Positions 1 to 64,000 of a stretch of 64,000 nucleotides of DNA are shown one piece after another. The stretch lies in contig JABDBE010000004.1 of NCBI GenBank assembly GCA_013288805.1, forward strand, positions 1-64,000, in the 5' to 3' direction. How positions within the stretch are numbered: position 1 is the stretch's first letter; each line of letters starts with the position of its first letter. The translations under genes were made by a program, and so were the position numbers. Below the pieces are notes generated by a model. That model saw only the letters and a list, made by a program, of their open reading frames with translations, searched no databases and had not been told where the DNA came from. Source of the DNA: Acidobacteriota bacterium (GTDB taxonomy: Bacteria; Acidobacteriota; Terriglobia; Terriglobales; Acidobacteriaceae).

Positions 1-242
1 TTCGCAGCCAGATCGTCAACGGCCCGGAGTGTATCGAGGCTGGCGATCTTCAGACTGCTGTTGTTCGCAAGAGCTAGTTCAAGCGCCTGTTCGAGAGTCA
101 ATTCAGGGAGATTTGACTGTTGTCCCGCCGCCTGTTCAATCGTGGGCGGGGGGGACAGAGGTGCGAGATCCTGACCTCTCGCCAGCAGCGCCAGCGTCCC
201 GAAGGTGAAGGCCAAGCAGGTTGTTCGAGTGCGTCGTTTCAT
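1..242 (-). CDS. TolC-like outer membrane efflux protein, N-terminal part (runs off window edge)
   Basis: Minus-strand translation from ATG at 242: MKRRTRTTCLAFTFGTLALLARGQDLAPLSPPPTIEQAAGQQSNLPELTLEQALELALANNSSLKIASLDTL; signal peptide plus 'LTLEQALELALANN' typical of OEP/TolC proteins. Confidence 0.75.
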   Translation of the reverse strand, partial: MKRRTRTTCLAFTFGTLALLARGQDLAPLSPPPTIEQAAGQQSNLPELTLEQALELALANNSSLKIASLDTLRAVDDLAA

Positions 243-339
243 GAAGCAATAGTGCCTCAAACGCGGAAGCGGGGGGAGTAATGCCTCGTAAGGCCTACGT
301 AAGGCCTACGTAAGCTAACGGCACTGCTTGCGGCACCTG

Positions 340-2133
340 TCAGTGCGACAAGTTTAGCTTTTTCAGGAGTTTGGCAAACCTGGGGTCAGCGTGAAGAGGA
401 TGAAAAAACGGCTCGATCGCCAGGAGATTCACGAAGTTTGTTTTGTGATTGATCGCTTCGTCCAGGCACTGCAGTGCCAGATCGAAATCTCCCATCCCGA
501 CTGCAGCGAAACCTTCTGCCAGGGGAGTGACGTATTGCCGGCCCGCGAGTTGATGCAGTCTCTCGATACATTCTTCGGCTCGCGATAAGCTGCCTTGCCG
601 GGCATGTCCTGCGGCAAGCAGACCGATATCCAATGGTGAGGCAGACGGCGAGAGACATTGTATCACCGCGTCGTAACGCTGCTGCTGGAAGTGCAAGAGT
701 CCTTCATATAATCGCGCTTCAGGATAGTCTCGATCCAGTTCGAAAGACTGTCGGAGGTGCTCTGCGGCCGATGAATCGTCTCCTTTTACGTAGTGAAGAT
801 AAGCCATCCGCGCGCAGTCGCTGGCCGAGAGCGGGTCCAGTTCAGTCGAGCGGCGAAGTCCCGACTCTGCCGCGGTGATGTCTCCCTGACACAACAAAGT
901 CATAGCACGAAACATGTGGGCCTGAGCGTGACTGGGTTGTAGTTTTAGCGCGTGGTCAAACATCCTGTCCGCTTCATCCCAACAATGCTCAAACCAGGCA
1001 CGAAGTGCGCCCAGCACCGTGCATGTGTAACCGGATTCAGGATCGAGCGCATAACCGCGCTCCGCGTTTGCCTTCACTTCTGGATACACATCACGGCCAG
1101 AGACCATCCCGAACTGGGCAAGAAGGCCGACCGCCGCAGCCATGCCACTGTGAGCAAGAGCGTAATCGGGATAAGTCTCTGTGAGCCTTCGTAGCTGCTC
1201 CAGGGCGGCGTGCAGCGTTTCAGGCGACTGCTGGTGAATCAGAAATCGAGCTCGCAGGTACCTTGTATATGCCTCAAGGTCAGAAGGGGAGAGCCGCACT
1301 GGCCCTTGTACTTCCGGCATGTGAAGCCGGAGTAAGTCCGCAACAGATTGTGCGATCTCTTCCTGGATCGCAAACACGTCCGGTAGCTCGCGACGGAACG
1401 TCTCCGACCAGACGTGATGACCCGATTCGGTCTGAATCGCCTGGGCAGTGATCCTCAGCTGTTCGCCGGCCTTCCTCACACTTCCTTCGATGATAAGATT
1501 CGCGCCGAGACGCTGCCCTACTTCCCGGATATCGATGTTGGCACCCTTGAAGTGAAAGGCCGATGTCCGCGCAATCACGTTCAAACCGGATACCCGCGTA
1601 AGCGAGTTCGTGATCTCTTCACTGATCCCGTCGCAAAAATAGTCCTGCTCCGGCTCCGGACTCATGTTCACGAACGGCAACACGGCAACGCATATACGGC
1701 CCGGTGGCGGAGCTGCGCCAATCTCTTCGCGATGCTTTGCTGGCTGGGCATCAAGCCATCGGAAGACCGGGACATAACTGCCCGGCCGCAATCCAATCAG
1801 AACCGGGTCAACCGTACCCTGCCCTTCGTAATAGGCCTTCAACTTCGCTCTGAGACGACGAGCCTCGACCCGAACAATTGCGTCGATGTTCGGATCGTAT
1901 TCCGAGGTGCGGTCGAACACCTCCATTGCAATCGAGAACTCCTTGAGGCTATCGATATCTCCATCGATTGTCCGATTCACGATGTGCGTCAGAAACCGGC
2001 ACAGCCGGACTGACGAAACGAAACCAGGGCTATTCACCACGCGCGCCAATTGGTCGCGAACCGCCGTCGCCGGGACGGGGTCGGCTGCAGAGTTGGCGAG
2101 AGATTTTCCGGATGATAATGGCGGCGTCGGCAC
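340..2133 (-). CDS. TPR protein with FlgO/adenylate-cyclase-associated domain (CadC-like)
   Basis: 597 aa ORF; 'VAVLPFVNMSPEPEQDYFCDGISEEITNSLTRVSGLNVIARTSAFHFKG' and C-terminal TPR-like repeats. Confidence 0.88.
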   Translation of the reverse strand: MPTPPLSSGKSLANSAADPVPATAVRDQLARVVNSPGFVSSVRLCRFLTHIVNRTIDGDIDSLKEFSIAMEVFDRTSEYDPNIDAIVRVEARRLRAKLKAYYEGQGTVDPVLIGLRPGSYVPVFRWLDAQPAKHREEIGAAPPPGRICVAVLPFVNMSPEPEQDYFCDGISEEITNSLTRVSGLNVIARTSAFHFKGANIDIREVGQRLGANLIIEGSVRKAGEQLRITAQAIQTESGHHVWSETFRRELPDVFAIQEEIAQSVADLLRLHMPEVQGPVRLSPSDLEAYTRYLRARFLIHQQSPETLHAALEQLRRLTETYPDYALAHSGMAAAVGLLAQFGMVSGRDVYPEVKANAERGYALDPESGYTCTVLGALRAWFEHCWDEADRMFDHALKLQPSHAQAHMFRAMTLLCQGDITAAESGLRRSTELDPLSASDCARMAYLHYVKGDDSSAAEHLRQSFELDRDYPEARLYEGLLHFQQQRYDAVIQCLSPSASPLDIGLLAAGHARQGSLSRAEECIERLHQLAGRQYVTPLAEGFAAVGMGDFDLALQCLDEAINHKTNFVNLLAIEPFFHPLHADPRFAKLLKKLNLSH

Positions 2134-2257
2134 TCGCTTTTTTCCCCACTCATTATGCTACACAAAGCTTCGCAATGTTACGGGAAGCTTACGGCGGCTT
2201 ACGGCCAATCGAAGGCCAGCGGGCATAACGTGGAATCAGGGAGTTATTAGAGATTCG

Positions 2258-2647
2258 ATGCAGATACTCAAACGAGCAGGAACAGTGATTTTTGTGTCCA
2301 CCACGAGCCCCGAAGCCGCGGTCGCGCAGGACATCGAAGCGTACGGACTTGAGATGCAATGGGCACCGAGCATCAGGGCGGCAGTTGATTTGCTCAACTC
2401 GACGCGCGAGAAGACAGTGATTGTCACGCAACTTGCCCTGCCGGACGGTAATTGGAGAGACCTCGTCGAATGGATCAGGTGTCCTGAGATCCCCATTCCA
2501 ATGGTACTTGTGACTTCTGCCATCACGGCGGAACTTTGGTGGGACGCGCTTGAATGCGGCATCGATGACATTCTACCCGAGCATCTCATTGCTTCGCGTT
2601 TGTGCCAACTTCTACAGGAGAATAGGCTCGATGAACGGAACGAATAG
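2258..2647 (+). CDS. response-regulator receiver-like protein
   Basis: ATG at 2258 within ORF 1886-2647; MQILKRAGTVIFVSTTSPEAAVAQDIEAYGLEMQWAPS...VIVTQLALPDGNWRDLVEWIR...VLVTS, receiver-like fold pattern. Confidence 0.65.
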   Translation: MQILKRAGTVIFVSTTSPEAAVAQDIEAYGLEMQWAPSIRAAVDLLNSTREKTVIVTQLALPDGNWRDLVEWIRCPEIPIPMVLVTSAITAELWWDALECGIDDILPEHLIASRLCQLLQENRLDERNE

Positions 2648-2706
2648 TTCCGCAACTCAGAAGCTATACTTGATCTCGCACTTGGCACGATTCTGGGCGG
2701 ATCACG

Positions 2707-2841
2707 GGCAAACAGGAAGTTACGCCGGACCACAAGTCTGTAAATCGGACAAATGAAATCTCGCTGACTCCCCAGAAGTCGGCTTCTGGGAGATCACGAG
2801 AATCTCCTCGAAGCCCGTTTCTGGATAACTTCCTGTTTGCC
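2707..2841. repeat. 135-bp palindromic MITE/REP-like element with perfect 16-bp terminal inverted repeats
   Basis: ggcaaacaggaagtta (2707-2722) and taacttcctgtttgcc (2826-2841) are exact reverse complements; inner hairpin cccagaag-tcgg-cttctggg at 2771-2790. Confidence 0.7.
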
Positions 2842-2888
2842 GACAACACACCTTAGACCCCCGTCTTGGCTTTCTCCATCAGGCGTTT

Positions 2889-3110
2889 GTGCATCGAATT
2901 AGGATAGAACGCGTTATGCGTATCAGCAGGGTGCTCTCATGGACGGTGCCAGAGATCCCGCATCTCGAGTGCTTTCGTGCCGTTGGATTTGTCCACGGAT
3001 ATCCTCGCCACAGCCACTCGACCTGGGCAATCGGCGTGGTCGATGAAGGGACAGCTGGCATTTGGTATCGGGGCGCGAATGAGCTTGTTGGGCCCGGAGG
3101 TATTATCTAC
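2889..3110 (+). pseudogene. AraC-family regulator, N-terminal ligand-binding domain fragment
   Basis: 'GFVHGYPRHSHSTWAIGVVDEGTAGIWYRGANELVGPGGII' resembles the AraC cupin domain; homology ends abruptly near 3105 and no HTH follows. Confidence 0.6.
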
Positions 3111-3118
3111 CGGTCTCA

Positions 3119-3316
3119 ATGCCTGTGGCCGAAACTGCGCCAAACGTCGATCCTGTTCCTTCCTTGCGCTCGCTCTCAAGCATGTTCGCGATCGCCAGCT
3201 TCTTCGCCATCGTCGGCGGCTTTCTGGACGCCTAATCCTATCTGGCGCGTGGCCATGTCTCGGTCACCACGCAAACCGGCAATGTCGTTCTATTCGGGGT
3301 CCGGGCGGCCGCGCGG
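3119..3316 (+). pseudogene. DUF1275 (YoaK-like) membrane protein N-terminal remnant
   Basis: Frame from ATG 3119: ...SMFAIASFFAIVGGFLDA*SYLARGHVSVTTQTGNVVLFGVRAA; in-frame TAA inside the DUF1275 signature GFLDAYSYLARG..QTGNVVLFG. Confidence 0.72.
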
Positions 3317-3762
3317 GCAACTCGACCTCGGCGTGGAAGACTCTCCCGTCCATCTTGGCATACATGTGCAATCCGACTTTCCCCTCCGGCAGCCCGAATG
3401 CCCGGTAGAGGGGCTTCCTGAAAAACTGGGAAACGGCTGTACCTTCCGTTTCTTCGTCGATGTGACTCGCGACTCGCGTAGAGAGCAACGTCCCTTTGGC
3501 TGCAACGTTCCCACGCGGCACCTTAGTAATGGCACCGTAATGACCCAGACGTTATCTTTCCACACCTGCTGTAACAGCTAAGATGGCTTTCAACAAAGGC
3601 GAGACGGATTCATACGGTTCCCTCCGGAACGCTCACCCACGAAAACTCTGCAACCCTTCCACACTTTGCAGAGCTGCTTAAGGAAAAAATTCGATGCAGC
3701 GGGAGCACGCGGTAACGAGCCTCAGATAGAGGGCGAGCCGAGCATATGACTGGAGATTTCGC

Positions 3763-6700
3763 ATGAAACGCTACTTGTGTGTCTTGCTATTGTTGGTTTC
3801 TTCGCTGTCTTTCGCGCTCACTCCGGTCACCATTGATAGCGCGTCCATCAACTACACAGCACACACGCTGAGCGTTGTTGGGTCAGGCTTCTGCACTGGC
3901 GCTCTGCCCGCAGTCACTTTCAACACGACGCGACTCAAGGTGACCTCGGCGTGCTCGTCTTCCGCGGTCGTGGCTAGCCTGCCCATGCAGGCGGCAGGTT
4001 CTTACAGGTTGATAATTGCCAACAGCGGTGGAGCCTCGGCTACGTTCTATGTCACTTACGGCGCTGTCGGACCACAGGGAGCGACCGGGCCCATAGGACC
4101 GAAGGGAGCCACTGGTTTGACGGGAGCCACGGGGCTGCAAGGAGTTAAGGGAGCAACCGGCCTGACCGGAGCTACTGGTGCTCAAGGGATTGCAGGGCCG
4201 CAAGGTTTGACAGGTCTGACAGGAGCGACGGGCGCAGCAGGGGTAACGGGCGCAAATGGATCACAGGGGCCAACCGGGTTGACAGGAGCCACCGGAGCAG
4301 CAGGCCCTCAAGGACCAGCAGGAACGAATGGTACCAACGGAATAGATGGCATCAACGGGATCAACGGAACTAACGGCACGAACGGTACCGGCTTCAACTT
4401 CCGTGGGACGTTCGACCCCAACGCTTCCTATGCGGTTAATGATGTCGTGACCCTCGCCTACACGGGTAACAATATTACCTACAACGTCAACTTAACATTC
4501 GGCTCCGGTTCAGCGGTTGGCACAATTACAACCGATGGTACCGTAGGAGTGCTGACCCCATCTAACATCGTCAACTGGAACCTCACGTTGAACGATGGTA
4601 CCAAAACAGGGCTTCTGACATCGTCCAATACCACAATTTCGGGCAGCGGTTTAAGCGCCACACCAACCAATCTGCTATTCGACTACGGCACATGGGGCAC
4701 TCAGTTCGGTTTCTCGTCATCGGCGGGAGCGCTCTGTTTCACCGACTATACGAACTGCTTCCCCGGAGGAACCGGCCTCGGAACTTGGAGCGTCGGCGGT
4801 GACAATTTGTACTCGTTCGCCAGTGCTTCTGGCGTACAGCCAATCGCCACTGGTGGTGCTGCCGCGACTCCGGGCACGTCCACGTATGTCGCAACAGGTT
4901 CCGTAACAGCGGGGACCGCTATACCGGGCACGTCTCCGTGGGTAATGATGGCACAGGCTGGGACACAGGGAACTCCGGGTATCAATGGCACCAACGGTAT
5001 TAACGGAGCACCCGGAATTAACGGCTTGCCGGGCGCTCAAGGTCCGATGGGTTTAACAGGAACAGGTACGCCGGGGCCGCAAGGCCCGGCTGGTCCGCAG
5101 GGTATTCCCGGACCTCAGGGAGCGACGGGAGCAGCCAGCGTTCCTCCGGGCACGTGGAGCTACATTGCCTCCATGCCAACGGCGCACATCGCTGCTGCCC
5201 AAGGTGTGCTGAACGGCCAATTCATAGTCGCAGGTGGATCGCTCGGCACCGACGTTGAATCTTACAGCCCAGCGACCAGTACTTGGACCACCCTTGCACC
5301 GATGCCTCAACTTGTAGCGTATGCCGCAGGCGCGTTAATAAGTGGCCAATTCTACATGGTCGGCGGTTGCGTCAGCTCAGATTGCCGCGCCGGTGTAACA
5401 AACCAGATGGAAATCTACAACCCCACATCCAACTCGTGGTCATTTGGTCCGTCGATGCCAACCGCACGCTTCTATGCGGCTAGCGCTGTGATCAATGGAA
5501 AACTCTACGTCGCTGGTGGGACCACTGCCTGTCCGCCGTGCGGCAATGTATCCCCTCTCGAAATTTACGACCCAGTAGCAAACAGTTGGGCGACCGGGGC
5601 ACCAATGCCGGCCGCCATCGGTGGTGGGGGCGGAGCAGCGGTTAAAGGTAACCTGTACGTCGTCGGCGGTAGCAGCGGATCAATATCGCCTCCGCAATAC
5701 GTTTCTCAAGTGTCTATCTACAACCCAGGCAGCAACACATGGACGCAGAGTGTTTCGCCCATGCCCGTACCGAACACTGGGGCCGCAGTGGTAGTTGCAA
5801 ATGGTTTGATCTACGACATCGGTGGGAACAACGGTCAAGGTCTGTTGAATGCTGCCCAATCGTACAATCCAATTACGGATACCTGGACATCGTTGACTCC
5901 GCTGGATACGGCTCGGGGAGCGGAATCGGCCGGTGTAATCGGCGGTGTGATTTATCTAGCTGGGGGCTCTGAGGCAGGTTCTTCCGTGGCGACCGCTGAA
6001 TCCTTCTTCCAATATCCGCAAGGTCCGATGGGTCCAGCAGGTCCGATTGGACCTACTGGCGTAACAGGTCCGATGGGTCCGATGGGCCCGCAGGGGTCGG
6101 CCTCAGCCGTGCCCGGTCCCATTGGTCCGCAGGGAGTTCAGGGTCAACCCGGAATCACGGGTCCCGCTGGGTCGGCCTCAACCGTGCCCGGTCCTGTTGG
6201 TCCAGCAGGTGCCAATGGTACCCCCGGTCCGTCTTTAGCGGAAATGCGAGCGGCACTGATGCAGTGGTACCCGCAGACCTATCCGGCTGGAACCAACCCT
6301 GCTGCGATAGCATTCGATGGAAGCAACCTCTGGATTACAAATTACACTTCCAACGTAGTGACCAAACTACGCGCCAATGATGGTGTTATCGTGGGCACCT
6401 ACCCAACAGGGGCGTGGGCTCTCGGCATAGTCTTCGACGGAGCCAACATCTGGGTCGTAAACTCAAACAGTAACACCGTGACCAAATTACAGGCCAGTGA
6501 CGGCACCCTCGTTGGGACCTATCCAGTAGGATCCAGTCCTTCTGAAGCGGTGTTCGACGGCGCCAATATTTGGATCACAAACACTTGGAGCAACTCGGTG
6601 ACTGAGTTGCAAGCTACGGACGGCGCGGTCATCGGTAGCTATGCAACCGGTGCCAATCCCAAGGGCATAACGTTTGACGGGGCCAACATCTGGGTCTCAA

Positions 6701-7101
6701 ATTATGGTTCTAACAACATGACCGAGCTGCGGGCTAGTGATGGCGCGGTTCTCGGCACCTTCCCGCTTGGAACAGGTCCCTACGGTGTAGCATTCGACGG
6801 ACTTAACGTCTGGGCAGTGAACGGCGGCGACAACACCGTGACGAAGTTACGGGCTAGTGACGGCACACTCATTGGCACCTATCCGGTCGGTCACACTCCG
6901 TATTTCATGGCGTTTGACGGGAGTAACATCTGGGTCACAAACGGCGGTGACAATACGGTGACCAAGCTACGAGCCAGCAACGGTGCATTTCTCGGTACCT
7001 ACGCAGTTGGTTTGAGGCCTGACATGGTGGCGTTCGATGGAAGCAATGTCTGGGTCACAAATGATGGTGGAGGAGTGACCAGAATAGGCGCAACCAAATA
7101 A
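3763..7101 (+). CDS. secreted mosaic protein: IPT/TIG-like N-terminus, collagen-like Gly-X-Y, Kelch repeats, second collagen block, YncE-like beta-propeller
   Basis: Signal peptide; [22 protein letters not shown]..; Kelch motifs '[21 protein letters not shown]'; ~9 repeats of '[33 protein letters not shown]'. Confidence 0.95.
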
Positions 7102-7587
7102 GAACGGCGGGTTCGGGGCTCCGTCTGGGTTTCGCCGAGCCAATGCGAATCGGCTTGGGACGAGCTATCGTTCACTGAGTCCCCTCCCCGTCATGCCCGC
7201 AATAAGCTTGAGTTAGCCGATTTCAAGATTTCCGCGTCATTGATGGCCGCTCATCTGAGAGCCGATCAACTCCGCTCTATTACGACTCTCCGAATCCGTG
7301 ACTGCGGAACAGGCTTCCACACTATTCCATAAGCGCCGCTGCTCCCGCTGTAGTAAGCAGCGCAAGGACGCACGATCTGGTTCAGGTCGCCGTCGACACC
7401 AGCGAAGCAAAGTTCGGGGGGAACAGTTAAGCCCTAAGTCGCGCTTCCTTAATAACGACCACCGCGCCAAATGATGCGACCACGGGCACGGGCGAGGTGA
7501 CGACGCCCAAGGGAACGCTCAAGCGCAACGTAGTTCTTCCGGGTCACGAAGTAACACCTTGAGCCGTTCAGAATCAAAGAATACCGG

Positions 7588-7616
7588 GCCGCTCGCTGTC
7601 TGGGCGGCTTTTCTTT
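7588..7616 (+). terminator. candidate rho-independent terminator
   Basis: gccgc...gcggc stem followed by ttttctttt. Confidence 0.4.
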
Positions 7617-7791
7617 TGCATGAAGCCGAAGGTCGTTGTGCGGGGTAACTGTTGTAACCAGTCGTGCCCTCCAAAAGTGCTTGACACCACCGACATTGTC
7701 AGAGAGGCCTGATTACGACGGTTGAGAAGCGCCGTCTATCGAATCCGCGCGAATCTCATGCGATCGGCAGCTTCGTGGGGGACCGGGACGG

Positions 7792-8544
7792 CTAGTCGTG
7801 GAGGACAACGTTCAGAAGTGAGCTGTGGACTTGCAGCCCGCCATTGTAGTGAATAAAACCCAATTTCCTGAACCGGTTCATGAAGAAGCTAACCCGCGAG
7901 CGGGTTGTGCCTACCATTTCGGCCAGCGTCTCCTGGCTGATTCTAGGAACTAACGTCTCGGGTGTCCCTTCTTTGCCAAAATGAGCGAGCAGTAAAAGGA
8001 TCCGGGCCAGCCTCTTTTCACTGGAATTGAAAAGCTGATCAACCAGATCTTCTTCGTAACGGATGTTCCGCGCCAACAAATAGGCCACGAACAGATCGGC
8101 CAATTCGTGCTTCCGATGAAGTGCTTCTATCATGGCTTTTTTGTCGATTCGCAGAACAGCGCAATCCGTCATCGCGGTTGCAGAGCCCATGCGGAGAGCC
8201 TGACCTGCCAGCGCACCTTCACCGAAGAACTCGCCGTCCCCTAATATGCCAATGGTTGCTTCCTTGCCATCATGGGACACGACCGTGAGTCTTACCTTGC
8301 CGGTCCGGATATGAAACACTGCATTAGCGGTATCCCCTTGCGCAAAGATTCTTTGGTGCTTCGGGAAAAGCACAAATTTCCTGCCCTCGCCGATGGTTGC
8401 GAGGAATGCATTGGGGTCAAAATCGCGTCTCTTCTTAACTGCGACACGGGACCGCATAGTCTTCCCAATTGCACAAATATCACATGCCAATTTGATGGTC
8501 TGTTGGGCGTCACACATAGGCAGAAGATTCTTGTTCGGTCGCAC
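7792..8544 (-). CDS. Crp/Fnr-family transcriptional regulator
   Basis: cNMP-binding domain 'IFAQGDTANAVFHIRTGKVRLTV...GILGDGEFFGEGAL' and HTH 'ISQETLAEMVGTTRSRVSFFMNRFRKLGFI'. Confidence 0.95.
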   Translation of the reverse strand: MRPNKNLLPMCDAQQTIKLACDICAIGKTMRSRVAVKKRRDFDPNAFLATIGEGRKFVLFPKHQRIFAQGDTANAVFHIRTGKVRLTVVSHDGKEATIGILGDGEFFGEGALAGQALRMGSATAMTDCAVLRIDKKAMIEALHRKHELADLFVAYLLARNIRYEEDLVDQLFNSSEKRLARILLLLAHFGKEGTPETLVPRISQETLAEMVGTTRSRVSFFMNRFRKLGFIHYNGGLQVHSSLLNVVLHD

Positions 8545-8597
8545 GCCCGATCTCGAGAGTCTTTTTAAATAGCGGAATCGCTTTAGCTGTTGGTCAC

Positions 8598-9386
8598 GTG
8601 GTGCGCCTTGCAGCGGTCAATATTGCTCAGTATCAGGGTCGTATCCAGCATAGTGTTGATACCATGCCTAGCGAGCGGACGAATACCGCAGGGAAGCACG
8701 TCAGCAACAAAATACTTCTATCGATCTCCGATAGCGACTACAGCTCGCTTCGTCCTCATCTCGAATACGTTAGCTTGCCCGACCATCTCGTTCTTCACGA
8801 GGCTGGTGGAAAGCTAGAATTTGCGTATTTTCCGAATCGCGGTTTGATTTCTCTTGTAGTCATAATGAAAGATGGGAAGACCGCCGAAGCCGGCATAGTC
8901 GGCAATGAGGGCTTTGCAGGAACACAGGCGGCTGTTGGCCTGCGCAGGGCCCCGCTTCAAGCGGTGGTACAAATCACCGGGGATGGGTTTCGGGTCGAGG
9001 TCGGCGCTTTGCAAAACAGTTTGGAATCCGCTCCGCACCTGCAATTGATGTTGAGCCGCTATGCAGTAGTTCGGGGAATGCAGGTTGCACAAACAGCCGC
9101 GTGTAATCGGCTGCACGATATTGAACAGCGCCTTGCACGGTGGTTGCTAATGACTCAGGATAGAGTGGATTCAGGGTCGCTGCCCATCACTCATGATTTT
9201 CTCGCAACGATGCTAGGGACGGATAGACCTACCGTAAGCTTGGCAGCCAGTGTTTTGCAGAGTAAGGAGATCATCCAGTACACTCGCGGTGCAGTTAAGA
9301 TCGTGAACCGTAATAAACTTGAAGGTTCTGCCTGCGAGTGCTACGGGGTTATCCGACAGTACGATGGCGAGCTGGGATTGAAATAA
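8598..9386 (+). CDS. Crp/Fnr-family regulator (divergent from previous)
   Basis: 262 aa; 'YFPNRGLISLVVIMKDGKTAEAGIVGNEGFAGTQAAVGLRRAP', 'LATMLGTDRPTVSLAASVLQSKEIIQYTRG'; the likely start may be 8664. Confidence 0.88.
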   Translation: MVRLAAVNIAQYQGRIQHSVDTMPSERTNTAGKHVSNKILLSISDSDYSSLRPHLEYVSLPDHLVLHEAGGKLEFAYFPNRGLISLVVIMKDGKTAEAGIVGNEGFAGTQAAVGLRRAPLQAVVQITGDGFRVEVGALQNSLESAPHLQLMLSRYAVVRGMQVAQTAACNRLHDIEQRLARWLLMTQDRVDSGSLPITHDFLATMLGTDRPTVSLAASVLQSKEIIQYTRGAVKIVNRNKLEGSACECYGVIRQYDGELGLK

Positions 9387-9664
9387 GTTCGGAAGTGAGG
9401 ACTCGCCTAGTGCTTAGTTTCGGATGAATCGTTCTCGGGCAGCGGTGTCTGGCGCTCTTCTTCTGTTCCCGCTCCCACTGAGGACGGTGGGTACTGTAGA
9501 TGTTTGTCCCTCTCCTTCAAGAGCGCAGCCTTTACTTTAGCCACCGTGTTTTCGCGTTTCCCCGGACTCTATTACGAGTGCAAGCTTCCGTCTGCGCGAT
9601 ATTGACCAATGTCACGAATCCAGTTCCCGCTTCTAAATTTGCGGTCAGGAACAAGATCTGTTCG

Positions 9665-9965
9665 GCGTATCTGCTGGCGCGGAACATCCGATACGAAGAG
9701 GATTTGGTTGACCAACTCTTCAACTCCAGCGAGAAGAGACTAGCTCGGATTCTGCTTTTTGCTTGCTCATTTCGGCAAGGAAGGCGTGCCCGAGACGGTA
9801 ATCCCCAAGATCAGCCAGGAGACCCTTGCAGAGATGATAGGCACGACCCGGTCGCGGGTCAGTTTTTTTATGAATCGGTTCAGAAAGTTGGGTTTTCTTG
9901 ACTATGATGGCGGCAGCGGGCTGCAAGTTCACAGTTCACTTCTAAATGTCGTTCTCCACGACTAG
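9665..9965 (+). pseudogene. truncated, frameshifted duplicate of the Crp/Fnr gene at 7792-8544 (C-terminal part)
   Basis: 'AYLLARNIRYEEDLVDQLFNSSEKRLARIL' continues in another frame as 'LAHFGKEGVPETVIPKISQETLAEMIGTTRSRVSFFMNRFRKLGFLDYDGGSGLQVHSSLLNVVLHD'; one extra t in ctttttgctt near 9757. Confidence 0.9.
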
Positions 9966-10018
9966 CTTCCGCCCTCGGGACCCGGAAGCCCTGTTCAAGG
10001 AGAACAGCGATGAGCCGA

Positions 10019-10228
10019 TCATGCATTCGCCGGATCTAACCCTGAGAGCGGCGCCATTTTCGTCGCGACCAGCACTCCCAACAACGTGGCTGTGTTACGA
10101 ACGCTTCCCGAGATGCTAATGAGTGCTTCTGAGACGAGGGGATGTTGCCCCGCCAGCACGTCAAGGCGGTCACTCACGTTGTAGAGTTGTCGAACTTCGT
10201 TCAGAATCGCTTGCGGATGCATGGGCAC
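10019..10228 (-). CDS. small hypothetical protein
   Basis: 69 aa ORF MPMHPQAILNEVRQLYNVSDRLDVLAGQHPLVSEALISISGSVRNTATLLGVLVATKM. Confidence 0.55.
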   Translation of the reverse strand: MPMHPQAILNEVRQLYNVSDRLDVLAGQHPLVSEALISISGSVRNTATLLGVLVATKMAPLSGLDPANA

Positions 10229-10319
10229 ACGGCTTTCCTGCGAGCCTAAGAAGAGAAAACTTCAGATGAGTCGTCAGAGAAGGCGGGGTTAACCGCCTTC
10301 CCGTGTCAAAAGCTCACAC

Positions 10320-10640
10320 TTATGCTGTTGCGTGAACCGCGATGTTATGGAAGGTCGAGGTGACAACGTCGCAGGTCTGAACCTTGGGCGTTCCCTCGAT
10401 AAATCTCGCCAGCGTCTTCAACACTTCGGGGTAAGCATTGGTGTTGTACGCTTCGGCATCGATCTTGTTTTCCCACAGACTGATTGCCGTCACATCAACT
10501 CCGCCCGGACCGGCGATGGTAAGTTCGTCCTTGAATCCCTTTTGTTTACGAAGCAAAGGAAGAACGTCTTTATCAAACATTCGCGTATAGTCGGAAAGAG
10601 TATTGGATTTCAGATGAATCGAGACATTGCGAGCAAACAT
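10320..10640 (-). CDS. antibiotic-biosynthesis-monooxygenase-like dimeric alpha/beta-barrel protein
   Basis: 'MFARNVSIHLKSNTLSDYTRMFDKDVLPLLRKQKGFKDELTIAGPGGVDVTAISLWENKIDAEAYN'; upstream aacctaaggaggtt-like SD. Confidence 0.75.
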   Translation of the reverse strand: MFARNVSIHLKSNTLSDYTRMFDKDVLPLLRKQKGFKDELTIAGPGGVDVTAISLWENKIDAEAYNTNAYPEVLKTLARFIEGTPKVQTCDVVTSTFHNIAVHATA

Positions 10641-11091
10641 GGCAACCTCCTTAGGTTGGAGTTCTAAGAAAGAAAACTTCAGATGGACTGACTTAGTTCA
10701 GGGAACCTGAAATGAGGAGAAGGTGGTAACCACCTCAGCTACAGGTATAGCACTTCAGTGGCCCTCTGCATCAACCGCGCAACTTGTTGTTTCGATGTGT
10801 CCGAAGCGTATATGCGGCGCCTTCCACCGTGTAGCTTTGGCGGAAAGCAAGTACAAAGAATACTAAGTTTCAAGCGGCGGGTCCTGATTCTGGGTGATTT
10901 CCAGCGATACTGAGCAATTGTGAGCAGGCACAGCCCGAGAAAGCTTTCATTCTTGCAACTGGAGTAGAGAGCGGCCTTGGCGTTTCCCTGGCTTGGACTA
11001 GACCGAAGCGGAACGACCGTCAGGCGAGTCACGCTTCTCCTTCCCGGTACGCGATTTCTTGCCTCGGTGATCGCAGCAGAGCAATGCGAAT

Positions 11092-12003
11092 TCACGCTGC
11101 TTCATCCAAATTGGTGATCTGGGTACGCGCGGACGTGGACGGTTGCAGAGTCCCGTGCTGTCTGAGTTCGCCAAGCAGAAAGTTAATTTCTCCGCCCACA
11201 AGGATTACAAAACCGGAGAGGTAGAACCACACGTATAGGCCGATGGCGGCGCCGAGCGGCCCATAGGTCTCATCAAGATTCCCGAAATGCTGGAAATAAC
11301 TCCCGAGCAAATAGGACAAACCTATCCAGCTCATGACTGCAACCGCGGCCCCGGTAAGGCTATCCCGGAACCGCTGCTTCACATCCGGACCGAAATGATA
11401 GAGCAGTTCTACTGCGAGCATTGCAAAGAGTGTGGCTATACTCCATCGGAGATAATGCCAAGCGCTAACTATGGCAGGATTGAAGTCGAATCGGCCCGCA
11501 AGCCAGATTCCCAAGGTCGTCCCCTCAACCGTCAATCCTACGGCCATCAGAATCAGAGATCCCGCAAGCAACGTCAGTCCCAGTGCAATCGGTCGAGTCT
11601 TCCAGACCGGGCGAGTTTCGCGGACTCGATAAACGACATCGAGCCCGTCGATTATTGCGGCAAATCCGCTCGAAGCGGTCCAAATCGTGAAGATCAACCC
11701 GAGCGTGAGGAAGTGCGGGTGCTTGTGACTGAGGACATCAGACACGATGCGGCGCACCAAACTCATTCCATCTCCGGGGACGAGCCTGGCCATTAGGGTT
11801 AGAAGGCCCTCAAATAAGTGGGGGATCGGTACATACACGAGCAGCGACGCGATCGTCACCAGCAGCGGAAACAGGGAAAGCACGAAATAGTACGACAACC
11901 CGGCGGCAAATACGAAGAGATGTTCGTCGAAAACATCGTTGTAGATGGTCATCAGCGACCGTTTAAGCGTGAGCCATGCTGCTTTGACGCCAGACGCGTG
12001 CAC
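11092..12003 (-). CDS. YihY/virulence factor BrkB family membrane protein
   Basis: 303 aa; 'FAAGLSYYFVLSLFPLLVTIASLL', 'YGPLGAAIGLYVWFYLSGFVILVGGEINF'. Confidence 0.95.
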   Translation of the reverse strand: MHASGVKAAWLTLKRSLMTIYNDVFDEHLFVFAAGLSYYFVLSLFPLLVTIASLLVYVPIPHLFEGLLTLMARLVPGDGMSLVRRIVSDVLSHKHPHFLTLGLIFTIWTASSGFAAIIDGLDVVYRVRETRPVWKTRPIALGLTLLAGSLILMAVGLTVEGTTLGIWLAGRFDFNPAIVSAWHYLRWSIATLFAMLAVELLYHFGPDVKQRFRDSLTGAAVAVMSWIGLSYLLGSYFQHFGNLDETYGPLGAAIGLYVWFYLSGFVILVGGEINFLLGELRQHGTLQPSTSARTQITNLDEAA

Positions 12004-12803
12004 CCAATCACCTCAGGCTGGCAAACTCGCCCGCAGCCTCGCGGGCATGCTTTACGGTTTCTTTTTCCGCCACAAAACGTTTTCGGTTCTTTCGCCGACG
12101 AATGCAGGCATTGGAAGCAGGCGCCGAAATTTTGTCGCGGCCAACCATCGGGCAATCGTAAGCGAGAATTATGCGACAGTCTGCTGGCTAGTTCCCTCCC
12201 AAGATATAGCTCATGAGTAGCATAAAAGCCAAAGAAGAGGCCGAACTTTGTGAGTCCGGCCTGACAGGGTAAGCGTTCCGGGCAGAGAAAAGGAGACAGT
12301 CGTGAGGGTCCGAACGTCGACACTGTCAATCGACACTAACCCATGACCGCTCCGTCGAACACGTCGTACAATACGCCGCCCAAAATAAGACGACTGTTCA
12401 AAATTGCACAGTTTTGAAGAAAATCGTAGTGCTAATCTGGCACGGTTCGTAACAAATCGATAAGGCGCAAGTGAGCTATCCCAACTGCTGGAGCGGGAAC
12501 GCCCAAACTCAGCGGTAGTGATCAATCCTGGCCAGACAGTTGAGAAGAGGTAATTCTATTATTGCAACTTTCCTTGGAAGTGAAAGTGAGGGCGTCCCAA
12601 TGTTTGCGAGCCAACGTGAGAAGTGCACAGACCCCGCATCATCGCTCTTGTGGAGCTGGATGTGCAGAAAATGCGTGTAGCGAAAATGGCCCTATACCTA
12701 GCGACGAACACATATATCTTTGATGCCCTCCAGGGCAAGCTCCGCCGAGAAACGAAAAACCCCTTCCACTCATCGCACTTGTCCACTTGGTTGGGGGGGA
12801 GAA

Positions 12804-14161
12804 ATGTCAGTCGCCGAGTTCGGTCACTTCGTGCTCACCATTGCCATCCTGCTTGTTGCCGTGCATGGCGTAGGCTATCTTGCCGAGCGGCTAAAGCAGC
12901 CACGCATCGTAGGAGAAATCCTGGCCGGCATTCTGCTCGGACCATTTGTATTGAAGCTATTGGCGCCCACAGCATTCGCCAAGCTCTTCTTGTTTTCGCC
13001 CGGTTCGGGTACGGTCATGGGCTTCCTCTATCAGCTTGGCCTGATCCTGCTGAATGTTCTGCTCTGGAGCTGAGACCCGCCGTCTCCTCGCGAAAGAGAA
13101 TCGGCGCAACACCTTCTTATTGCTCACCGTTTCCGATCTTGCCAGTTTTGCCTTGGTGCTGGGCTTGGGTTTCGCGGGCTTGATACCACTGCACCTGCTA
13201 ACCGGAACGGCCAGACGACTTCGACTCTGCTCATCGTGGCAATCGCTACGGCAGTTTGCTCCATTCCGGTGATTTCGCGCATCTTCTGGGACCTTGGAAT
13301 CATGAGGACACGCTTCGTAAGCCCGATACTGGGTTACGCGCTGCTGGAAGACCTAGCTTTATGGGTCGTGCTGGCATTTGCTACCGCCATCGCTACGTCG
13401 GCGAAGCTGGCACAACAGCACGTAATTAGCACTGTCTCGTCACATGTGATCAGCACTCTAATCTTTACATTAATCGGATTGTTGGTTGCGCCGGGGCTGC
13501 TGAAGCGGCTAAGCAACGCAAATTCGAATGTGCTCTATAAAGCTTCTCCGGTGGGTTACGCAATGGCCGTGTTGATGACGTATTGCGCAATCGCGGCGAT
13601 CTTCGATGTAAACCTGCAATTCGCCGCGTTGCTGGCCGGATATGGCATCGTCGGAGGACTGTATGGAACCCAGCGCGACGCTTCTCCACACCGATCGACG
13701 CCATCTCCAAAGTCTCCTTTGGTGTTTTCGTGCCCATTTACTTTGGAATCATCGGCTATAGGCTGGTGTTCGGATGGCAGTTCTCTTTCGCGATTCTGCT
13801 GGTGTTTCTGGTAGGTTCGTCGCTAATTTCGGTATTTTCAGCAGGACTGGCGGCGTGGCTCGGCGGGTTTCGCGGGCTTGATGTCATCAACATCGCGATA
13901 ACCACACACGCGCGCGGAGGCCCAGGCATCGTCTTGGCGAGCGTGGCCTACGATGCAGGCATCATCAACGCAGCCTTCTACACCACGCTGGTCATCACCG
14001 CCGTGGTCACTTCGCAGATGGCGGGCGCGTGGTTGCGCTTCGTGCTTTCGAAGGGCTGGCCGTTGCTCTCTACCAATCCCGACGAAACGTGGAAACTCGG
14101 CGAGGCTGAATCCGGGCCAGTGCTGCCGCATGGGACAGAAGGTGTCCCGGCATGGGCTTGA
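12804..14161 (+). pseudogene. Kef/CPA2-type cation:proton antiporter broken by about three frameshifts
   Basis: Collinear segments in different frames: MSVAEFGHFVLTIAILLVAVHGVGYLAERLKQPRIVGEILAGILLGP | MFCSGAETRRLLAKENRRNTFLLLTVSDLASFAL | MAIATAVCSIPVISRIFWDLGIMRTRFVSPILGYALLEDLALWVV | PIDAISKVSFGVFVPIYFGIIGYRLVF...ARGGPGIVLASVAYDAGIINAAFYTTLVITAVVTSQMAGAWL. Confidence 0.9.
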
Positions 14162-14454
14162 TGTCGAAGGCGCTTACTCCATCGCCTCCTGCTGGAGTAC
14201 AAAACCCGAGAGCCATTAAGGCAGATTTGGTAGGGGCTGGAATCACATTGATTGTTGGCGCAAGATCTCGATTACACTCATTGGCAGTGGTTGTGAGCGA
14301 ACCCATTCATGGAGCAGCTGGCGACTCTCCCGACTTCCTTGATTCGAGGGGAGGCAGCGTCCCGCAACCAAACGAGCGATTCGTCCCGCTCTGCGCTTGT
14401 CATTTTGTTCTTGAACGAACGTCGAGACCGTGCTCAGCGCAACAACCGCTGAAG

Positions 14455-14481
14455 AGCCCCGTCCGGCACCGGGGCTTTTCT
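14455..14481. terminator. candidate (bidirectional) terminator between antiporter pseudogene and convergent small gene
   Basis: agcccc gtccggcacc ggggct followed by tttt. Confidence 0.55.
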
Positions 14482-14752
14482 ACTTTAGATCGTCGATCTT
14501 CTTTTTTGCGAAACCCATTCCGGCATCGAGTGCCGCATCCTCAGTAGAATAGTTTGCTCCCTTGATGTCGAACGGGTTCACATGCGAAAGGTCATTTTGA
14601 AGCTTTGGGTTCCTGACAGGATGCCTAATAAAACCGTGCACGTTGAAAGTGCCGTCTTCTAAAGACCGGGCGAACACTTCAATCGCATACCGGCCCTTGT
14701 AAATTTCATTCCGTGATTCCGTGATCTTCATAAAGTTTGGTCGCACTTCCAA
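14480..14752 (-). CDS. small hypothetical protein
   Basis: 90 aa MEVRPNFMKITESRNEIYKGRYAIEVFARSLEDGTFNVHGFIRHPVRNPKLQ...GMGFAKKKIDDLK. Confidence 0.6.
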   Translation of the reverse strand: MEVRPNFMKITESRNEIYKGRYAIEVFARSLEDGTFNVHGFIRHPVRNPKLQNDLSHVNPFDIKGANYSTEDAALDAGMGFAKKKIDDLK

Positions 14753-14770
14753 ACTGTGGTGCGTTTCGGA

Positions 14771-14842
14771 TCATGCACGACGCACCAGAAAAACAATCAA
14801 CAGAACTACCAGAATTGTCCCAAACAAACCGTAACCTAACAT
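14771..14842 (-). CDS. 23-aa single-TM microprotein
   Basis: MLGYGLFGTILVVLLIVFLVRRA; preceded by strong SD (TTGGGAGGTCGTTATG on minus strand); below ORF-track cutoff. Confidence 0.6.
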   Translation of the reverse strand: MLGYGLFGTILVVLLIVFLVRRA

Positions 14843-15316
14843 AACGACCTCCCAATCCCAACCTTGTGGGACTCCACTCATTATGCTGAAAGATGGTGAG
14901 GGTTCGCTGGTCAATTTTGCTCACGGCGACTTACTCGATGGCTTCAGAGGTCGCCGATTACACTAACAACCGTTGAACGCCCATCTCGGAGATGCGCGGG
15001 GATGGCGCAACCAGAGTCGGGAATTGAGATCGCAGGGAACCAGTGTAAGGAAACTGGCGAAAGATTTCGAGACTAGTCAGTGGATGGTGGCTAGGCTCAC
15101 AAACGGATCTTCTGGGCAGCCCAGTCAACAAGTGTAAAGGCGATATTTCAACAACAATCGCGGACAAAGAGAGCGTTTCAATAGATTTTTGGATCACCCC
15201 TAGAGCTGCTTAGCAGTTTAATAGGCGTCGCTCCTTCACGTGGCTCAGGGAGCACACTGACACCAAGGCGGCGCACGCCTTTTCGGGTAGCCCTCCTTGC
15301 TTAAATCGATTCGGTC

Positions 15317-17128
15317 TTAGTTCTTGGTATTACGAACGACGGGGGCGAAATAGCGTACCGTCACATCTTCCCCCATATCAACGACTTGATATTGCCCGAC
15401 GGACTCCCGACGCGATGTGGGTTTGGGTGTGAAATAGCGCACCGTCACGTCCTCTCCGATGTGAACAACTCTCGTCACGAGCACCACCGTTTGGAGGAGG
15501 GTGTCTGTCCTCGCGTCTGCCACCGCAATTGGTATGCTCCGAAACCTGGGCCTGTTTTCAGCGGGCGCCGTCTTTGCGGGTGACAAGGGTACCTGCTCCT
15601 CGATGGTCGCCATGCTCTGCAGCTCTGAAGATCCCAAGGACAAACGTGGGTGACGGTCGCCGTATGCAATCCAGCAAGCTAACACTAGGACGGTAACAAC
15701 CGCTGCCAAGTGCCCGTTCCACGGCCGCTTGTGCCAGGGAACGGGCTTCGTTGGCTGCATGAGCAATCTCGCAAGCACGTCGGGCTGCTTTGGTCTGTGC
15801 TTTGGCATCGTGGCTTGGCCAGGCTGGTAAATCGTATACTTGTTTGCTGAGGCCAGTGTGGATGTACCGTCATTGAGAAACTCCGCCACTGAGCGGAGCT
15901 TGAGGACATAGCACTCCTCGTGAACGGCCTGCCCGTACTCATTAGTCTGACTGGTCTCCAGGAGAACTGGGCTATTGCAAATCGAGCACGCTGGAGGTGG
16001 CTGCAAGCCTCTCAGAATGGAGGATACAATCACTTGCTGGCGATCACCGAGCCGACTGGATAGAGTCGTCGCGGAGCGTGGAACGATAGCCCGCATTGTT
16101 GTTCCATGACCATCCGATTCGATTTCCAGTTTGCCGTTCAATTCGTTCATACGCTCGCGCATTCCGGCCAGGCCGACCCCCGTTTCCGCCCTCGCTTCAC
16201 GAAGTCGAGCCAACCGCTCCGCCGGTATACCGGACCCATCATCTCGTATTTCCAGAACTACCTTTTCCAGTTGGGGATTAAAGCAGACGCTGACCTCCGA
16301 AGCGCCAGAGTGGCGATGTACATTCGTCAAGCTCTCTTGGAGAACGCGGAAAAGAGCAATCTCTATCGCGATTGGGAGTCGCTCTTGAGCGGTTGCGATA
16401 TCCAACCTTACCTTGACCCCGGTGCGCTTGGCGAAGCCCTCGACATACCACTCCGCTGCACAAGCAAAGCCGACCTCATCCAGGAGTGGTGGGTGCAGCA
16501 GGTAAGACATGGTGCGAATTTCTTCGATGGCTTGATCCGCCAGGGCGGCAACCTCGGAGGCAAGAAGCATGGTGGATGGGTTTTGTTTGCAGTGTTCCTC
16601 AAGAAAAGAAATACTGATTTTCAGAGCTGCCAATGTTTGACCCGTGCTGTCGTGTAGGTCACGAGACAACTTGCGTTTCTCCTCATCCTGCACTTTGAGG
16701 AGCCGCTGCGACAGTCGCTGCAGTTCGGCCGTGCGTTGTAGAATCACCGATTGAAGTCGGGAATGCTCAAGCGCCATTTGTCGAGAATGCTTTGAAAGGG
16801 GCCACATAAGTCCTCCTGGAGCTGCAGCGGCCGAATTCAACTGCGCGTCCTGACGATCCGTCTTCTGCTTGCGTACGCGTTTCGTTCGGATCTTCGCTGC
16901 ATCTCCGATCCACAACTCGAAGTGCAACTCGGAGAGCAATCGTTCGAACCAGCGCCCGTGTCCGCCGGCTTCCATTCCTACACGCACCTTCTGACCTGCT
17001 AGTGCACGGTAGAACTTTTCCGCATCCTCCCGATGCGCTAGTCGCTTTTCCTGGAACTCTCCGGTGTCGGTATCCACCGAAGCCATTTGCTGAAACTCGG
17101 GATGAAAATCTACTCCTATAATGATCAT
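15317..17128 (-). CDS. chimeric protein: IS110 transposase N-terminus (aa 1-96) fused in frame to a LytS/NarX-type histidine kinase plus TM/C-terminal extension
   Basis: N-term 'MIIIGVDFHPEFQQMASVDTDTGE...GMEAGGHGRWFERLLSELHFELWIGDAAKIRTKRVRKQKTDRQDAQ' (IS110 DEDD domain); then 'LSRDLHDSTGQTLAALKISISFLEE' (HisKA_3) and 'ESLTNVHRHSGASEVSV..IRDDGSGIP' (HATPase_c). Confidence 0.9.
   Translation of the reverse strand: MIIIGVDFHPEFQQMASVDTDTGEFQEKRLAHREDAEKFYRALAGQKVRVGMEAGGHGRWFERLLSELHFELWIGDAAKIRTKRVRKQKTDRQDAQLNSAAAAPGGLMWPLSKHSRQMALEHSRLQSVILQRTAELQRLSQRLLKVQDEEKRKLSRDLHDSTGQTLAALKISISFLEEHCKQNPSTMLLASEVAALADQAIEEIRTMSYLLHPPLLDEVGFACAAEWYVEGFAKRTGVKVRLDIATAQERLPIAIEIALFRVLQESLTNVHRHSGASEVSVCFNPQLEKVVLEIRDDGSGIPAERLARLREARAETGVGLAGMRERMNELNGKLEIESDGHGTTMRAIVPRSATTLSSRLGDRQQVIVSSILRGLQPPPACSICNSPVLLETSQTNEYGQAVHEECYVLKLRSVAEFLNDGTSTLASANKYTIYQPGQATMPKHRPKQPDVLARLLMQPTKPVPWHKRPWNGHLAAVVTVLVLACWIAYGDRHPRLSLGSSELQSMATIEEQVPLSPAKTAPAENRPRFRSIPIAVADARTDTLLQTVVLVTRVVHIGEDVTVRYFTPKPTSRRESVGQYQVVDMGEDVTVRYFAPVVRNTKN
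16840..17128 (-). mobile_element. IS110-family transposase 5' fragment
   Basis: First 96 codons of the chimera match IS110 DEDD domain motifs; homology stops at TDRQDAQ. Confidence 0.85.
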
Positions 17129-17297
17129 GTTCGGCTCCTTTGTCCCGAGCCGGTTGGTTGGATCAGCACCACCAACTTTACTCGAGCGGGGGAGCCGACA
17201 TTGTCATGGAATCAATAGCGCAAGTTTGCGCAGTCTGTTCGCCCCAAAAGCGCAGCGGTGTGCTGCGGCGTCAGTTGAAGATCGCTTTTACCGTTAC

Positions 17298-18140
17298 CTA
17301 ATGCTGGTCCGGCGTAGTCGCAGACGGCGCCGCATGGTCGGGCTGATTGTTCGCTGCATTGTCTGACGCGGCGTTTCCCGAAGTATTTTGGGAAGTCGCG
17401 GCTGTGGGCTGGCTGTTCCGTGGTGCCATCGGCTGCTGACCCTTAGCGGGAACAACAGCGGGCGGAATCCCTTTGCCGGAGAAATGCTGGAGCTGCGCCA
17501 GGAACGGCCCTGCCGTAGGAGGCCGTTTCACCGTGCCAGTCAGGATTTCTTCGTTCGTCAGTGGCTTACCGTAAAGCTTGGCGTTCTCGTCCAGATCCTG
17601 ACGGAGGGTAGCACCCTCCAGGGACAAACCGGCAAAGACACCATGCGATCTCGACCAAGATAGGATTTCTGCCGTCATCAAAACGTCAGTATTCGCGCTC
17701 GTGTTGCGTCCGACAGGTCCGGCAGCGGCAGCGGCTTCTCCGCCAAGCGTGAATTTATCCGACAACAGTTTTTTCATGCCGCCCTCGTTGAGCACCAGCA
17801 TAATGACATCGGTGGAGGACCCGCCGAGTTGCAGGCCAAAGCTACCCCCCTCGATTCTGACGGCAGCTGGCGGACTCCATCCTTTTCTGGTCATGCAAGA
17901 CGCGTAACCACGGCCATACTTAGCACCGCCAATAAACGCCACCTTTTTTAACCCGGGCACAACAATCACGCACCGGGCTTTCCGAAGTAGATCCTGCGGA
18001 ATGCCCTGGTCCGACGCCTGGGACATCTCGTGGAGAACAGTTGTGGAGTCGGAGAGGCGCTGCTCATAGGTTTCTGCGGATGCCATCATTGTCGCCGCGA
18101 TCAGAAATGTAACGATCTTCGTTTTCATATTGAGCCTCAT
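17298..18140 (-). CDS. SYLF (Ysc84) lipid-binding domain protein, secreted
   Basis: 'AETYEQRLSDSTTVLHEMSQASDQGIPQDLLRKARCVIVVPGLKKVAFIGGAKYGRGYASCM...GGSFGLQLGGSSTDVIMLVLNEGGMKKLL'. Confidence 0.95.
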   Translation of the reverse strand: MRLNMKTKIVTFLIAATMMASAETYEQRLSDSTTVLHEMSQASDQGIPQDLLRKARCVIVVPGLKKVAFIGGAKYGRGYASCMTRKGWSPPAAVRIEGGSFGLQLGGSSTDVIMLVLNEGGMKKLLSDKFTLGGEAAAAAGPVGRNTSANTDVLMTAEILSWSRSHGVFAGLSLEGATLRQDLDENAKLYGKPLTNEEILTGTVKRPPTAGPFLAQLQHFSGKGIPPAVVPAKGQQPMAPRNSQPTAATSQNTSGNAASDNAANNQPDHAAPSATTPDQH

Positions 18141-18472
18141 TAATTCAGATGTCTCGTGGACCTGCTTAAAAGGGGGACTCGTAAGAATCCCGAATTCGAA
18201 TCTCAGGCTGTGTACCTGAGAATCTCCTTCGCTGGTTTAAACGCTGTACCCTGTCGATGAACGGCCTTTGAGCGATCCCGCTCTTCAACACAGTCGGCTT
18301 GCATGCTCATTCCGTCTTTGACACCGAGAAACCGCCTGACCCGGGCAATGGAGATACGCTCAAAAGAAGAAACGCATCCTTCGATCTCGCATCAGGCCGA
18401 ATAGAGTAACTGTGGCGAAGTGGGTTGGACGAGCCTTAGCAAAACTACACCGACAGAATGGTTCGTGACTGG

Positions 18473-18688
18473 TCAAAATTGCTCACGTTGGAACCAGCGG
18501 TCGTCGTCGAGCACGAGAGCCGGGCTAGGGCAGAAGTCGGCGATCTTTCGGAGCTCAATTGTCCCGTCGCTGGCAAAAGGAGGTTCTTCTCCAAGCAATT
18601 CGGCTGCAATCCGCAGCGCCTCGATTTCCTCATTGACTCTCAGTATGTCCCGCTCGTTCATTCGGAGAACTTCAAACGGATCCGTCAT
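18473..18688 (-). CDS. small hypothetical protein
   Basis: 71 aa MTDPFEVLRMNERDILRVNEEIEALRIAAELLGEEPPF... Confidence 0.6.
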   Translation of the reverse strand: MTDPFEVLRMNERDILRVNEEIEALRIAAELLGEEPPFASDGTIELRKIADFCPSPALVLDDDRWFQREQF

Positions 18689-18720
18689 CGCTAAGCGTTG
18701 TTAATCTTGAGGGGGAATCC

Positions 18721-19086
18721 ATGGGGAACATAAGTAGTGCGTTCCAGGAGTTACGTGCAGAGTGCAAGCAAGCGCAGTTGCAAGTGGAGAAGTTGGATCA
18801 AGCAATCTCGGTGATTGAGTCACTAAACGGATCTGGAGGAGTTCAGCAGGCGAACCGACCCACCCGAGTTATATCCGCAGCGTCACGGCGCAAAATGGCA
18901 GAGGCGCAACGGGCGAGATGGGCGAAGGCTCGGAAAGAATCGCAAACCAGCGCAGGCAGCAAAGATAACGGCCTCAGCTCCTGTGAAACGTACGATGTCA
19001 GCAGCAGCCCGGAGGAAGATTGCGGCGTTTCAAAGAGGACGTTGGGCGAAAATAAAAGCTCAACAAAAAGAAGGCTGCGTAGTCAG
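18721..19086 (+). pseudogene. small basic protein with two SAA(S/A)RRK(M/I)A..RARWAK motifs, second copy in a shifted frame
   Basis: Frame 1: ...VISAASRRKMAEAQRARWAKARKE; another frame from about 18962: KITASAPVKRTMSAAARRKIAAFQRGRWAKIKAQQK; gene appears frameshifted. Confidence 0.6.
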
Positions 19087-19173
19087 TCTACTGAGGATCT
19101 GACGAAGAACTGTTTTGACTCAGCAAGTACGTGGACGAACCCAGCGCCCGTACTTGTTGTTCTTGTCACTCCC

Positions 19174-19392
19174 TCAGCTATCAGATAATTCTGCTTGTTG
19201 CTCATCGTGCTTCTTCTCTTTGGCAAGGGCCTTAATTTCATTCGCTATCCCTTGATGCCGTTGTTGGCGTTCTTGATGAGCGTCCCGCTCGACTTGGGTT
19301 TTTGTTCCGGCCTCGTATTCGTTATCCAGTTCTTTTAGCACCGATTTCTCTTTCAAAAGGGTGAGAACGTGAACGGATTTATCGCTTCCCAT
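19174..19392 (-). CDS. small charged hypothetical protein
   Basis: 72 aa MGSDKSVHVLTLLKEKSVLKELDNEYEAGTKTQVERDAHQERQQRHQG. Confidence 0.5.
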   Translation of the reverse strand: MGSDKSVHVLTLLKEKSVLKELDNEYEAGTKTQVERDAHQERQQRHQGIANEIKALAKEKKHDEQQAELSDS

Positions 19393-19530
19393 GCTGATCC
19401 TCAGTCGGTCCTTGACTTCGATGAAAAACAGTGCAGAGGAGATGCTTGCGAAACAGGAACAAACCGCTACAGTGTTCCGCGATCGAGGGGGAATTGCAGT
19501 TTTAGCTAATGTCCTCCGAGGAGACGAACG

Positions 19531-19695
19531 ATGGCAATCCGGGAATATCTAATCACAGCTTTTTCAGGCAAGCCCGAAAATTTGCACGCCTGGTTGAACG
19601 AAAAAGGCAAAGAGGGTTGGGAACTCGTCCACGTAGAACAGCCAAACTACTGGTTCAAGAGACAGGAAGGAATGATGGGGGGCCAAGCTGCCTAG
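19531..19695 (+). CDS. 54-aa DUF4177-like small protein
   Basis: ATG 19531: MAIREYLITAFSGKPENLHAWLNEKGKEGWELVHVEQPNYWFKRQEGMMGGQAA*; 'LNEKGKEGWELV' resembles DUF4177; upstream gaggagacg; missed by the track cutoff. Confidence 0.65.
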   Translation: MAIREYLITAFSGKPENLHAWLNEKGKEGWELVHVEQPNYWFKRQEGMMGGQAA

Positions 19696-19838
19696 GGTTA
19701 AAGTGTAGCTCTTTTCAGCTGCTGATATTCAGATCGAGGAGTTGTTCCGAAATCGTAAAACTGTGGCGGTCGTTGGAAAGAAATGATCGCGCTCGTAGTA
19801 ACGTGTGCCTTTGAAAGACTTCTTCTGTTTGTAGTAAA

Positions 19839-19896
19839 GCGGGGCCTTTAGGCCTCCCAGTCTCCCCCGAAACAAGGGAGACACCTTCGGCCCCGC
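19839..19896. other. long GC-rich hairpin (candidate structured RNA or terminator)
   Basis: gcggggcc ... agtctccc ... gggagac ... ggccccgc nested inverted repeats. Confidence 0.5.
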
Positions 19897-20663
19897 CCCC
19901 CTCAAAACTTACCGCACACTGTACCCGTCTTTTTCCAAAAAGTATGCAATTTTTGAATTCCACCCACTCAACATTGTTGCGTGCTGTTTCGGACTGACAG
20001 CTATCGATTTGTCATGCTATAGGTGGTAAGTAGAGTGGAGGAGACCTAAGAATACCCCGAGAGGAACTATCCCCATGCCCCACATCATCTGACGCACCTA
20101 ATCGCGTTGCTCGAACGGGCGATAAAAATCGAGCATGAAGAGAATCGGCAGTTACGAAGCGGGTGTCACGAAGATTGCAAAGAATATGAATGGACGCCGC
20201 TTAAGGCGACCCCAGAGTGGCTGCTTAATACCAGCCTCGGAGTGCCTTCATTCTTCTGTGCCGCTCGCTTAGTGCAGGGAACAACATCATGCCCTGGCGC
20301 ACAACTCGCATAGCCAGAAGAACGCGGCCTCGCGGCAGAGGCTCTTCTCTGGGGCGTAAACAATGAGCCGAGATTGGACTGGGGTATGAGCTTCACCGTT
20401 GGGAAGCGTTCTGCTCCCACCTTGATTATCATCGCACCGGTGATAATCGTCGTGACCCTGGCGTATCTGGTCACGACCAAGGGTCATAGTTACAGTCCCA
20501 ACGTTGCGCCTATCGAGTTAGAGATGGAATCACGCAGAGTGTTCCAAAGTGATCCAAAGTGATCAGACAATGGTCTTAGCCACTTTTATGATGGTACGTG
20601 GTGAAGAAGTGAGATGGCCCAGCACGAAGGCCAGTCCAGCTTCCCTACAAGTGAGGTTACAAC

Positions 20664-20744
20664 ATGGAAACCGTAGTGATTGTTCTTGTGGTTCTATTTT
20701 TACTCGGCGGCGGGGGCTGGGGATACTCTCGTTGGCGCGCCTAG
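20664..20744 (+). CDS. 26-aa DUF3309-like membrane microprotein
   Basis: METVVIVLVVLFLLGGGGWGYSRWRA*; hydrophobic helix then GGGGWGYSRWR; below ORF-track cutoff. Confidence 0.65.
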   Translation: METVVIVLVVLFLLGGGGWGYSRWRA

Positions 20745-20926
20745 CGGAAGGCAATTGCACATCATCCGACGGTCCGTATTGAAGCGGGCCACGCATATTA
20801 GTCCTGCGAACCAACCACTTCGCCCCACGAACGCCCGGGCCCTGTCCGTATTAATCGCTAAATCGGGGTTGGTAAGTTGCAGCGACTTCACTAACAATAC
20901 TTAAAAACCAGCGAAGGAGAAGTAAA

Positions 20927-21109
20927 ATGTCAGATCAAGAAAATCGCGGCTCACAACATGACGACTCACAGAAGCCCGGTTCGGACCAGAAACCTGGAAA
21001 CCAGGCGAACCAGCCAGTGCAACAGAAACCGCAGGTCCCCGGCGGACGGCCCAAGAGTCCGCAGTCGGAACCAGAGAAACATGATCAAGGGCAGAAGAAG
21101 CAGGCTTAG
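20927..21109 (+). CDS. small disordered hydrophilic protein
   Basis: 60 aa MSDQENRGSQHDDSQKPGSDQKPGNQANQPVQQKPQVPGGRPKS...; upstream gaaggagaagtaaa SD. Confidence 0.6.
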   Translation: MSDQENRGSQHDDSQKPGSDQKPGNQANQPVQQKPQVPGGRPKSPQSEPEKHDQGQKKQA

Positions 21110-21257
21110 GGCCTGGCAGATTAAAGAGCGGCGACGTAGAGAGTCAGGGCGGCTCGATTTAACATAGAGCCGTCCTGATAAATTAGGTCGGCGTTGGTGT
21201 GAGTGCAAACGCCTCTTGAGGCAATAGACGGAAACTTACGAGGACATTCAAGGAGAA

Positions 21258-21440
21258 ATGATGAAACCGAGCACGCACGACAAGGTCCAAGGCAAGCTCC
21301 ATGAAGTAAAAGGAACAATTAAGGAAGAGATCGGAAAGGTTACGAAAAACCCTAATTTGGAAGGCGAAGGGAAAGGCGAAAAGATAGCTGGCAGAGGTCA
21401 GAAGTGGATCGGCGAAGCTGAAGAGATTGTTGGGAAATAA
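21258..21440 (+). CDS. CsbD family stress protein
   Basis: MMKPSTHDKVQGKLHEVKGTIKEEIGKVTKNPNLEGEGKGEKIAGRGQKWIGEAEEIVGK. Confidence 0.95.
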   Translation: MMKPSTHDKVQGKLHEVKGTIKEEIGKVTKNPNLEGEGKGEKIAGRGQKWIGEAEEIVGK

Positions 21441-21647
21441 ATACCGACGGTCCGGATTTCGAAGTCTGGCGCCGATTGAATTCTCTATAGCACCTTGGCT
21501 CGCTGCATTGAGGTCACCGATAATTCAACGTGACTGTGGGAATTCGCCAATTCATAGCCCCGCCTCCGTCCTCGTGGCAGTCCGTATTGTCACCGAGTGG
21601 CCAAAATTGAACAGCTTGGAATGGGAGGGGCATGTCACACTGCGGGT

Positions 21648-21902
21648 ATGTCAACCCAAACGATTCCGGAATACCTTGAGGACGAGAGCCAAAAACGTAG
21701 AGACGCTCAGCTGCGGAAAGAAGAAGAAGCTGCGCGCATCCGGCCGCTGCGGCATGGCCACCATCGCACTGCGAAACAGCCCATGCTGGAGTTAGCATCC
21801 CCGGTCAAAGCCGCAGGCAAAACGAAAAAAACTGCGGCGGCAGGTCGGAAAAAGCCACGCGCCGCGCGAAAGCCGAGAAGGAAAGCCCGCAAGACAGGGT
21901 AA
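21648..21902 (+). CDS. small basic hypothetical protein (Lys/Arg/Ala-rich tail)
   Basis: MSTQTIPEYLEDESQKRRDAQLRKEEEAAR...KTKKTAAAGRKKPRAARKPRRKARKTG; ORF listed from 21597. Confidence 0.5.
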   Translation: MSTQTIPEYLEDESQKRRDAQLRKEEEAARIRPLRHGHHRTAKQPMLELASPVKAAGKTKKTAAAGRKKPRAARKPRRKARKTG

Positions 21903-22147
21903 CCACCAACGCTGCTGCGTTCGCAGTCAGGAAACGGTAGAAGCGGTGGGCTCGCGGGTCGGGTGACCTGCGACCCGGCTGATTGCCCCCATCCCTTTGG
22001 CGGAAGGGCTCAAGCTGGGAAAGATCGGGCCGATGGGGAAGTTAGTGATGCCGGGTCCGCATCTTGGTTAGCGGTGATGAATGCCCGACAACGACCTTCG
22101 CGATTGCAACGGTTCACGTTGATTCGGAGGGCAGGCGGGAAAGAATT

Positions 22148-22642
22148 CTACGCGAGGCCGTTGCGGGAGTGATGCAATGCAGCGCTTTCAGCGTTCCAGG
22201 CTGCCCCGAGAAAGAAGATCATCGTGGAGAACTCCATCCACACCATTAGACCGATCGCTGCGGCCAACCCTCCATAAACAGGCCCATACTGCATCTGCCG
22301 GACGTAAACTCCAAACAGCAAATTGACGCCCCACCAGAGGATCGTCGCCCCAGCCGCTCCGGGCAGAACGGACCTCCATGTTGTCGAGACCGTTCGCGCA
22401 ACCCGATAAATCAATGCTAGGACCAGCATCGCCAGGAACATCGCCAAGAGCGGAAGCATGACGCTCCAGAAGCCACGAGCCAAAAGAGACTGACCAAATC
22501 CGCGATTCATCCATTGCCGTAATGGCCGTCCGAATACGCTCAGCGCGACGGACAGCCACGCCACAATCGACACCAAGAACAAGAGCACGCCGCGCAGTTG
22601 TCGGCCGAGGAAGGAAGTGGAGCCGTCAACTCCCCAAGTCAA
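22148..22642 (-). pseudogene. YihY/BrkB family protein lacking the N-terminal part
   Basis: 'RQLRGVLLFLVSIVAWLSVALSVFGRPLRQWM...YGPVYGGLAAAIGLMVWMEFSTMIFFLGAAWNAE'; only 164 aa against about 300 for the family. Confidence 0.75.
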
Positions 22643-23226
22643 CGTTTTCCTCGATTTGGACTCATCCAGCGCATCATCGGAGTGATGGCGGCAACTGTGA
22701 GGCGACTCCCGCTCTCAAGAAGTCGTTTCGACAGAAAGCCTGCTGTGTTACGTTTTTCGGGAGCTGCAGTTGAATACTCTGGCCGCACAACTTCTCGGAG
22801 TGTATTAAGCGGCAGCCGGTGAAAGCTTTCCACCGCATCCAACGTATTATCAAAAACCTCAAACAGACTGACCACCCCAGTGCGTTTGAGAATCTTACCT
22901 GTTCCAGGAGTAATTGCCGCAAGTTTGACGTCACCGTTCCGCTTCATGGCTTCTTCTAGGCAATGTAAGAGCACTTGGATTCCGACGATGTCAAACTGCT
23001 GCACTCTCGAACAGTCAAGCACGACCCGAGGCCGGTCGGCCTGTATGGAAGACTTTATTTCATGAATAAATCGTCGTGCTTGTTCTCCGCTCGATTCTTC
23101 CGGTAACGTCTTCACAATTACAGGTCTTCGACTCGTCACATCCATTTGTTCGGGGCTCCGATTCCCGGCTCCATAAATGCCCGTTGGTTTCGCGGCGATT
23201 TCATCGGTGCGGCTTTGCTCCTCCAA
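22639..23226 (-). CDS. STAS-domain anti-sigma-factor antagonist-like protein
   Basis: 'PVIVKTLPEESSGEQARRFIHEIKSSIQADRPRVVLDCSRVQQFDIVGIQVLLHCLEEAMKRNGDVKLAAITPGTGKILKRTGVVSLFEVFD'. Confidence 0.88.
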   Translation of the reverse strand: MEEQSRTDEIAAKPTGIYGAGNRSPEQMDVTSRRPVIVKTLPEESSGEQARRFIHEIKSSIQADRPRVVLDCSRVQQFDIVGIQVLLHCLEEAMKRNGDVKLAAITPGTGKILKRTGVVSLFEVFDNTLDAVESFHRLPLNTLREVVRPEYSTAAPEKRNTAGFLSKRLLESGSRLTVAAITPMMRWMSPNRGKR

Positions 23227-23283
23227 ATTACTATGGGTGGTTATCGTTCTCCGCTGCCATCGACCTCCCCGCGGTAGTGTGCT

Positions 23284-23493
23284 TTATCCCACAGAGTTTG
23301 CTGCATCTTCTCGACATCGTTCTCGTGTCCGATTGGAAGTACTTCGCTGACATTGGCTCCCGGAGGAGTCGGCAGGTCCCAAGATCCCCGTCGCTGCCAT
23401 GAGTCGCATGCCCGGGCCGCAAACTCCTAGCACCAGATTCGATGTTGAAAGGATTCCGTCGTTCGCGCCCAGCACCGCAGGGGCTCGCAGCAT
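23284..23493 (-). pseudogene. VIT1/CCC1-like iron/manganese transporter N-terminal remnant
   Basis: 'VLGANDGILSTSNLVLGV' signature followed by frame-broken remainder. Confidence 0.6.
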
Positions 23494-23529
23494 GTGCTAC
23501 GAGCCGTCTCCGGGAAGCAGTCGCGTTTG

Positions 23530-24735
23530 CTACTGTTGTCGCCGTTCTTCTGGACGGGCCTCTTCTTTCGCTGGCTTGGGAGCGCTCTCTGGGTGGACTG
23601 CAGCCTGGGTTTTGGGAGCAACCTCCTCATGCTTCTGGGCTTGCGGATGTGGTGCATTTTCGGGTCGAGCCACTGCTACCGCTTTAGGCTTGTTCTCTTG
23701 ACTCGGAGCTGCCTTCTTCGGGGCAGCCTTTGCGTGCGTTGCGTTCTGTGGTTTTGGTGTGCTCGCCTTGGTGGTCTCCGGACTAGGCTTGCTTTCAGGT
23801 TTTGCCGCGCTCGCAGCCGGATGAGCTGGGTTCTCAGGGCGCGCCGCTGCTTTCTCGGGCGCAGCCTTTGCACGGGTTGCATTCTCAGGCTTTGGCGTGG
23901 TCGCCTTGGCCGTCTGTGGACTAGGCTTGCTTTCAGGCTTTGCCGTGCTCGCAACTGCCTTGTTCTGCGTGGCTTTACTTTCAGTTGCCTTGTTCTCGGT
24001 AGCCTTGTACGGTGCGCCCGCCTCCTTGGCTGCTACCGTACTCTTGCCGGTAAATTCCCCCGGTTTGGATGTTGCAGCAATTGGCGGCTTCCCTTGGTTC
24101 ACCGAAGCTCGTTGTTCTGGATTGGCGCGGGCAACAGCCACCTGTTGCGTTTGAGCAGACACCGGGCCGATATGCTTCTCGTGGGCCGCGGCCTCATCTT
24201 GAGCGGTCGGGCGCGCGGTGATGCCACCTTCGCCCCCGTTATAGCTGACGCGGTTCACTGTCGTATTGTTGGTCACCGTAGTGTTGTAAGTGTTGTGAAT
24301 GTTGGTGACGCTCACGTTATTCACGGCAGTGTTGTATTGGAACTGCCCGTTGTTCCAGCGGCCACCTTGATAACCCTCGCCGCCGTAGCCGAAGCCATAA
24401 TTGATCCCGCCATAGAAACCGACTTGCGGACCCCAGTAGCCTTCATTGAAAGCAAACCCGCTGCCTCCCCAGCCCCAATAGCCTGGGGTCCAGAGGAAGC
24501 CGGGTTGCGGAGCCATGACCCAGGTACCTGGCACGAAGAAATAACCGTCATTGCCGTTAGCCCAGTAGCCAGGCGTCCAGAGATAACCCTGGGCGGGGAC
24601 GGGCGGCTGCTCGTACACCGGAAGCGCGGGCGGCCCAACTGAAATGGATACACCGATCTGCGCGAACGCTGCAGCCGACACGGCCAGCATTACGAGCGCG
24701 AATAGTAACGAACGAATGGGGGAGATGATACGCAT
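23530..24735 (-). CDS. YXWXPGYW-repeat secreted protein with Ala/Lys/Pro-rich tandem-repeat tail
   Basis: 'QGYLWTPGYWANGNDGYFFVPGTWVMAPQPGFLWTPGYWGWGG'; tail repeats AKPESKPSP(Q/E)T(A/T)KA(T/S)TPKPxNAT(R/H)AKAAP(E/K)KAA. Confidence 0.92.
   Translation of the reverse strand: MRIISPIRSLLFALVMLAVSAAAFAQIGVSISVGPPALPVYEQPPVPAQGYLWTPGYWANGNDGYFFVPGTWVMAPQPGFLWTPGYWGWGGSGFAFNEGYWGPQVGFYGGINYGFGYGGEGYQGGRWNNGQFQYNTAVNNVSVTNIHNTYNTTVTNNTTVNRVSYNGGEGGITARPTAQDEAAAHEKHIGPVSAQTQQVAVARANPEQRASVNQGKPPIAATSKPGEFTGKSTVAAKEAGAPYKATENKATESKATQNKAVASTAKPESKPSPQTAKATTPKPENATRAKAAPEKAAARPENPAHPAASAAKPESKPSPETTKASTPKPQNATHAKAAPKKAAPSQENKPKAVAVARPENAPHPQAQKHEEVAPKTQAAVHPESAPKPAKEEARPEERRQQ
23708..23955. repeat. 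imperfect tandem coding repeat in the tail of the YXWXPGYW protein
   Basis: Two copies encoding SAAKPESKPSPxTxKAxTPKPxNATxAKAAPxKAA. Confidence 0.7.
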
Positions 24736-25627
24736 TCTGCTTCCTCTTGCCGGTTCATCCTTAAGGCTTGCCCGATGGTGCTCTACTGCTGCGGGTTGCG
24801 TGGATGGAGAGGCCCATTTCCGGGCGAAACGTACTGCACACTCGTATCGCTGGCAAATGGTTCCGTAATGAACTTTCTCATCTCGGGACTTTTATGTCTG
24901 ATCAAAAACGCTCACAACCAGTTCGCACCAGACGCAAAAAGAAGGACGCCCAGGAATGCTGGGGACTGAAATGAATGGAGGCAATCCGCAGGTTCTTTCG
25001 TCGCGGCCCGGAGTTCACATCTCCAGAACATTTGATCGCAGCATGGTAACAAATCTTTTGTGCTTTGCGATAATGGGTGTAAACCTCGCGAGGAGGGAAA
25101 TCAGACTTTGTGTTTCTCGGCTTCGGAACTACATGCAGCAAAGAGCCGGACAGCGCGCGGTAAACGCCCTTGTGTCCGTTACAGCAGTTCCCGGTTTGTC
25201 GTCAAGTCGGGGAGCGCCGGGATAAACAACCGGCACGTTGTAGGGGATGAAAGAGCCCTATAGGAAAGAAGAACAGTGACTCCATCTTGGCCTCAAGTCT
25301 TGCAGTCGGCGCCGCGAGGTGTCTCTTGAAGGTAGATAGAGGTACCGCTGGGCTGGGCTATTGAGCTTCGAAAAGCCGATGGAACAGGTTGCCGACTCTA
25401 TTCCGTGTGGAGGAAGGCAGCACGACAGCCATAATCGCGAGTGAATTGTCGGTCCTGCACAGTCTAAGAATCCGCGCACGCTAAGAAAGAAAATGCCGAG
25501 AACCAGGAGATCTCCCGCACGTCTTGCCTCAGCGACGGCTCTCAGCGATAGCAAGTCAGCCGCGTGACGAAAAGCAGCAGAGACAATCCGATACCAGCGA
25601 TGCCGTTGGCCCTGATTGCTCGATGGA

Positions 25628-26383
25628 TTAGAGTGTCGAGAAGTTTGCTTCGTCAAGGAACTCATCGACAGTTACGTCTTGGTTCGTTGCGCCAATGTCA
25701 ATCTGCACCTGAAAGCCGTTTGCGCTAGACCAACCATTTGGAAGATGGCCTGCCGGATAGGCGACGTTGACAGCATATACAACATTGTTCACAGTTAAGC
25801 GGTCATAATGCATGCAAGGCATCCCGCTGCAACTGTTCGTATCACCAACAACGCGATGCACATCCCACCGAATGTAATTCCACTGGTTCGCGGGCAGTGA
25901 GCAGGGTACAGGAATGTTCTCCCAGTGTCCATTGAGTTGGTCGAAGACTTGCCAGGAGCCAGACGCTTGGTCGCATTGCGTGCCCCACATATACTCGACG
26001 TGCGTGGATGATGAGAACTGGAACAGGTCATACTCAAATTGCCCTGCGACCGAAGCGCTCTGAGTCGGCGATACCCACGCACTCAAACTGAATGCGTGTC
26101 TCGCGTCGTTACGCTCTGCAATGTGTGTCCACAAGGCGTTGGTGTAGGAAGGTCCCGACACGCTCACCTTCATTGACGAGCCATCTCTCGATGGCGTCGC
26201 GTTATCGACAGTCTGAGCTGTTGCCGTCGGGATTCCACTTCCACCGGGATTGCAAGTGGGCAAAATGCAAACTGGCTTCCAACCCACTAGTGAGTCGTCA
26301 ACGTCGAGGAAGGCTGTGCCGCTTTGCTGAGTCGCGAAGGCGGCGGTTAGAAGTGATAAAACGATGAGAGCTTTGTTTATCAT
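25628..26383 (-). CDS. secreted hypothetical protein (LamG-like beta-sandwich pattern)
   Basis: MINKALIVLSLLTAAFATQQSGTAFLDVDDSLVGWKPVCILPTCNPGGSG...; ORF listed to 26419. Confidence 0.75.
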   Translation of the reverse strand: MINKALIVLSLLTAAFATQQSGTAFLDVDDSLVGWKPVCILPTCNPGGSGIPTATAQTVDNATPSRDGSSMKVSVSGPSYTNALWTHIAERNDARHAFSLSAWVSPTQSASVAGQFEYDLFQFSSSTHVEYMWGTQCDQASGSWQVFDQLNGHWENIPVPCSLPANQWNYIRWDVHRVVGDTNSCSGMPCMHYDRLTVNNVVYAVNVAYPAGHLPNGWSSANGFQVQIDIGATNQDVTVDEFLDEANFSTL

Positions 26384-26860
26384 AGGCCGATCCTGACAGT
26401 CGCCGCCTAGGTCGTGCAACTTACCGAGGTCGCGCGTCCGTCGCGTGGTAGAAAACTAGTGAGGCGGGTATCCGGCTGACTCAAGTCGCCCTACAGATTG
26501 CGGTTTGGCTTTGGTCTTCGTTTAGGAGAAGAACATGGCGATAATCGCGTCTCTGACAATGTCGGCCCCTGTCAATTACACTCATCGGCCGGGTACTGGG
26601 GTGGCAATGGTCTCGTCCTTCCAAGCGAGCAGGGCTTCAAGAAGGTATTCCTTTTAGGATGGCAGAATTGCAGATTTCCCGCTCCCAGCAGGTCAGTGAC
26701 TTACAGAGACAGAAAAATAGACCCTTTCTTGAGGTGGTGCTACGGCTTCCGGGATAGGCATATTACGGAGAAACAAAATGCTGGTCAATCATTTGAGGGG
26801 AGGAGGGAATGAGACAGGCTTAGAGCGCCCCCTGAAAGAAAAGTGAGAGTTCAGTGAAAC

Positions 26861-26894
26861 CTGCATAGATGCTGAGTCTGCATAAACGCTAAGT
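26861..26894. repeat. 17-nt imperfect tandem repeat x2
   Basis: ctgcatagatgctgagt / ctgcataaacgctaagt. Confidence 0.6.
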
Positions 26895-26988
26895 AGGACT
26901 GTGCAGTGGGTCTGAGGGACGTGGAGTTGTGTTGATTTAATTCAGGTGGATCGCTCGCACGCTCCGAGTGAGACACTCTTTTTCAGCC

Positions 26989-27182
26989 CTACTCGGTGAC
27001 CCGGAATTTCTTGTTGCTCTTTAGCTCGCCGCTTGGAGAGGTCACGGTCACGAAACCAGTCGTTGCCCCGCTGGGAACGGTGGTCGTGATTTCGGTGCTG
27101 GAGACGACCGTGAACGTCGCCGCTGTGCCGTTAAAGCTCACTGCGGTTGTGCCCGTGAGCTTCGCCCCCAGGATTTTGACGG
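26989..27182 (-). pseudogene. IPT/TIG-domain C-terminal fragment
   Basis: Minus-strand: VKILGAKLTGTTAVSFNGTAATFTVVSSTEITTTVPSGATTGFVTVTSPSGELKSNKKFRVTE*; no parent ORF upstream. Confidence 0.8.
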
Positions 27183-27264
27183 TTGCCTATGGGATTAAAC
27201 GCCGTCTTCCAGAGCCATCGTTCCGGTCATGGACAATCCATTCCCCTTAATGGTAGCTTCCCCC

Positions 27265-27300
27265 AAGCCCGTTTCTGGATAGGTTCCGGTTTGCTGACAA
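27265..27300. repeat. 36-nt dispersed repeat related to the end of the 2707-2841 element
   Basis: aagcccgtttctggataggttccggtttgctgacaa versus aagcccgtttctggataacttcctgtttgccgacaa at 2811-2846 (32/36 identical). Confidence 0.75.
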
Positions 27301-27560
27301 TCTGTGAACTGAATAGTAGGAATTCGTCCCGAGCCCGGAGCAAACACACAACGACTGAGGGATCCCCCTTTGTCGGCTCCGGTCAGCGTTTCGGCGCAGA
27401 TCATCTCTTGTAATGTTTTCGGCCCGCCTGAGACTACCTGAATAGGGAAAGTTGAAAGCACGAGGCGCGGATCTGAGCATCGTTCGCGGAACCTACCACG
27501 ATTCAAGCCAAGTGCATCCTCGATGCTTTCACTGCAGGACCGTCCCGCAGGAGAAGGAAT

Positions 27561-28541
27561 ATGACACCTCAACTGAAGGCCGTTGAATATGTGCTCGAAT
27601 CAACCCCGTCCGTCAGCGTTTCCAAACCCCCATCCGGCATGAGATCGCTCTTTCTTGGGCCGAGCGGGCTGCGGGCAGTCTGGCGGTTGCTGGTTTTCAT
27701 TGGATTATTGCTGGTTCTGTTTGGCGGAACTGCTTTAGTCCGGAACGGTGGGCTGCAAGGCATTCGGCATAACCAGAAGCATCTGGGCTCGATCACGATG
27801 ACCCCGCTCTTGATGGGCGTCTCAGAAACCATCGCCTTTGCGATTCTGTGCCTCGCTACCTTAGTCGTGGGGAGACTCGAGAATCGCAAATTCAGCGAAT
27901 ACGGTCTGCCCTTGCGTGAGGCTCTGGGCAAAGACTTCGGGATCGGCTGCCTGTTCGGCTTTCTCTCGATCAGCGGAACTCTGCTCGTGATGTACCTGCT
28001 CCACGGATTCCGCATTACGGGGTATGCTCTGCATGGGACGGCAATTCCCTCCGCGCTAACCGCGTGGGCAATTGCCTTCGTCATGGTCGGATTGTTCGAG
28101 GAATTCTTGAATCGCGGGTACATCCAGTACACGCTTGCCTGCGCAATCGGCTTCTGGCCGGCGGCGTTTGTGATGTCGGCCTTCTTCGCTTTCGGCCACG
28201 CGTTCAATCCGCACGAGACGCTGGCGGGAGTCGCTTCCGTTATGCTATTCGGACTTCTGCTTTGCCTCTTCTTGCGGCGCAGCGGAACTCTCTGGTGCGC
28301 CGTCGGTTTTCATGCGGCCTATGACTGGGGACAAACATTGTTCGGAGTGCCTGATAGCGGTATCGCGCCTTACCACAATCTTTTCAATTCCGCGTTAAGC
28401 GGGCCGCACTGGCTCACGGGCGGGATCGTCGGCCCCGAGGCCAGTGTTTTAACCCCAATCGCGTTAGCCCTGGTGGCTCTGGTTTTCAGCCGCTACTATC
28501 ATCGGAATCGCTATCCAATGCAGGGAGCCCGCATGATGTAG
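27561..28541 (+). CDS. CPBP-family intramembrane metalloprotease
   Basis: 'GLFEEFLNRGYIQYTL' and 'SAFFAFGHAFNPHET' CPBP (Abi) motifs. Confidence 0.95.
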   Translation: MTPQLKAVEYVLESTPSVSVSKPPSGMRSLFLGPSGLRAVWRLLVFIGLLLVLFGGTALVRNGGLQGIRHNQKHLGSITMTPLLMGVSETIAFAILCLATLVVGRLENRKFSEYGLPLREALGKDFGIGCLFGFLSISGTLLVMYLLHGFRITGYALHGTAIPSALTAWAIAFVMVGLFEEFLNRGYIQYTLACAIGFWPAAFVMSAFFAFGHAFNPHETLAGVASVMLFGLLLCLFLRRSGTLWCAVGFHAAYDWGQTLFGVPDSGIAPYHNLFNSALSGPHWLTGGIVGPEASVLTPIALALVALVFSRYYHRNRYPMQGARMM

Positions 28542-28591
28542 GGTGCAGCTTTGTGACGGCTTAAACACCTTCTTCGTTACATCGTGACCAC

Positions 28592-29158
28592 ATGAGCACT
28601 CAGTCAACAGATTCATTCGCTAGCCGGGTGACGCTTGTGAAAGAAACACGACGCGAGTTGGAACAGCAATTCGAGCGGATCCTCGACGAGCATGGCGCGG
28701 CCATCTCGCGCCTGGCCTATAGCTACGAGGCCGTAACCGGCCTCCGGGAAGAACTGGTGCAGGAGATCGCGCTGGCTATCTGGCGGGCATTGCCTCACTT
28801 TCGCGGTGAGTGTTCGGAGAGAACGTTCGTTTTTCGGATCGCACACAACCGCGGGCTGACGCATGTGAGGAGGCGCCGCGCCCCGCAGCAGTCGCTGGAT
28901 GACCTGGAAGAGACCGACGAACCGGCGGATACGCGTCCTCATCCAGATGAGCAGCTGGCACAGACGAAACAACGGGAGCGACTTACGGCGGCAGTTCAAT
29001 CCTTGCCTGTCGCTCACAGACAGATGATCGTTCTGATGCTCGAGGATTTGTCGCATGCCGAGATCGCGGAAGTGTTGGGAATTACGGAAAACAATGTGGC
29101 AGTGCGGTTGACTCGGGCCAGAAAAGCCTTGAAGGAAACGATGGGAGTAGCCCGATGA
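28592..29158 (+). CDS. ECF-type RNA polymerase sigma factor
   Basis: 188 aa with sigma-70 r2/r4: 'IAHNRGLTHVRRRR', 'LPVAHRQMIVLMLEDLSHAEIAEVLGITENNVAVRLTRARKALKE'. Confidence 0.95.
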   Translation: MSTQSTDSFASRVTLVKETRRELEQQFERILDEHGAAISRLAYSYEAVTGLREELVQEIALAIWRALPHFRGECSERTFVFRIAHNRGLTHVRRRRAPQQSLDDLEETDEPADTRPHPDEQLAQTKQRERLTAAVQSLPVAHRQMIVLMLEDLSHAEIAEVLGITENNVAVRLTRARKALKETMGVAR

Positions 29159-29787
29159 CGAATGACCCAATGACGAATGATCTAACGACAAAAGATCGCG
29201 AACTTGATCTTTGGCGCGAACAGTGGAGCGGTGTTGCGCCGCTATCGCCCGAATTCCTGCGCCAAGTCCAAAAAAGAATCAAGGTCCAGGACCGCCGCTT
29301 CCGGCTCGGCAATCTGCTGGCCGTGGCAGCATTGGTAGGGACGCTGATTCTCGCCTTCTATCAGCTCAGCTATTACACGAGTAGGTTCGAAAAAGGCCAG
29401 GCAACCGGCGTGTGTGTTCTGCTGTTCGTCGCTGTTACATGCCGGCTGTGGCTTATGCGAGGAACATGGCGCGCGGAGACACAGTCGACTCGCGCTTTCG
29501 TGGAACTTTGGCAGCGAAGAGTGCTCTCTCGAATCCGGGGACTGCAAATCGGCATTTACATAGCAATTGGTTGGCTCGTGTTTTGTGCCGCACTTGCGGC
29601 GGCCAATTGGGCGACCATCAGGATCGAGTTCATGGGTCATCCCACCGTGTACATCGCAATGATGTTGGTCATTGTGCTCATGCTGCGAGTGATTTGGTTC
29701 GGGGCGATGTGGCTCCGCCGTCGCAAGGTTGCGGAACTGAGCGAAGTGACAAGACTTCTGAAGGAAATGGAAACAACGAATGACTAG
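29155..29787 (+). CDS. membrane protein, probable partner (anti-sigma-like) of the upstream ECF sigma factor
   Basis: 210 aa, several TM stretches; starts in ATGA overlap with the sigma factor. Confidence 0.78.
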   Translation: MTNDPMTNDLTTKDRELDLWREQWSGVAPLSPEFLRQVQKRIKVQDRRFRLGNLLAVAALVGTLILAFYQLSYYTSRFEKGQATGVCVLLFVAVTCRLWLMRGTWRAETQSTRAFVELWQRRVLSRIRGLQIGIYIAIGWLVFCAALAAANWATIRIEFMGHPTVYIAMMLVIVLMLRVIWFGAMWLRRRKVAELSEVTRLLKEMETTND

Positions 29788-30022
29788 TCCGCCGGGAAGC
29801 TGCGGGATGACGGGCTACTCGGACATTAGCGGATTATGGAAGAGTAGCCGACTAACCTCCCAAAATCGTTGCATCCGCTGCAACGCGCTGCACAATCTAT
29901 AATTGCGGCGCACGGATAGCTCTCACTCCTGGGACAAAACTCGGGCGTTACGAAATCCAATTGTCGCTGGGGGCGGGGCGTGAACGCCGGAATAGATTGT
30001 GGATGAAAGGTCGGCCCGCGGC

Positions 30023-30637
30023 ATGAATAACAAAGTGACGGTGATCGGCGCCGGACGCATGGGATCCGCTCTTGCGACGGTGCTGTTCCATAAGGGATTT
30101 GCCACGACGGTGTGGAACCGGACTGGAGCGAAAACGAAGGTCTTGTCAAGGCTCGGTCTCACCGTAGCCCACAGCGTGGAGGAATCGGTTCGAGAAGCGG
30201 ATATTGCTGTTGTTAGCGTCAGCGATTACAGTTCAACGCGACAGTTGTTGCGACAACCTGACATTGAGACCGCGCTCCGCGGCAAGATCGTCGTGCAACT
30301 GAGCAGCGGCACGCCCAAAGAAGCCAGGGAAATGGACTCCTGGGCCCGCCGATGCGGAATATCGTATCTTGACGGTGCCATTCTGGGCAGTCCGGAATGG
30401 ATCGGAACACCAGCCTGCACGATCTTCTATTCCGGGCCGGCGGACGTCTTCAACCGCGCGAAGCCGGTTCTGATGGTCTTTGGCGATAGGACGGTGTTCG
30501 TAGGGCATGAAATCGGTCATGCCTCGGCATTCGATGTGGCTGTCCTCACCTTCGGCGTAAGTGCGATGTTGGGCTTTCTCCAAGGGCAGGTTGTCCGCGA
30601 TTCTAGTTTGCAGGTCGCGGCAAGTCAACGGAGCTAG
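30023..30637 (+). CDS. 6-phosphogluconate dehydrogenase/imine-reductase-like NAD(P)-binding protein, apparently C-terminally truncated
   Basis: 'MNNKVTVIGAGRMGSALATVLFHKGFATTVWNRT', 'LSSGTPKEAREMDSWARRCGISYLDGAILGSPEWIG'; ends after 'MLGFLQG'. Confidence 0.85.
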   Translation: MNNKVTVIGAGRMGSALATVLFHKGFATTVWNRTGAKTKVLSRLGLTVAHSVEESVREADIAVVSVSDYSSTRQLLRQPDIETALRGKIVVQLSSGTPKEAREMDSWARRCGISYLDGAILGSPEWIGTPACTIFYSGPADVFNRAKPVLMVFGDRTVFVGHEIGHASAFDVAVLTFGVSAMLGFLQGQVVRDSSLQVAASQRS

Positions 30638-30763
30638 CTCTGCACTGAAAGCTGCTTTGGGTGTTTTCCTCCTGGCTACTTGGGCAAAACAAACCTTGCA
30701 AGAGCTAGGCTAGGCGTCCAGCCTTGGGTCACTCGCCGCCTAAGTCCCTTCGCCCTCTAAAAT

Positions 30764-31423
30764 GTGTGTAACATCCTTCGATCTGCAGCGTACTGCTTTA
30801 TGAACGCCAAGAGGAACATGGCGAAAGGACCCGAGCCCCGCGAGGGTGAAACCAAGCAGATGGAGGGGATGGATTTGGCAAGCGTAATCGAGTGCGCACG
30901 GGGTCACGATGGGGAGGCTCTGGGAGAGATCTATCGCCGTTATGTCCGACGCGTATTCGGATTGTGCCGTTACATGCTGAACTCACGGGAGAGTGCAGAA
31001 GACACCACCAGCGAAGTCTTCCTCAAGCTGCAGCGCTCCATCGACAGCTACGACCGTTCGATACCCTTCCCCAGATGGCTGCTACGGGTAGCTGGCAACC
31101 AATGCATTGACGCTTTGCGGCGTCGGCAGCGTGGACGGCGGGCGATTGTGGAAGTGGAAGACGGAGCCGCGGTCACCGAGGTACCCAGTTCGGAAACCTC
31201 GCCGCTGGGTGCGGTCATCAGCAAGGAAGAGAGGGCGGAGGTGCGGGACGCCATCGCACGCCTGCCGGAGAATTATCGCGTGGCGCTAGTCCTGCGTTAT
31301 TACAGCGAACTGAGCTACGACGAAATCGCGCAGCAGTTGGACCTGGAAAGGAACTACGTGGCGGCGCTGATATTTCGGGCAAAGAAGGAGCTGCGTCGGC
31401 GGCTGCCCCATAGGAGCAAGTAA
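30764..31423 (+). CDS. ECF RNA polymerase sigma factor
   Basis: 'IYRRYVRRVFGLCRYMLNSRESAEDTTSEVFLKLQRSIDSYD', 'LPENYRVALVLRYYSELSYDEIAQQLDLERNYVAALIFRAKKELRRRL'. Confidence 0.96.
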   Translation: MCNILRSAAYCFMNAKRNMAKGPEPREGETKQMEGMDLASVIECARGHDGEALGEIYRRYVRRVFGLCRYMLNSRESAEDTTSEVFLKLQRSIDSYDRSIPFPRWLLRVAGNQCIDALRRRQRGRRAIVEVEDGAAVTEVPSSETSPLGAVISKEERAEVRDAIARLPENYRVALVLRYYSELSYDEIAQQLDLERNYVAALIFRAKKELRRRLPHRSK

Positions 31424-31425
31424 TC

Positions 31426-33039
31426 ATGGAGTGTTATTCGGAACAGACCTGCGCCCTCGCCGTGGACGGCGAACTGGCGGCCGACGAAGCGCAGCGCCTG
31501 CGAGACCACCTGACCACGTGCCATCGCTGCCGTGCGCTAGTGGACGCATTGCGCGCTGAGAACCGCGCGCTGAGCGATAGTCTCAATGAGCTTCCAGAAG
31601 AAGCAGCCAGCCCGGCGAGTTCCTCCCCTCAGCGCTGGTCCTGGGGGTGGAGCGACCTAGCGATCCTGGCGGCGGCGATGCTGCTAGGTTCGATCATTTC
31701 CGGTTGGTTCAATGAGCTGGATATTCCGGCAGCGCTGGAATGGTTCAATCCCTTCAGCGTAAGCGGCCGCACGAACCTAACCTTCCAACTCTTTTACTAC
31801 TTTGCACACGGAGGTACTGCCATGCTAGCCGATTATGCTGCTGTCGTGGGCTGGATTTGTTTGCTGTTACTGTTGGGCGGCAGTGCACTGCTACTTGGAC
31901 GCCGGGGGCGGCCACACTACCCTGGACTGCGCCTGCTGATCGTGTTGCTTGCGTTGTCGTTGCCCAGCTTTGCCCTGGAGCGGCGTCACGGTGAGTTCGT
32001 CACCGTGACCGCGAACGAGACTGTAGATGACACTCTTGTGGCCGCCGCGAACATGGTGCGCGTGGATGGCGTGGTCAATGGAGACTTGCTGACTTTTGGC
32101 CGGACCGTGGAAGTGCGCGGCACGGTGAAAGGCGACCTAATCAGTTTCGCCCAGAGGACCGAGGTTAGCGGAACCGTGGAAGGCCACATCTACACCTTTG
32201 CCCGCACGCTCGACTTGGAAGGGCAGTTGGGCCACAGCATCTATGGCGCGGTGCAATCCTTGCATATTGATGACCGTGGCCGCGTGGGTGACGGTATCGT
32301 GGTTGCCGTCGGCGAGGCTACCCTCGAAGGCGACGTGAAGCGCAGCGTGAACATCGTGACTGGTGGCAGTGTCGACGTGAGCGGCACTATCGGCCGCGAT
32401 CTGACGATGATCGGTCGCAGCTTAGTGCTGACAAACACGGCACGGATCGGTGGCAACCTGAGCGCTCGCGTGCGCCAGTTGAAGGAGGTGCAGATCGCCG
32501 ACGGTGCGACCATAGGGGGCAAACGTGACATCCAGGTGAGAGTGAGGGAGAGCAGCTTCACGCGCCCCAGATTCTACTTTCACCAAGCTGTCTGGTTCGC
32601 TGGCGCCATACTGGTCGGATGGCTGGGCATGCTTTTGTTTCCCGGCTTCTTCCAGGCCACGACTCAACTGGTGAGCTCAGGCTGGCGCAGTCTGGGACTG
32701 GGGGTTGGGGTTCTAGCGGGCGTGCCGGTGGCCATGGTCGTCATCGCCATCACGCTGGTTGGCTTCCCGCTCTCCCTAATGGTGCTCGCGCTGTATCTGG
32801 CTGCGATCTACCTGGCGAAAATCTGGGTTGGAGCCTTCTTGGGGCGAACACTTCTGAAGCCATCCGGAGCCACAAAGAGCGATTGGCTGCTGGGACTCCT
32901 GGTGGGCCTGTTGATCCTCACCCTCCTGGGATTCATCCCATATCTTGGCGGGCTGGTTCGCTTGGGTGTGGTTTGCCTGGGTTTGGGAGCGTTTGCCGGG
33001 CAGCTTTATCGGGCTTCACGACCGGTAATGACAGCATGA
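31426..33039 (+). CDS. zinc-finger anti-sigma (zf-HC2) domain fused to bactofilin/polymer-forming beta-helix and C-terminal TM region
   Basis: 'HLTTCHRCRALVDALRAEN' N-term; middle 'MVRVDGVVNGDLLTFGRTVEVRGTVKGDLISFAQRTEVSGTVEGHIYTFARTLDLEGQLGHSIYGA'; hydrophobic C-term. Confidence 0.92.
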   Translation: MECYSEQTCALAVDGELAADEAQRLRDHLTTCHRCRALVDALRAENRALSDSLNELPEEAASPASSSPQRWSWGWSDLAILAAAMLLGSIISGWFNELDIPAALEWFNPFSVSGRTNLTFQLFYYFAHGGTAMLADYAAVVGWICLLLLLGGSALLLGRRGRPHYPGLRLLIVLLALSLPSFALERRHGEFVTVTANETVDDTLVAAANMVRVDGVVNGDLLTFGRTVEVRGTVKGDLISFAQRTEVSGTVEGHIYTFARTLDLEGQLGHSIYGAVQSLHIDDRGRVGDGIVVAVGEATLEGDVKRSVNIVTGGSVDVSGTIGRDLTMIGRSLVLTNTARIGGNLSARVRQLKEVQIADGATIGGKRDIQVRVRESSFTRPRFYFHQAVWFAGAILVGWLGMLLFPGFFQATTQLVSSGWRSLGLGVGVLAGVPVAMVVIAITLVGFPLSLMVLALYLAAIYLAKIWVGAFLGRTLLKPSGATKSDWLLGLLVGLLILTLLGFIPYLGGLVRLGVVCLGLGAFAGQLYRASRPVMTA

Positions 33040-33217
33040 AAAGGCCCACTGGGGGGCTGGGTTGAGACCAAGAGAGTTCGGCAATGACATTCTGAAATCG
33101 AAATACTTTGGTTTGTTGACATAAAACCGCGATGGCACTCATCGACCCGGTGACGATCGGCGAGGGGCAAGGCGACGCATGCACATGCCATCCAAATCGA
33201 AGGAAGGATCCAACCGC

Positions 33218-33700
33218 TTACTGTCGATTCGTCGTCCTCTTTTTTGAGAGCACAGCTGCTTGACGACGCTTTCTTTGCTTAGCACGCAACAGTCGTTGCC
33301 GTAGACGTGTACGATACCGCGCTTTTGCCGCTGCATAGCCAGGGCGATTCCTAAAGCACTCACTGCAACCTGTGGAGTGGCGTCCTCTGCGCCATGCGCT
33401 GGGTGGGATCGGTCGGCCATGCTTACGACAGAGCCTGTCTTTAGACCTTGGCACTTTGAAACAGCGAGCACAACCCTTGTTCCGGTACCCGGACCACCAA
33501 CGCTGCCGAATAATCGGGAGCTTGTGTTCCTTGCACAGCCTCTCCTTAGGGGGCGGCATCTTCTTGGTTCTGTAGCAGTCCGCGCATCCCGTATTGCGGT
33601 TGCCAGAAAGCCACCGACTTGGTCGGATTGGCTTGCCGTGGACCTTGCAAAGTCTTCTCTTCTGCGAACGGGCTCGTTTCAAGGCGGTTTTTCTGGACAT
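33218..33700 (-). CDS. small basic protein with three tandem Cys/His (putative zinc-binding) repeats
   Basis: RLCKVHGKPIRPSRWLSGNRNTGCADC / RLCKEHKLPIIRQRWWSGYRNKGCARC / RLCRKHGRPIPPSAWRRGRHSTGCSEC; ORF listed to 33766. Confidence 0.8.
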   Translation of the reverse strand: MSRKTALKRARSQKRRLCKVHGKPIRPSRWLSGNRNTGCADCYRTKKMPPPKERLCKEHKLPIIRQRWWSGYRNKGCARCFKVPRSKDRLCRKHGRPIPPSAWRRGRHSTGCSECFRNRPGYAAAKARYRTRLRQRLLRAKQRKRRQAAVLSKKRTTNRQ

Positions 33701-33863
33701 CACAATTCTTAGCATAACCCAGCTTTGAGTTCTCGCCACCGCTTGAGTAAGCGGCGGTCTGTCCAACGCGCGAAATCCGTAACTGTCGAAACATCGGGGT
33801 TACACTCGTCGACACGTTTTGAATGCACTCTCGTGAGACTAGGTGGTCAAAGTTGGTAGAAGC

Positions 33864-34286
33864 TCATAAGCCCAAGGCTTTGACTTGCTCCTCAGTTTCG
33901 TAGCCGAGCCAGTGTGCAACCTCATGCCAGACGACCCGTTTCACTTCGGCCCGCAAATCTCCCTTTGAAGACCGCAGAATGGGACCACGAAAAACAAAGA
34001 TCAAGTCGGGAGCATACTTCACCTCGGCGTATGATCGTTTCGTCCTAAATGTGCCGCTGTACAACCCTAATAATTCAGTTCCACGGCGCCATTTTCTTCT
34101 GTTCGATATGTCCTTCAATACGTCCGCGGGAGGCTCGTCAACGACTTGAATCCCGGGGAAATCTCGCAGCTTCCTGATCTTCTGAGGTAGGGTGCGGTAT
34201 GCCCGCTCCACAATCGCCTCAAAGCTTTCGGGATTTACGGTGTCGGCCATGAGGCCTACTTTAGCACTAGGTAATCTGCCGGACAC
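33864..34286 (-). CDS. metallopeptidase family (zincin-like, DUF1025-type) protein
   Basis: 'VVWHEVAHWLGYETEEQV' HExxH motif; 'APDLIFVFRGPI'. Confidence 0.92.
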   Translation of the reverse strand: MSGRLPSAKVGLMADTVNPESFEAIVERAYRTLPQKIRKLRDFPGIQVVDEPPADVLKDISNRRKWRRGTELLGLYSGTFRTKRSYAEVKYAPDLIFVFRGPILRSSKGDLRAEVKRVVWHEVAHWLGYETEEQVKALGL

Positions 34287-34524
34287 GCGGTACCCGGCAG
34301 GTTTCGGTGGAAAAGCGAACGCCCTCCAGTCGGCAACTACTCGTCAAATAGCTGGTGGAAACATTGCATGGTGAGAGGCTCGGGTGTACCTTATCCATCG
34401 CACGGGGAGGACGGAACGGAAATTCCGGCTAAAGATTTCGAGTTGGTGGGAATTCGATGCAACCTGCATGTACAGTGCAAACTCCACGATAGAAGCGCTT
34501 GGGTGAGTAACACAATTGTGGTTT

Positions 34525-36093
34525 ATGGATGTCGCTGCCACTGGTCAATCCAGCCTCGATCAACTACACCTAGAGCGCCGTTGTCCGGCACTTCCGCCTC
34601 TCGCAGTTGGCATTCTGATTGCCCTCTGTACGGCCAAACTCCTGCTGCACCTCTTCACTAGCGTCCGCCATTACGGCTACTTCCGTGACGAGCTTTACTA
34701 CCTGGATATGGCCCGCCATCTCGATTGGGGTTATGTCGATGCCGCTCCGCTCATCGCCGTATATGCCAAGATCGCACTGTGGATGGGCGGTTCGTTGGCG
34801 GCGCTGCGTATCCTTCCCGCGCTCGCCGGCACGGCACTTGTTGGGCTCACCATCCTTATCGCGCGTGAACTCGGCGGTGGACGGTATGCCCAACTCCTCG
34901 CTGGAGTCGCCATTCTGGTCTGCCCCGCCGTTCTGATGACGGACAGCCTTCTCACCATGAATGCTTTCGAGCCGCTCTTCTGGATGGGCTGCATTTGGGT
35001 CGTCACTCGTATCTTGCGCACCAGTGACTCACGGCTTTGGCTATGGTTCGGCGTCCTTGCCGGTCTCGCCCTTGAGAACAAACACTCCACCCTGTCTTTC
35101 GGATTCGCGGTCGCCATCGCCCTGCTTCTGACGCATCATCGCAGGGAGTTCGCTCGACCGTGGATTTGGATCGCCGGCGCGATCGCTCTCGCGCTTTTCC
35201 TCCCTAACATCATCTGGCAAATCCGCCATCACTTCCCGACGATTGAAGACCTCGCCAACGTCCGCCGGGAAGGCAAGAACGTCGTGCTTGGACCACTCGC
35301 GTTCGTTAAGGAGCAGATCATCGACATGCACCCGATCCTGTTGCCGGTCTGGCTCTCGGGCCTGGTCTGGTTTTTCCGCGTCCGCCGCTGGCGGGTGCTC
35401 GGGTTGACGTTTGCCGTCTTTTTCGTATTGATGGAAGTCGCGCACGCCAAGAATTACTACGTATTCCCGATCTATCCGATGCTCTTCGCCGGCGGCGCCG
35501 TCGCAATCGAGCAATGGCTGGCCAAGCACGCCCCCTGGACACGTACGGCCCTCGTCGCTGTCATCCTGCTCGCGTCGCTTCCCGCCCTTCCGTTGGCGAC
35601 GTGGATGCTTTCGCCGGAGCGTCTCCTCGCCTATCAAAACGCTATCGGATTCAAACCCTCCAAGGCCGAGGTGCACCACGAGTCTCTGTTGCCGCAACCG
35701 ATTGCCGACCAGTTCGGATGGCCCGAGATGGTAAGTGAGATCGCCGCGATCTATAACTCGTTGCCACCCGACGAGCGCGCTAAGACCGGGATCTGGGCCG
35801 GCAACTACGGCGAAGCTGGCGCGATTAACGAGTTCGGCCCCCGCTACGGACTGCCGCGTGCATGGTCTCGCCACCAGAACTATTGGTACTGGGGTCCGCC
35901 TCCGCAGGTCTTCAAGAACCTCGTAGTGGTTCAGTGGAGCCTCGATGACGTGCGCGAGAACTGCAGTTCATTTCAGGCCTTCGAGCACTACCAGCGCTTT
36001 GGCATGGACGATGAAAACACATCGATATATCTCTGTCGCCGCGTCACCTTCGACATCCAGAAAATCTGGTGGCACTCCCACCACTGGAATTAG
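34525..36093 (+). CDS. ArnT/PMT-like glycosyltransferase family 39 membrane protein
   Basis: 'RHYGYFRDELYYLDMARHLDWGYVDAAPLIAVYAKI', multiple TM helices, 'KNYYVFPIYPMLFAGGAVAIEQWL'; ORF listed from 34516. Confidence 0.94.
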   Translation: MDVAATGQSSLDQLHLERRCPALPPLAVGILIALCTAKLLLHLFTSVRHYGYFRDELYYLDMARHLDWGYVDAAPLIAVYAKIALWMGGSLAALRILPALAGTALVGLTILIARELGGGRYAQLLAGVAILVCPAVLMTDSLLTMNAFEPLFWMGCIWVVTRILRTSDSRLWLWFGVLAGLALENKHSTLSFGFAVAIALLLTHHRREFARPWIWIAGAIALALFLPNIIWQIRHHFPTIEDLANVRREGKNVVLGPLAFVKEQIIDMHPILLPVWLSGLVWFFRVRRWRVLGLTFAVFFVLMEVAHAKNYYVFPIYPMLFAGGAVAIEQWLAKHAPWTRTALVAVILLASLPALPLATWMLSPERLLAYQNAIGFKPSKAEVHHESLLPQPIADQFGWPEMVSEIAAIYNSLPPDERAKTGIWAGNYGEAGAINEFGPRYGLPRAWSRHQNYWYWGPPPQVFKNLVVVQWSLDDVRENCSSFQAFEHYQRFGMDDENTSIYLCRRVTFDIQKIWWHSHHWN

Positions 36094-36173
36094 CCGCGGG
36101 CGGATCATTGGACTCCTCGATGTTCTTCAGATCCTGCTTATTGTGTAGTCGTGGGCGCGTCCACCAGGGCCTT

Positions 36174-36634
36174 CTAAGCGCCGTCTGGCTGTTTGCCCCG
36201 CACCACCACATATTTCCTCCTGACGGTTTGCGGCTTTCCCTGTTTGTCGTTCGTGGTCAGTTGATATTCGCCGAACTCGTAGGCGAGATCTCCGTCGCGC
36301 GAGACTTCGATCTTTGTCGGATCAAATGTCAGGGCGAAGCCGGGCGTAGCCATCAAACCAGCCCAAGCCTTCTGGATTGCGTCCTTTCCCGTGGCCAACG
36401 GAGCGCCGGGTGCAAACAGTGAAGCCCCGTCAGCGTAGAAAGATGTGGTCAGCGTCGCGTCCCTTGGCAACCACCGCTTTCAACCAATCCGCATCAAGGC
36501 CGCGGATCGTGGACTCATCGGCAGCGTGCTGATCGGGCGGCGTCGTTTGGGACTGCTGTTGATTGCCCGCGCTGCAGGCTGCCAGTGTCAAGGAGAGGAT
36601 GCAGAACGGAGGTGCGGAGTAAGAACGGTTCATC
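36174..36634 (-). pseudogene. SnoaL/YybH-like lipoprotein with a single frameshift
   Basis: MNRSYSAPPFCILSLTLAACSAGNQQQSQ...DADWLKAVVAK | DATLTTSFYADGASLFAPGAPLATGKDAIQKAWAGLM...YEFGEYQLT; +1 G in 'aaggga' would explain the split. Confidence 0.85.
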
Positions 36635-36910
36635 CGAATTACCCTCCGTAAACAGTTATTGAAATTCTTCGCGAAGCAAGTACCGCGCGTACGATACGGC
36701 TGCGCAGCTCTAGTGTCAAGCGTAGCTGGTTTCGATTTGAACACGCCTGGGCAATATACCTGAGAGGTCGGCAAACTCGAACACTTGCGATTGTTGGCGT
36801 AACATCTCCTCTCTGAGAATGTCAAGCGCTTTTCCAGCGCACTACTGATTCCCTCCGAGTAAAGCGCCATTTCGCTCTCGTTGAAGATTTTGCTTTTCCA
36901 ACCATAGGCT

Positions 36911-37067
36911 CGCTCGTAATCGTTTTCGGGTCAGGACTGAGTCCGACCCATGCATCTCTTCGGTCGCACCGGGATCATGATTACTAGTTCGAACTCCTCA
37001 TTACCGAGGAGCGAAAAGGGATGCTTGGTTCCAATTCGAGTGTCCTGACCCGATTAGATTACGAGCG
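36911..37067. repeat. 157-bp MITE-like palindromic element with about 26-bp imperfect terminal inverted repeats
   Basis: cgctcgtaatcgttttcgggtcaggac (36911-36937) versus gtcctgacccgattagattacgagcg (37042-37067). Confidence 0.65.
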
Positions 37068-37518
37068 CTAGAGCGAGGTTTTCCGCGTTTCCAAATGGAC
37101 AGTTCTATTCTTCTAACCTAACCATCTCCCATGGAATTGCGGAAGAAGGAGCCCCTGTTCCCTGGAAAAACGTAAAATGCGGCCAGTCGATTCGGATCAG
37201 GGAAAACTTAGGATCTCGGTGGAATTTTTGCGACAGGTTTCGATAAGTCAGGTTTTCTTGCAGTCGGTCATGGATGATAAAGATGACTCACGAAAAACGC
37301 AGTTTCACCAGTAATTCTCACGTTGCGGAGTGGGTTGGTTACGCTATGGCACCCGAGTAGATGCAGCTTGCAATTTAGTGGTGTCCGACTCGCTAAGTAA
37401 GCGAGTATCATCTGCTCTCGGATACCTTCTTGATTTCTTTCATCAATGAAGATTGGGTGGGTGACGTATTATCTCAACGCTAGTTGCGCATGAATCTCGC
37501 AAGAGCACTCGGGTTCGG

Positions 37519-37794
37519 TTGAAAGTTGTGATCGAGGCTCACGGTATCAACGAACCTATGACCTGCGAAGGCGAGACACTCGTCGTCAACCTCCATGGTG
37601 CCTTGATCATGACCGCCGTTGCGCTGCGTGTAGCGATGAAAATCTCGATTCATGTCCGTCTCACAGACAAACGCGCTGCGGCCGAGGTCGTGTACGTCGA
37701 TCCAGACCAACCCCGGCACTGCGGAATTAAACTGGAGAGACCTGAGAACATTTGGGGAGTGTCGTTGCCGCCGAATGATTGGCATGAGGAGTAA
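37519..37794 (+). CDS. PilZ-domain-like protein
   Basis: 'RKSTRVRLKVVIEAHGINEPMTCEGETLVVNLHGALIMTA...VVYVDPDQPRHCGIKLERPENIWGVSLPP'; homology starts just upstream of the ATG-less ORF start. Confidence 0.78.
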   Translation: MKVVIEAHGINEPMTCEGETLVVNLHGALIMTAVALRVAMKISIHVRLTDKRAAAEVVYVDPDQPRHCGIKLERPENIWGVSLPPNDWHEE

Positions 37795-37841
37795 ACGCGG
37801 ACGGACTACGCGTTAATTCTTCGCCTATGATTCGTGGAGCT

Positions 37842-38201
37842 TCAGCCATAGAGAACATCATCAGCGACTGTGTTGGCGAGGTGACTTTCCTGCTCAAACA
37901 TTTCTTGGGGATCAGTTGCGGTCTTCAGCACGTGCCGGAGGTACGAAAGCCGCATCAGCCAGAGGGCTCGACTCAGGTCCTCTTCACCGCGCATCTGGAA
38001 TGTAATCCAGCCAGAGTTCGGAACCCAGCGGTGCTCGTCGGCAAGACCATCTGCCAACAGTGCATCGCGTATTGAACGCGGGAAGGGTATATCAACGATT
38101 CCATTCGTATGGACGTGTCCGACCTCGGCGTCTCCGAACTGGAATTCCATTCCGCTAAAGCGATGGGGATGAATCGAGATATTCGGCCAGGCTTCGGGCA
38201 C
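37842..38201 (-). CDS. DUF5519 (luciferase-domain) family protein
   Basis: 'AWPNISIHPHRFSGMEFQFGDAEVGHVHTNGIVDIPFPRSIRDALLADGLADEHRWVPNSGWITFQMRGEEDLSRALWLMRLSYL'. Confidence 0.82.
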   Translation of the reverse strand: MPEAWPNISIHPHRFSGMEFQFGDAEVGHVHTNGIVDIPFPRSIRDALLADGLADEHRWVPNSGWITFQMRGEEDLSRALWLMRLSYLRHVLKTATDPQEMFEQESHLANTVADDVLYG

Positions 38202-38323
38202 CGCGATGCCGCAGAGCGTTCACTTGCCAGCCTCGAATTCACGGGCGATGCTTTGCTTACAGATGTCGAGACAATCTGTACTCGCCTTGAGCGCAAACGT
38301 TCATCGCAACCGCTATCTGACAG

Positions 38324-40294
38324 TTAGCGCACTGGAGCAACGGGCAGATCGATAAAACTGGCTGCATCCTTCGCGTGGTAAACGCGCTGAACCCCCTTCA
38401 TGTAGTCTTGCGGTTTGGCGAAGAAGATATTTGCCACGAACGTCTGCGGATTTCGATCGTACAGAGGGAACCAGCTAGACTGGATCTGCACCATGATCCG
38501 GTGACCGGGCAGAAAGACGTGATTCACGGTCGGCAAGATGAACTTGTAAGGTAATGGGATATTTGCCGTGATGGGCTTTGCAGTCTCGAAACTCTCCCGA
38601 TAACGACCCCTGAAAATATCCATGGCAATGTTCAACTCATAGCCGCCCATTTCCTGCCGGCTCGGCACTTCGTCTGGATAGACGTCGATGAGCTTCACCA
38701 CCCAGTCACTATCCGTTCCGCTTGTGGACGCGACAAGATTCACCACCGGCGCACCGCTGACTCGCAAAGGCTCGGTCAAAACCGGCGTCGTGTAGGACAA
38801 CACGTCTGTGCGGTCGGCGACAAAACGTTGATCAACGAGGAGCCAACGCCGCCAGGCGTCGCTATCGGAAGAAACAATGGGGCGCGGCGAATAAGGCACA
38901 GGCTTGCTAGGATCGGAAACGTATTCGTCGTAATCTTGTGAACCTGCGGGCGACTTAGCATTGCGTCCGCTCGGAGGAGTGAAGGACAAACCAAGTCCGG
39001 CTGTCAGATAGAGCGGCTTGGACTTCGCCGCGCAACCAGACTCACACGCCAGGGGCCAGGAATTCAGACGGTCCCAATGATTTTCGCCCGTGTTGTAGAT
39101 GAGCACCGGCGGCGTAGCGGCCTTCGGCGCACCGTCTTTCAGGTACTGATCGAAGAACGGCTTGAGTATGTCGCGACGAAATTGCAGGGCCGTGTCCCCC
39201 TCCCACTTCAGCGGCCCGAGCGAATAACCGTCGTAGTTGACTCCGCTGTGGCGCCACGGGCCCATCACCAGAAAGTTCATGTCGTTGTGCGTGTCTTTCG
39301 GCTCAACTGCCAGGTAGCAGTGAATCGCTCCCCACATGTCTTCCTGGTCCCACAAACCCTGAATCCACATGGTAGGAACCTTTAGAGGCTGCTCGCTCAT
39401 AGTTTTATCGAGAGCCTGGTCTTGCCAGTACGCGTCATAGGCTGGGTGTTCCGACATTTTGTGCCACACGGGCAGTTGGTCCAGGCCTCCGGCTTTTGCG
39501 AAATCTCCCGCCGAGCCGGCGCGAAGAAAGTTGTCGTAGTCGTCATATCCCTGGCGAACGATGGGATGCCCTTCCCCGTGCACTGCGGTCTGTTCCGTAA
39601 AGTAATCGAGACTCGGCTGCCGAAACGCACCGAAATGAAACCAGTCGTCGCCCATCCAGCCGTCGACCATGGGGCTCATTGGCGCTGCGACTTTCAGAGC
39701 TGGGTGCGGATTCACAAGCGCCATTACCACGGTGAACCCTTCGTAGGAACTTCCGAGCATCCCAACCTTGCCGTTGCTCTCGGGAACATTCTTCACTAAC
39801 CAGTCGATGGTGTCGTAGGTATCGGTGGAATGATCGGTTTCGCTCGAATTCAGGGGCCCTTTCAACGGTCGAGTCATCACGTAGTCACCCTCGGAGCCGT
39901 ATTTGCCGCGAACATCCTGAAAGACGCGAATGTAACCATCGGCCACGAACACTTCGTCGCCCTGGGGCAAGGTCGCGAGCATGGATGCAGACCGGAAGCG
40001 TTCCGTCCGTTTGGCAGCGTTGTAGGGAGTGCGAGTCAGGATGATCGGCGCATTCTTTGCACCCTTAGGGATAACTATCACGGTATAGAGCTTCACTCCG
40101 TCTCGCATCGGAATCATCACTGCCCGTTTGACGTAGTCGTAGGATGCGGTCGGAACCTCAAACTTAGAAGGAATATCTGCAGTGAGAGGCGCGGTCTGTC
40201 CGTGGGCGGCAGTAGCGAGCATGAAAAGAGCGATCCCGACCGCTAACCATCTCTGGGGTACACCTGGTTGGAATAGTGAAGACATTCTGATCAT
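38324..40294 (-). CDS. CocE/NonD family hydrolase (S15 X-Pro dipeptidyl-peptidase-like), secreted
   Basis: 'VMIPMRDGVKLYTVIVIPKGAKNAPIILTRTPYN', 'VGMLGSSYEGFTVVMAL', start ATG 40294 with signal peptide; ORF track start 40669. Confidence 0.94.
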   Translation of the reverse strand: MIRMSSLFQPGVPQRWLAVGIALFMLATAAHGQTAPLTADIPSKFEVPTASYDYVKRAVMIPMRDGVKLYTVIVIPKGAKNAPIILTRTPYNAAKRTERFRSASMLATLPQGDEVFVADGYIRVFQDVRGKYGSEGDYVMTRPLKGPLNSSETDHSTDTYDTIDWLVKNVPESNGKVGMLGSSYEGFTVVMALVNPHPALKVAAPMSPMVDGWMGDDWFHFGAFRQPSLDYFTEQTAVHGEGHPIVRQGYDDYDNFLRAGSAGDFAKAGGLDQLPVWHKMSEHPAYDAYWQDQALDKTMSEQPLKVPTMWIQGLWDQEDMWGAIHCYLAVEPKDTHNDMNFLVMGPWRHSGVNYDGYSLGPLKWEGDTALQFRRDILKPFFDQYLKDGAPKAATPPVLIYNTGENHWDRLNSWPLACESGCAAKSKPLYLTAGLGLSFTPPSGRNAKSPAGSQDYDEYVSDPSKPVPYSPRPIVSSDSDAWRRWLLVDQRFVADRTDVLSYTTPVLTEPLRVSGAPVVNLVASTSGTDSDWVVKLIDVYPDEVPSRQEMGGYELNIAMDIFRGRYRESFETAKPITANIPLPYKFILPTVNHVFLPGHRIMVQIQSSWFPLYDRNPQTFVANIFFAKPQDYMKGVQRVYHAKDAASFIDLPVAPVR

Positions 40295-40484
40295 AAAGAG
40301 TACTCCGCCCCCGCCCCGAAATTGCCAACCGAAAACTTTATCAGAAATGATAGTTCCGCCATCTGAGCCGTTGCCCATCAGCTCTATCGTAATAATGCCT
40401 TGACTGCGACGGCATGAACCATCCCCCGTTCTTGGAATTCTGCGGAGGATGCCCGATTTATTATCATGTACGGAGGAAAACCAA

Positions 40485-41357
40485 ATGAGAACCAAGAACA
40501 ATTTTGTCCTGATGCTGGGGTTCGTACTGGTATTTATGATTGCTACGAATGCAGCCAGCGCGCCAACATTGACCTTCAAGTTCACGACTTTCAACGTGCC
40601 AGGAGCCATAGCCACTGTTCTCGGAGGAATCAACGACGCAGGCGTGATCGTCGGGCAATACGAAGACAAGAAAGACGTCGTGCACTGCTTTATGTTGGCC
40701 GGCAGTAAAGTAACGACGATTAATCACCCCAATGCTGTTTCGGACGGTTGCATCCATATCAATTCGGCGGGAGCGATTGTGGGCTCCTGGAAGAATTCAG
40801 CTGGCGTCACAAGTGGCTTCTCATATCAAAATGGCAAGTTTAGAAACATCCCCGGCCCCAGCGGAGCAAAGTCTTCGGTCGCCTATGGGATCAACGACAG
40901 CGGACAGATTGTCGGTTATTACACTGACTCCAGCGGCAAGTACCATGGTTTCCTCCTGACGGGTGCGAAGTACTCTGTCCTGAATGTACCTGGTGCCGCT
41001 TCCACGATTGCCACCGGTATCAACAAAGCGGGCAATATCGTTATGTATTATGGAATCGGGACACGAATTGCGTCAGCCCTATACAACGGGAAGACCTACA
41101 AGACCATCAACGTACCCCTCGCAGCAAACTCGCTAGCCAGGGACATCAACAACGCAGGCGACATAGTTTATGAAATCTTGAATTCCAGCTTCGAACACGA
41201 GGAGGGAGCGCTGTTCCACGGAGGCAAGTACTATACCTTTACCTATCCCAACAGCGCGGCCACCAGCGGCTTCGGAATCAACGACGACAGCGTTTTGGTG
41301 GGTTTATACCAAGCCACGGCGACGGGTCCCGATCAGGGTTTCAAGGCGACCTACTAA
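40485..41357 (+). CDS. HAF-repeat extracellular protein
   Basis: Repeats 'GINDAGVIVGQYEDKKDVVHCFML', 'GINDSGQIVGYYTDSSGKYHGFLL', 'INNAGDIVYE'; signal peptide. Confidence 0.9.
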   Translation: MRTKNNFVLMLGFVLVFMIATNAASAPTLTFKFTTFNVPGAIATVLGGINDAGVIVGQYEDKKDVVHCFMLAGSKVTTINHPNAVSDGCIHINSAGAIVGSWKNSAGVTSGFSYQNGKFRNIPGPSGAKSSVAYGINDSGQIVGYYTDSSGKYHGFLLTGAKYSVLNVPGAASTIATGINKAGNIVMYYGIGTRIASALYNGKTYKTINVPLAANSLARDINNAGDIVYEILNSSFEHEEGALFHGGKYYTFTYPNSAATSGFGINDDSVLVGLYQATATGPDQGFKATY

Positions 41358-41585
41358 GCACCAAACCAATCAGCAATATTCCGCGCGCAGGAGGACCGCA
41401 ATCGGAATTCCCGCGGCTCTGCATTGGGGGCTTCCGCCAGTGCGGCTATGGTTGCGTAGACTCTCAGTTCCCTTTTTACTCCGAACAATTGGTGGGCGCA
41501 CTCCTCACCTGATGTCAAGCGACAAGGGCCCTGGCAACTTAAGTGTGGGGGACCGTCTGTTCGCACCGGACGCTTTCCGCGGAAT

Positions 41586-42029
41586 CTACAGCGAAGGAAG
41601 GTCGACTCGGACTTCGTTCGAGGCTGTGCTCTCGGTTCCCTTTGCGCTCACCGCTTTGGTCACATAAAAGTACGTCTGTCCCGGCTGTACCGTACGATCC
41701 ACGTAGCTGGTTGCCGGGATCGGTTCAAAATTGAGCTTGACTACGCCTGACGTGCCACGTCGGTACACGTTGTAGCCAACGATTGGAGAAGTGCTGGTCT
41801 TCCACGACAGAGTCACGTTATGTTGTAGGCCGGATGGGGCACTTGCGGTCCTCGGTTGCGCACTGGGAAACGTCGACGCTTCATGCAGAAAGTGCTTGGC
41901 GTTGACCACAGCCCGCAAGATTCCGGTGTGACGGTGTGCGCCAAGCTGAAAACCAATCCACGCAACCAGAAGAGCAAAGACTCCGAACGCGATCATTAGC
42001 ACTTTAGCGGACTTGGACGAAGGTCTCAT
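41586..42029 (-). CDS. single-FN3-domain membrane-anchored protein
   Basis: MRPSSKSAKVLMIAFGVFALLVAWIGFQLG...NVTLSWKTSTSPIVGYNVYRRGTSGVVKLNFEPIPATSYVDRTVQPGQTYFYVTKAVSAKGTESTASNEV. Confidence 0.9.
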   Translation of the reverse strand: MRPSSKSAKVLMIAFGVFALLVAWIGFQLGAHRHTGILRAVVNAKHFLHEASTFPSAQPRTASAPSGLQHNVTLSWKTSTSPIVGYNVYRRGTSGVVKLNFEPIPATSYVDRTVQPGQTYFYVTKAVSAKGTESTASNEVRVDLPSL

Positions 42030-42165
42030 TTGATAAGTTGTTGAGTTGCCACCAGCTCACCCTAGTTCTCGGCAAAGCTCATCCCATCTGAGAACGTAGC
42101 CAGGGTCAACAGCTAAAATCATCGGCTCGACCATAATGCATACTCGCGTGGCATGCGTGACACAA
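41796..42165. repeat. segmental duplication copy A (FN3 gene 5' region plus HNH 3' tail), related to 49420-49805
   Basis: Long near-identical stretches, e.g. 'gcaaccagaagagcaaagactccga..cgatcat..agc..ctttagcggacttggacga.ggtctcatttgataa.ttgtt' and 'ccagggtcaa.cgctaaaatcatcg.ctcgaccat..t.catactcgcgtggcatgc.tgacac'. Confidence 0.85.
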
Positions 42166-42419
42166 CGCGATCCAGGCCAACCCATGCTCGTTGGTCTATA
42201 CGAGACGCGTCGATGCTAGCACGCAAAGCTTTGTCGGAAGAAGTAGCCAAGCGCTGAAATTCTCGCACGGCAGCCTGACACCATAACGATCACAACGAGA
42301 CTGGCGTGCGCATCTAAGATACGCAGCGGGCAGGCAGGGTTTGTGCGGCCGCCGAAGAGGGAGCAGCCGAACTTCCCTCGGGGTCGCCCGCTGCTCGAGC
42401 TTGAATCAGCTAGACTGCA

Positions 42420-42826
42420 TCAAAGAATCTGCGGCGGGCGCGCCCGCTGGTTCGAACGAGTGCTGGCCGAATTGCGGTTTGAGGTGTGGATCGGAAACGC
42501 GGCGAGATCCGGGACAAACGAGTACGCAAGCAAAAGACGGACCGCCAGGATGCGCACCTGATCCTGCGCTTGCTGCTGGAAGATCGTTTCCCGAAGATCC
42601 GGGTGCCGAGTTGGGAGAATCGAGACTTGCGGCAACTGTTGTGGGCACCGGCACCGCATGGTGCAGCGCGCACTCGAATCATGAACCAATTGCAAGCGTG
42701 GCGTTCAACGAAGGACTGCGATGCAAGAAGCGACCGTGGCGAGAGGCTGGCCGAGAGCAACTCGAGTCGTTTGCGTTAGCCCCGTGGGCCAGTCGACGCG
42801 CCGTTGCGAGGTCCGGGAGTATTTAA
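42420..42826 (+). pseudogene. IS110-family transposase remnant, multiple frameshifts
   Basis: Frames together read RWFERVLAELRFEVWIGNAA | RDKRVRKQKTDRQDAHLILRLLLEDRFPKIRVPSWENRDLRQLLW | TRIMNQLQA | VAFNEGLRCKKRPWREAGREQLESFALAPWASRR. Confidence 0.88.
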
Positions 42827-43198
42827 ACCCAGAGACCTTTCGCGACGGAACGTGCTGAAGCCTCTGCCCCGCATCACGGTAAACCCACCATGCCAAACGG
42901 GCCATAATTGAAGGAGAACCACACCAGCACGGATTACCCACACGGGAGTGGGCCGTTAAAGATTGCCTACACTTCCTAATGCGATACGCCCTCGAATTTG
43001 GGGTCACCACTTGTTCCGAGTTCTGTGCCAGCCCCATGGTCATCGTGACCATACTGGCAAGCGGGTTGTTCTTGGGATTCATGAAATGCCGCACCGCCGA
43101 GCAGATGAAAACTTGGCCTATGCCTTGTGCGCGAATTGACGTAGAATTGCCAACCGACTACATAGGGCCGTCTTTGCCGGAAGTAGGGAGCCACGTAG

Positions 43199-43760
43199 AT
43201 GGATCGGGCATATCAAGATATAACGGTCCTGCTGGCACAAGTGACCAAGGGCGATCAGCAGGCAGACTCCAACCTCATACCTCTCGTTTACGACGAGTTG
43301 CGACGATTGGCGGGTAGCTACATGAGTCGTGAGCGGGAGAACCACACCCTTCAGTCCACCGCCTTGGTTCACGAGGCCTACCTCAAGTTGGCGCAGCATC
43401 AGTCAGTCGATTGGCAAGACTGCGCGCATTTTTTCGGAATCGCGGCTCAGGTGATGCGCCATATTCTGGTTGACCATGCACGCGGTCATGGCAGAGAAAA
43501 ACGCGGCGCGCGGCAACAATTGGTGTCTTTGGAAGAAGCGTTTGTCTTCTCTCCCGAGAAATCAACTGAGTTGCTCGAGCTGGATGAGTCTTTGCAGCGG
43601 GCTAGCGAAGCTAGACTCGCGTCAAGGCAGAATCGTCGAGCTGCGCTTCTTCGGTGGGCTAACGGTTGAGGAGACCGCAGACGTACTAGCGATATCGCCG
43701 AAGACGGTCAAGCGAGACTGGAGCGTGGCTAAAGCGTGGCTCCATGGGGACCTGAGGTAA
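43199..43760 (+). pseudogene. ECF sigma factor (Acidobacteria-type, TIGR02999-like) split by one frameshift
   Basis: MDRAYQDITVLLAQVTKGDQQADSNLIPLVYDELRRLAGSYM...ELLELDESLQR | [52 protein letters not shown]; extra g near 43598. Confidence 0.9.
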
Positions 43761-43764
43761 ACCT

Positions 43765-46700
43765 ATGGCGACCGCACCGGATAATTGGGAAACGATTAAG
43801 GTCTTATTCGACGCCGCGCTTGAGCTCGGCACTGAAGAGCGCCAGTTGTTTCTCCTCAAGAATTGCCCCGACCCAATCGTGCGGACTAAGGTCGAGAGGC
43901 TGCTATCTGAACATAGCCAGGCCGGATCCTTTCTCTCAAAGGCCGCCCTCGGCATTCCCTCCCCAGAGCGTGAATCTTCAGCGCAAAGACTACCCGAAGG
44001 CGAACTGCTGGCCGGGCGATTCCGCATTGTCCGATTCATCGCTGGCGGTGGGATGGGTCTGGTGTACAAGGCCGAAGACTTATCCCTCCGCCGCTTCGTT
44101 GCGCTCAAGTTTCTGCCTGATGAAGTGTCACGTTCCCCGCAAGCATTGGCCCGGTTTAAGCGTGAAGCTCAAGCAGCCTCCGCACTGAACCATCCCAACA
44201 TCTGCACTATCCATGAAATCGGGCACCGAAACGATCAACCCTTCATCGTCATGGAGTTTGTGGATGGCCTGACGCTGAAGCGTCACATCGCAGGGCAGCC
44301 GATGGCAATTGACGATGTGCTGTCTCTGGGAATCCAAATCGCGGACGCGCTCGACGCCGCCCACACTAAAGGCATCGTACATCGCGATATCAAGCCAGGA
44401 AATATTCTCGTCACCCAGAGCGGTCGTGCCAAGATTCTCGATTTTGGTTTGGCAAAAGTGACCCCGATTCTCAGCACCGCGAGTACGGCGGCACAATCTA
44501 CTGTGTCCATCGAAGACCGTTTAACCACTCCCGGAACACAGTTGGGAACCGTCGACTATATGTCCCCGGAGCAAATACGATCCAAGCCGTTGGACGCCCG
44601 CACTGACATATTCTCCTTCGGCGTCTTGATATACGAGATGTCGACCGGAACGCTACCGTTCCGCGGAGAAAGCACGGGGGCGATTTTCGATTGCATATTG
44701 CATCGGGCGCCTGTCCCTCCAATGCGGTTGAATCCGGACCTGCCAGTCGACCTGGAGAGAATCGTCAGTAAGTGTTTGGAAAAAGACCGCGACCTCCGCT
44801 ACCAACATGCAGCCGACTTGAGATCGGACTTGCAACGGGTGAAGCGGGATTGCGAGAGCGGCTACGATTCTGAGCAATTTAGCACATCGGTTGTGCCAGA
44901 GACTCCCGCCAGCGAGGCTGGAAAATTTTGGAAAATTGCGGTCCCGGTCCTATCGGTCTTCTGCTTCATCATCTTTCTGATCGGGGGGTGGCTTTACTAT
45001 CGCGCGCATGGAAGCAAGTACCTGACTGACAAGGGCACCGTCGTGGTCGCAGATTTTTCCAACAGCACGGGTGATCCGGTTTTTGACGACACCCTAAAGA
45101 CGGCGCTGACTGTTGCCCTACGCCAGACTCCTTTCCTGAACCTTCTTTCGGACGAGAGAGTGGGGGAAACTCTCAACTTTATGACCCGACCGGCCAGCAC
45201 GCCCCTCACACCCGAGATTGCCCGCGAGGTTTGCCTGCGTAACGACGGCAGAGCTTACGTCGTTGGTTCGATTGCAACTCTAGGGAGCGAGTATGTACTG
45301 GGACTTAAAGCGGTAAATTGCCAGAGTGGAGAAACCCTGGCACAGGAACAGGTTATTGCCGTAGCAAAGGAAAAGGTCTTGCCCGCACTCGGTAATGCAG
45401 CTGTCGGACTGCGCAGCGAGCTAGGCGAATCGCGGTTTATGCTAAAGAAATTTGGGGTGCCACTCGAACAGGCTACAACGTCTTCGCTGGAAGCTCTAAA
45501 GGCCTACAGCAATGCCATTAGAGCCGGTAGGAGCGAAGGCGATATGTCGGCCTTGCCACTCCTCAACCGCGCAGTGGAATTTGATCCCAGCTTTGCCTTG
45601 GCCTACGCCCAGTTAGGCGTTGTTTATTCCGACCTGGGGGAAACTGCTTTGTCTGCAGACTTCGCGGGAAAAGCAATGACCCTGCGAGACCGGGCCTCGG
45701 AGTGGGAAAGGTTCTCCATCGATTCGACTTACTACCGGTCCGCAACTGGCGAGCTAGAAAAGGCGGAACAAGTTAACGAGGAATGGAAACAAAATTATCC
45801 GCAAAGCCCTGCTCCATACGTGCAGCTGGGACTTACTTATTCATCTCTAGGCCGACTTGAACCGGCTCTGAACAACGACATGGGGGCCCTAAAGCTAAGT
45901 AAGGACTCTGCCGTAATGTATGGGAATGTCGCTTATGATTATCTGTATCTCGGTAAGCTGGTTGCTGCCGAGGACATTTTGCGCCAAGCTCGCGAACGCA
46001 AACTGGATGAGATTCTTCTGCCAAATTTCTACCAACTGGCCTTTCTGCGCCAGGATGATAGGGAAATGAAACGATGTTTTTCCGCCGCTCTCGGCAAACC
46101 GGGACAAGAAGATGCGTTGTTGTCAAGCCAAGCTGATACCGAGGCTTTTCACGGGCGAATGAGACAAGCGCGCGAGCTATCTCAAGAGGCGGTGGACTCA
46201 GCAATTCGCGCGGACGCCAAGGAAACGGCGGCTGGCTGGCGAGTTACTGAGGCCTTGCGGGAAGCAGAGTTCGGGAATGCAGCCGAAGCCAGGCAACAAG
46301 CTTCAGCCGCGCTTGCGTTGGCTTCTAATCGCGACGTGCAAGTAGCCGCCGCCTTGGCTTTGGCCCGCGTCGGCGAGGTTGGCCGGGCCAGTGTAATGCT
46401 GGATAGACTACAAAAGCGTTTCCCGTCCGACACCCTGTTGACGAACTACTGGTCGCCTTGCATCCGTGCCGCCATCGCCCTCTTCCACGGCGACTCTTCC
46501 CACGCAATGGCATATCTGGCGCCTACGGTGTCCTATGAACTGGCTGCCATTAGCCCACCGTTTTCGTCCGGGGGAACCCTCTATCCCGCTTACCTTCGCG
46601 GCCAGGCCTACCTGGCGAATCGCCAGCGGGACTTGGCAGCCGCCGAGTTTCAGAAGCTACTCGACCATCGCGGTTTGGTTTGGAATTTCCCGCTCGGTGC

Positions 46701-46857
46701 CTTGGCACATCTCCAACTCGCACGCGCCTATGTGGGCTCGGGTAACAAAGTCAAGGCAGGTGAGGCCTATCAAACTTTTCTAAACCTTTGGCGCGACGCT
46801 GATCCGGATGCCCGATTATTTATGGAAGCCAAGACCGAATACACGAAGATCAAGTAG
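43765..46857 (+). CDS. Ser/Thr protein kinase with C-terminal TM and TPR-like region
   Basis: '[29 protein letters not shown]', '[29 protein letters not shown]'; 1030 aa. Confidence 0.97.
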
Positions 46858-47024
46858 ATCGGGACCGGCTTTTTCCGAGACCCCGGCATCGCATCTTGTC
46901 GGATGTCTCTTGACACCTGTCGTATAATCGGTGGCTGCGTGAGTTTCCGTCCGCCCGGAATGTTTGGTGAATCTTCACGCGATCGATCTTTCCTGCTCCT
47001 ATACCTGTGGTAAGGAAGGGAGAC

Positions 47025-48338
47025 ATGCGAGTTCGTCCGGTAGCGACCCTCACCATAGTTTTGCTCCTACTTGTCGCCGCGGCGGCGAACCCCGCATATA
47101 AGACGGTGTACCAGTTCCCCGGCGGGCAAGCGGGCGGCGTCCCAGTCAATGTTGGAAGTCTCGCCGCGGATGCCGCGGGGAATCTGTATGGCACAACCCA
47201 GCAAGGCGGAACGTGCGGGCACGGAACCGTTTTTCAACTGTCAAGCGCATTCGCGGTACCGAAGATATTGCATAGTTTCTGCACCGACGGGGCCGACCCT
47301 TTTGGCGCCGTCGTAATTGACGAGTCCGCCAAGAATATCTACGGCACCACACTTAGTGGTGGCGCATGCTCAATGGGCACTGTGTTTCGGCTTTCAAAAT
47401 CAGGCTCCGGCTGGACGGACACTGTTTTGCATAACTTCTGTGGGAAAACACCAAAGAAAATAGATGGAGCGGCGCCATATGCTGGTGTGGTCCTTGACCC
47501 TGGAAAGAGGGGTTGTTGCTACCTGTACGGGACGACGCGGTCGGGCGGGACGAGCCAGTCAAAAGAGAAGAGCGGTTTCGGTACAGTATTCGGGATATCA
47601 AGATCGGGGACCTACCACGTGATTTATAGTTTTTGCCCAAAAGGCACGGAATGTGTCGATGGAGAATATCCCAAGAGCGGTCTGGTCGTGGACAAGAGCG
47701 GGAACCTGTACGGCATGACTGTTGCAGGTGGCAGCAGCGGCAATGGCACGATTTTCAGGATCTCAAGATCAGGTTCCAAATGGACAGAAACGGTGCTGTA
47801 TAGTTTCACGGGTGGACGGGACGGCGCCAATCCTCAATATTCAAGCCTGACTTTTGCCGATAGAAGGATTTTCGGTGTAACCACTGCTGGAGGCGATTCC
47901 AACGATGGAACTGTATTCCAGATGACACTCTCTTCTGGTTCGGACTGGACCGAAACCGTGCTCTATAGCTTTCGGGGCAGCACTAAAGGAGACGGGGCAA
48001 AGCCGGAAGGGACCTTGGTGGCGGATTCGACTGGCAATCTTTACGGCACGACAACATTTGGCGGCTCAGCGAAATGCACTCTAGGCAAGGATGGTTTACC
48101 CAACAAGGCCGGGTGCGGTACGGTGTTCAAGCTCGAACCTACGAACGGTGGCTGGACCGAAAATGTCCTCTATCTGTTCCAAGGTCGGGGCGACGGCGGC
48201 TATCCGCAGAGTGGACTTGTCCGTGATCCCGCCAGCGGGCGCCTCTATGGAGCGACGAAGTATACGGAGAACATCTGTGACTCCGTAAAGCTGCACAAGT
48301 TATATCGCTGCGGGGTCTTGTACGAAGTGCAGCCGTAA
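47025..48338 (+). CDS. choice-of-anchor tandem repeat GloVer-containing protein
   Basis: Repeats 'GNLYGTTQQGGTCGHGTVFQLS', 'GNLYGMTVAGGSSGNGTIFRIS', 'GNLYGTTTFGGS'; signal peptide from ATG 47025. Confidence 0.93.
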   Translation: MRVRPVATLTIVLLLLVAAAANPAYKTVYQFPGGQAGGVPVNVGSLAADAAGNLYGTTQQGGTCGHGTVFQLSSAFAVPKILHSFCTDGADPFGAVVIDESAKNIYGTTLSGGACSMGTVFRLSKSGSGWTDTVLHNFCGKTPKKIDGAAPYAGVVLDPGKRGCCYLYGTTRSGGTSQSKEKSGFGTVFGISRSGTYHVIYSFCPKGTECVDGEYPKSGLVVDKSGNLYGMTVAGGSSGNGTIFRISRSGSKWTETVLYSFTGGRDGANPQYSSLTFADRRIFGVTTAGGDSNDGTVFQMTLSSGSDWTETVLYSFRGSTKGDGAKPEGTLVADSTGNLYGTTTFGGSAKCTLGKDGLPNKAGCGTVFKLEPTNGGWTENVLYLFQGRGDGGYPQSGLVRDPASGRLYGATKYTENICDSVKLHKLYRCGVLYEVQP

Positions 48339-48351
48339 CTACGACTCCTCT

Positions 48352-49233
48352 TCACTTTGCCGCGAACAACTCTGGATGCAGATAGTGTCCCTGTTCTTGC
48401 GGCGGTTTGTCCTCCTCCACCGGAATGCGGTGCGCATCCGCATAAGCGTCCTGGCGAATGCCGGTCACCTGCCACGAAACCTCCACCAGCGGCTTGTTGG
48501 TGCGGATCACAAATCGGTTGTCCGTAACCTTCCGAGCGATGATCGCCTGCGCGAACTGACCGACCACGGTAAGCTGATAACGAAAATCACGATTCAGAGC
48601 GGAGAAGTATTGTGGCAAAATCACGGTCGCCAATCCGTGTTTGTCAGTGGTCACATTTCCGTTGTAAATATTCATCATGTCCGGCGACTCCACAAAGGAG
48701 TGGTAAAGATACTTATTCGCTGGGTCAACCGGATCATCGATTTTGAATGAGCCGGCTCCCTTGAATAGAGTGCCGCTGACGGTAACATCCCCGTTCACAT
48801 CGAGCGCGGATTGGGGGGCAGTCGTTAAAATACCCACGAATCCATTGCCGTCGTGGATAAACAGAGCGTTCTCTGCCGCCTGGCGGAAGGCGCCAATGGA
48901 GATGCCGCTGCCCCATATCGCTTCGATTGGGTGATTCTTGTCCCCCACGTAAACAAAAGCTGTATCCCCAGACTGATGGAAGTTATTTTCTCCCTGTACC
49001 AACATGTTCCCGGAGGCAACGTCGAGAACCTGCTCAGGAGTAGTGGTGTTGATTCCCAACGAGGAATTCGGCGACACGCCGACTTGGTAGAGCCCGGAAT
49101 CTCCAAGATCGGTGCGATCCGTCCAAATCGGAATATAGTTCTTGGTTCCAGATCCCCATCCTCCGACCTGGGCGTCCACGCGAAGGCCGGTGCAGCAAAC
49201 AGCAAGAACCGCACAAACGAGAGCAGTTTTCAT
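48352..49233 (-). CDS. secreted hypothetical protein (tail-fibre/'SALDVNGDVTVSGTL' type)
   Basis: MKTALVCAVLAVCCTGLRVDAQ...LGINTTTPEQVLDVASGNMLVQGENNF...APQSALDVNGDVTVSGTLFKGAGSFKIDDPVDPANKYLYHSFVESPDMMNIYNG; ORF track start 49437. Confidence 0.8.
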   Translation of the reverse strand: MKTALVCAVLAVCCTGLRVDAQVGGWGSGTKNYIPIWTDRTDLGDSGLYQVGVSPNSSLGINTTTPEQVLDVASGNMLVQGENNFHQSGDTAFVYVGDKNHPIEAIWGSGISIGAFRQAAENALFIHDGNGFVGILTTAPQSALDVNGDVTVSGTLFKGAGSFKIDDPVDPANKYLYHSFVESPDMMNIYNGNVTTDKHGLATVILPQYFSALNRDFRYQLTVVGQFAQAIIARKVTDNRFVIRTNKPLVEVSWQVTGIRQDAYADAHRIPVEEDKPPQEQGHYLHPELFAAK

Positions 49234-49388
49234 GGGAGTAATTCTCCTTATCGGGCAGAATCCAGTGAAACGGGGAGATGAGGTAACCGGCAAAACAATC
49301 GGAAGACCTCGCCGGAATCGTACCAAGCCTGCTGCTTCGGCGCAAGTTAGTGTACTCATCCAGTAGATCTGCGTTCGCGAACGGTATT

Positions 49389-49709
49389 TCACAAAGCATG
49401 ACTCGGTAGACGGTGATCTAGTAGTTGGGCTTTCCACGACAGAGTAACGCTATGTTGCCGGCCGGACGGCGCGCTTACAGTCCTTTGTTGCGCACTGGCA
49501 AGCGTCGATGCTTCGCGAAGAAAGTGCTTGGCCTTAGCCAGGACCCGCAAGATTCCAGTGTGACGGTGCGTGCCAAGCTGAAAGCCGATCCATGCAACCA
49601 GAAGAGCAAAGACTCCGAAAACGATCATCAGCGCCTTAGCGGACTTGGACGACGGTCTCATTTGATAACTTGTTGCGAGCCCGCCACCAGCTCGCCCTGT
49701 TATAGGCAA
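49389..49709 (-). pseudogene. truncated copy of the FN3 membrane protein at 41586-42029
   Basis: MRPSSKSAKALMIVFGVFALLVAWIGFQLGTHRHTGILR...VTLSWKA then homology lost; ORF extends upstream. Confidence 0.85.
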
Positions 49710-49740
49710 AGCTCATTCCCATCTGAGAGCGCAGCCAGGG

Positions 49741-49989
49741 TCAACCGCTAAAATCATCGCCTCGACCATGGTACATACTCGCGTGGCATGCATGACACAG
49801 CGTGATCAGATTTTCTTCCGAATCGTCGCCCGAGTGGCTCCGGAATTCTTTGTGGTGGACTTCAAGATTGGATCTTCTGCCGCACGACTGACATCTCCAG
49901 CAATCGCGACGCAGCACTTGGTTGCACAGCTGTTCGTAACGCTCGGGATCGAGCTGCAGACGAGGCTGCTTAGGCCGCACGCAGGTCAT
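49741..49989 (-). CDS. small HNH endonuclease
   Basis: 82 aa; 'LDPERYEQLCNQVLRRDCWRCQSCGRRSNLEVHHKEFRSHSGDDSEENLITLCHACHASMY'. Confidence 0.93.
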   Translation of the reverse strand: MTCVRPKQPRLQLDPERYEQLCNQVLRRDCWRCQSCGRRSNLEVHHKEFRSHSGDDSEENLITLCHACHASMYHGRGDDFSG

Positions 49990-50388
49990 GCCGCTTGCTC
50001 GGTTACGGAGTCCAAGAATACTTTTCGTTCTTCACTTGGAAGGAACTGGAAGAAACGCAGGGCTGACTGTAAAAGCACGCCGGGGTTTTCGTTCTCTAAG
50101 TTGGCTCCGCGTGTAAGCTTGGCTCCGGACCAATCCACGATCTCGAGATGAAGGGTCAGCAGTTCTGATCCTGGAGCAACGGGCGTCGCCCGCCCGGTGA
50201 AGGAAGTTTCAACTCGATCATCCCCGGATTGCCGGTTAATTCGTGTCCTCTAATTTTGTAAGTCTGTAAAAACAGGACACATGTTGGGTTCGTTTCGCTC
50301 AAAAGACCGAGGGCGCATCTTTGTATATCGACGATTCCCAGCTTCCTGCAAGATATCGGTCGAGCCATTACTGATAATCGAATAATAC

Positions 50389-50430
50389 ATCGTATTACGA
50401 TACATTATTAGCAATATCGTATTGCGATAT
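50389..50430. promoter_or_regulatory. pair of quasi-palindromic AT-rich operator-like repeats
   Basis: atcgtattacgat (50389-50401) and atatcgtattgcgatat (50414-50430) in a locally AT-rich stretch. Confidence 0.45.
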
Positions 50431-50572
50431 ACATTGATAATGCGGAGACCCCGCCCCGAACTCTGTCGTCGCAACAGGAATCCGTCCGTCTCACGACGTT
50501 ATTCGTGACCGGGGCCTCTCAGCAAGCTTTCTGATTACATCTATCTACACATCTTTTCGCTCATACTCGAAG

Positions 50573-51259
50573 CTACTTTTCTCGTTCCCGCCTTTCCCTT
50601 TGTGCGTCGCGCAGACTCTTGATTGTGTCGCGGAGATCGCGCTTCAATCCCAATCGGTAGCGAGTTACAACGGAAAGGGAACTTACCATAACAGCCTCCA
50701 GCTCGAGGTGATCAGCCTTGTTTTCCTGGTTCTTTACTGAGGCGTGCCAGCCAGGCTGTATCTGGTTCTGAATGACCGCGGGGCGGCGTGAAGCAGTGGA
50801 GCCAACGTTGTCCTTGCCAGAAACGGCGCGGACCACCAACCGCTCGCAATCCCAGCCGCGGTTCAGCAGCGGAAGATCGAAATTGTCGATGGGAAGGCGG
50901 GGGCTTTTTCGAAAAACGCCGTCCACCTTACCCGAGAGTTCCTGACGACGTGAAAGTTCCTGTGCTTCCATGCCTTCTTGCAAATCGAGTTTCCAGTATA
51001 TAATCGCGAGTTCTTTTGTGTAGAAATCCTCCTCTAACCCTTGCGGATGCCAATCTTCACGACAGGATTGAAGTAGCTCCTGAAAATCCTCCCGCTCTTT
51101 GTCCGTGTTTAGAACGACCCCGACGGCGAGAATGCCGTGTTTAAAAGCGTTGTACCGTGCATTCGATTTTCCTGGTTCGGTCCGAGGACCCGTAGAGGAT
51201 TGTGCATTGGCTCGATTGGCGGCCAGAACGGCCTCGGTTACTTGTTTCTTACGCTTCAT
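50573..51259 (-). CDS. conserved hypothetical protein of the 'AANRANAQxSTGPxTxxGKxxxxxNAFKHG' family
   Basis: MKRKKQVTEAVLAANRANAQSSTGPRTEPGKSNARYNAFKHGILAVGVVL...; ORF track start 51334. Confidence 0.82.
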   Translation of the reverse strand: MKRKKQVTEAVLAANRANAQSSTGPRTEPGKSNARYNAFKHGILAVGVVLNTDKEREDFQELLQSCREDWHPQGLEEDFYTKELAIIYWKLDLQEGMEAQELSRRQELSGKVDGVFRKSPRLPIDNFDLPLLNRGWDCERLVVRAVSGKDNVGSTASRRPAVIQNQIQPGWHASVKNQENKADHLELEAVMVSSLSVVTRYRLGLKRDLRDTIKSLRDAQRERREREK

Positions 51260-51521
51260 GATCTGCTCCTCCCGGACGCGGCGGTGCTTCGAGGCGAATT
51301 CTCCCAATTTGGCGTCCAATCGCGACTGGACCAATCAGGAAAATCGCGCTTACTGCCGCGATCCAATGAAATTGGTTTGGAATTGCTCTACAGGCTTTAC
51401 TTACCAGGTTCTTGCAGATCTCACTCTCGAACGTCAATAGACTAAATGACGGATCCCGCTTGCTGCAAGCTTTTTCTGAATCGCCGTCAGGGCGACATGC
51501 ACATCCAGGTTTCATTCCCCG

Positions 51522-51690
51522 GTGCACCGGCGTGATCAGGTTCCTTCGAATCATCGCCCGAGTGACTTCGAAACCTTTTATGGTGAACCTCCAGGTTGGA
51601 CATCGAGCCGCAAGATTGGTATTTCCAGCCATCGCGATGTAGCACTTGGTTGCGCAGCTGTTCGTACGAACCTGGGTGTCGACTTCAGAG
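51522..51690 (-). pseudogene. HNH endonuclease remnant
   Basis: Minus-strand reading: PGSYEQLRNQVLHRDGWKYQSCGSMSNLEVHHKRFRSHSGDDSKEPDHAGAP (compare intact copies at 49741 and 55222); tail frame broken. Confidence 0.88.
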
Positions 51691-51782
51691 ATGTCGAAGG
51701 TGCACGGTTGAGCCGGCCTATTTTATGTTGTAATTCCACGAGTTACGGCACTAAGACCACCGCTTAAAGGGCTTTCCGCTAC

Positions 51783-51850
51783 ATGCCGTCCTTTCCAGTC
51801 AGCAACCACTCAACAGTTTTTCCTGATCTACGCGCAAGCGGGACGGTTCT
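51783..51850 (-). pseudogene. XRE repressor C-terminal remnant
   Basis: Minus-strand 'SGKTVEWLLTGKDGM*' resembles 'FGKSVDWLLTGQKAK*' of the intact XRE gene at 52082. Confidence 0.5.
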
Positions 51851-52081
51851 CCGGTTCGTGTACCAACAAAACGTGCCGAGACGGCGGAAGGTGATCGCGG
51901 CCAGGAGCTGGTATCGCATGGATCAACACTCCGTACTGCGTTCTCGAGAATTCACATTGAAATCCAAAGCCGACACACTTTCTGGGTAACCGATGGCCTT
52001 ATGCCGGCAAACAAAACCGACGCCGCGGCAGCCAAAAGATCCCGTGGCACCCCGGGAGCTTAGTTCCATTCCGAGTGATTA

Positions 52082-52333
52082 TTATTTCGCTTTTTGCCCG
52101 GTCAGCAGCCAATCGACTGACTTTCCGAAAGCTTTGCTGATAGCCAATAGTACGGCTGAACCTGGCTCTTTCTCCCCATGTTCCAGTGCTGATAGGTAAC
52201 TCTGCGTGACGCCGATGCGCCGTGCGAACTCGACTTGCGTCGTGTCAAAACCTCTGAGCTCCCGGATTCTTCGACCGATGGCACGGAGGTCGATTTGCGA
52301 GTCACCCTTCGATTTTGTTCTTGATCGTGTCAT
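52082..52333 (-). CDS. XRE-family HTH repressor
   Basis: 83 aa; 'IGRRIRELRGFDTTQVEFARRIGVTQSYLSALEHGEKEPGSAVLLAISKAFGKSVDWLLTG'. Confidence 0.95.
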   Translation of the reverse strand: MTRSRTKSKGDSQIDLRAIGRRIRELRGFDTTQVEFARRIGVTQSYLSALEHGEKEPGSAVLLAISKAFGKSVDWLLTGQKAK

Positions 52334-52364
52334 CTCTATTGAGATATAATATTTCTATTGAGAT
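52332..52364. promoter_or_regulatory. tandem palindromic operators of the XRE repressor
   Basis: ATCTC-TATT-GAGAT (52332-52345, overlaps the XRE start codon) and ATTTC-TATT-GAGAT (52351-52364). Confidence 0.7.
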
Positions 52365-52475
52365 ACGCCGTTATTATCCTTAACAATCGGGCCAAGCATC
52401 AATTTCACTTTGAGCCCAAATCCATGAGGCATGTTTCTCTGTGTTCCTTTTAGCTTAGCAGCGACGAGTTGACAA

Positions 52476-53288
52476 TTGATGATTCTGGATCGGCAAGGTT
52501 GCAACACACGCAGCGTTCCGGGAGGTATGGCATTGGAGAAAAAGACGATTACGTACAAGTCGAACATGAGAATAGCCAGGCAATTGTGGCATCGAATCTC
52601 ACCCGTTAGCTCACGTGCTTTGAGAGAGCTTACGTGCGAATATCAGCTCTCTGTTGCGGCAGGGGATCTACTCCTTATCGAGGGTCGATGGTATGTCACG
52701 CACACCGGTTTGTTAGGCCTAGCGCGTCGTAGTCGGTGTGCTGGGATACATGTTCGGCCTGTGTTGCAATTCTGCGATCCCTCTTCCCTGCGCTGGGCCT
52801 TCGAAGCAACTGTCTACAAGTCGCGCACTTGCAAAGGCTTCGTCGGATTTGGTGACGCTGCTCCGTCGAATGTTTCTCAGTTGGTCTACGGCGCTGAAAT
52901 GAGGGTCGCCGAAACTCGCGCGGTCTGCCGCGCACTCCGGAAAGCCTACGGTGTTGGCATCTGCTCCGTCGAAGAAATCGGCTCGTTCAAGGGCCAAACC
53001 GAACCGACCAGCGAACCAAGAAAAACGCCGCGGCCTACAAACGGAAATGGTTACGGCGGTCGCACCGTCCGCGATCATCTTTGCCAAATCATTCGTCAAC
53101 ACAAACTCGATCCCAATCTCGTCAAGGCCTACGCTGTGGATTTCACTGGCACCAAGGCATTGCGCGACGCCACGCGCGAGCAAGTTGAAACGTTTGTCGC
53201 ACACTTGGCCGATTCCGCCGAGAAAAACCGCGATGCGCTGCTCTGCCAGCTCAACAGCTATCTCGGCCAGAAAGAAGGTGCAGCATGA
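52476..53288 (+). CDS. hypothetical protein with 'GAEMRVAETRAVCRALRKAYGVGICSVEE' motif; tentative single-strand-annealing/ERF-RecT-like role
   Basis: 270 aa; AETRA-type helix pattern seen in phage annealing proteins; real start may be 52527 or 52566. Confidence 0.7.
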   Translation: MMILDRQGCNTRSVPGGMALEKKTITYKSNMRIARQLWHRISPVSSRALRELTCEYQLSVAAGDLLLIEGRWYVTHTGLLGLARRSRCAGIHVRPVLQFCDPSSLRWAFEATVYKSRTCKGFVGFGDAAPSNVSQLVYGAEMRVAETRAVCRALRKAYGVGICSVEEIGSFKGQTEPTSEPRKTPRPTNGNGYGGRTVRDHLCQIIRQHKLDPNLVKAYAVDFTGTKALRDATREQVETFVAHLADSAEKNRDALLCQLNSYLGQKEGAA

Positions 53289-53713
53289 AACGACAGATTG
53301 CAGGTCTCCACGCCGCGGATCGCTGCGCGGCCGACCAAATTCCTGATGGACTTTTCCTGGTTCGCGTGCAGCGAGTCTGGTTCCGTCGGCAAGCACAAAA
53401 GCCGTATTACACTCTCGCTCTGGCCATACTGGAGCCCAGCCGATTTTCAGACCACGTCATTTCGAGCCGGCTCTATTGCAACCCCAAAGCCCTCTGGAAG
53501 TTCAATTGGTTCCTGCGCGACTTTGGCTACGATGTCGAACTGCTGGGTCGCGATGAAGTCGATGAATCACAGCTGATTGGCCTCAGCGGCGTGGTGAAGA
53601 TCAGCCATGTGATCATCAACGGCGCTCCCCTGCTCCGGTTGGATGGTTTTGCCCCCGCCGGTCGCTGGGAAGAACTTTCTCCCTCCAACCTCGACGGCTC
53701 GCAGGTGGCGTGA
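53285..53713 (+). CDS. small hypothetical protein of the cassette (ssDNA-binding-like context, function unknown)
   Basis: 142 aa; ATGA overlap with the previous gene; 'PKALWKFNWFLRDFGYDVELLGRDEVDESQLIGLSGVVKISHVIINGAPLLRLDGF'. Confidence 0.8.
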   Translation: MKRQIAGLHAADRCAADQIPDGLFLVRVQRVWFRRQAQKPYYTLALAILEPSRFSDHVISSRLYCNPKALWKFNWFLRDFGYDVELLGRDEVDESQLIGLSGVVKISHVIINGAPLLRLDGFAPAGRWEELSPSNLDGSQVA

Positions 53714-54516
53714 TGACCTACAGCTACACGCAAGTCAGCCAATATTTGACCTGTCCTCGGCGCTACCGCCATCGTTATCTCGACGGCTGGCAGGAAAAAG
53801 ATACGCGCGCCGCCATGCTCTTTGGGCGGGCATTCGAGCGGGCGCTGGCTGCTTATTTCCGGCGTGAAGATGCAGCCACTGCTTTGTTTCGCGAATGGAG
53901 CGTGTGTCAAAACCAGGGCTTGCACTACTCGCACGGCGACACCTGGGATCGTATGTTGCAACAAGGCATCCAGCTTCTGGACCGATTCTGCCAGGACGAC
54001 CGCATTCGCATTCGTCAGCCTGGCCACAACCTGCAAATCAAGTTCACGCGACAAGTTTCTGCCAGAAACGATTTCGTGGCCTATATCGATGCCATTGGAA
54101 AATTAGATGGGACGCGCTGTCTGCTCGAATGGAAAACCACGTCAAGTCGCTACCCGGAGGAGCCCGACGGACTGCTGGCTCTCGATCCGCAACTGGTTTG
54201 CTATTCCTGGATGACCGGAATTTCCGAAGTGGCTCAGCTCGTGTTCGTTCGCAAGCGGCTGATCGAGATCCAGTATCTGCACACCACCATCAGCGAAGCG
54301 CAGCGGCAGGAATTCGGCCAGTTGGTGGAAGACACCATCCGGCGAATCGAGTCCGCACAGTTTCTACCGCACAGCGGCATTCGCTTCCCACAGAACCCCT
54401 GCAGCACTTGCCCGTACTTGGGACTATGCCTGGGAAAACAAGAGTTGGTCGATGCCGCTCTGGTGCGGCGGCCAGGAGCCGAGAACCTTGGTTGGCTTGA
54501 CGAGCTTACGTACTAG
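53710..54516 (+). CDS. PD-(D/E)XK nuclease superfamily protein (RecB/Cas4-like with C-terminal Cys cluster)
   Basis: 'YSYTQVSQYLTCPRRYRHRYLDGW', 'AYIDAIGKLDGTRCLLEWKTTSS', C-term 'NPCSTCPYLGLCLG'; overlaps the previous gene by 4 bp. Confidence 0.9.
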   Translation: MMTYSYTQVSQYLTCPRRYRHRYLDGWQEKDTRAAMLFGRAFERALAAYFRREDAATALFREWSVCQNQGLHYSHGDTWDRMLQQGIQLLDRFCQDDRIRIRQPGHNLQIKFTRQVSARNDFVAYIDAIGKLDGTRCLLEWKTTSSRYPEEPDGLLALDPQLVCYSWMTGISEVAQLVFVRKRLIEIQYLHTTISEAQRQEFGQLVEDTIRRIESAQFLPHSGIRFPQNPCSTCPYLGLCLGKQELVDAALVRRPGAENLGWLDELTY

Positions 54517-54526
54517 GAATCCGCCC

Positions 54527-55225
54527 ATGCTGCCCAAGCTCAATCGTCGCCGAGCGCTGTTCGTGCTCACTAAGATCGATGAGATTCTTGTTTGGGAAAA
54601 GCAGAAGGAAATCGAACGCGATACCCGGTTCGTGGAACTCGGACGTTATCTGTGCGAAGTTCGCGCGGGACAGTATTGGCGGGTGGAGAATGTGAAGTCC
54701 TTCGACGAATTCCTGGAAAGACGGTTTCCGGTGTCGCGTAGGAAAGCTTATTACCTGATGTCGATTCATGAGCACTTGCCACCGCAGGCGACGAAGGAAT
54801 TGAAGGAAGTGGGGTGGACGAAGGGATTGGAGTTGGCGAAAATTGCGAGACGGGACCGGCAGCAGTTCGATTGTGCAACCTGGTTGCACAAAGCCCGCGA
54901 AATGCCCAAGGAAGAGTTTAAGCAGGAAGTCGAGCGGGAGTTAACCGGCCAAGAAACAGAACCGTGGGAGATGGTCTATTTCAAGTTGTACAAGAGCCAG
55001 ATCCCAATCGTTGAGCAGGCAATCGAAACAGCCGCTTTGATGCTGGGCAGCGATAAATCCCGGGGCTACTGCCTGGAGATGATCTGTGCCGACTTCCTGG
55101 CGGGAGCAAACCTGGAGAACGAAAATCCCGATGTTCTCTTGCAGTCGGCACTACGGTTCTTCAAGTTTCTTCCCGGCGAAGAGAAGCAGACATTTCTGCA
55201 CCACGTGACCGACAAGGCGTCATGA
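54527..55225 (+). CDS. hypothetical mostly helical protein of the cassette
   Basis: MLPKLNRRRALFVLTKIDEILVWEKQKEIERDTRFVELGRYLCEVRAGQYWRVENVKSFDEFLERRFPVSRRKAYYLMSIHEHL; ORF track start 54452. Confidence 0.85.
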   Translation: MLPKLNRRRALFVLTKIDEILVWEKQKEIERDTRFVELGRYLCEVRAGQYWRVENVKSFDEFLERRFPVSRRKAYYLMSIHEHLPPQATKELKEVGWTKGLELAKIARRDRQQFDCATWLHKAREMPKEEFKQEVERELTGQETEPWEMVYFKLYKSQIPIVEQAIETAALMLGSDKSRGYCLEMICADFLAGANLENENPDVLLQSALRFFKFLPGEEKQTFLHHVTDKAS

Positions 55226-55449
55226 ATTCGGTTCGACCGAAACGTGCGCCCCAGCGGCTTGATCCCGACCAGTACGACACTCTCCGCAACCAGGTGCTCC
55301 GCCGCGATGGCTGGCGATGCCAAATTTGCGGTGCGATGTCCAACCTCGAGGTGCACCATAAGGATTTTCGAAGTCACTCGGGCGCGGACTCGGAGGAGAA
55401 CCTGATCGCGCTATGCAATGGCTGCCATACAAAAATCCATCGCAGCTGA
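55222..55449 (+). CDS. small HNH endonuclease
   Basis: 75 aa; 'LDPDQYDTLRNQVLRRDGWRCQICGAMSNLEVHHKDFRSHSGADSEENLIALCNGCHTKIH'; ATGA overlap with the previous gene. Confidence 0.95.
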   Translation: MNSVRPKRAPQRLDPDQYDTLRNQVLRRDGWRCQICGAMSNLEVHHKDFRSHSGADSEENLIALCNGCHTKIHRS

Positions 55450-55607
55450 GCCTGGCGGCCTTATGTGGTGAGCGAGCGGTGCGAATTGAAACACAATTGA
55501 GCCTGGTATAGAACCGAAACCAATACTGGGCCGACCGATAATTTTCGACGGCACAGATGTACTACTGGTATCTTCCGCCGAAACTCACAAACCTGCAGAC
55601 TCTTTGA

Positions 55608-56603
55608 ATGTCATTCCTCCCCCGAATTACATATTGGATATTTGTGTCTCTAGTCTTCGTCTCAGTCTTTGCGCCGGCGGGGCTCGCGCTCGCCGAGAAC
55701 CAGCCCGTAGGTACATCGAGTTCTGCTACTGCGCGGACACAGCTGACTTGTGCTGCCACAAAGCTGGAACTTGGTGAAGTCGCTGTTGGGCAGACACGCG
55801 ATAGACTCATAACGATTACCAATAGCGGTACTGCGCGACTCATCGTTCTTTCGGCCGCTTCGACAGGCAGTGAGTTTGGTCTGAACGGACTGGACTTGCC
55901 CTTAGCGTTGGCTGCAGGTGAAAGCTTTACATTCGGTGTCACTTTTGCTCCGCGGAAGAGCGGTCGTGTTGACGGAAGCATCTCGATTGTTTCCGAAGCA
56001 CCCACCCAGGCTCTAACAATCCAGCTATCCGGAACCGGCAGTGCGACTGGGCAGTTGCAAGTTACGCCGGCGGCAATTGATTTCGGAGACGCGAGCCTGG
56101 GATCGACCGGAACGCAGAGCGTTCAACTTACCGCTATAGGCGCCAATGTGACCGTCTCTTCTGCAACAATCAGCAGTGAAAACTTTCAATTGGAAGCGCC
56201 GTCACTTCCCTTCACGATTCCAGCGGGCTACAGCGTTCCATTCACCGTCACATTTGTTCCACACGACAGCGATAGTTCATCTGCAGTCCTTTCGTTTGTC
56301 AGCGATGCCTCTAACTCACCCAACGAGCAAGTTGTTACACTCCGCATCGTTGGCCCAGTTCAGCACAAAGTTCAGCTATCGTGGAAGGCAAGTACTTCAA
56401 AACACATCCTCGGATACAACATATATCGTGGCAACCGCTCAGGCGGGCCGTACCAGAAGATCAATGGTGTTTTGGATCCAAATACAAAATTCACGGATCT
56501 TACGGTGGCCGCAGGCCACAAATACTATTACGTCGCGACAGCAGTGAATTGGAAGAAGATAGAAAGTATCCATTCGAAGCAGATACAGGTTGTGATTCCG
56601 TGA
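55608..56603 (+). CDS. choice-of-anchor D (ASPM-SPD-2-Hydin-like) protein with C-terminal FN3 domain
   Basis: 'KLELGEVAVGQTRDRLITITNSGTARLIV', 'AIDFGDASLGSTGTQSVQLTAIGANVTVSSATISSENFQL', FN3 'VQLSWKASTSKHILGYNIYRGNRSGGPYQKINGVL'. Confidence 0.9.
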   Translation: MSFLPRITYWIFVSLVFVSVFAPAGLALAENQPVGTSSSATARTQLTCAATKLELGEVAVGQTRDRLITITNSGTARLIVLSAASTGSEFGLNGLDLPLALAAGESFTFGVTFAPRKSGRVDGSISIVSEAPTQALTIQLSGTGSATGQLQVTPAAIDFGDASLGSTGTQSVQLTAIGANVTVSSATISSENFQLEAPSLPFTIPAGYSVPFTVTFVPHDSDSSSAVLSFVSDASNSPNEQVVTLRIVGPVQHKVQLSWKASTSKHILGYNIYRGNRSGGPYQKINGVLDPNTKFTDLTVAAGHKYYYVATAVNWKKIESIHSKQIQVVIP

Positions 56604-56880
56604 TGCCTCGCCGCCTTATGCCACTGAAATCCACGCAGGCCGATGCCGTAAACGCGTACGGTATCTGCAGGCTCTCGACCTCAGCTGATCACTAGCTGTA
56701 CCTGTTTTCCTATTGACACGTCAGCTGCATCAAATTAATCTGTCGCTACTTATTGTAGGTACCGCTTTTTGCAGCAGGCTCGCTGCAGGACCTCATAGTT
56801 TCCTTCCCCCAGAAGACATGAGACACACATCCGTCACCTCGCGGATACGCTGATGTCCCTAAATCCTAAGGAGCAAGGCC

Positions 56881-59800
56881 ATGCTCTTGAAGCGCGCCGG
56901 TTTGTTCTTGGTTCTTCTGCCGATTTTCGTGTTTGCTCAGTTGCCCCTCCCCGGCCCCGAACCTCAGGCCGCTCATAGAAGTTCGCTGCCGCAAGTTGGA
57001 TTGCAGGCATCACTTCCTTTGCCGCAGTTCGGGCCGTTCGACCCGCGGGGAAACATGCGACCACCATTCGCGCCCGAAGACAAAGTGAGTATGAAACACG
57101 GGTTTGGCCATCCAGAGATACCCTGGGGCCACCACAATTCGATCTTCCTGACCGCACCAACCTACGAATCTGGCGGATATTATGCTGAATCCGTAGCGGT
57201 GGGAGATGTGAACGGTGACGGCAACGCCGATCTTGTGGTCACAAATCAATGCGGTGATAGCGCTTGCATGAGGCGCGGGCTCGTTGGTGTTTTGTTGGGC
57301 AAGGGCGATGGGACCTTCGAGTGGGCGTTGAAATACGACTCGGGGGGATACGGCGCCTTTTCCGTGGCAGTGGCGGATGTGAACGGGGACGGCAAGCCCG
57401 ACCTCGTGGTGGCGAATGTTTGTGCTAGCAGCAACTGTACGAACGGGGGCGCCGTGAGCGTTCTGTTGGGTAACGGCGACGGCACCTTCCATGCGGCGAA
57501 AAGCTATGGCTCTGGCGGACAGGACGCCTATTCTGTTGCTGTTGAGGACGTCAACGGGGACGGCAAGCCTGACCTGCTCGTGGCCAACTATTGTGCCGAC
57601 AGTGAGTGCTCGACCGATGGCAACGTGGGCGTGTTGATAGGTAACGGCGACGGTACCTTCCGGGCGGCGGTGCCATACAACTCGGGCGCATATCATACCG
57701 TTTCGGTAGCGGTTGGCGATGTGAACGGGGATGGTAAGCCCGATCTCGTGGTGGGAAGCTATTGCGCCAGCAGCAGCAACTGCGCGAGTGGCTCCGTGGG
57801 AGTGCTGCTGGGCAATGGGAACGGAACATTCCGGGCGGCGGTGAGTTACAGCTCGGGTGGATATGAGGCCCAGTCCGTGGCGGTGGGAGATGTCAACGGG
57901 GATGGCAAACTGGACTTGCTGGTGGCGAACACGATTTGCGCACCCAACGACTGTGCGACCGGTAGCGTGGGCGTGTTGCTGGGTAACGGTGACGGTTCCT
58001 TCCAGCCGGTTGTGACATATGATTCGGGTGGATTTAGCGCCGAGTCCGTTGCGGTGGCCGATGTAAACGGCGACGGCAAACCGGATCTGTTAGTGACCAA
58101 CAACTGCGTTACTGAGGGGGCCTTCAACTGCGTGAATGGCTCGGTGGGGGTGTTGCTTGGCAATGGTGATGGAACATTCCAGTCAGCGGTGAGCTATGGT
58201 TCAGGTGGAACTGGTGCCTCTTCCGTGGCGGTAAGGGATGTAAACGGGGATGGCAAGCTGGACCTGTTATTGGCGAACGCCTGCGGCAACAATGGCAACT
58301 ACGGCTGCATGATTGGCTCGGTCGGCGTGTTGCTCGGTAATGGTAGCGGGACGTTCAAGGCGGCAGCGATCGACGCCTCTGGCGGATATGAACCCTATTC
58401 GGTGGCGGTAGGGGATGTGAATAGGGATGGCAATCCGGACTTGTTAGTGGCGAACGAATGTGGCAATACCGACGACTGTAATGGCGTTGTTGGGGTTCTC
58501 TTGGGCAACGGTGATGGGACGTTCCAGCCAGTCGTGACATACGACTCCGGCGGATATGACGCCCAGTCCGTGGTGGTGGCGGACGTGAATGGGGACGGCA
58601 AACCCGATCTCCTGGTGGCGAACGGTAACGGCGCTGTGGGCGTTCTGTTGGGCAACGGCGACGGTACCTTCCAAGCGGCGATGAGCTACGGCTCTGGCGG
58701 ACAGGATGCCGAGTCCGTGGCGGTGGCAGATGTGAACGGGGATGGCGAACCCGATCTCCTGGTGGCAAATGGTAACGGCGTTGTCGGCGTTCTCTTGGGC
58801 AAGGGCGACGGTACCTTCCAAGCGGCAATGAGTTACGGCTCTGCCGGAGCAAGTGCAAGCTCCGTGGCAGTGGCGGACGTGAACGGGGATGGCAAGCCCG
58901 ATCTCGTTGTGGCAAATTCCTGTGCCAGCAGCGACTGCGCGAATGGCTCGGTGGGAGTGCTGCTTGGCAATGGAGACGGAACATTCCAGGCAGCCGTCAG
59001 TTACAGCTCGGGCGGGGGGTATACCGATGCCGTCGTACTAGGGGATTTGAATAGGGACGGCAAGCTGGACTTGGTGCTGGCAAGCGAATATGCGACCAAC
59101 TCCGTAACGAATGGCTCGGTGGGAGTGCTGCTTGGCGATGGGGATGGAACATTTCAAGCGGTGGTAGTTACTTCTACGCCCACTCCGCTCGAGGGTATCC
59201 GGTCACTCGCCCTGGCCGACTTCAACGGAGACGGCAAGCTGGATTTGGCCGTGGGTGCTGGAAACTTTCTGCTGCTCGGTAACGGCGATGGGACATTCCA
59301 AACACCAATCGAGCTTGGGGCCGGCGGTCCGGGCATCGCGGTCGGCGATTTCAACCGCGACGGGAAACCCGATCTTGCGGTTGGCGGCATTACCGTTCTG
59401 CTGAATATTTCCGCCTTCCCAACCACGACCACAATAACTTCTTCGTCGAATCCCTCCGCCTTCGGGCAGTCCGTGACGTTCTCCGCAACGGTCACACCCG
59501 AAGCTTCCGGAACGCCAACTGGTACGGTCAAGTTCATGGACGGCTCGACGATTCTCGGAACGTCGTCCGTTACCGGAGGCACAGCGAAATTCTCGACCGC
59601 AACGCTTGCGGTCGGCCACCATCGCATCACCGCCTCCTACTCCGGTGACACGACCTTCGCGGGCAGCACTTCACCTCCGCTGTACCAATTAGTGAACCGA
59701 GCAACCACCAGTACGATGTTGGTTTCGTCAGTGAATCCTTCGACGGTCGGGCTGTCTGTAACCTTCGCGGCCACCATAGTGCCGCAGTACAGTGGTACAC

Positions 59801-59982
59801 CCACAGGTACGGTCGCGTTTAAGAACGGAGCCACGATCATGGGCAAGGTTCCGCTCAGAGGAGGACGCGCGATCTTCAACAAGGTTTTCAACTCGGCGGG
59901 AACGAAATCCATCACCGCCACCTACAGCGGCAATGCGAACTTCACGCCTAGTTCAGCAGAACTGACCCAGACGTTTAATTGA
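56881..59982 (+). CDS. FG-GAP/VCBS-repeat secreted protein with C-terminal Ig-like (Big_3-type) domains
   Basis: >10 repeats of 'SVAVGDVNGDGKPDLLVAN...GSVGVLLGNGDGTFQAAVSYxSGG'; 'GTPTGTVKFMDGSTILGTSSVTGGTAKFSTATLAVGHHRITASYSGDTTFAGS'. Confidence 0.97.
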   Translation: MLLKRAGLFLVLLPIFVFAQLPLPGPEPQAAHRSSLPQVGLQASLPLPQFGPFDPRGNMRPPFAPEDKVSMKHGFGHPEIPWGHHNSIFLTAPTYESGGYYAESVAVGDVNGDGNADLVVTNQCGDSACMRRGLVGVLLGKGDGTFEWALKYDSGGYGAFSVAVADVNGDGKPDLVVANVCASSNCTNGGAVSVLLGNGDGTFHAAKSYGSGGQDAYSVAVEDVNGDGKPDLLVANYCADSECSTDGNVGVLIGNGDGTFRAAVPYNSGAYHTVSVAVGDVNGDGKPDLVVGSYCASSSNCASGSVGVLLGNGNGTFRAAVSYSSGGYEAQSVAVGDVNGDGKLDLLVANTICAPNDCATGSVGVLLGNGDGSFQPVVTYDSGGFSAESVAVADVNGDGKPDLLVTNNCVTEGAFNCVNGSVGVLLGNGDGTFQSAVSYGSGGTGASSVAVRDVNGDGKLDLLLANACGNNGNYGCMIGSVGVLLGNGSGTFKAAAIDASGGYEPYSVAVGDVNRDGNPDLLVANECGNTDDCNGVVGVLLGNGDGTFQPVVTYDSGGYDAQSVVVADVNGDGKPDLLVANGNGAVGVLLGNGDGTFQAAMSYGSGGQDAESVAVADVNGDGEPDLLVANGNGVVGVLLGKGDGTFQAAMSYGSAGASASSVAVADVNGDGKPDLVVANSCASSDCANGSVGVLLGNGDGTFQAAVSYSSGGGYTDAVVLGDLNRDGKLDLVLASEYATNSVTNGSVGVLLGDGDGTFQAVVVTSTPTPLEGIRSLALADFNGDGKLDLAVGAGNFLLLGNGDGTFQTPIELGAGGPGIAVGDFNRDGKPDLAVGGITVLLNISAFPTTTTITSSSNPSAFGQSVTFSATVTPEASGTPTGTVKFMDGSTILGTSSVTGGTAKFSTATLAVGHHRITASYSGDTTFAGSTSPPLYQLVNRATTSTMLVSSVNPSTVGLSVTFAATIVPQYSGTPTGTVAFKNGATIMGKVPLRGGRAIFNKVFNSAGTKSITATYSGNANFTPSSAELTQTFN

Positions 59983-60002
59983 CGCGGTTCCTTGCTTGAT
60001 AC

Positions 60003-60022
60003 CCACAGCGCAAGCGCTGTGG
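60003..60022 (+). terminator. hairpin just downstream of the VCBS gene (no clear U-tract)
   Basis: ccacagcg-caag-cgctgtgg perfect 8-bp stem. Confidence 0.35.
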
Positions 60023-60356
60023 ACGATGGCGCCCAAGGGTCTCAACGTCACGACGTTCGTTTTGCGAACCGTGAGTACGCCGTCCTGAAACGCGAGTTTT
60101 CCTATCTCGGCGCGGGCAGTCACGGACATCTGGTAGCACACTTCGTTTATATCGGACGTCCCGATCTCGATTGGACGCTTTTGGCTTAAGGGAATGAGAG
60201 TGCCTGGTACCCGCGTTAGTTCCGCTGGATGCTTTGAGAAGAAGCAATGGGTGAAATTGAAGGTTGAAGGTCTGACGCTTATTGAAGGTGTCGTTGAGAG
60301 CCTGGCGGCTGCGCGTCGTTAGTGGGAGTGGGTAAACAGGGCCGATTTCGGAAGCT

Positions 60357-61529
60357 TCAACCAGTGCGGCGTGACGTACTAGAGGTACCACTCAGCGATG
60401 TGGAACGCTCCGGAGAATTCGGCTGAAGCAGTCCTCCAAGACCAGCCGCTGCGAATATCGCCTGTACTGATTTGCTACTATACAACGCAGTTCCGATAAC
60501 CGTTCCGAGCGTGTTCGTGATGAGATCAGTCATGCCAGAATCCCGGGTTGGGAGAAATGCCTGCAACACTTCAATTGTAAGACTGACCACCCCGCCGAGA
60601 ACGATTGTGGCCAGTGCTACTCGGTTAAGGCGTCGCACCGACACGAAATATGCACAGAAAAAGAACCCAAGTGGAACGAAACCACCGATGTTGATCAAAA
60701 CATTTTTCCAGTAGCTCCAACTGGGCTGGAACTCATCCCAAGGCCTTTCAAGGAAGGGTGCATGCAGAACGAAAAAATGTCCTGGGATGCGAAGATCATT
60801 TTCTGAATTGACCTGGTTATGAACGGTGGTGCCTGACCCTTCGTTGAATAGGTAGAGCTCGATCGGACCTTCGTTCTTGATCTCAGCGTTCTGGTTCGTT
60901 CTCCACGCGTTGTAGTGTTGCAAGACCTCCGTCTCGGTCAGCGCTCGATTGTAAATTGCAAGACTCCTTATCTGACCTTGCCAGCCGTTCTCCACTAGCG
61001 GGTGGTTGCCAACAAACAGTTGACCGTTCAGGTCGTCACTTGAGAGTCCGAACCGCGGCAAGGTGCGGACGAGACCACCGTTCAGGTAAACGGCTGTGCC
61101 CTGCGCGTTCGAAGTGAGCGTAACAAACAGTGGGTTGTTCTTCCGAAAAACGTGCCCGATGTAGACCTTAATCTTTCTAGGACGTTGCTGATCAACAACC
61201 ATGCGTTGCAAGAATAAGTCGTCTATAGATTGCTGCACCGAGAATGCAACGATTTGATTCTCCGGTTTGTAGAACGCGAGTATGGTGCCCCCGATATCAC
61301 TGTGATCAGGTTGCACCCAGATCTCGACGCTGCAGGATATTCTGTCTTTCGGACCAGCAAAACTAGGCGCCCCGGAACTCAGTACTACCCCGTATTGACC
61401 AACATGAAGACCGTTGCGATTACCTAGCCAACTCACCTGATTCTTGGGTGCATGGAATGGCCAAAGTCCCGCGATCAAGATGATAATTAAGACAGCCGCA
61501 CAGAGCAGTCCCAGCATTTTCTTCTGCAT
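60357..61529 (-). CDS. LamG/concanavalin-like domain plus VanZ-like membrane protein
   Basis: 'SCSVEIWVQPDHSDIGGTILAFY...GWQGQIRSLAIYNRALTETEVLQHY' then 'LINIGGFVPLGFFFCAYF...LTIEVLQAFLPTRDSGMTDLITNTLGTVIGTALY'. Confidence 0.92.
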   Translation of the reverse strand: MQKKMLGLLCAAVLIIILIAGLWPFHAPKNQVSWLGNRNGLHVGQYGVVLSSGAPSFAGPKDRISCSVEIWVQPDHSDIGGTILAFYKPENQIVAFSVQQSIDDLFLQRMVVDQQRPRKIKVYIGHVFRKNNPLFVTLTSNAQGTAVYLNGGLVRTLPRFGLSSDDLNGQLFVGNHPLVENGWQGQIRSLAIYNRALTETEVLQHYNAWRTNQNAEIKNEGPIELYLFNEGSGTTVHNQVNSENDLRIPGHFFVLHAPFLERPWDEFQPSWSYWKNVLINIGGFVPLGFFFCAYFVSVRRLNRVALATIVLGGVVSLTIEVLQAFLPTRDSGMTDLITNTLGTVIGTALYSSKSVQAIFAAAGLGGLLQPNSPERSTSLSGTSSTSRRTG

Positions 61530-62493
61530 TCCGATTGTCGGTGTCAGCAGTGATTGGCAGCATCAGAAACCGATGCTTGTCCAGATGGAATGTTCTCGCT
61601 GCATCGAGCGGAATCTTTTCCAGCAAATAGATCCCATAACTGATCGTCCCTGTGTAAACCATAAATCGGTTGGTCAAAACGGACTGCAGCCATCTCTGCG
61701 GCGAGAACAAAGCGAGGTATACGAAGGAAACCGAGGCCACGGCAGTTAAAGAGAAAACAATCCATCGCGCATGGAACGCCGTTTCGACCGTAAGAGCGAG
61801 CGGGATGGTGACAAGAAATATGATCCATGCACGCGTCAAGAACTCTGCCGGTGAAAAACTGATCGAACGGATAACAATTGCCAGGAGCGCTCCGGCCATT
61901 AGGCCGTCCAAACGGCAGAACGTATTCGCGTAGATATTCACCTGATGTGATGACAAATACAAACGCAGCACTGGAGAAAGAAAAATCACTGCTATAGCAA
62001 TCTTGCGCAGCTGGGCCTCAGTGCAGAACCGCACCACCAAAGGCCACACCAAGTAGAACTGTTCCTCGACGGCGAGCGACCAGGTCACGCCAAGGGGTCC
62101 GGTGGCCATGGCTGGGATCCGAACCAGGAAATTCTGCAGGAAAATTGGAAAAGCCCACCAAGGCGACGACCGCGCTTCGAACACGGCGTGAGCCTCGGAC
62201 GGACGCACAAACGGGACAATCACGAACATGAAAAGCAGCACGGAATAATACAGAGGCCAGATCCGCAGACAGCGTCGCGCGTAGAAGTTTCTGAAATAGC
62301 CCTCGGATTGTTTCGTGTCCAGCAAAATCCCAGTAATCAAGAATCCGGACAACACAAAAAAAAGATCCACGCCCATCCATCCGTTGTCCGAGATCACCCG
62401 CAAAAGGTGCGACGGATACTGGTCGGTGTTGTGCACTAACACCAAGAGCACTGCGATGCCGCGAACGGCATCCAGTTGAGGGATTTTCTTCAT
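61420..62493 (-). CDS. acyltransferase family 3 membrane protein (C-terminus probably altered by frameshift)
   Basis: MKKIPQLDAVRGIAVLLVLVHNTDQYPSHLLRVISDNGWMGVDLFFVLSGFLITGILLDTK...GVTWSLAVEEQFYLVWPLVV; overlaps the next gene by 110 bp. Confidence 0.9.
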   Translation of the reverse strand: MKKIPQLDAVRGIAVLLVLVHNTDQYPSHLLRVISDNGWMGVDLFFVLSGFLITGILLDTKQSEGYFRNFYARRCLRIWPLYYSVLLFMFVIVPFVRPSEAHAVFEARSSPWWAFPIFLQNFLVRIPAMATGPLGVTWSLAVEEQFYLVWPLVVRFCTEAQLRKIAIAVIFLSPVLRLYLSSHQVNIYANTFCRLDGLMAGALLAIVIRSISFSPAEFLTRAWIIFLVTIPLALTVETAFHARWIVFSLTAVASVSFVYLALFSPQRWLQSVLTNRFMVYTGTISYGIYLLEKIPLDAARTFHLDKHRFLMLPITADTDNRNAEENAGTALCGCLNYHLDRGTLAIPCTQESGELAR

Positions 62494-62775
62494 GCCAGCT
62501 TTTCTTACGTCTACTGTTCCATCGCCCACCCTGTCCGACCGGGTGAAACCCAGTAAGCAACGGTTACAGTACAGGGCAGACTCTCTCCCCTGCACGGAGT
62601 GAATTAGAACGGTGAGAACCGGACTTCTTCCAAGAGTCTGAACGAATGATTTGCAAATGGGGGTCGCGAAAATCGATTACACGCGAACCGGGACTTTAGC
62701 TGTCTTCGAGTGACCATCTTGACGCTTACCTAGATGATCCGAGAGGAAAGAATTCGCTCCATGGCCGCTCGATTA

Positions 62776-62880
62776 TCATTTCCGTCGCCGCCGTTCGCTG
62801 CGGTGGTATAGCGATTGTAGGCCGAGGGAACACACGACAATCAGAAATAATCCCAAATATGCAGAGAATGGGACAGGCAT
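62776..62880 (-). CDS. 34-aa single-TM microprotein
   Basis: MPVPFSAYLGLFLIVVCSLGLQSLYHRSERRRRK*; strong SD CCAGGGAGGTGAACA upstream on minus strand. Confidence 0.65.
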   Translation of the reverse strand: MPVPFSAYLGLFLIVVCSLGLQSLYHRSERRRRK

Positions 62881-63108
62881 TGTTCACCTCCCTGGGGAAA
62901 AGCCAATTGAAATATTAGTACAGCACAAAGTCGTGTTCTATGGCCTTGTTTTCGCGGTCCTTGTCTTGGGTGCGGATGCGGCGAAATGCTTGATGCGCTG
63001 ATCGGACGCTGCGAGCCAGACGGCGCAAACTTTGAATTCGAGTAGTGAGAACAAATCCTGCGCCAAAAAGCCTGAGGTATTGATTCGAATGTCAGCTTGG
63101 GAGTCTAT

Positions 63109-63540
63109 TTACTTACCCGGAATGGAGGCATGCGCTATATTCGCGTGACCGCCTTCTCGCGCACCTTGGTGATCAGCTGCGACCACATAGTAATAATACT
63201 TGTGTCGAAGCTGGACGAAATAATCGACACAATTCGTAGTTGTGATCGGTTTTTGGTTGATCTTACCGAACGTCGAGGAAGTCTTGTCACGACGATACAC
63301 GTTGTAGCCCACTACGCTTGGCGAGGTGCTGGCTTTCCACGAGAGGATGACACTGTGCGACGATGGCCGGGCGTCTCCTTGGATCGACATTTCGGGCGTG
63401 CAACTCGGCGCTTCGTTGGCAGCTTGCGATCCAGACTTGCCAGCAAAGGCGGCCCCAGGCGGCCAGATTCCAGCTATAACGAAGATAAATGCTCCGAGCA
63501 AATTCATCGGACTTCTGGATAATTGCAAAACGTGTTTCAC
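63109..63540 (-). CDS. secreted single-FN3-domain protein
   Basis: 'SHSVILSWKASTSPSVVGYNVYRRDKTSSTFGKINQKPITTTNCVDYFVQLRHKYYYYVVAADHQG'. Confidence 0.85.
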   Translation of the reverse strand: MKHVLQLSRSPMNLLGAFIFVIAGIWPPGAAFAGKSGSQAANEAPSCTPEMSIQGDARPSSHSVILSWKASTSPSVVGYNVYRRDKTSSTFGKINQKPITTTNCVDYFVQLRHKYYYYVVAADHQGAREGGHANIAHASIPGK

Positions 63541-63600
63541 GTGCGACTCACACCTAATTGGGAAGCACGACTACTATTCAATTGCAACTTGTACGAACCG

Positions 63601-64000
63601 TCAGTTTAGAAAAGGGAGACTTTGTAGAACGTCGGCGATGCGCTCACCTGCGTGCCCGTCCCACAGCGGGGGTATGGTTCCCTTCTTGGCTTTTCCCGCT
63701 ACGATTTTCGATAGCTCAGAACTGAGCTTATCTCTGTCCTGCCCAACAATTACGTTTGTACCTAAGCTGACCGTGACCGGACGTTCTGTGTTGTCGCGCA
63801 GGGTTATGCACGGGATTCCCAGGTACGTGGTTTCTTCCTGGATCCCGCCGGAATCGGTGATGACCACGGCGGCACGGCTCTGCAGAGCCAAGAATTCGAT
63901 GTACGGCAACGGTTCCGACAGGTGAAGCTTCTCAACCTTGAGCGCGAACTCCGTTATGCGCTGACGTGTCCTCGGGTGTACAGGGAAAACCACGTCCAAG
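63601..64000 (-). CDS. wecB: UDP-N-acetylglucosamine 2-epimerase (non-hydrolysing), C-terminal part; runs off window edge
   Basis: 'VVFPVHPRTRQRI', 'PYIEFLALQSRAAVVITDSGGIQEETTYLGIPCITLRDNTERPVTVSLGTNVIVGQD'. Confidence 0.93.
   Translation of the reverse strand, partial: LDVVFPVHPRTRQRITEFALKVEKLHLSEPLPYIEFLALQSRAAVVITDSGGIQEETTYLGIPCITLRDNTERPVTVSLGTNVIVGQDRDKLSSELSKIVAGKAKKGTIPPLWDGHAGERIADVLQSLPFLN

Follow-up and report, generated by a model that had tools for sequence, protein, structure and literature searches.

Does a group of five small genes facing a single regulator on a contig from a soil acidobacterium represent a working unit, and if so, what does it do and where does it come from? 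This question is raised by a locus within a 64,000-nt stretch of genomic DNA (hereafter the window), for which an initial annotation had proposed a recombination/nuclease cassette. We consider it quite probable that the five genes are a phage-derived, RecA-independent recombination module under a divergent, autoregulated repressor. No published description of the cassette was found in the open-access papers searched.

Organization and conservation of the locus

The repressor-like XRE gene (52082–52333, minus strand; Pfam HTH_3, E=7.4e-15) is divergent from five plus-strand genes, and all six are present as initially described, with one start codon revised. The likely start of gene 1 is not the TTG at 52476 but 52527 (ATG) or 52533 (a TTG that is ATG in the related locus L128); the sequence GGGAGG at 52520–52525 lies just 5' of the revised start, where the orthologue alignments begin. 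The overlaps between genes 1 and 2 (53285/53288) and genes 4 and 5 (55222/55225) are genuine ATGA junctions. The ATG of gene 3 (53713) shares its first base with the end of the gene 2 stop codon; alternatively, gene 3 begins with the GTG at 53710. The start codon of gene 4 is the ATG at 54527. Overlapping start and stop codons are conserved among relatives, and the five genes form one operon.

Among 79 relatives from GTDB genomes, 53 loci had sufficient flanking sequence for scoring, and the five-gene order was kept in 50/53 of these. Across the taxonomic order, all four of the gene families scored occur in 16/23 genomes having any of them. Values of dN/dS between 0.10 and 0.20 indicate purifying selection on all five genes. 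The initial annotation had stated beforehand how its proposal might fail, namely as a chance cluster of unrelated genes. This possibility, whose probability we regard as close to nil, is already refuted by the conserved gene order, and the conserved codon overlaps and the co-occurrence in genomes likewise speak against it. The proposal withstood the test because the five genes co-occur as a unit, gene 1 is annealing-like in its fold order and gene 2 has an OB fold (see below).

A putative operator (52332–52366) overlaps the XRE start codon and consists of the boxes ATCTCTATTGAGATA (52332–52346) and TCTATTGAGATAC (52354–52366). The second box is identical in the window and the loci L128 and L088, the first is slightly different in L088, and the intergenic sequence around both has diverged between the three. 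In most relatives, an XRE or RHH gene occupies the XRE position; the repressor of the cassette is exchangeable between these two types, and its targets are predicted. The putative XRE/RHH operator boxes read TCTATTGAGATA.

Predicted functions of the five proteins

Gene 1 (52527–53288, plus strand) had attracted attention through an AETRA motif resembling those of phage single-strand annealing proteins (SSAPs). This motif is invariant across 21 aligned orthologues, and the proposed kinship is supported by both the predicted fold and the viral fold matches. Proteins of the Rad52/RecT/Erf superfamily follow the order alpha1, beta-hairpin, alpha2, three-stranded sheet, alpha3 (PMC9870868), and the AF2 model of gene 1 contains these five conserved elements in the correct order. 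Here, alpha1 (residues 26–39) and the hairpin (48–51/54–57) precede a three-stranded antiparallel sheet (73–78, 89–97 and 105–111), which is accompanied by a helix packed across it and a second helix (helices 59–68 and 124–141), mostly at pLDDT 84–95. There were 33 viral fold matches at E≤1e-3; the informatively named ones are nearly all RecT, ERF, Rad52 or 'DNA repair protein', with predicted viral SSAPs down to E=4e-5 among those named. The best solved-structure match is RAD52 (E=0.08, match probability 0.35), which is not significant alone, and sequence searches of solved structures with genes 1–4 returned nothing useful. Because the Pfam search gave no match to RecT, ERF, Rad52 or another annealing family, gene 1 is placed in the fold superfamily only and in no named family. 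It thus shares the predicted order of elements with this superfamily (PMC9870868, PMC11783212), but differs from its members in sequence and by an extra, separate C-terminal helical domain. Sequence homologues are found in phage phiT1, annotated as 'DNA repair and recombination protein', and in phage API480, adjoining SSB and primase, and on a Desulfomonile plasmid, the unrelated pDESTI.01, an AETRA-motif protein likewise has a PDDEXK_1 nuclease as its neighbour. Altogether, gene 1 models as a Rad52-superfamily SSAP of a separate AETRA-motif group, with the annealing of complementary single-stranded DNA as its predicted activity.

Gene 2 (53285–53713, plus strand), for which a comparison with SSB profiles had been suggested, models as an OB-fold DNA-binding protein of PrgE/SSB-like type (AF2 pLDDT 86, pTM 0.78). 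Its best Foldseek match is PrgE of the conjugative plasmid pCF10 (E=8e-6; PMC11137577), followed by SSB, RPA and PriB among others. Both proteins share the OB fold, but at ~15% identity, and PrgE is encoded in a conjugation operon whereas gene 2 belongs to a putative recombination operon.

The earlier assignment of gene 3 (53713–54516, plus strand) as a RecB/Cas4-like nuclease was borne out by matches to Pfam PDDEXK_1 (PF12705; E=4.9e-19) and to a phrog exonuclease (E=2.8e-11). The PD-(D/E)XK catalytic residues D126, E139, K141 and Q160 are invariant in the alignment, as are C230, C233 and C239, and C14 is present in all full-length rows. These four cysteines, one N-terminal and three C-terminal, follow the AddB/Cas4 iron-staple pattern (PMC3466216), in which cysteines likewise flank a RecB-like PD-(D/E)XK domain (PMC3466216, PMC5704561); unlike those systems, the cassette contains no helicase and no cas1/cas2. 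Judged by its profile and residues, gene 3 is an AddB/Cas4-type PD-(D/E)XK nuclease, a probable exonuclease whose four conserved cysteines may form an iron-sulfur staple. An identity as CRISPR Cas4 was rejected: the match to TIGR00372 cas4 (E=1.1e-6, 28.6 bits) is under the cutoff of 65, and the cassette has no cas genes. Sequence searches of deposited phages with genes 2 and 3 gave no match, and a 'rubredoxin-type' protein of Vibrio phage LV6 and its neighbour, considered as homologues of genes 3 and 2, respectively, were discarded for want of a profile match. Distant gene 3 relatives from other Acidobacteriota families (L082–L087) had no AETRA protein among the neighbouring ORFs examined.

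Gene 4 (54527–55225, plus strand) belongs, by profile comparison, to an uncharacterised family (phrog_17202, E=2.9e-15; weak DUF3102 match). Its homologues in Vibrio phage LV6 and Stenotrophomonas phage DLP_3 adjoin RecA-like and RuvC genes, for strand exchange and junction cleavage; these phages, however, use a RecA-like recombinase and a RuvC resolvase, whereas the window cassette has an SSAP candidate and an HNH protein. The latter, gene 5 (55222–55449, plus strand), is a stand-alone HNH endonuclease as annotated (Pfam HNH, E=9.5e-11), with invariant D29, C33, C36, H45, H46, N60, C65 and C68 and with the H, the N and four zinc-type Cys intact.

The folds of genes 1 and 2 support the core of the initial proposal, in which an annealing protein, an accessory protein, an exonuclease and an HNH protein stand under their own repressor. 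We infer that, upon release of the repressor, the gene 3 nuclease would resect DNA ends and leave single strands, the gene 2 protein would coat these, and the gene 1 protein would anneal the coated strands to complementary single-stranded DNA. A nick or break that starts or resolves the reaction probably comes from the HNH protein, and gene 4 is a conserved partner. A Rad52-superfamily annealing protein beside a DNA exonuclease, encoded together in a mobile-element operon, is also seen in lambda Red beta/exo, RecET and the annealing protein/alkaline exonuclease of the SXT ICE (PMC3118119), and the window cassette would add an SSB-like protein to such a pair. It differs in that gene 1 falls into none of the Pfam annealing families, the nuclease resembles Cas4/AddB, a DUF3102-like gene and an HNH gene are conserved in addition, and the cassette is stand-alone and multi-copy in chromosomes.

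Alternatively, the Cas4-like and HNH nucleases under the XRE repressor could constitute a stand-alone antiphage defence system, as would suit the type of control, the nucleases and a patchy distribution. We regard this as very improbable: the PADLOC matches were confined to generic similarities with Cas4, HNH and HTH models and included no defined system, the recognised flank families include no defence genes, a sensor or toxin-like component is absent, and annealing protein, OB protein and exonuclease make up a recombination set. With ordinary host genes in the flanks, the defence or competition option of the initial annotation found no positive evidence.

Phage links and terminase-bearing copies

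The other option, a phage or ICE recombination system, is favoured in its phage-derived form by the phage homologues and by copies linked to a terminase. The latter gene is confined to a minority of copies, on the divergent arm (split TerL in L031, L032 and L053; Terminase_6N/6C in L045 and L156), and DUF5763 genes are also present at some loci. L045 represents a full unit, with DUF5763, terminase, a small protein and an RHH repressor facing genes 1–5 and all ORFs intact. The three terminase-bearing viral contigs measure 4–10 kb and could be pieces of chromosome that owe their viral label to the terminase itself.

No phage structural or integrase gene was seen in any terminase-bearing or other copy examined, and capsid, portal, tail and integrase were absent from the 25 best-represented of 41 viral families (77 flank proteins, 8 loci); a prophage identity was rejected for the loci examined. 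Near most chromosomal copies, no further phage gene is present, and the flanks examined consist of ordinary host genes. Phage satellites (PICI, P4-like; PMC13376191) are likewise small, capsid-less, repressor-controlled and sometimes equipped with packaging genes, but no integrase or att site was seen for the cassette. It probably descends from Terriglobia phage-like elements in which the second, divergent arm may include a terminase for DNA packaging, and most chromosomal copies would have shrunk to the regulator and the five genes.

Dispersal in Terriglobia chromosomes

Related bacteria carry up to ~10 whole or decayed cassette copies dispersed in their chromosomes, many of them decayed or truncated and with no fixed location, and the distribution is patchy (~10% of genomes of the order). 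One carrier, Occallatibacter savannae AB23 (L179), is a cultured strain. Empty sites in sister species prove one insertion of ~4.66 kb (L050) and mark its limits, with no clear target duplication at the empty-site junctions. A contig considered as a further empty site (G656 C502) is uninformative because it simply stops at the repeat. The best reading is that the cassette is mobile and multi-copy in Terriglobia. Copies within one genome tend to be related to each other, a pattern as compatible with intragenomic spread as with phage infection.

The many truncated copies, the remnants in the window and those loci that have terminase and DUF5763 genes could also mean that the cassettes are leftovers of decayed prophages and play no role today. 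We consider this unlikely, as the same five genes are repeatedly intact together while the rest is gone, all five are under purifying selection, the flanks lack phage structural genes, and the insertion bounded by empty sites is far smaller than a phage. Purifying selection would suit a domesticated recombination or repair operon kept for host benefit, as would the clustering of copies by genome and a locus common to two species of one genus (G070 and G643), in which the cassette adjoins the same right flank. A host repair operon would, however, be widespread and single-copy, and the patchy, multi-copy occurrence, the many decayed copies, the lack of a fixed location and the exchangeable repressors make this explanation improbable.

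Remnants are ~45 times denser near cassettes, and 22/23 lie in the same orientation. This would be explained if the L045-type unit were a novel type of capsid-less, integrase-less mobile element that a helper phage packages and that enters the chromosome via its own annealing system, preferentially beside resident copies, a speculative scenario to which we give a rather small chance. The cassette represents an uncharacterised group of annealing proteins together with natural OB-fold and exonuclease partners, useful for studying recombination without RecA and, as a recombineering kit, in a phylum where genetic tools are scarce. In addition, it exemplifies the dispersal of phage-type recombination machinery through Terriglobia chromosomes in numerous small copies with no visible integrase.

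Two decayed 3'-end copies, overlooked by the initial annotation, lie on the minus strand just upstream of the window cassette. One is a second gene 5 (51541–51675; tblastn 73%, E=5.7e-19), of which 126 nt form an inverted repeat with the intact gene 5 (79%); the other comprises a second gene 4 tail and gene 5 (49771–50108; tblastn 66–73%, E=1.5e-29 and 1.2e-13). Between them, a KHG-type protein (NAQSSTGPRT...NAFKHG; 50573–51334, minus strand) is a probable left-arm gene: homologues occur near other cassettes, ≤4 kb upstream in 13/47 and downstream in 0/47. Another contig of this genome (G000 contig C116) bears a further partial copy of the cassette.

Organization, conservation and control of the cassette

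The cassette comprises an XRE-type repressor gene (window 52082–52333, minus strand) that is divergent from a plus-strand operon of five genes, the last of which stops at window 55449. This layout over 52082–55449, including the overlaps within the operon, is as the initial annotation had it. ATGA overlaps are found at 53285 and 55222, gene 3 begins at the final base of the stop codon of gene 2, and genes 3 and 4 are spaced by 10 bases. The start of gene 1, originally placed at 52476, most likely lies at 52527 or 52533, behind GGGAGG. The Pfam search assigned the repressor to HTH_3, gene 3 to PDDEXK_1 and gene 5 to HNH; gene 4 showed weak DUF3102 similarity only, and genes 1 and 2 matched no Pfam family.

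A GTDB scan yielded 118 related stretches, from which 79 loci were taken for comparison. All 79 belong to Acidobacteriota (Terriglobales and Acidiferrales by record title), with Occallatibacter savannae AB23 as the single cultured strain. The complete order and strand of the five genes is kept in 50/53 loci with room on both sides, the remaining three being truncated copies. Among 200 genomes of the order, strong matches (E<=1e-20; genes 1–4 scored) to genes 1, 2, 3 and 4 occur in 19, 17, 18 and 20 genomes, respectively; by our tally, 16 genomes contain all four and 23 contain any of them. Median dN/dS values of 0.10–0.20 (rough, with synonymous sites near saturation) show purifying selection on each of genes 1–5. 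A chance cluster of genes that do not co-occur, set beforehand as the refuting outcome, is therefore excluded by the kept order and the joint presence in genomes. Thus, the cassette is a real, conserved unit. Its conservation reaches to the stop of gene 5 on one side and to the regulator on the other.

The divergent position is occupied in relatives by an RHH gene (28 loci), an XRE gene (10) or both (1), with none detected in 15. In the window and two further XRE-type loci (L128 and L088), a pair of boxes around TCTATTGAGATA, overlapping the start of the repressor gene, is nearly unchanged amid otherwise diverged sequence, which suggests that the cassette is controlled by an autoregulated switch.

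Predicted functions of the five genes

Gene 1 orthologues (21 aligned) have G-D-A-x-P and AETRAVxRALRKAYGxG in common. The likeness to annealing proteins first noticed in this motif is supported by the AlphaFold model (good confidence), in which a helix, hairpin, helix, three strands and helix follow each other in the order of the Rad52 SSAP superfamily (PMC9870868). Among PDB entries, RAD52 was the top but weak match (E 0.08), with dsRBD-type folds ranking next. A comparison with predicted viral proteins gave 33 matches at E<=1e-3, mostly without an informative name; the informative names were RecT, ERF and Rad52, with ‘DNA repair protein’ and one exonuclease slightly lower in the ranking. 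Sequence homologues are present in Paenibacillus phage API480, next to SSB and then primase genes, and in Rossellomorea phage phiT1, annotated as DNA repair and recombination protein. Based on the predicted fold, gene 1 is taken as an SSAP outside the named sequence families. On the Desulfomonile plasmid pDESTI.01 (L318 2181–3837), the gene for a related AETRA protein immediately precedes one for a PDDEXK_1 nuclease.

The gene 2 model is a five-stranded OB fold (pLDDT 86, pTM 0.78) with PrgE of pCF10, which binds both ssDNA and dsDNA (PMC11137577), as best structural match (E 8e-6); further OB folds, including SSBs, RPA and PriB, rank below it. For gene 3, the proposed RecB/Cas4-like nuclease with a cysteine cluster is supported by the PDDEXK_1 assignment, the invariant catalytic residues D126, E139, K141 and Q160, and four conserved cysteines (14, 230, 233 and 239). 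This pattern equals the iron-staple arrangement of AddB/Cas4 enzymes, known for 5'-3' resection (PMC3466216). Gene 4 is conserved to the level of gene 3; distant homologues are found in 29 phage records, and in the two phages inspected (LV6 and DLP_3) the homologue adjoins RecA-like and RuvC genes. Gene 5, already recognized as HNH, encodes a complete domain with invariant metal-binding residues.

From these folds and residues we infer that the gene 3 product would resect DNA ends, gene 2 would coat the resected DNA and gene 1 would anneal it, while the HNH protein may nick or cut and gene 4 would serve as a partner, all under control of the repressor. For the element, this could provide RecA-independent recombination, e.g. 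concatemer formation, repair of its own DNA or integration by annealing. The cassette belongs to the known kind of SSAP-exonuclease modules; its five-gene make-up, the AETRA-type SSAP and the multi-copy, largely phage-free dispersal are undescribed in the open-access literature searched.

Dispersal, phage genes and remnants

As many as ten matches to gene 3, complete copies and fragments together, occur in a single genome (G165). Copies of the same genome cluster on the tree, albeit imperfectly (16 label changes vs 24–30 in shuffles). At locus L050 (genome G099), two sister species have empty sites with the flanks joined and ~40 bases between them; therefore, ~4.66 kb (L050 6235–10895) was inserted, with no clear target duplication at the junctions compared with the empty sites. 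Since the insert includes a host SGNH-hydrolase-like gene truncated to 445 bases, with the full copy elsewhere in this genome, the borders are not fixed. The right flank of another locus is common to two species of one genus, and some copies are thus inherited.

Farther upstream on the minus strand, a KHG-type protein is encoded in 13/47 loci (0/47 downstream), and some copies have DUF5763, alone or with a terminase large subunit. The linked terminases are of two different types: split in the IMG/VR contigs L031, L032 and L053, and single-chain Terminase_6 in L045/L156 and in L174, there near a decayed cassette. A host-chromosomal unit at L045 4589–10788 has all nine genes intact (DUF5763, Terminase_6 TerL, small protein, RHH and genes 1–5). 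Integrase, capsid and other phage genes were not noticed near the cassette at the outset, and capsid, portal, tail and integrase genes were likewise not found among the recognized flank proteins of eight loci (the 25 best represented of 41 families). Larger viral contigs have the split terminase as well, but their examined stretches contain no cassette gene. The cassette is probably phage-derived. A split terminase of two overlapping ORFs (ATPase and nuclease part) was also seen without a cassette in a prophage-like region of L114 (G124 C29, ~9.3–11.6 kb).

Remnants near intact cassettes lie at about 28 per Mb (L123–L201 flanks) vs roughly 0.6 per Mb genome-wide, the latter being our estimate from gene 4 matches only. 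They are mostly 3' ends, and 22/23 have the same orientation as the cassette; this density and orientation suggest head-to-tail accretion at resident copies. The window's own remnants (49771–50108 and 51541–51675, both minus strand) are exceptional in their opposite orientation.

Elsewhere in the window, 25250–25472 (plus strand) matches the group II intron D1-D4-6 (Rfam RF02005, 97.8 bits), and a 603-aa ORF at 15317–17128 (minus strand) reads by eye like an IS110-type transposase (IIIGVDFHPEFQQMASVD). Similar ‘GLWPFHAPKN’ proteins are encoded at window 60357–61529 and L039 11034–12173. Such a protein lies downstream of the cassette, at 5 kb in the window and adjacent in G070 C14, a pairing that may reflect coincidence or a shared region.
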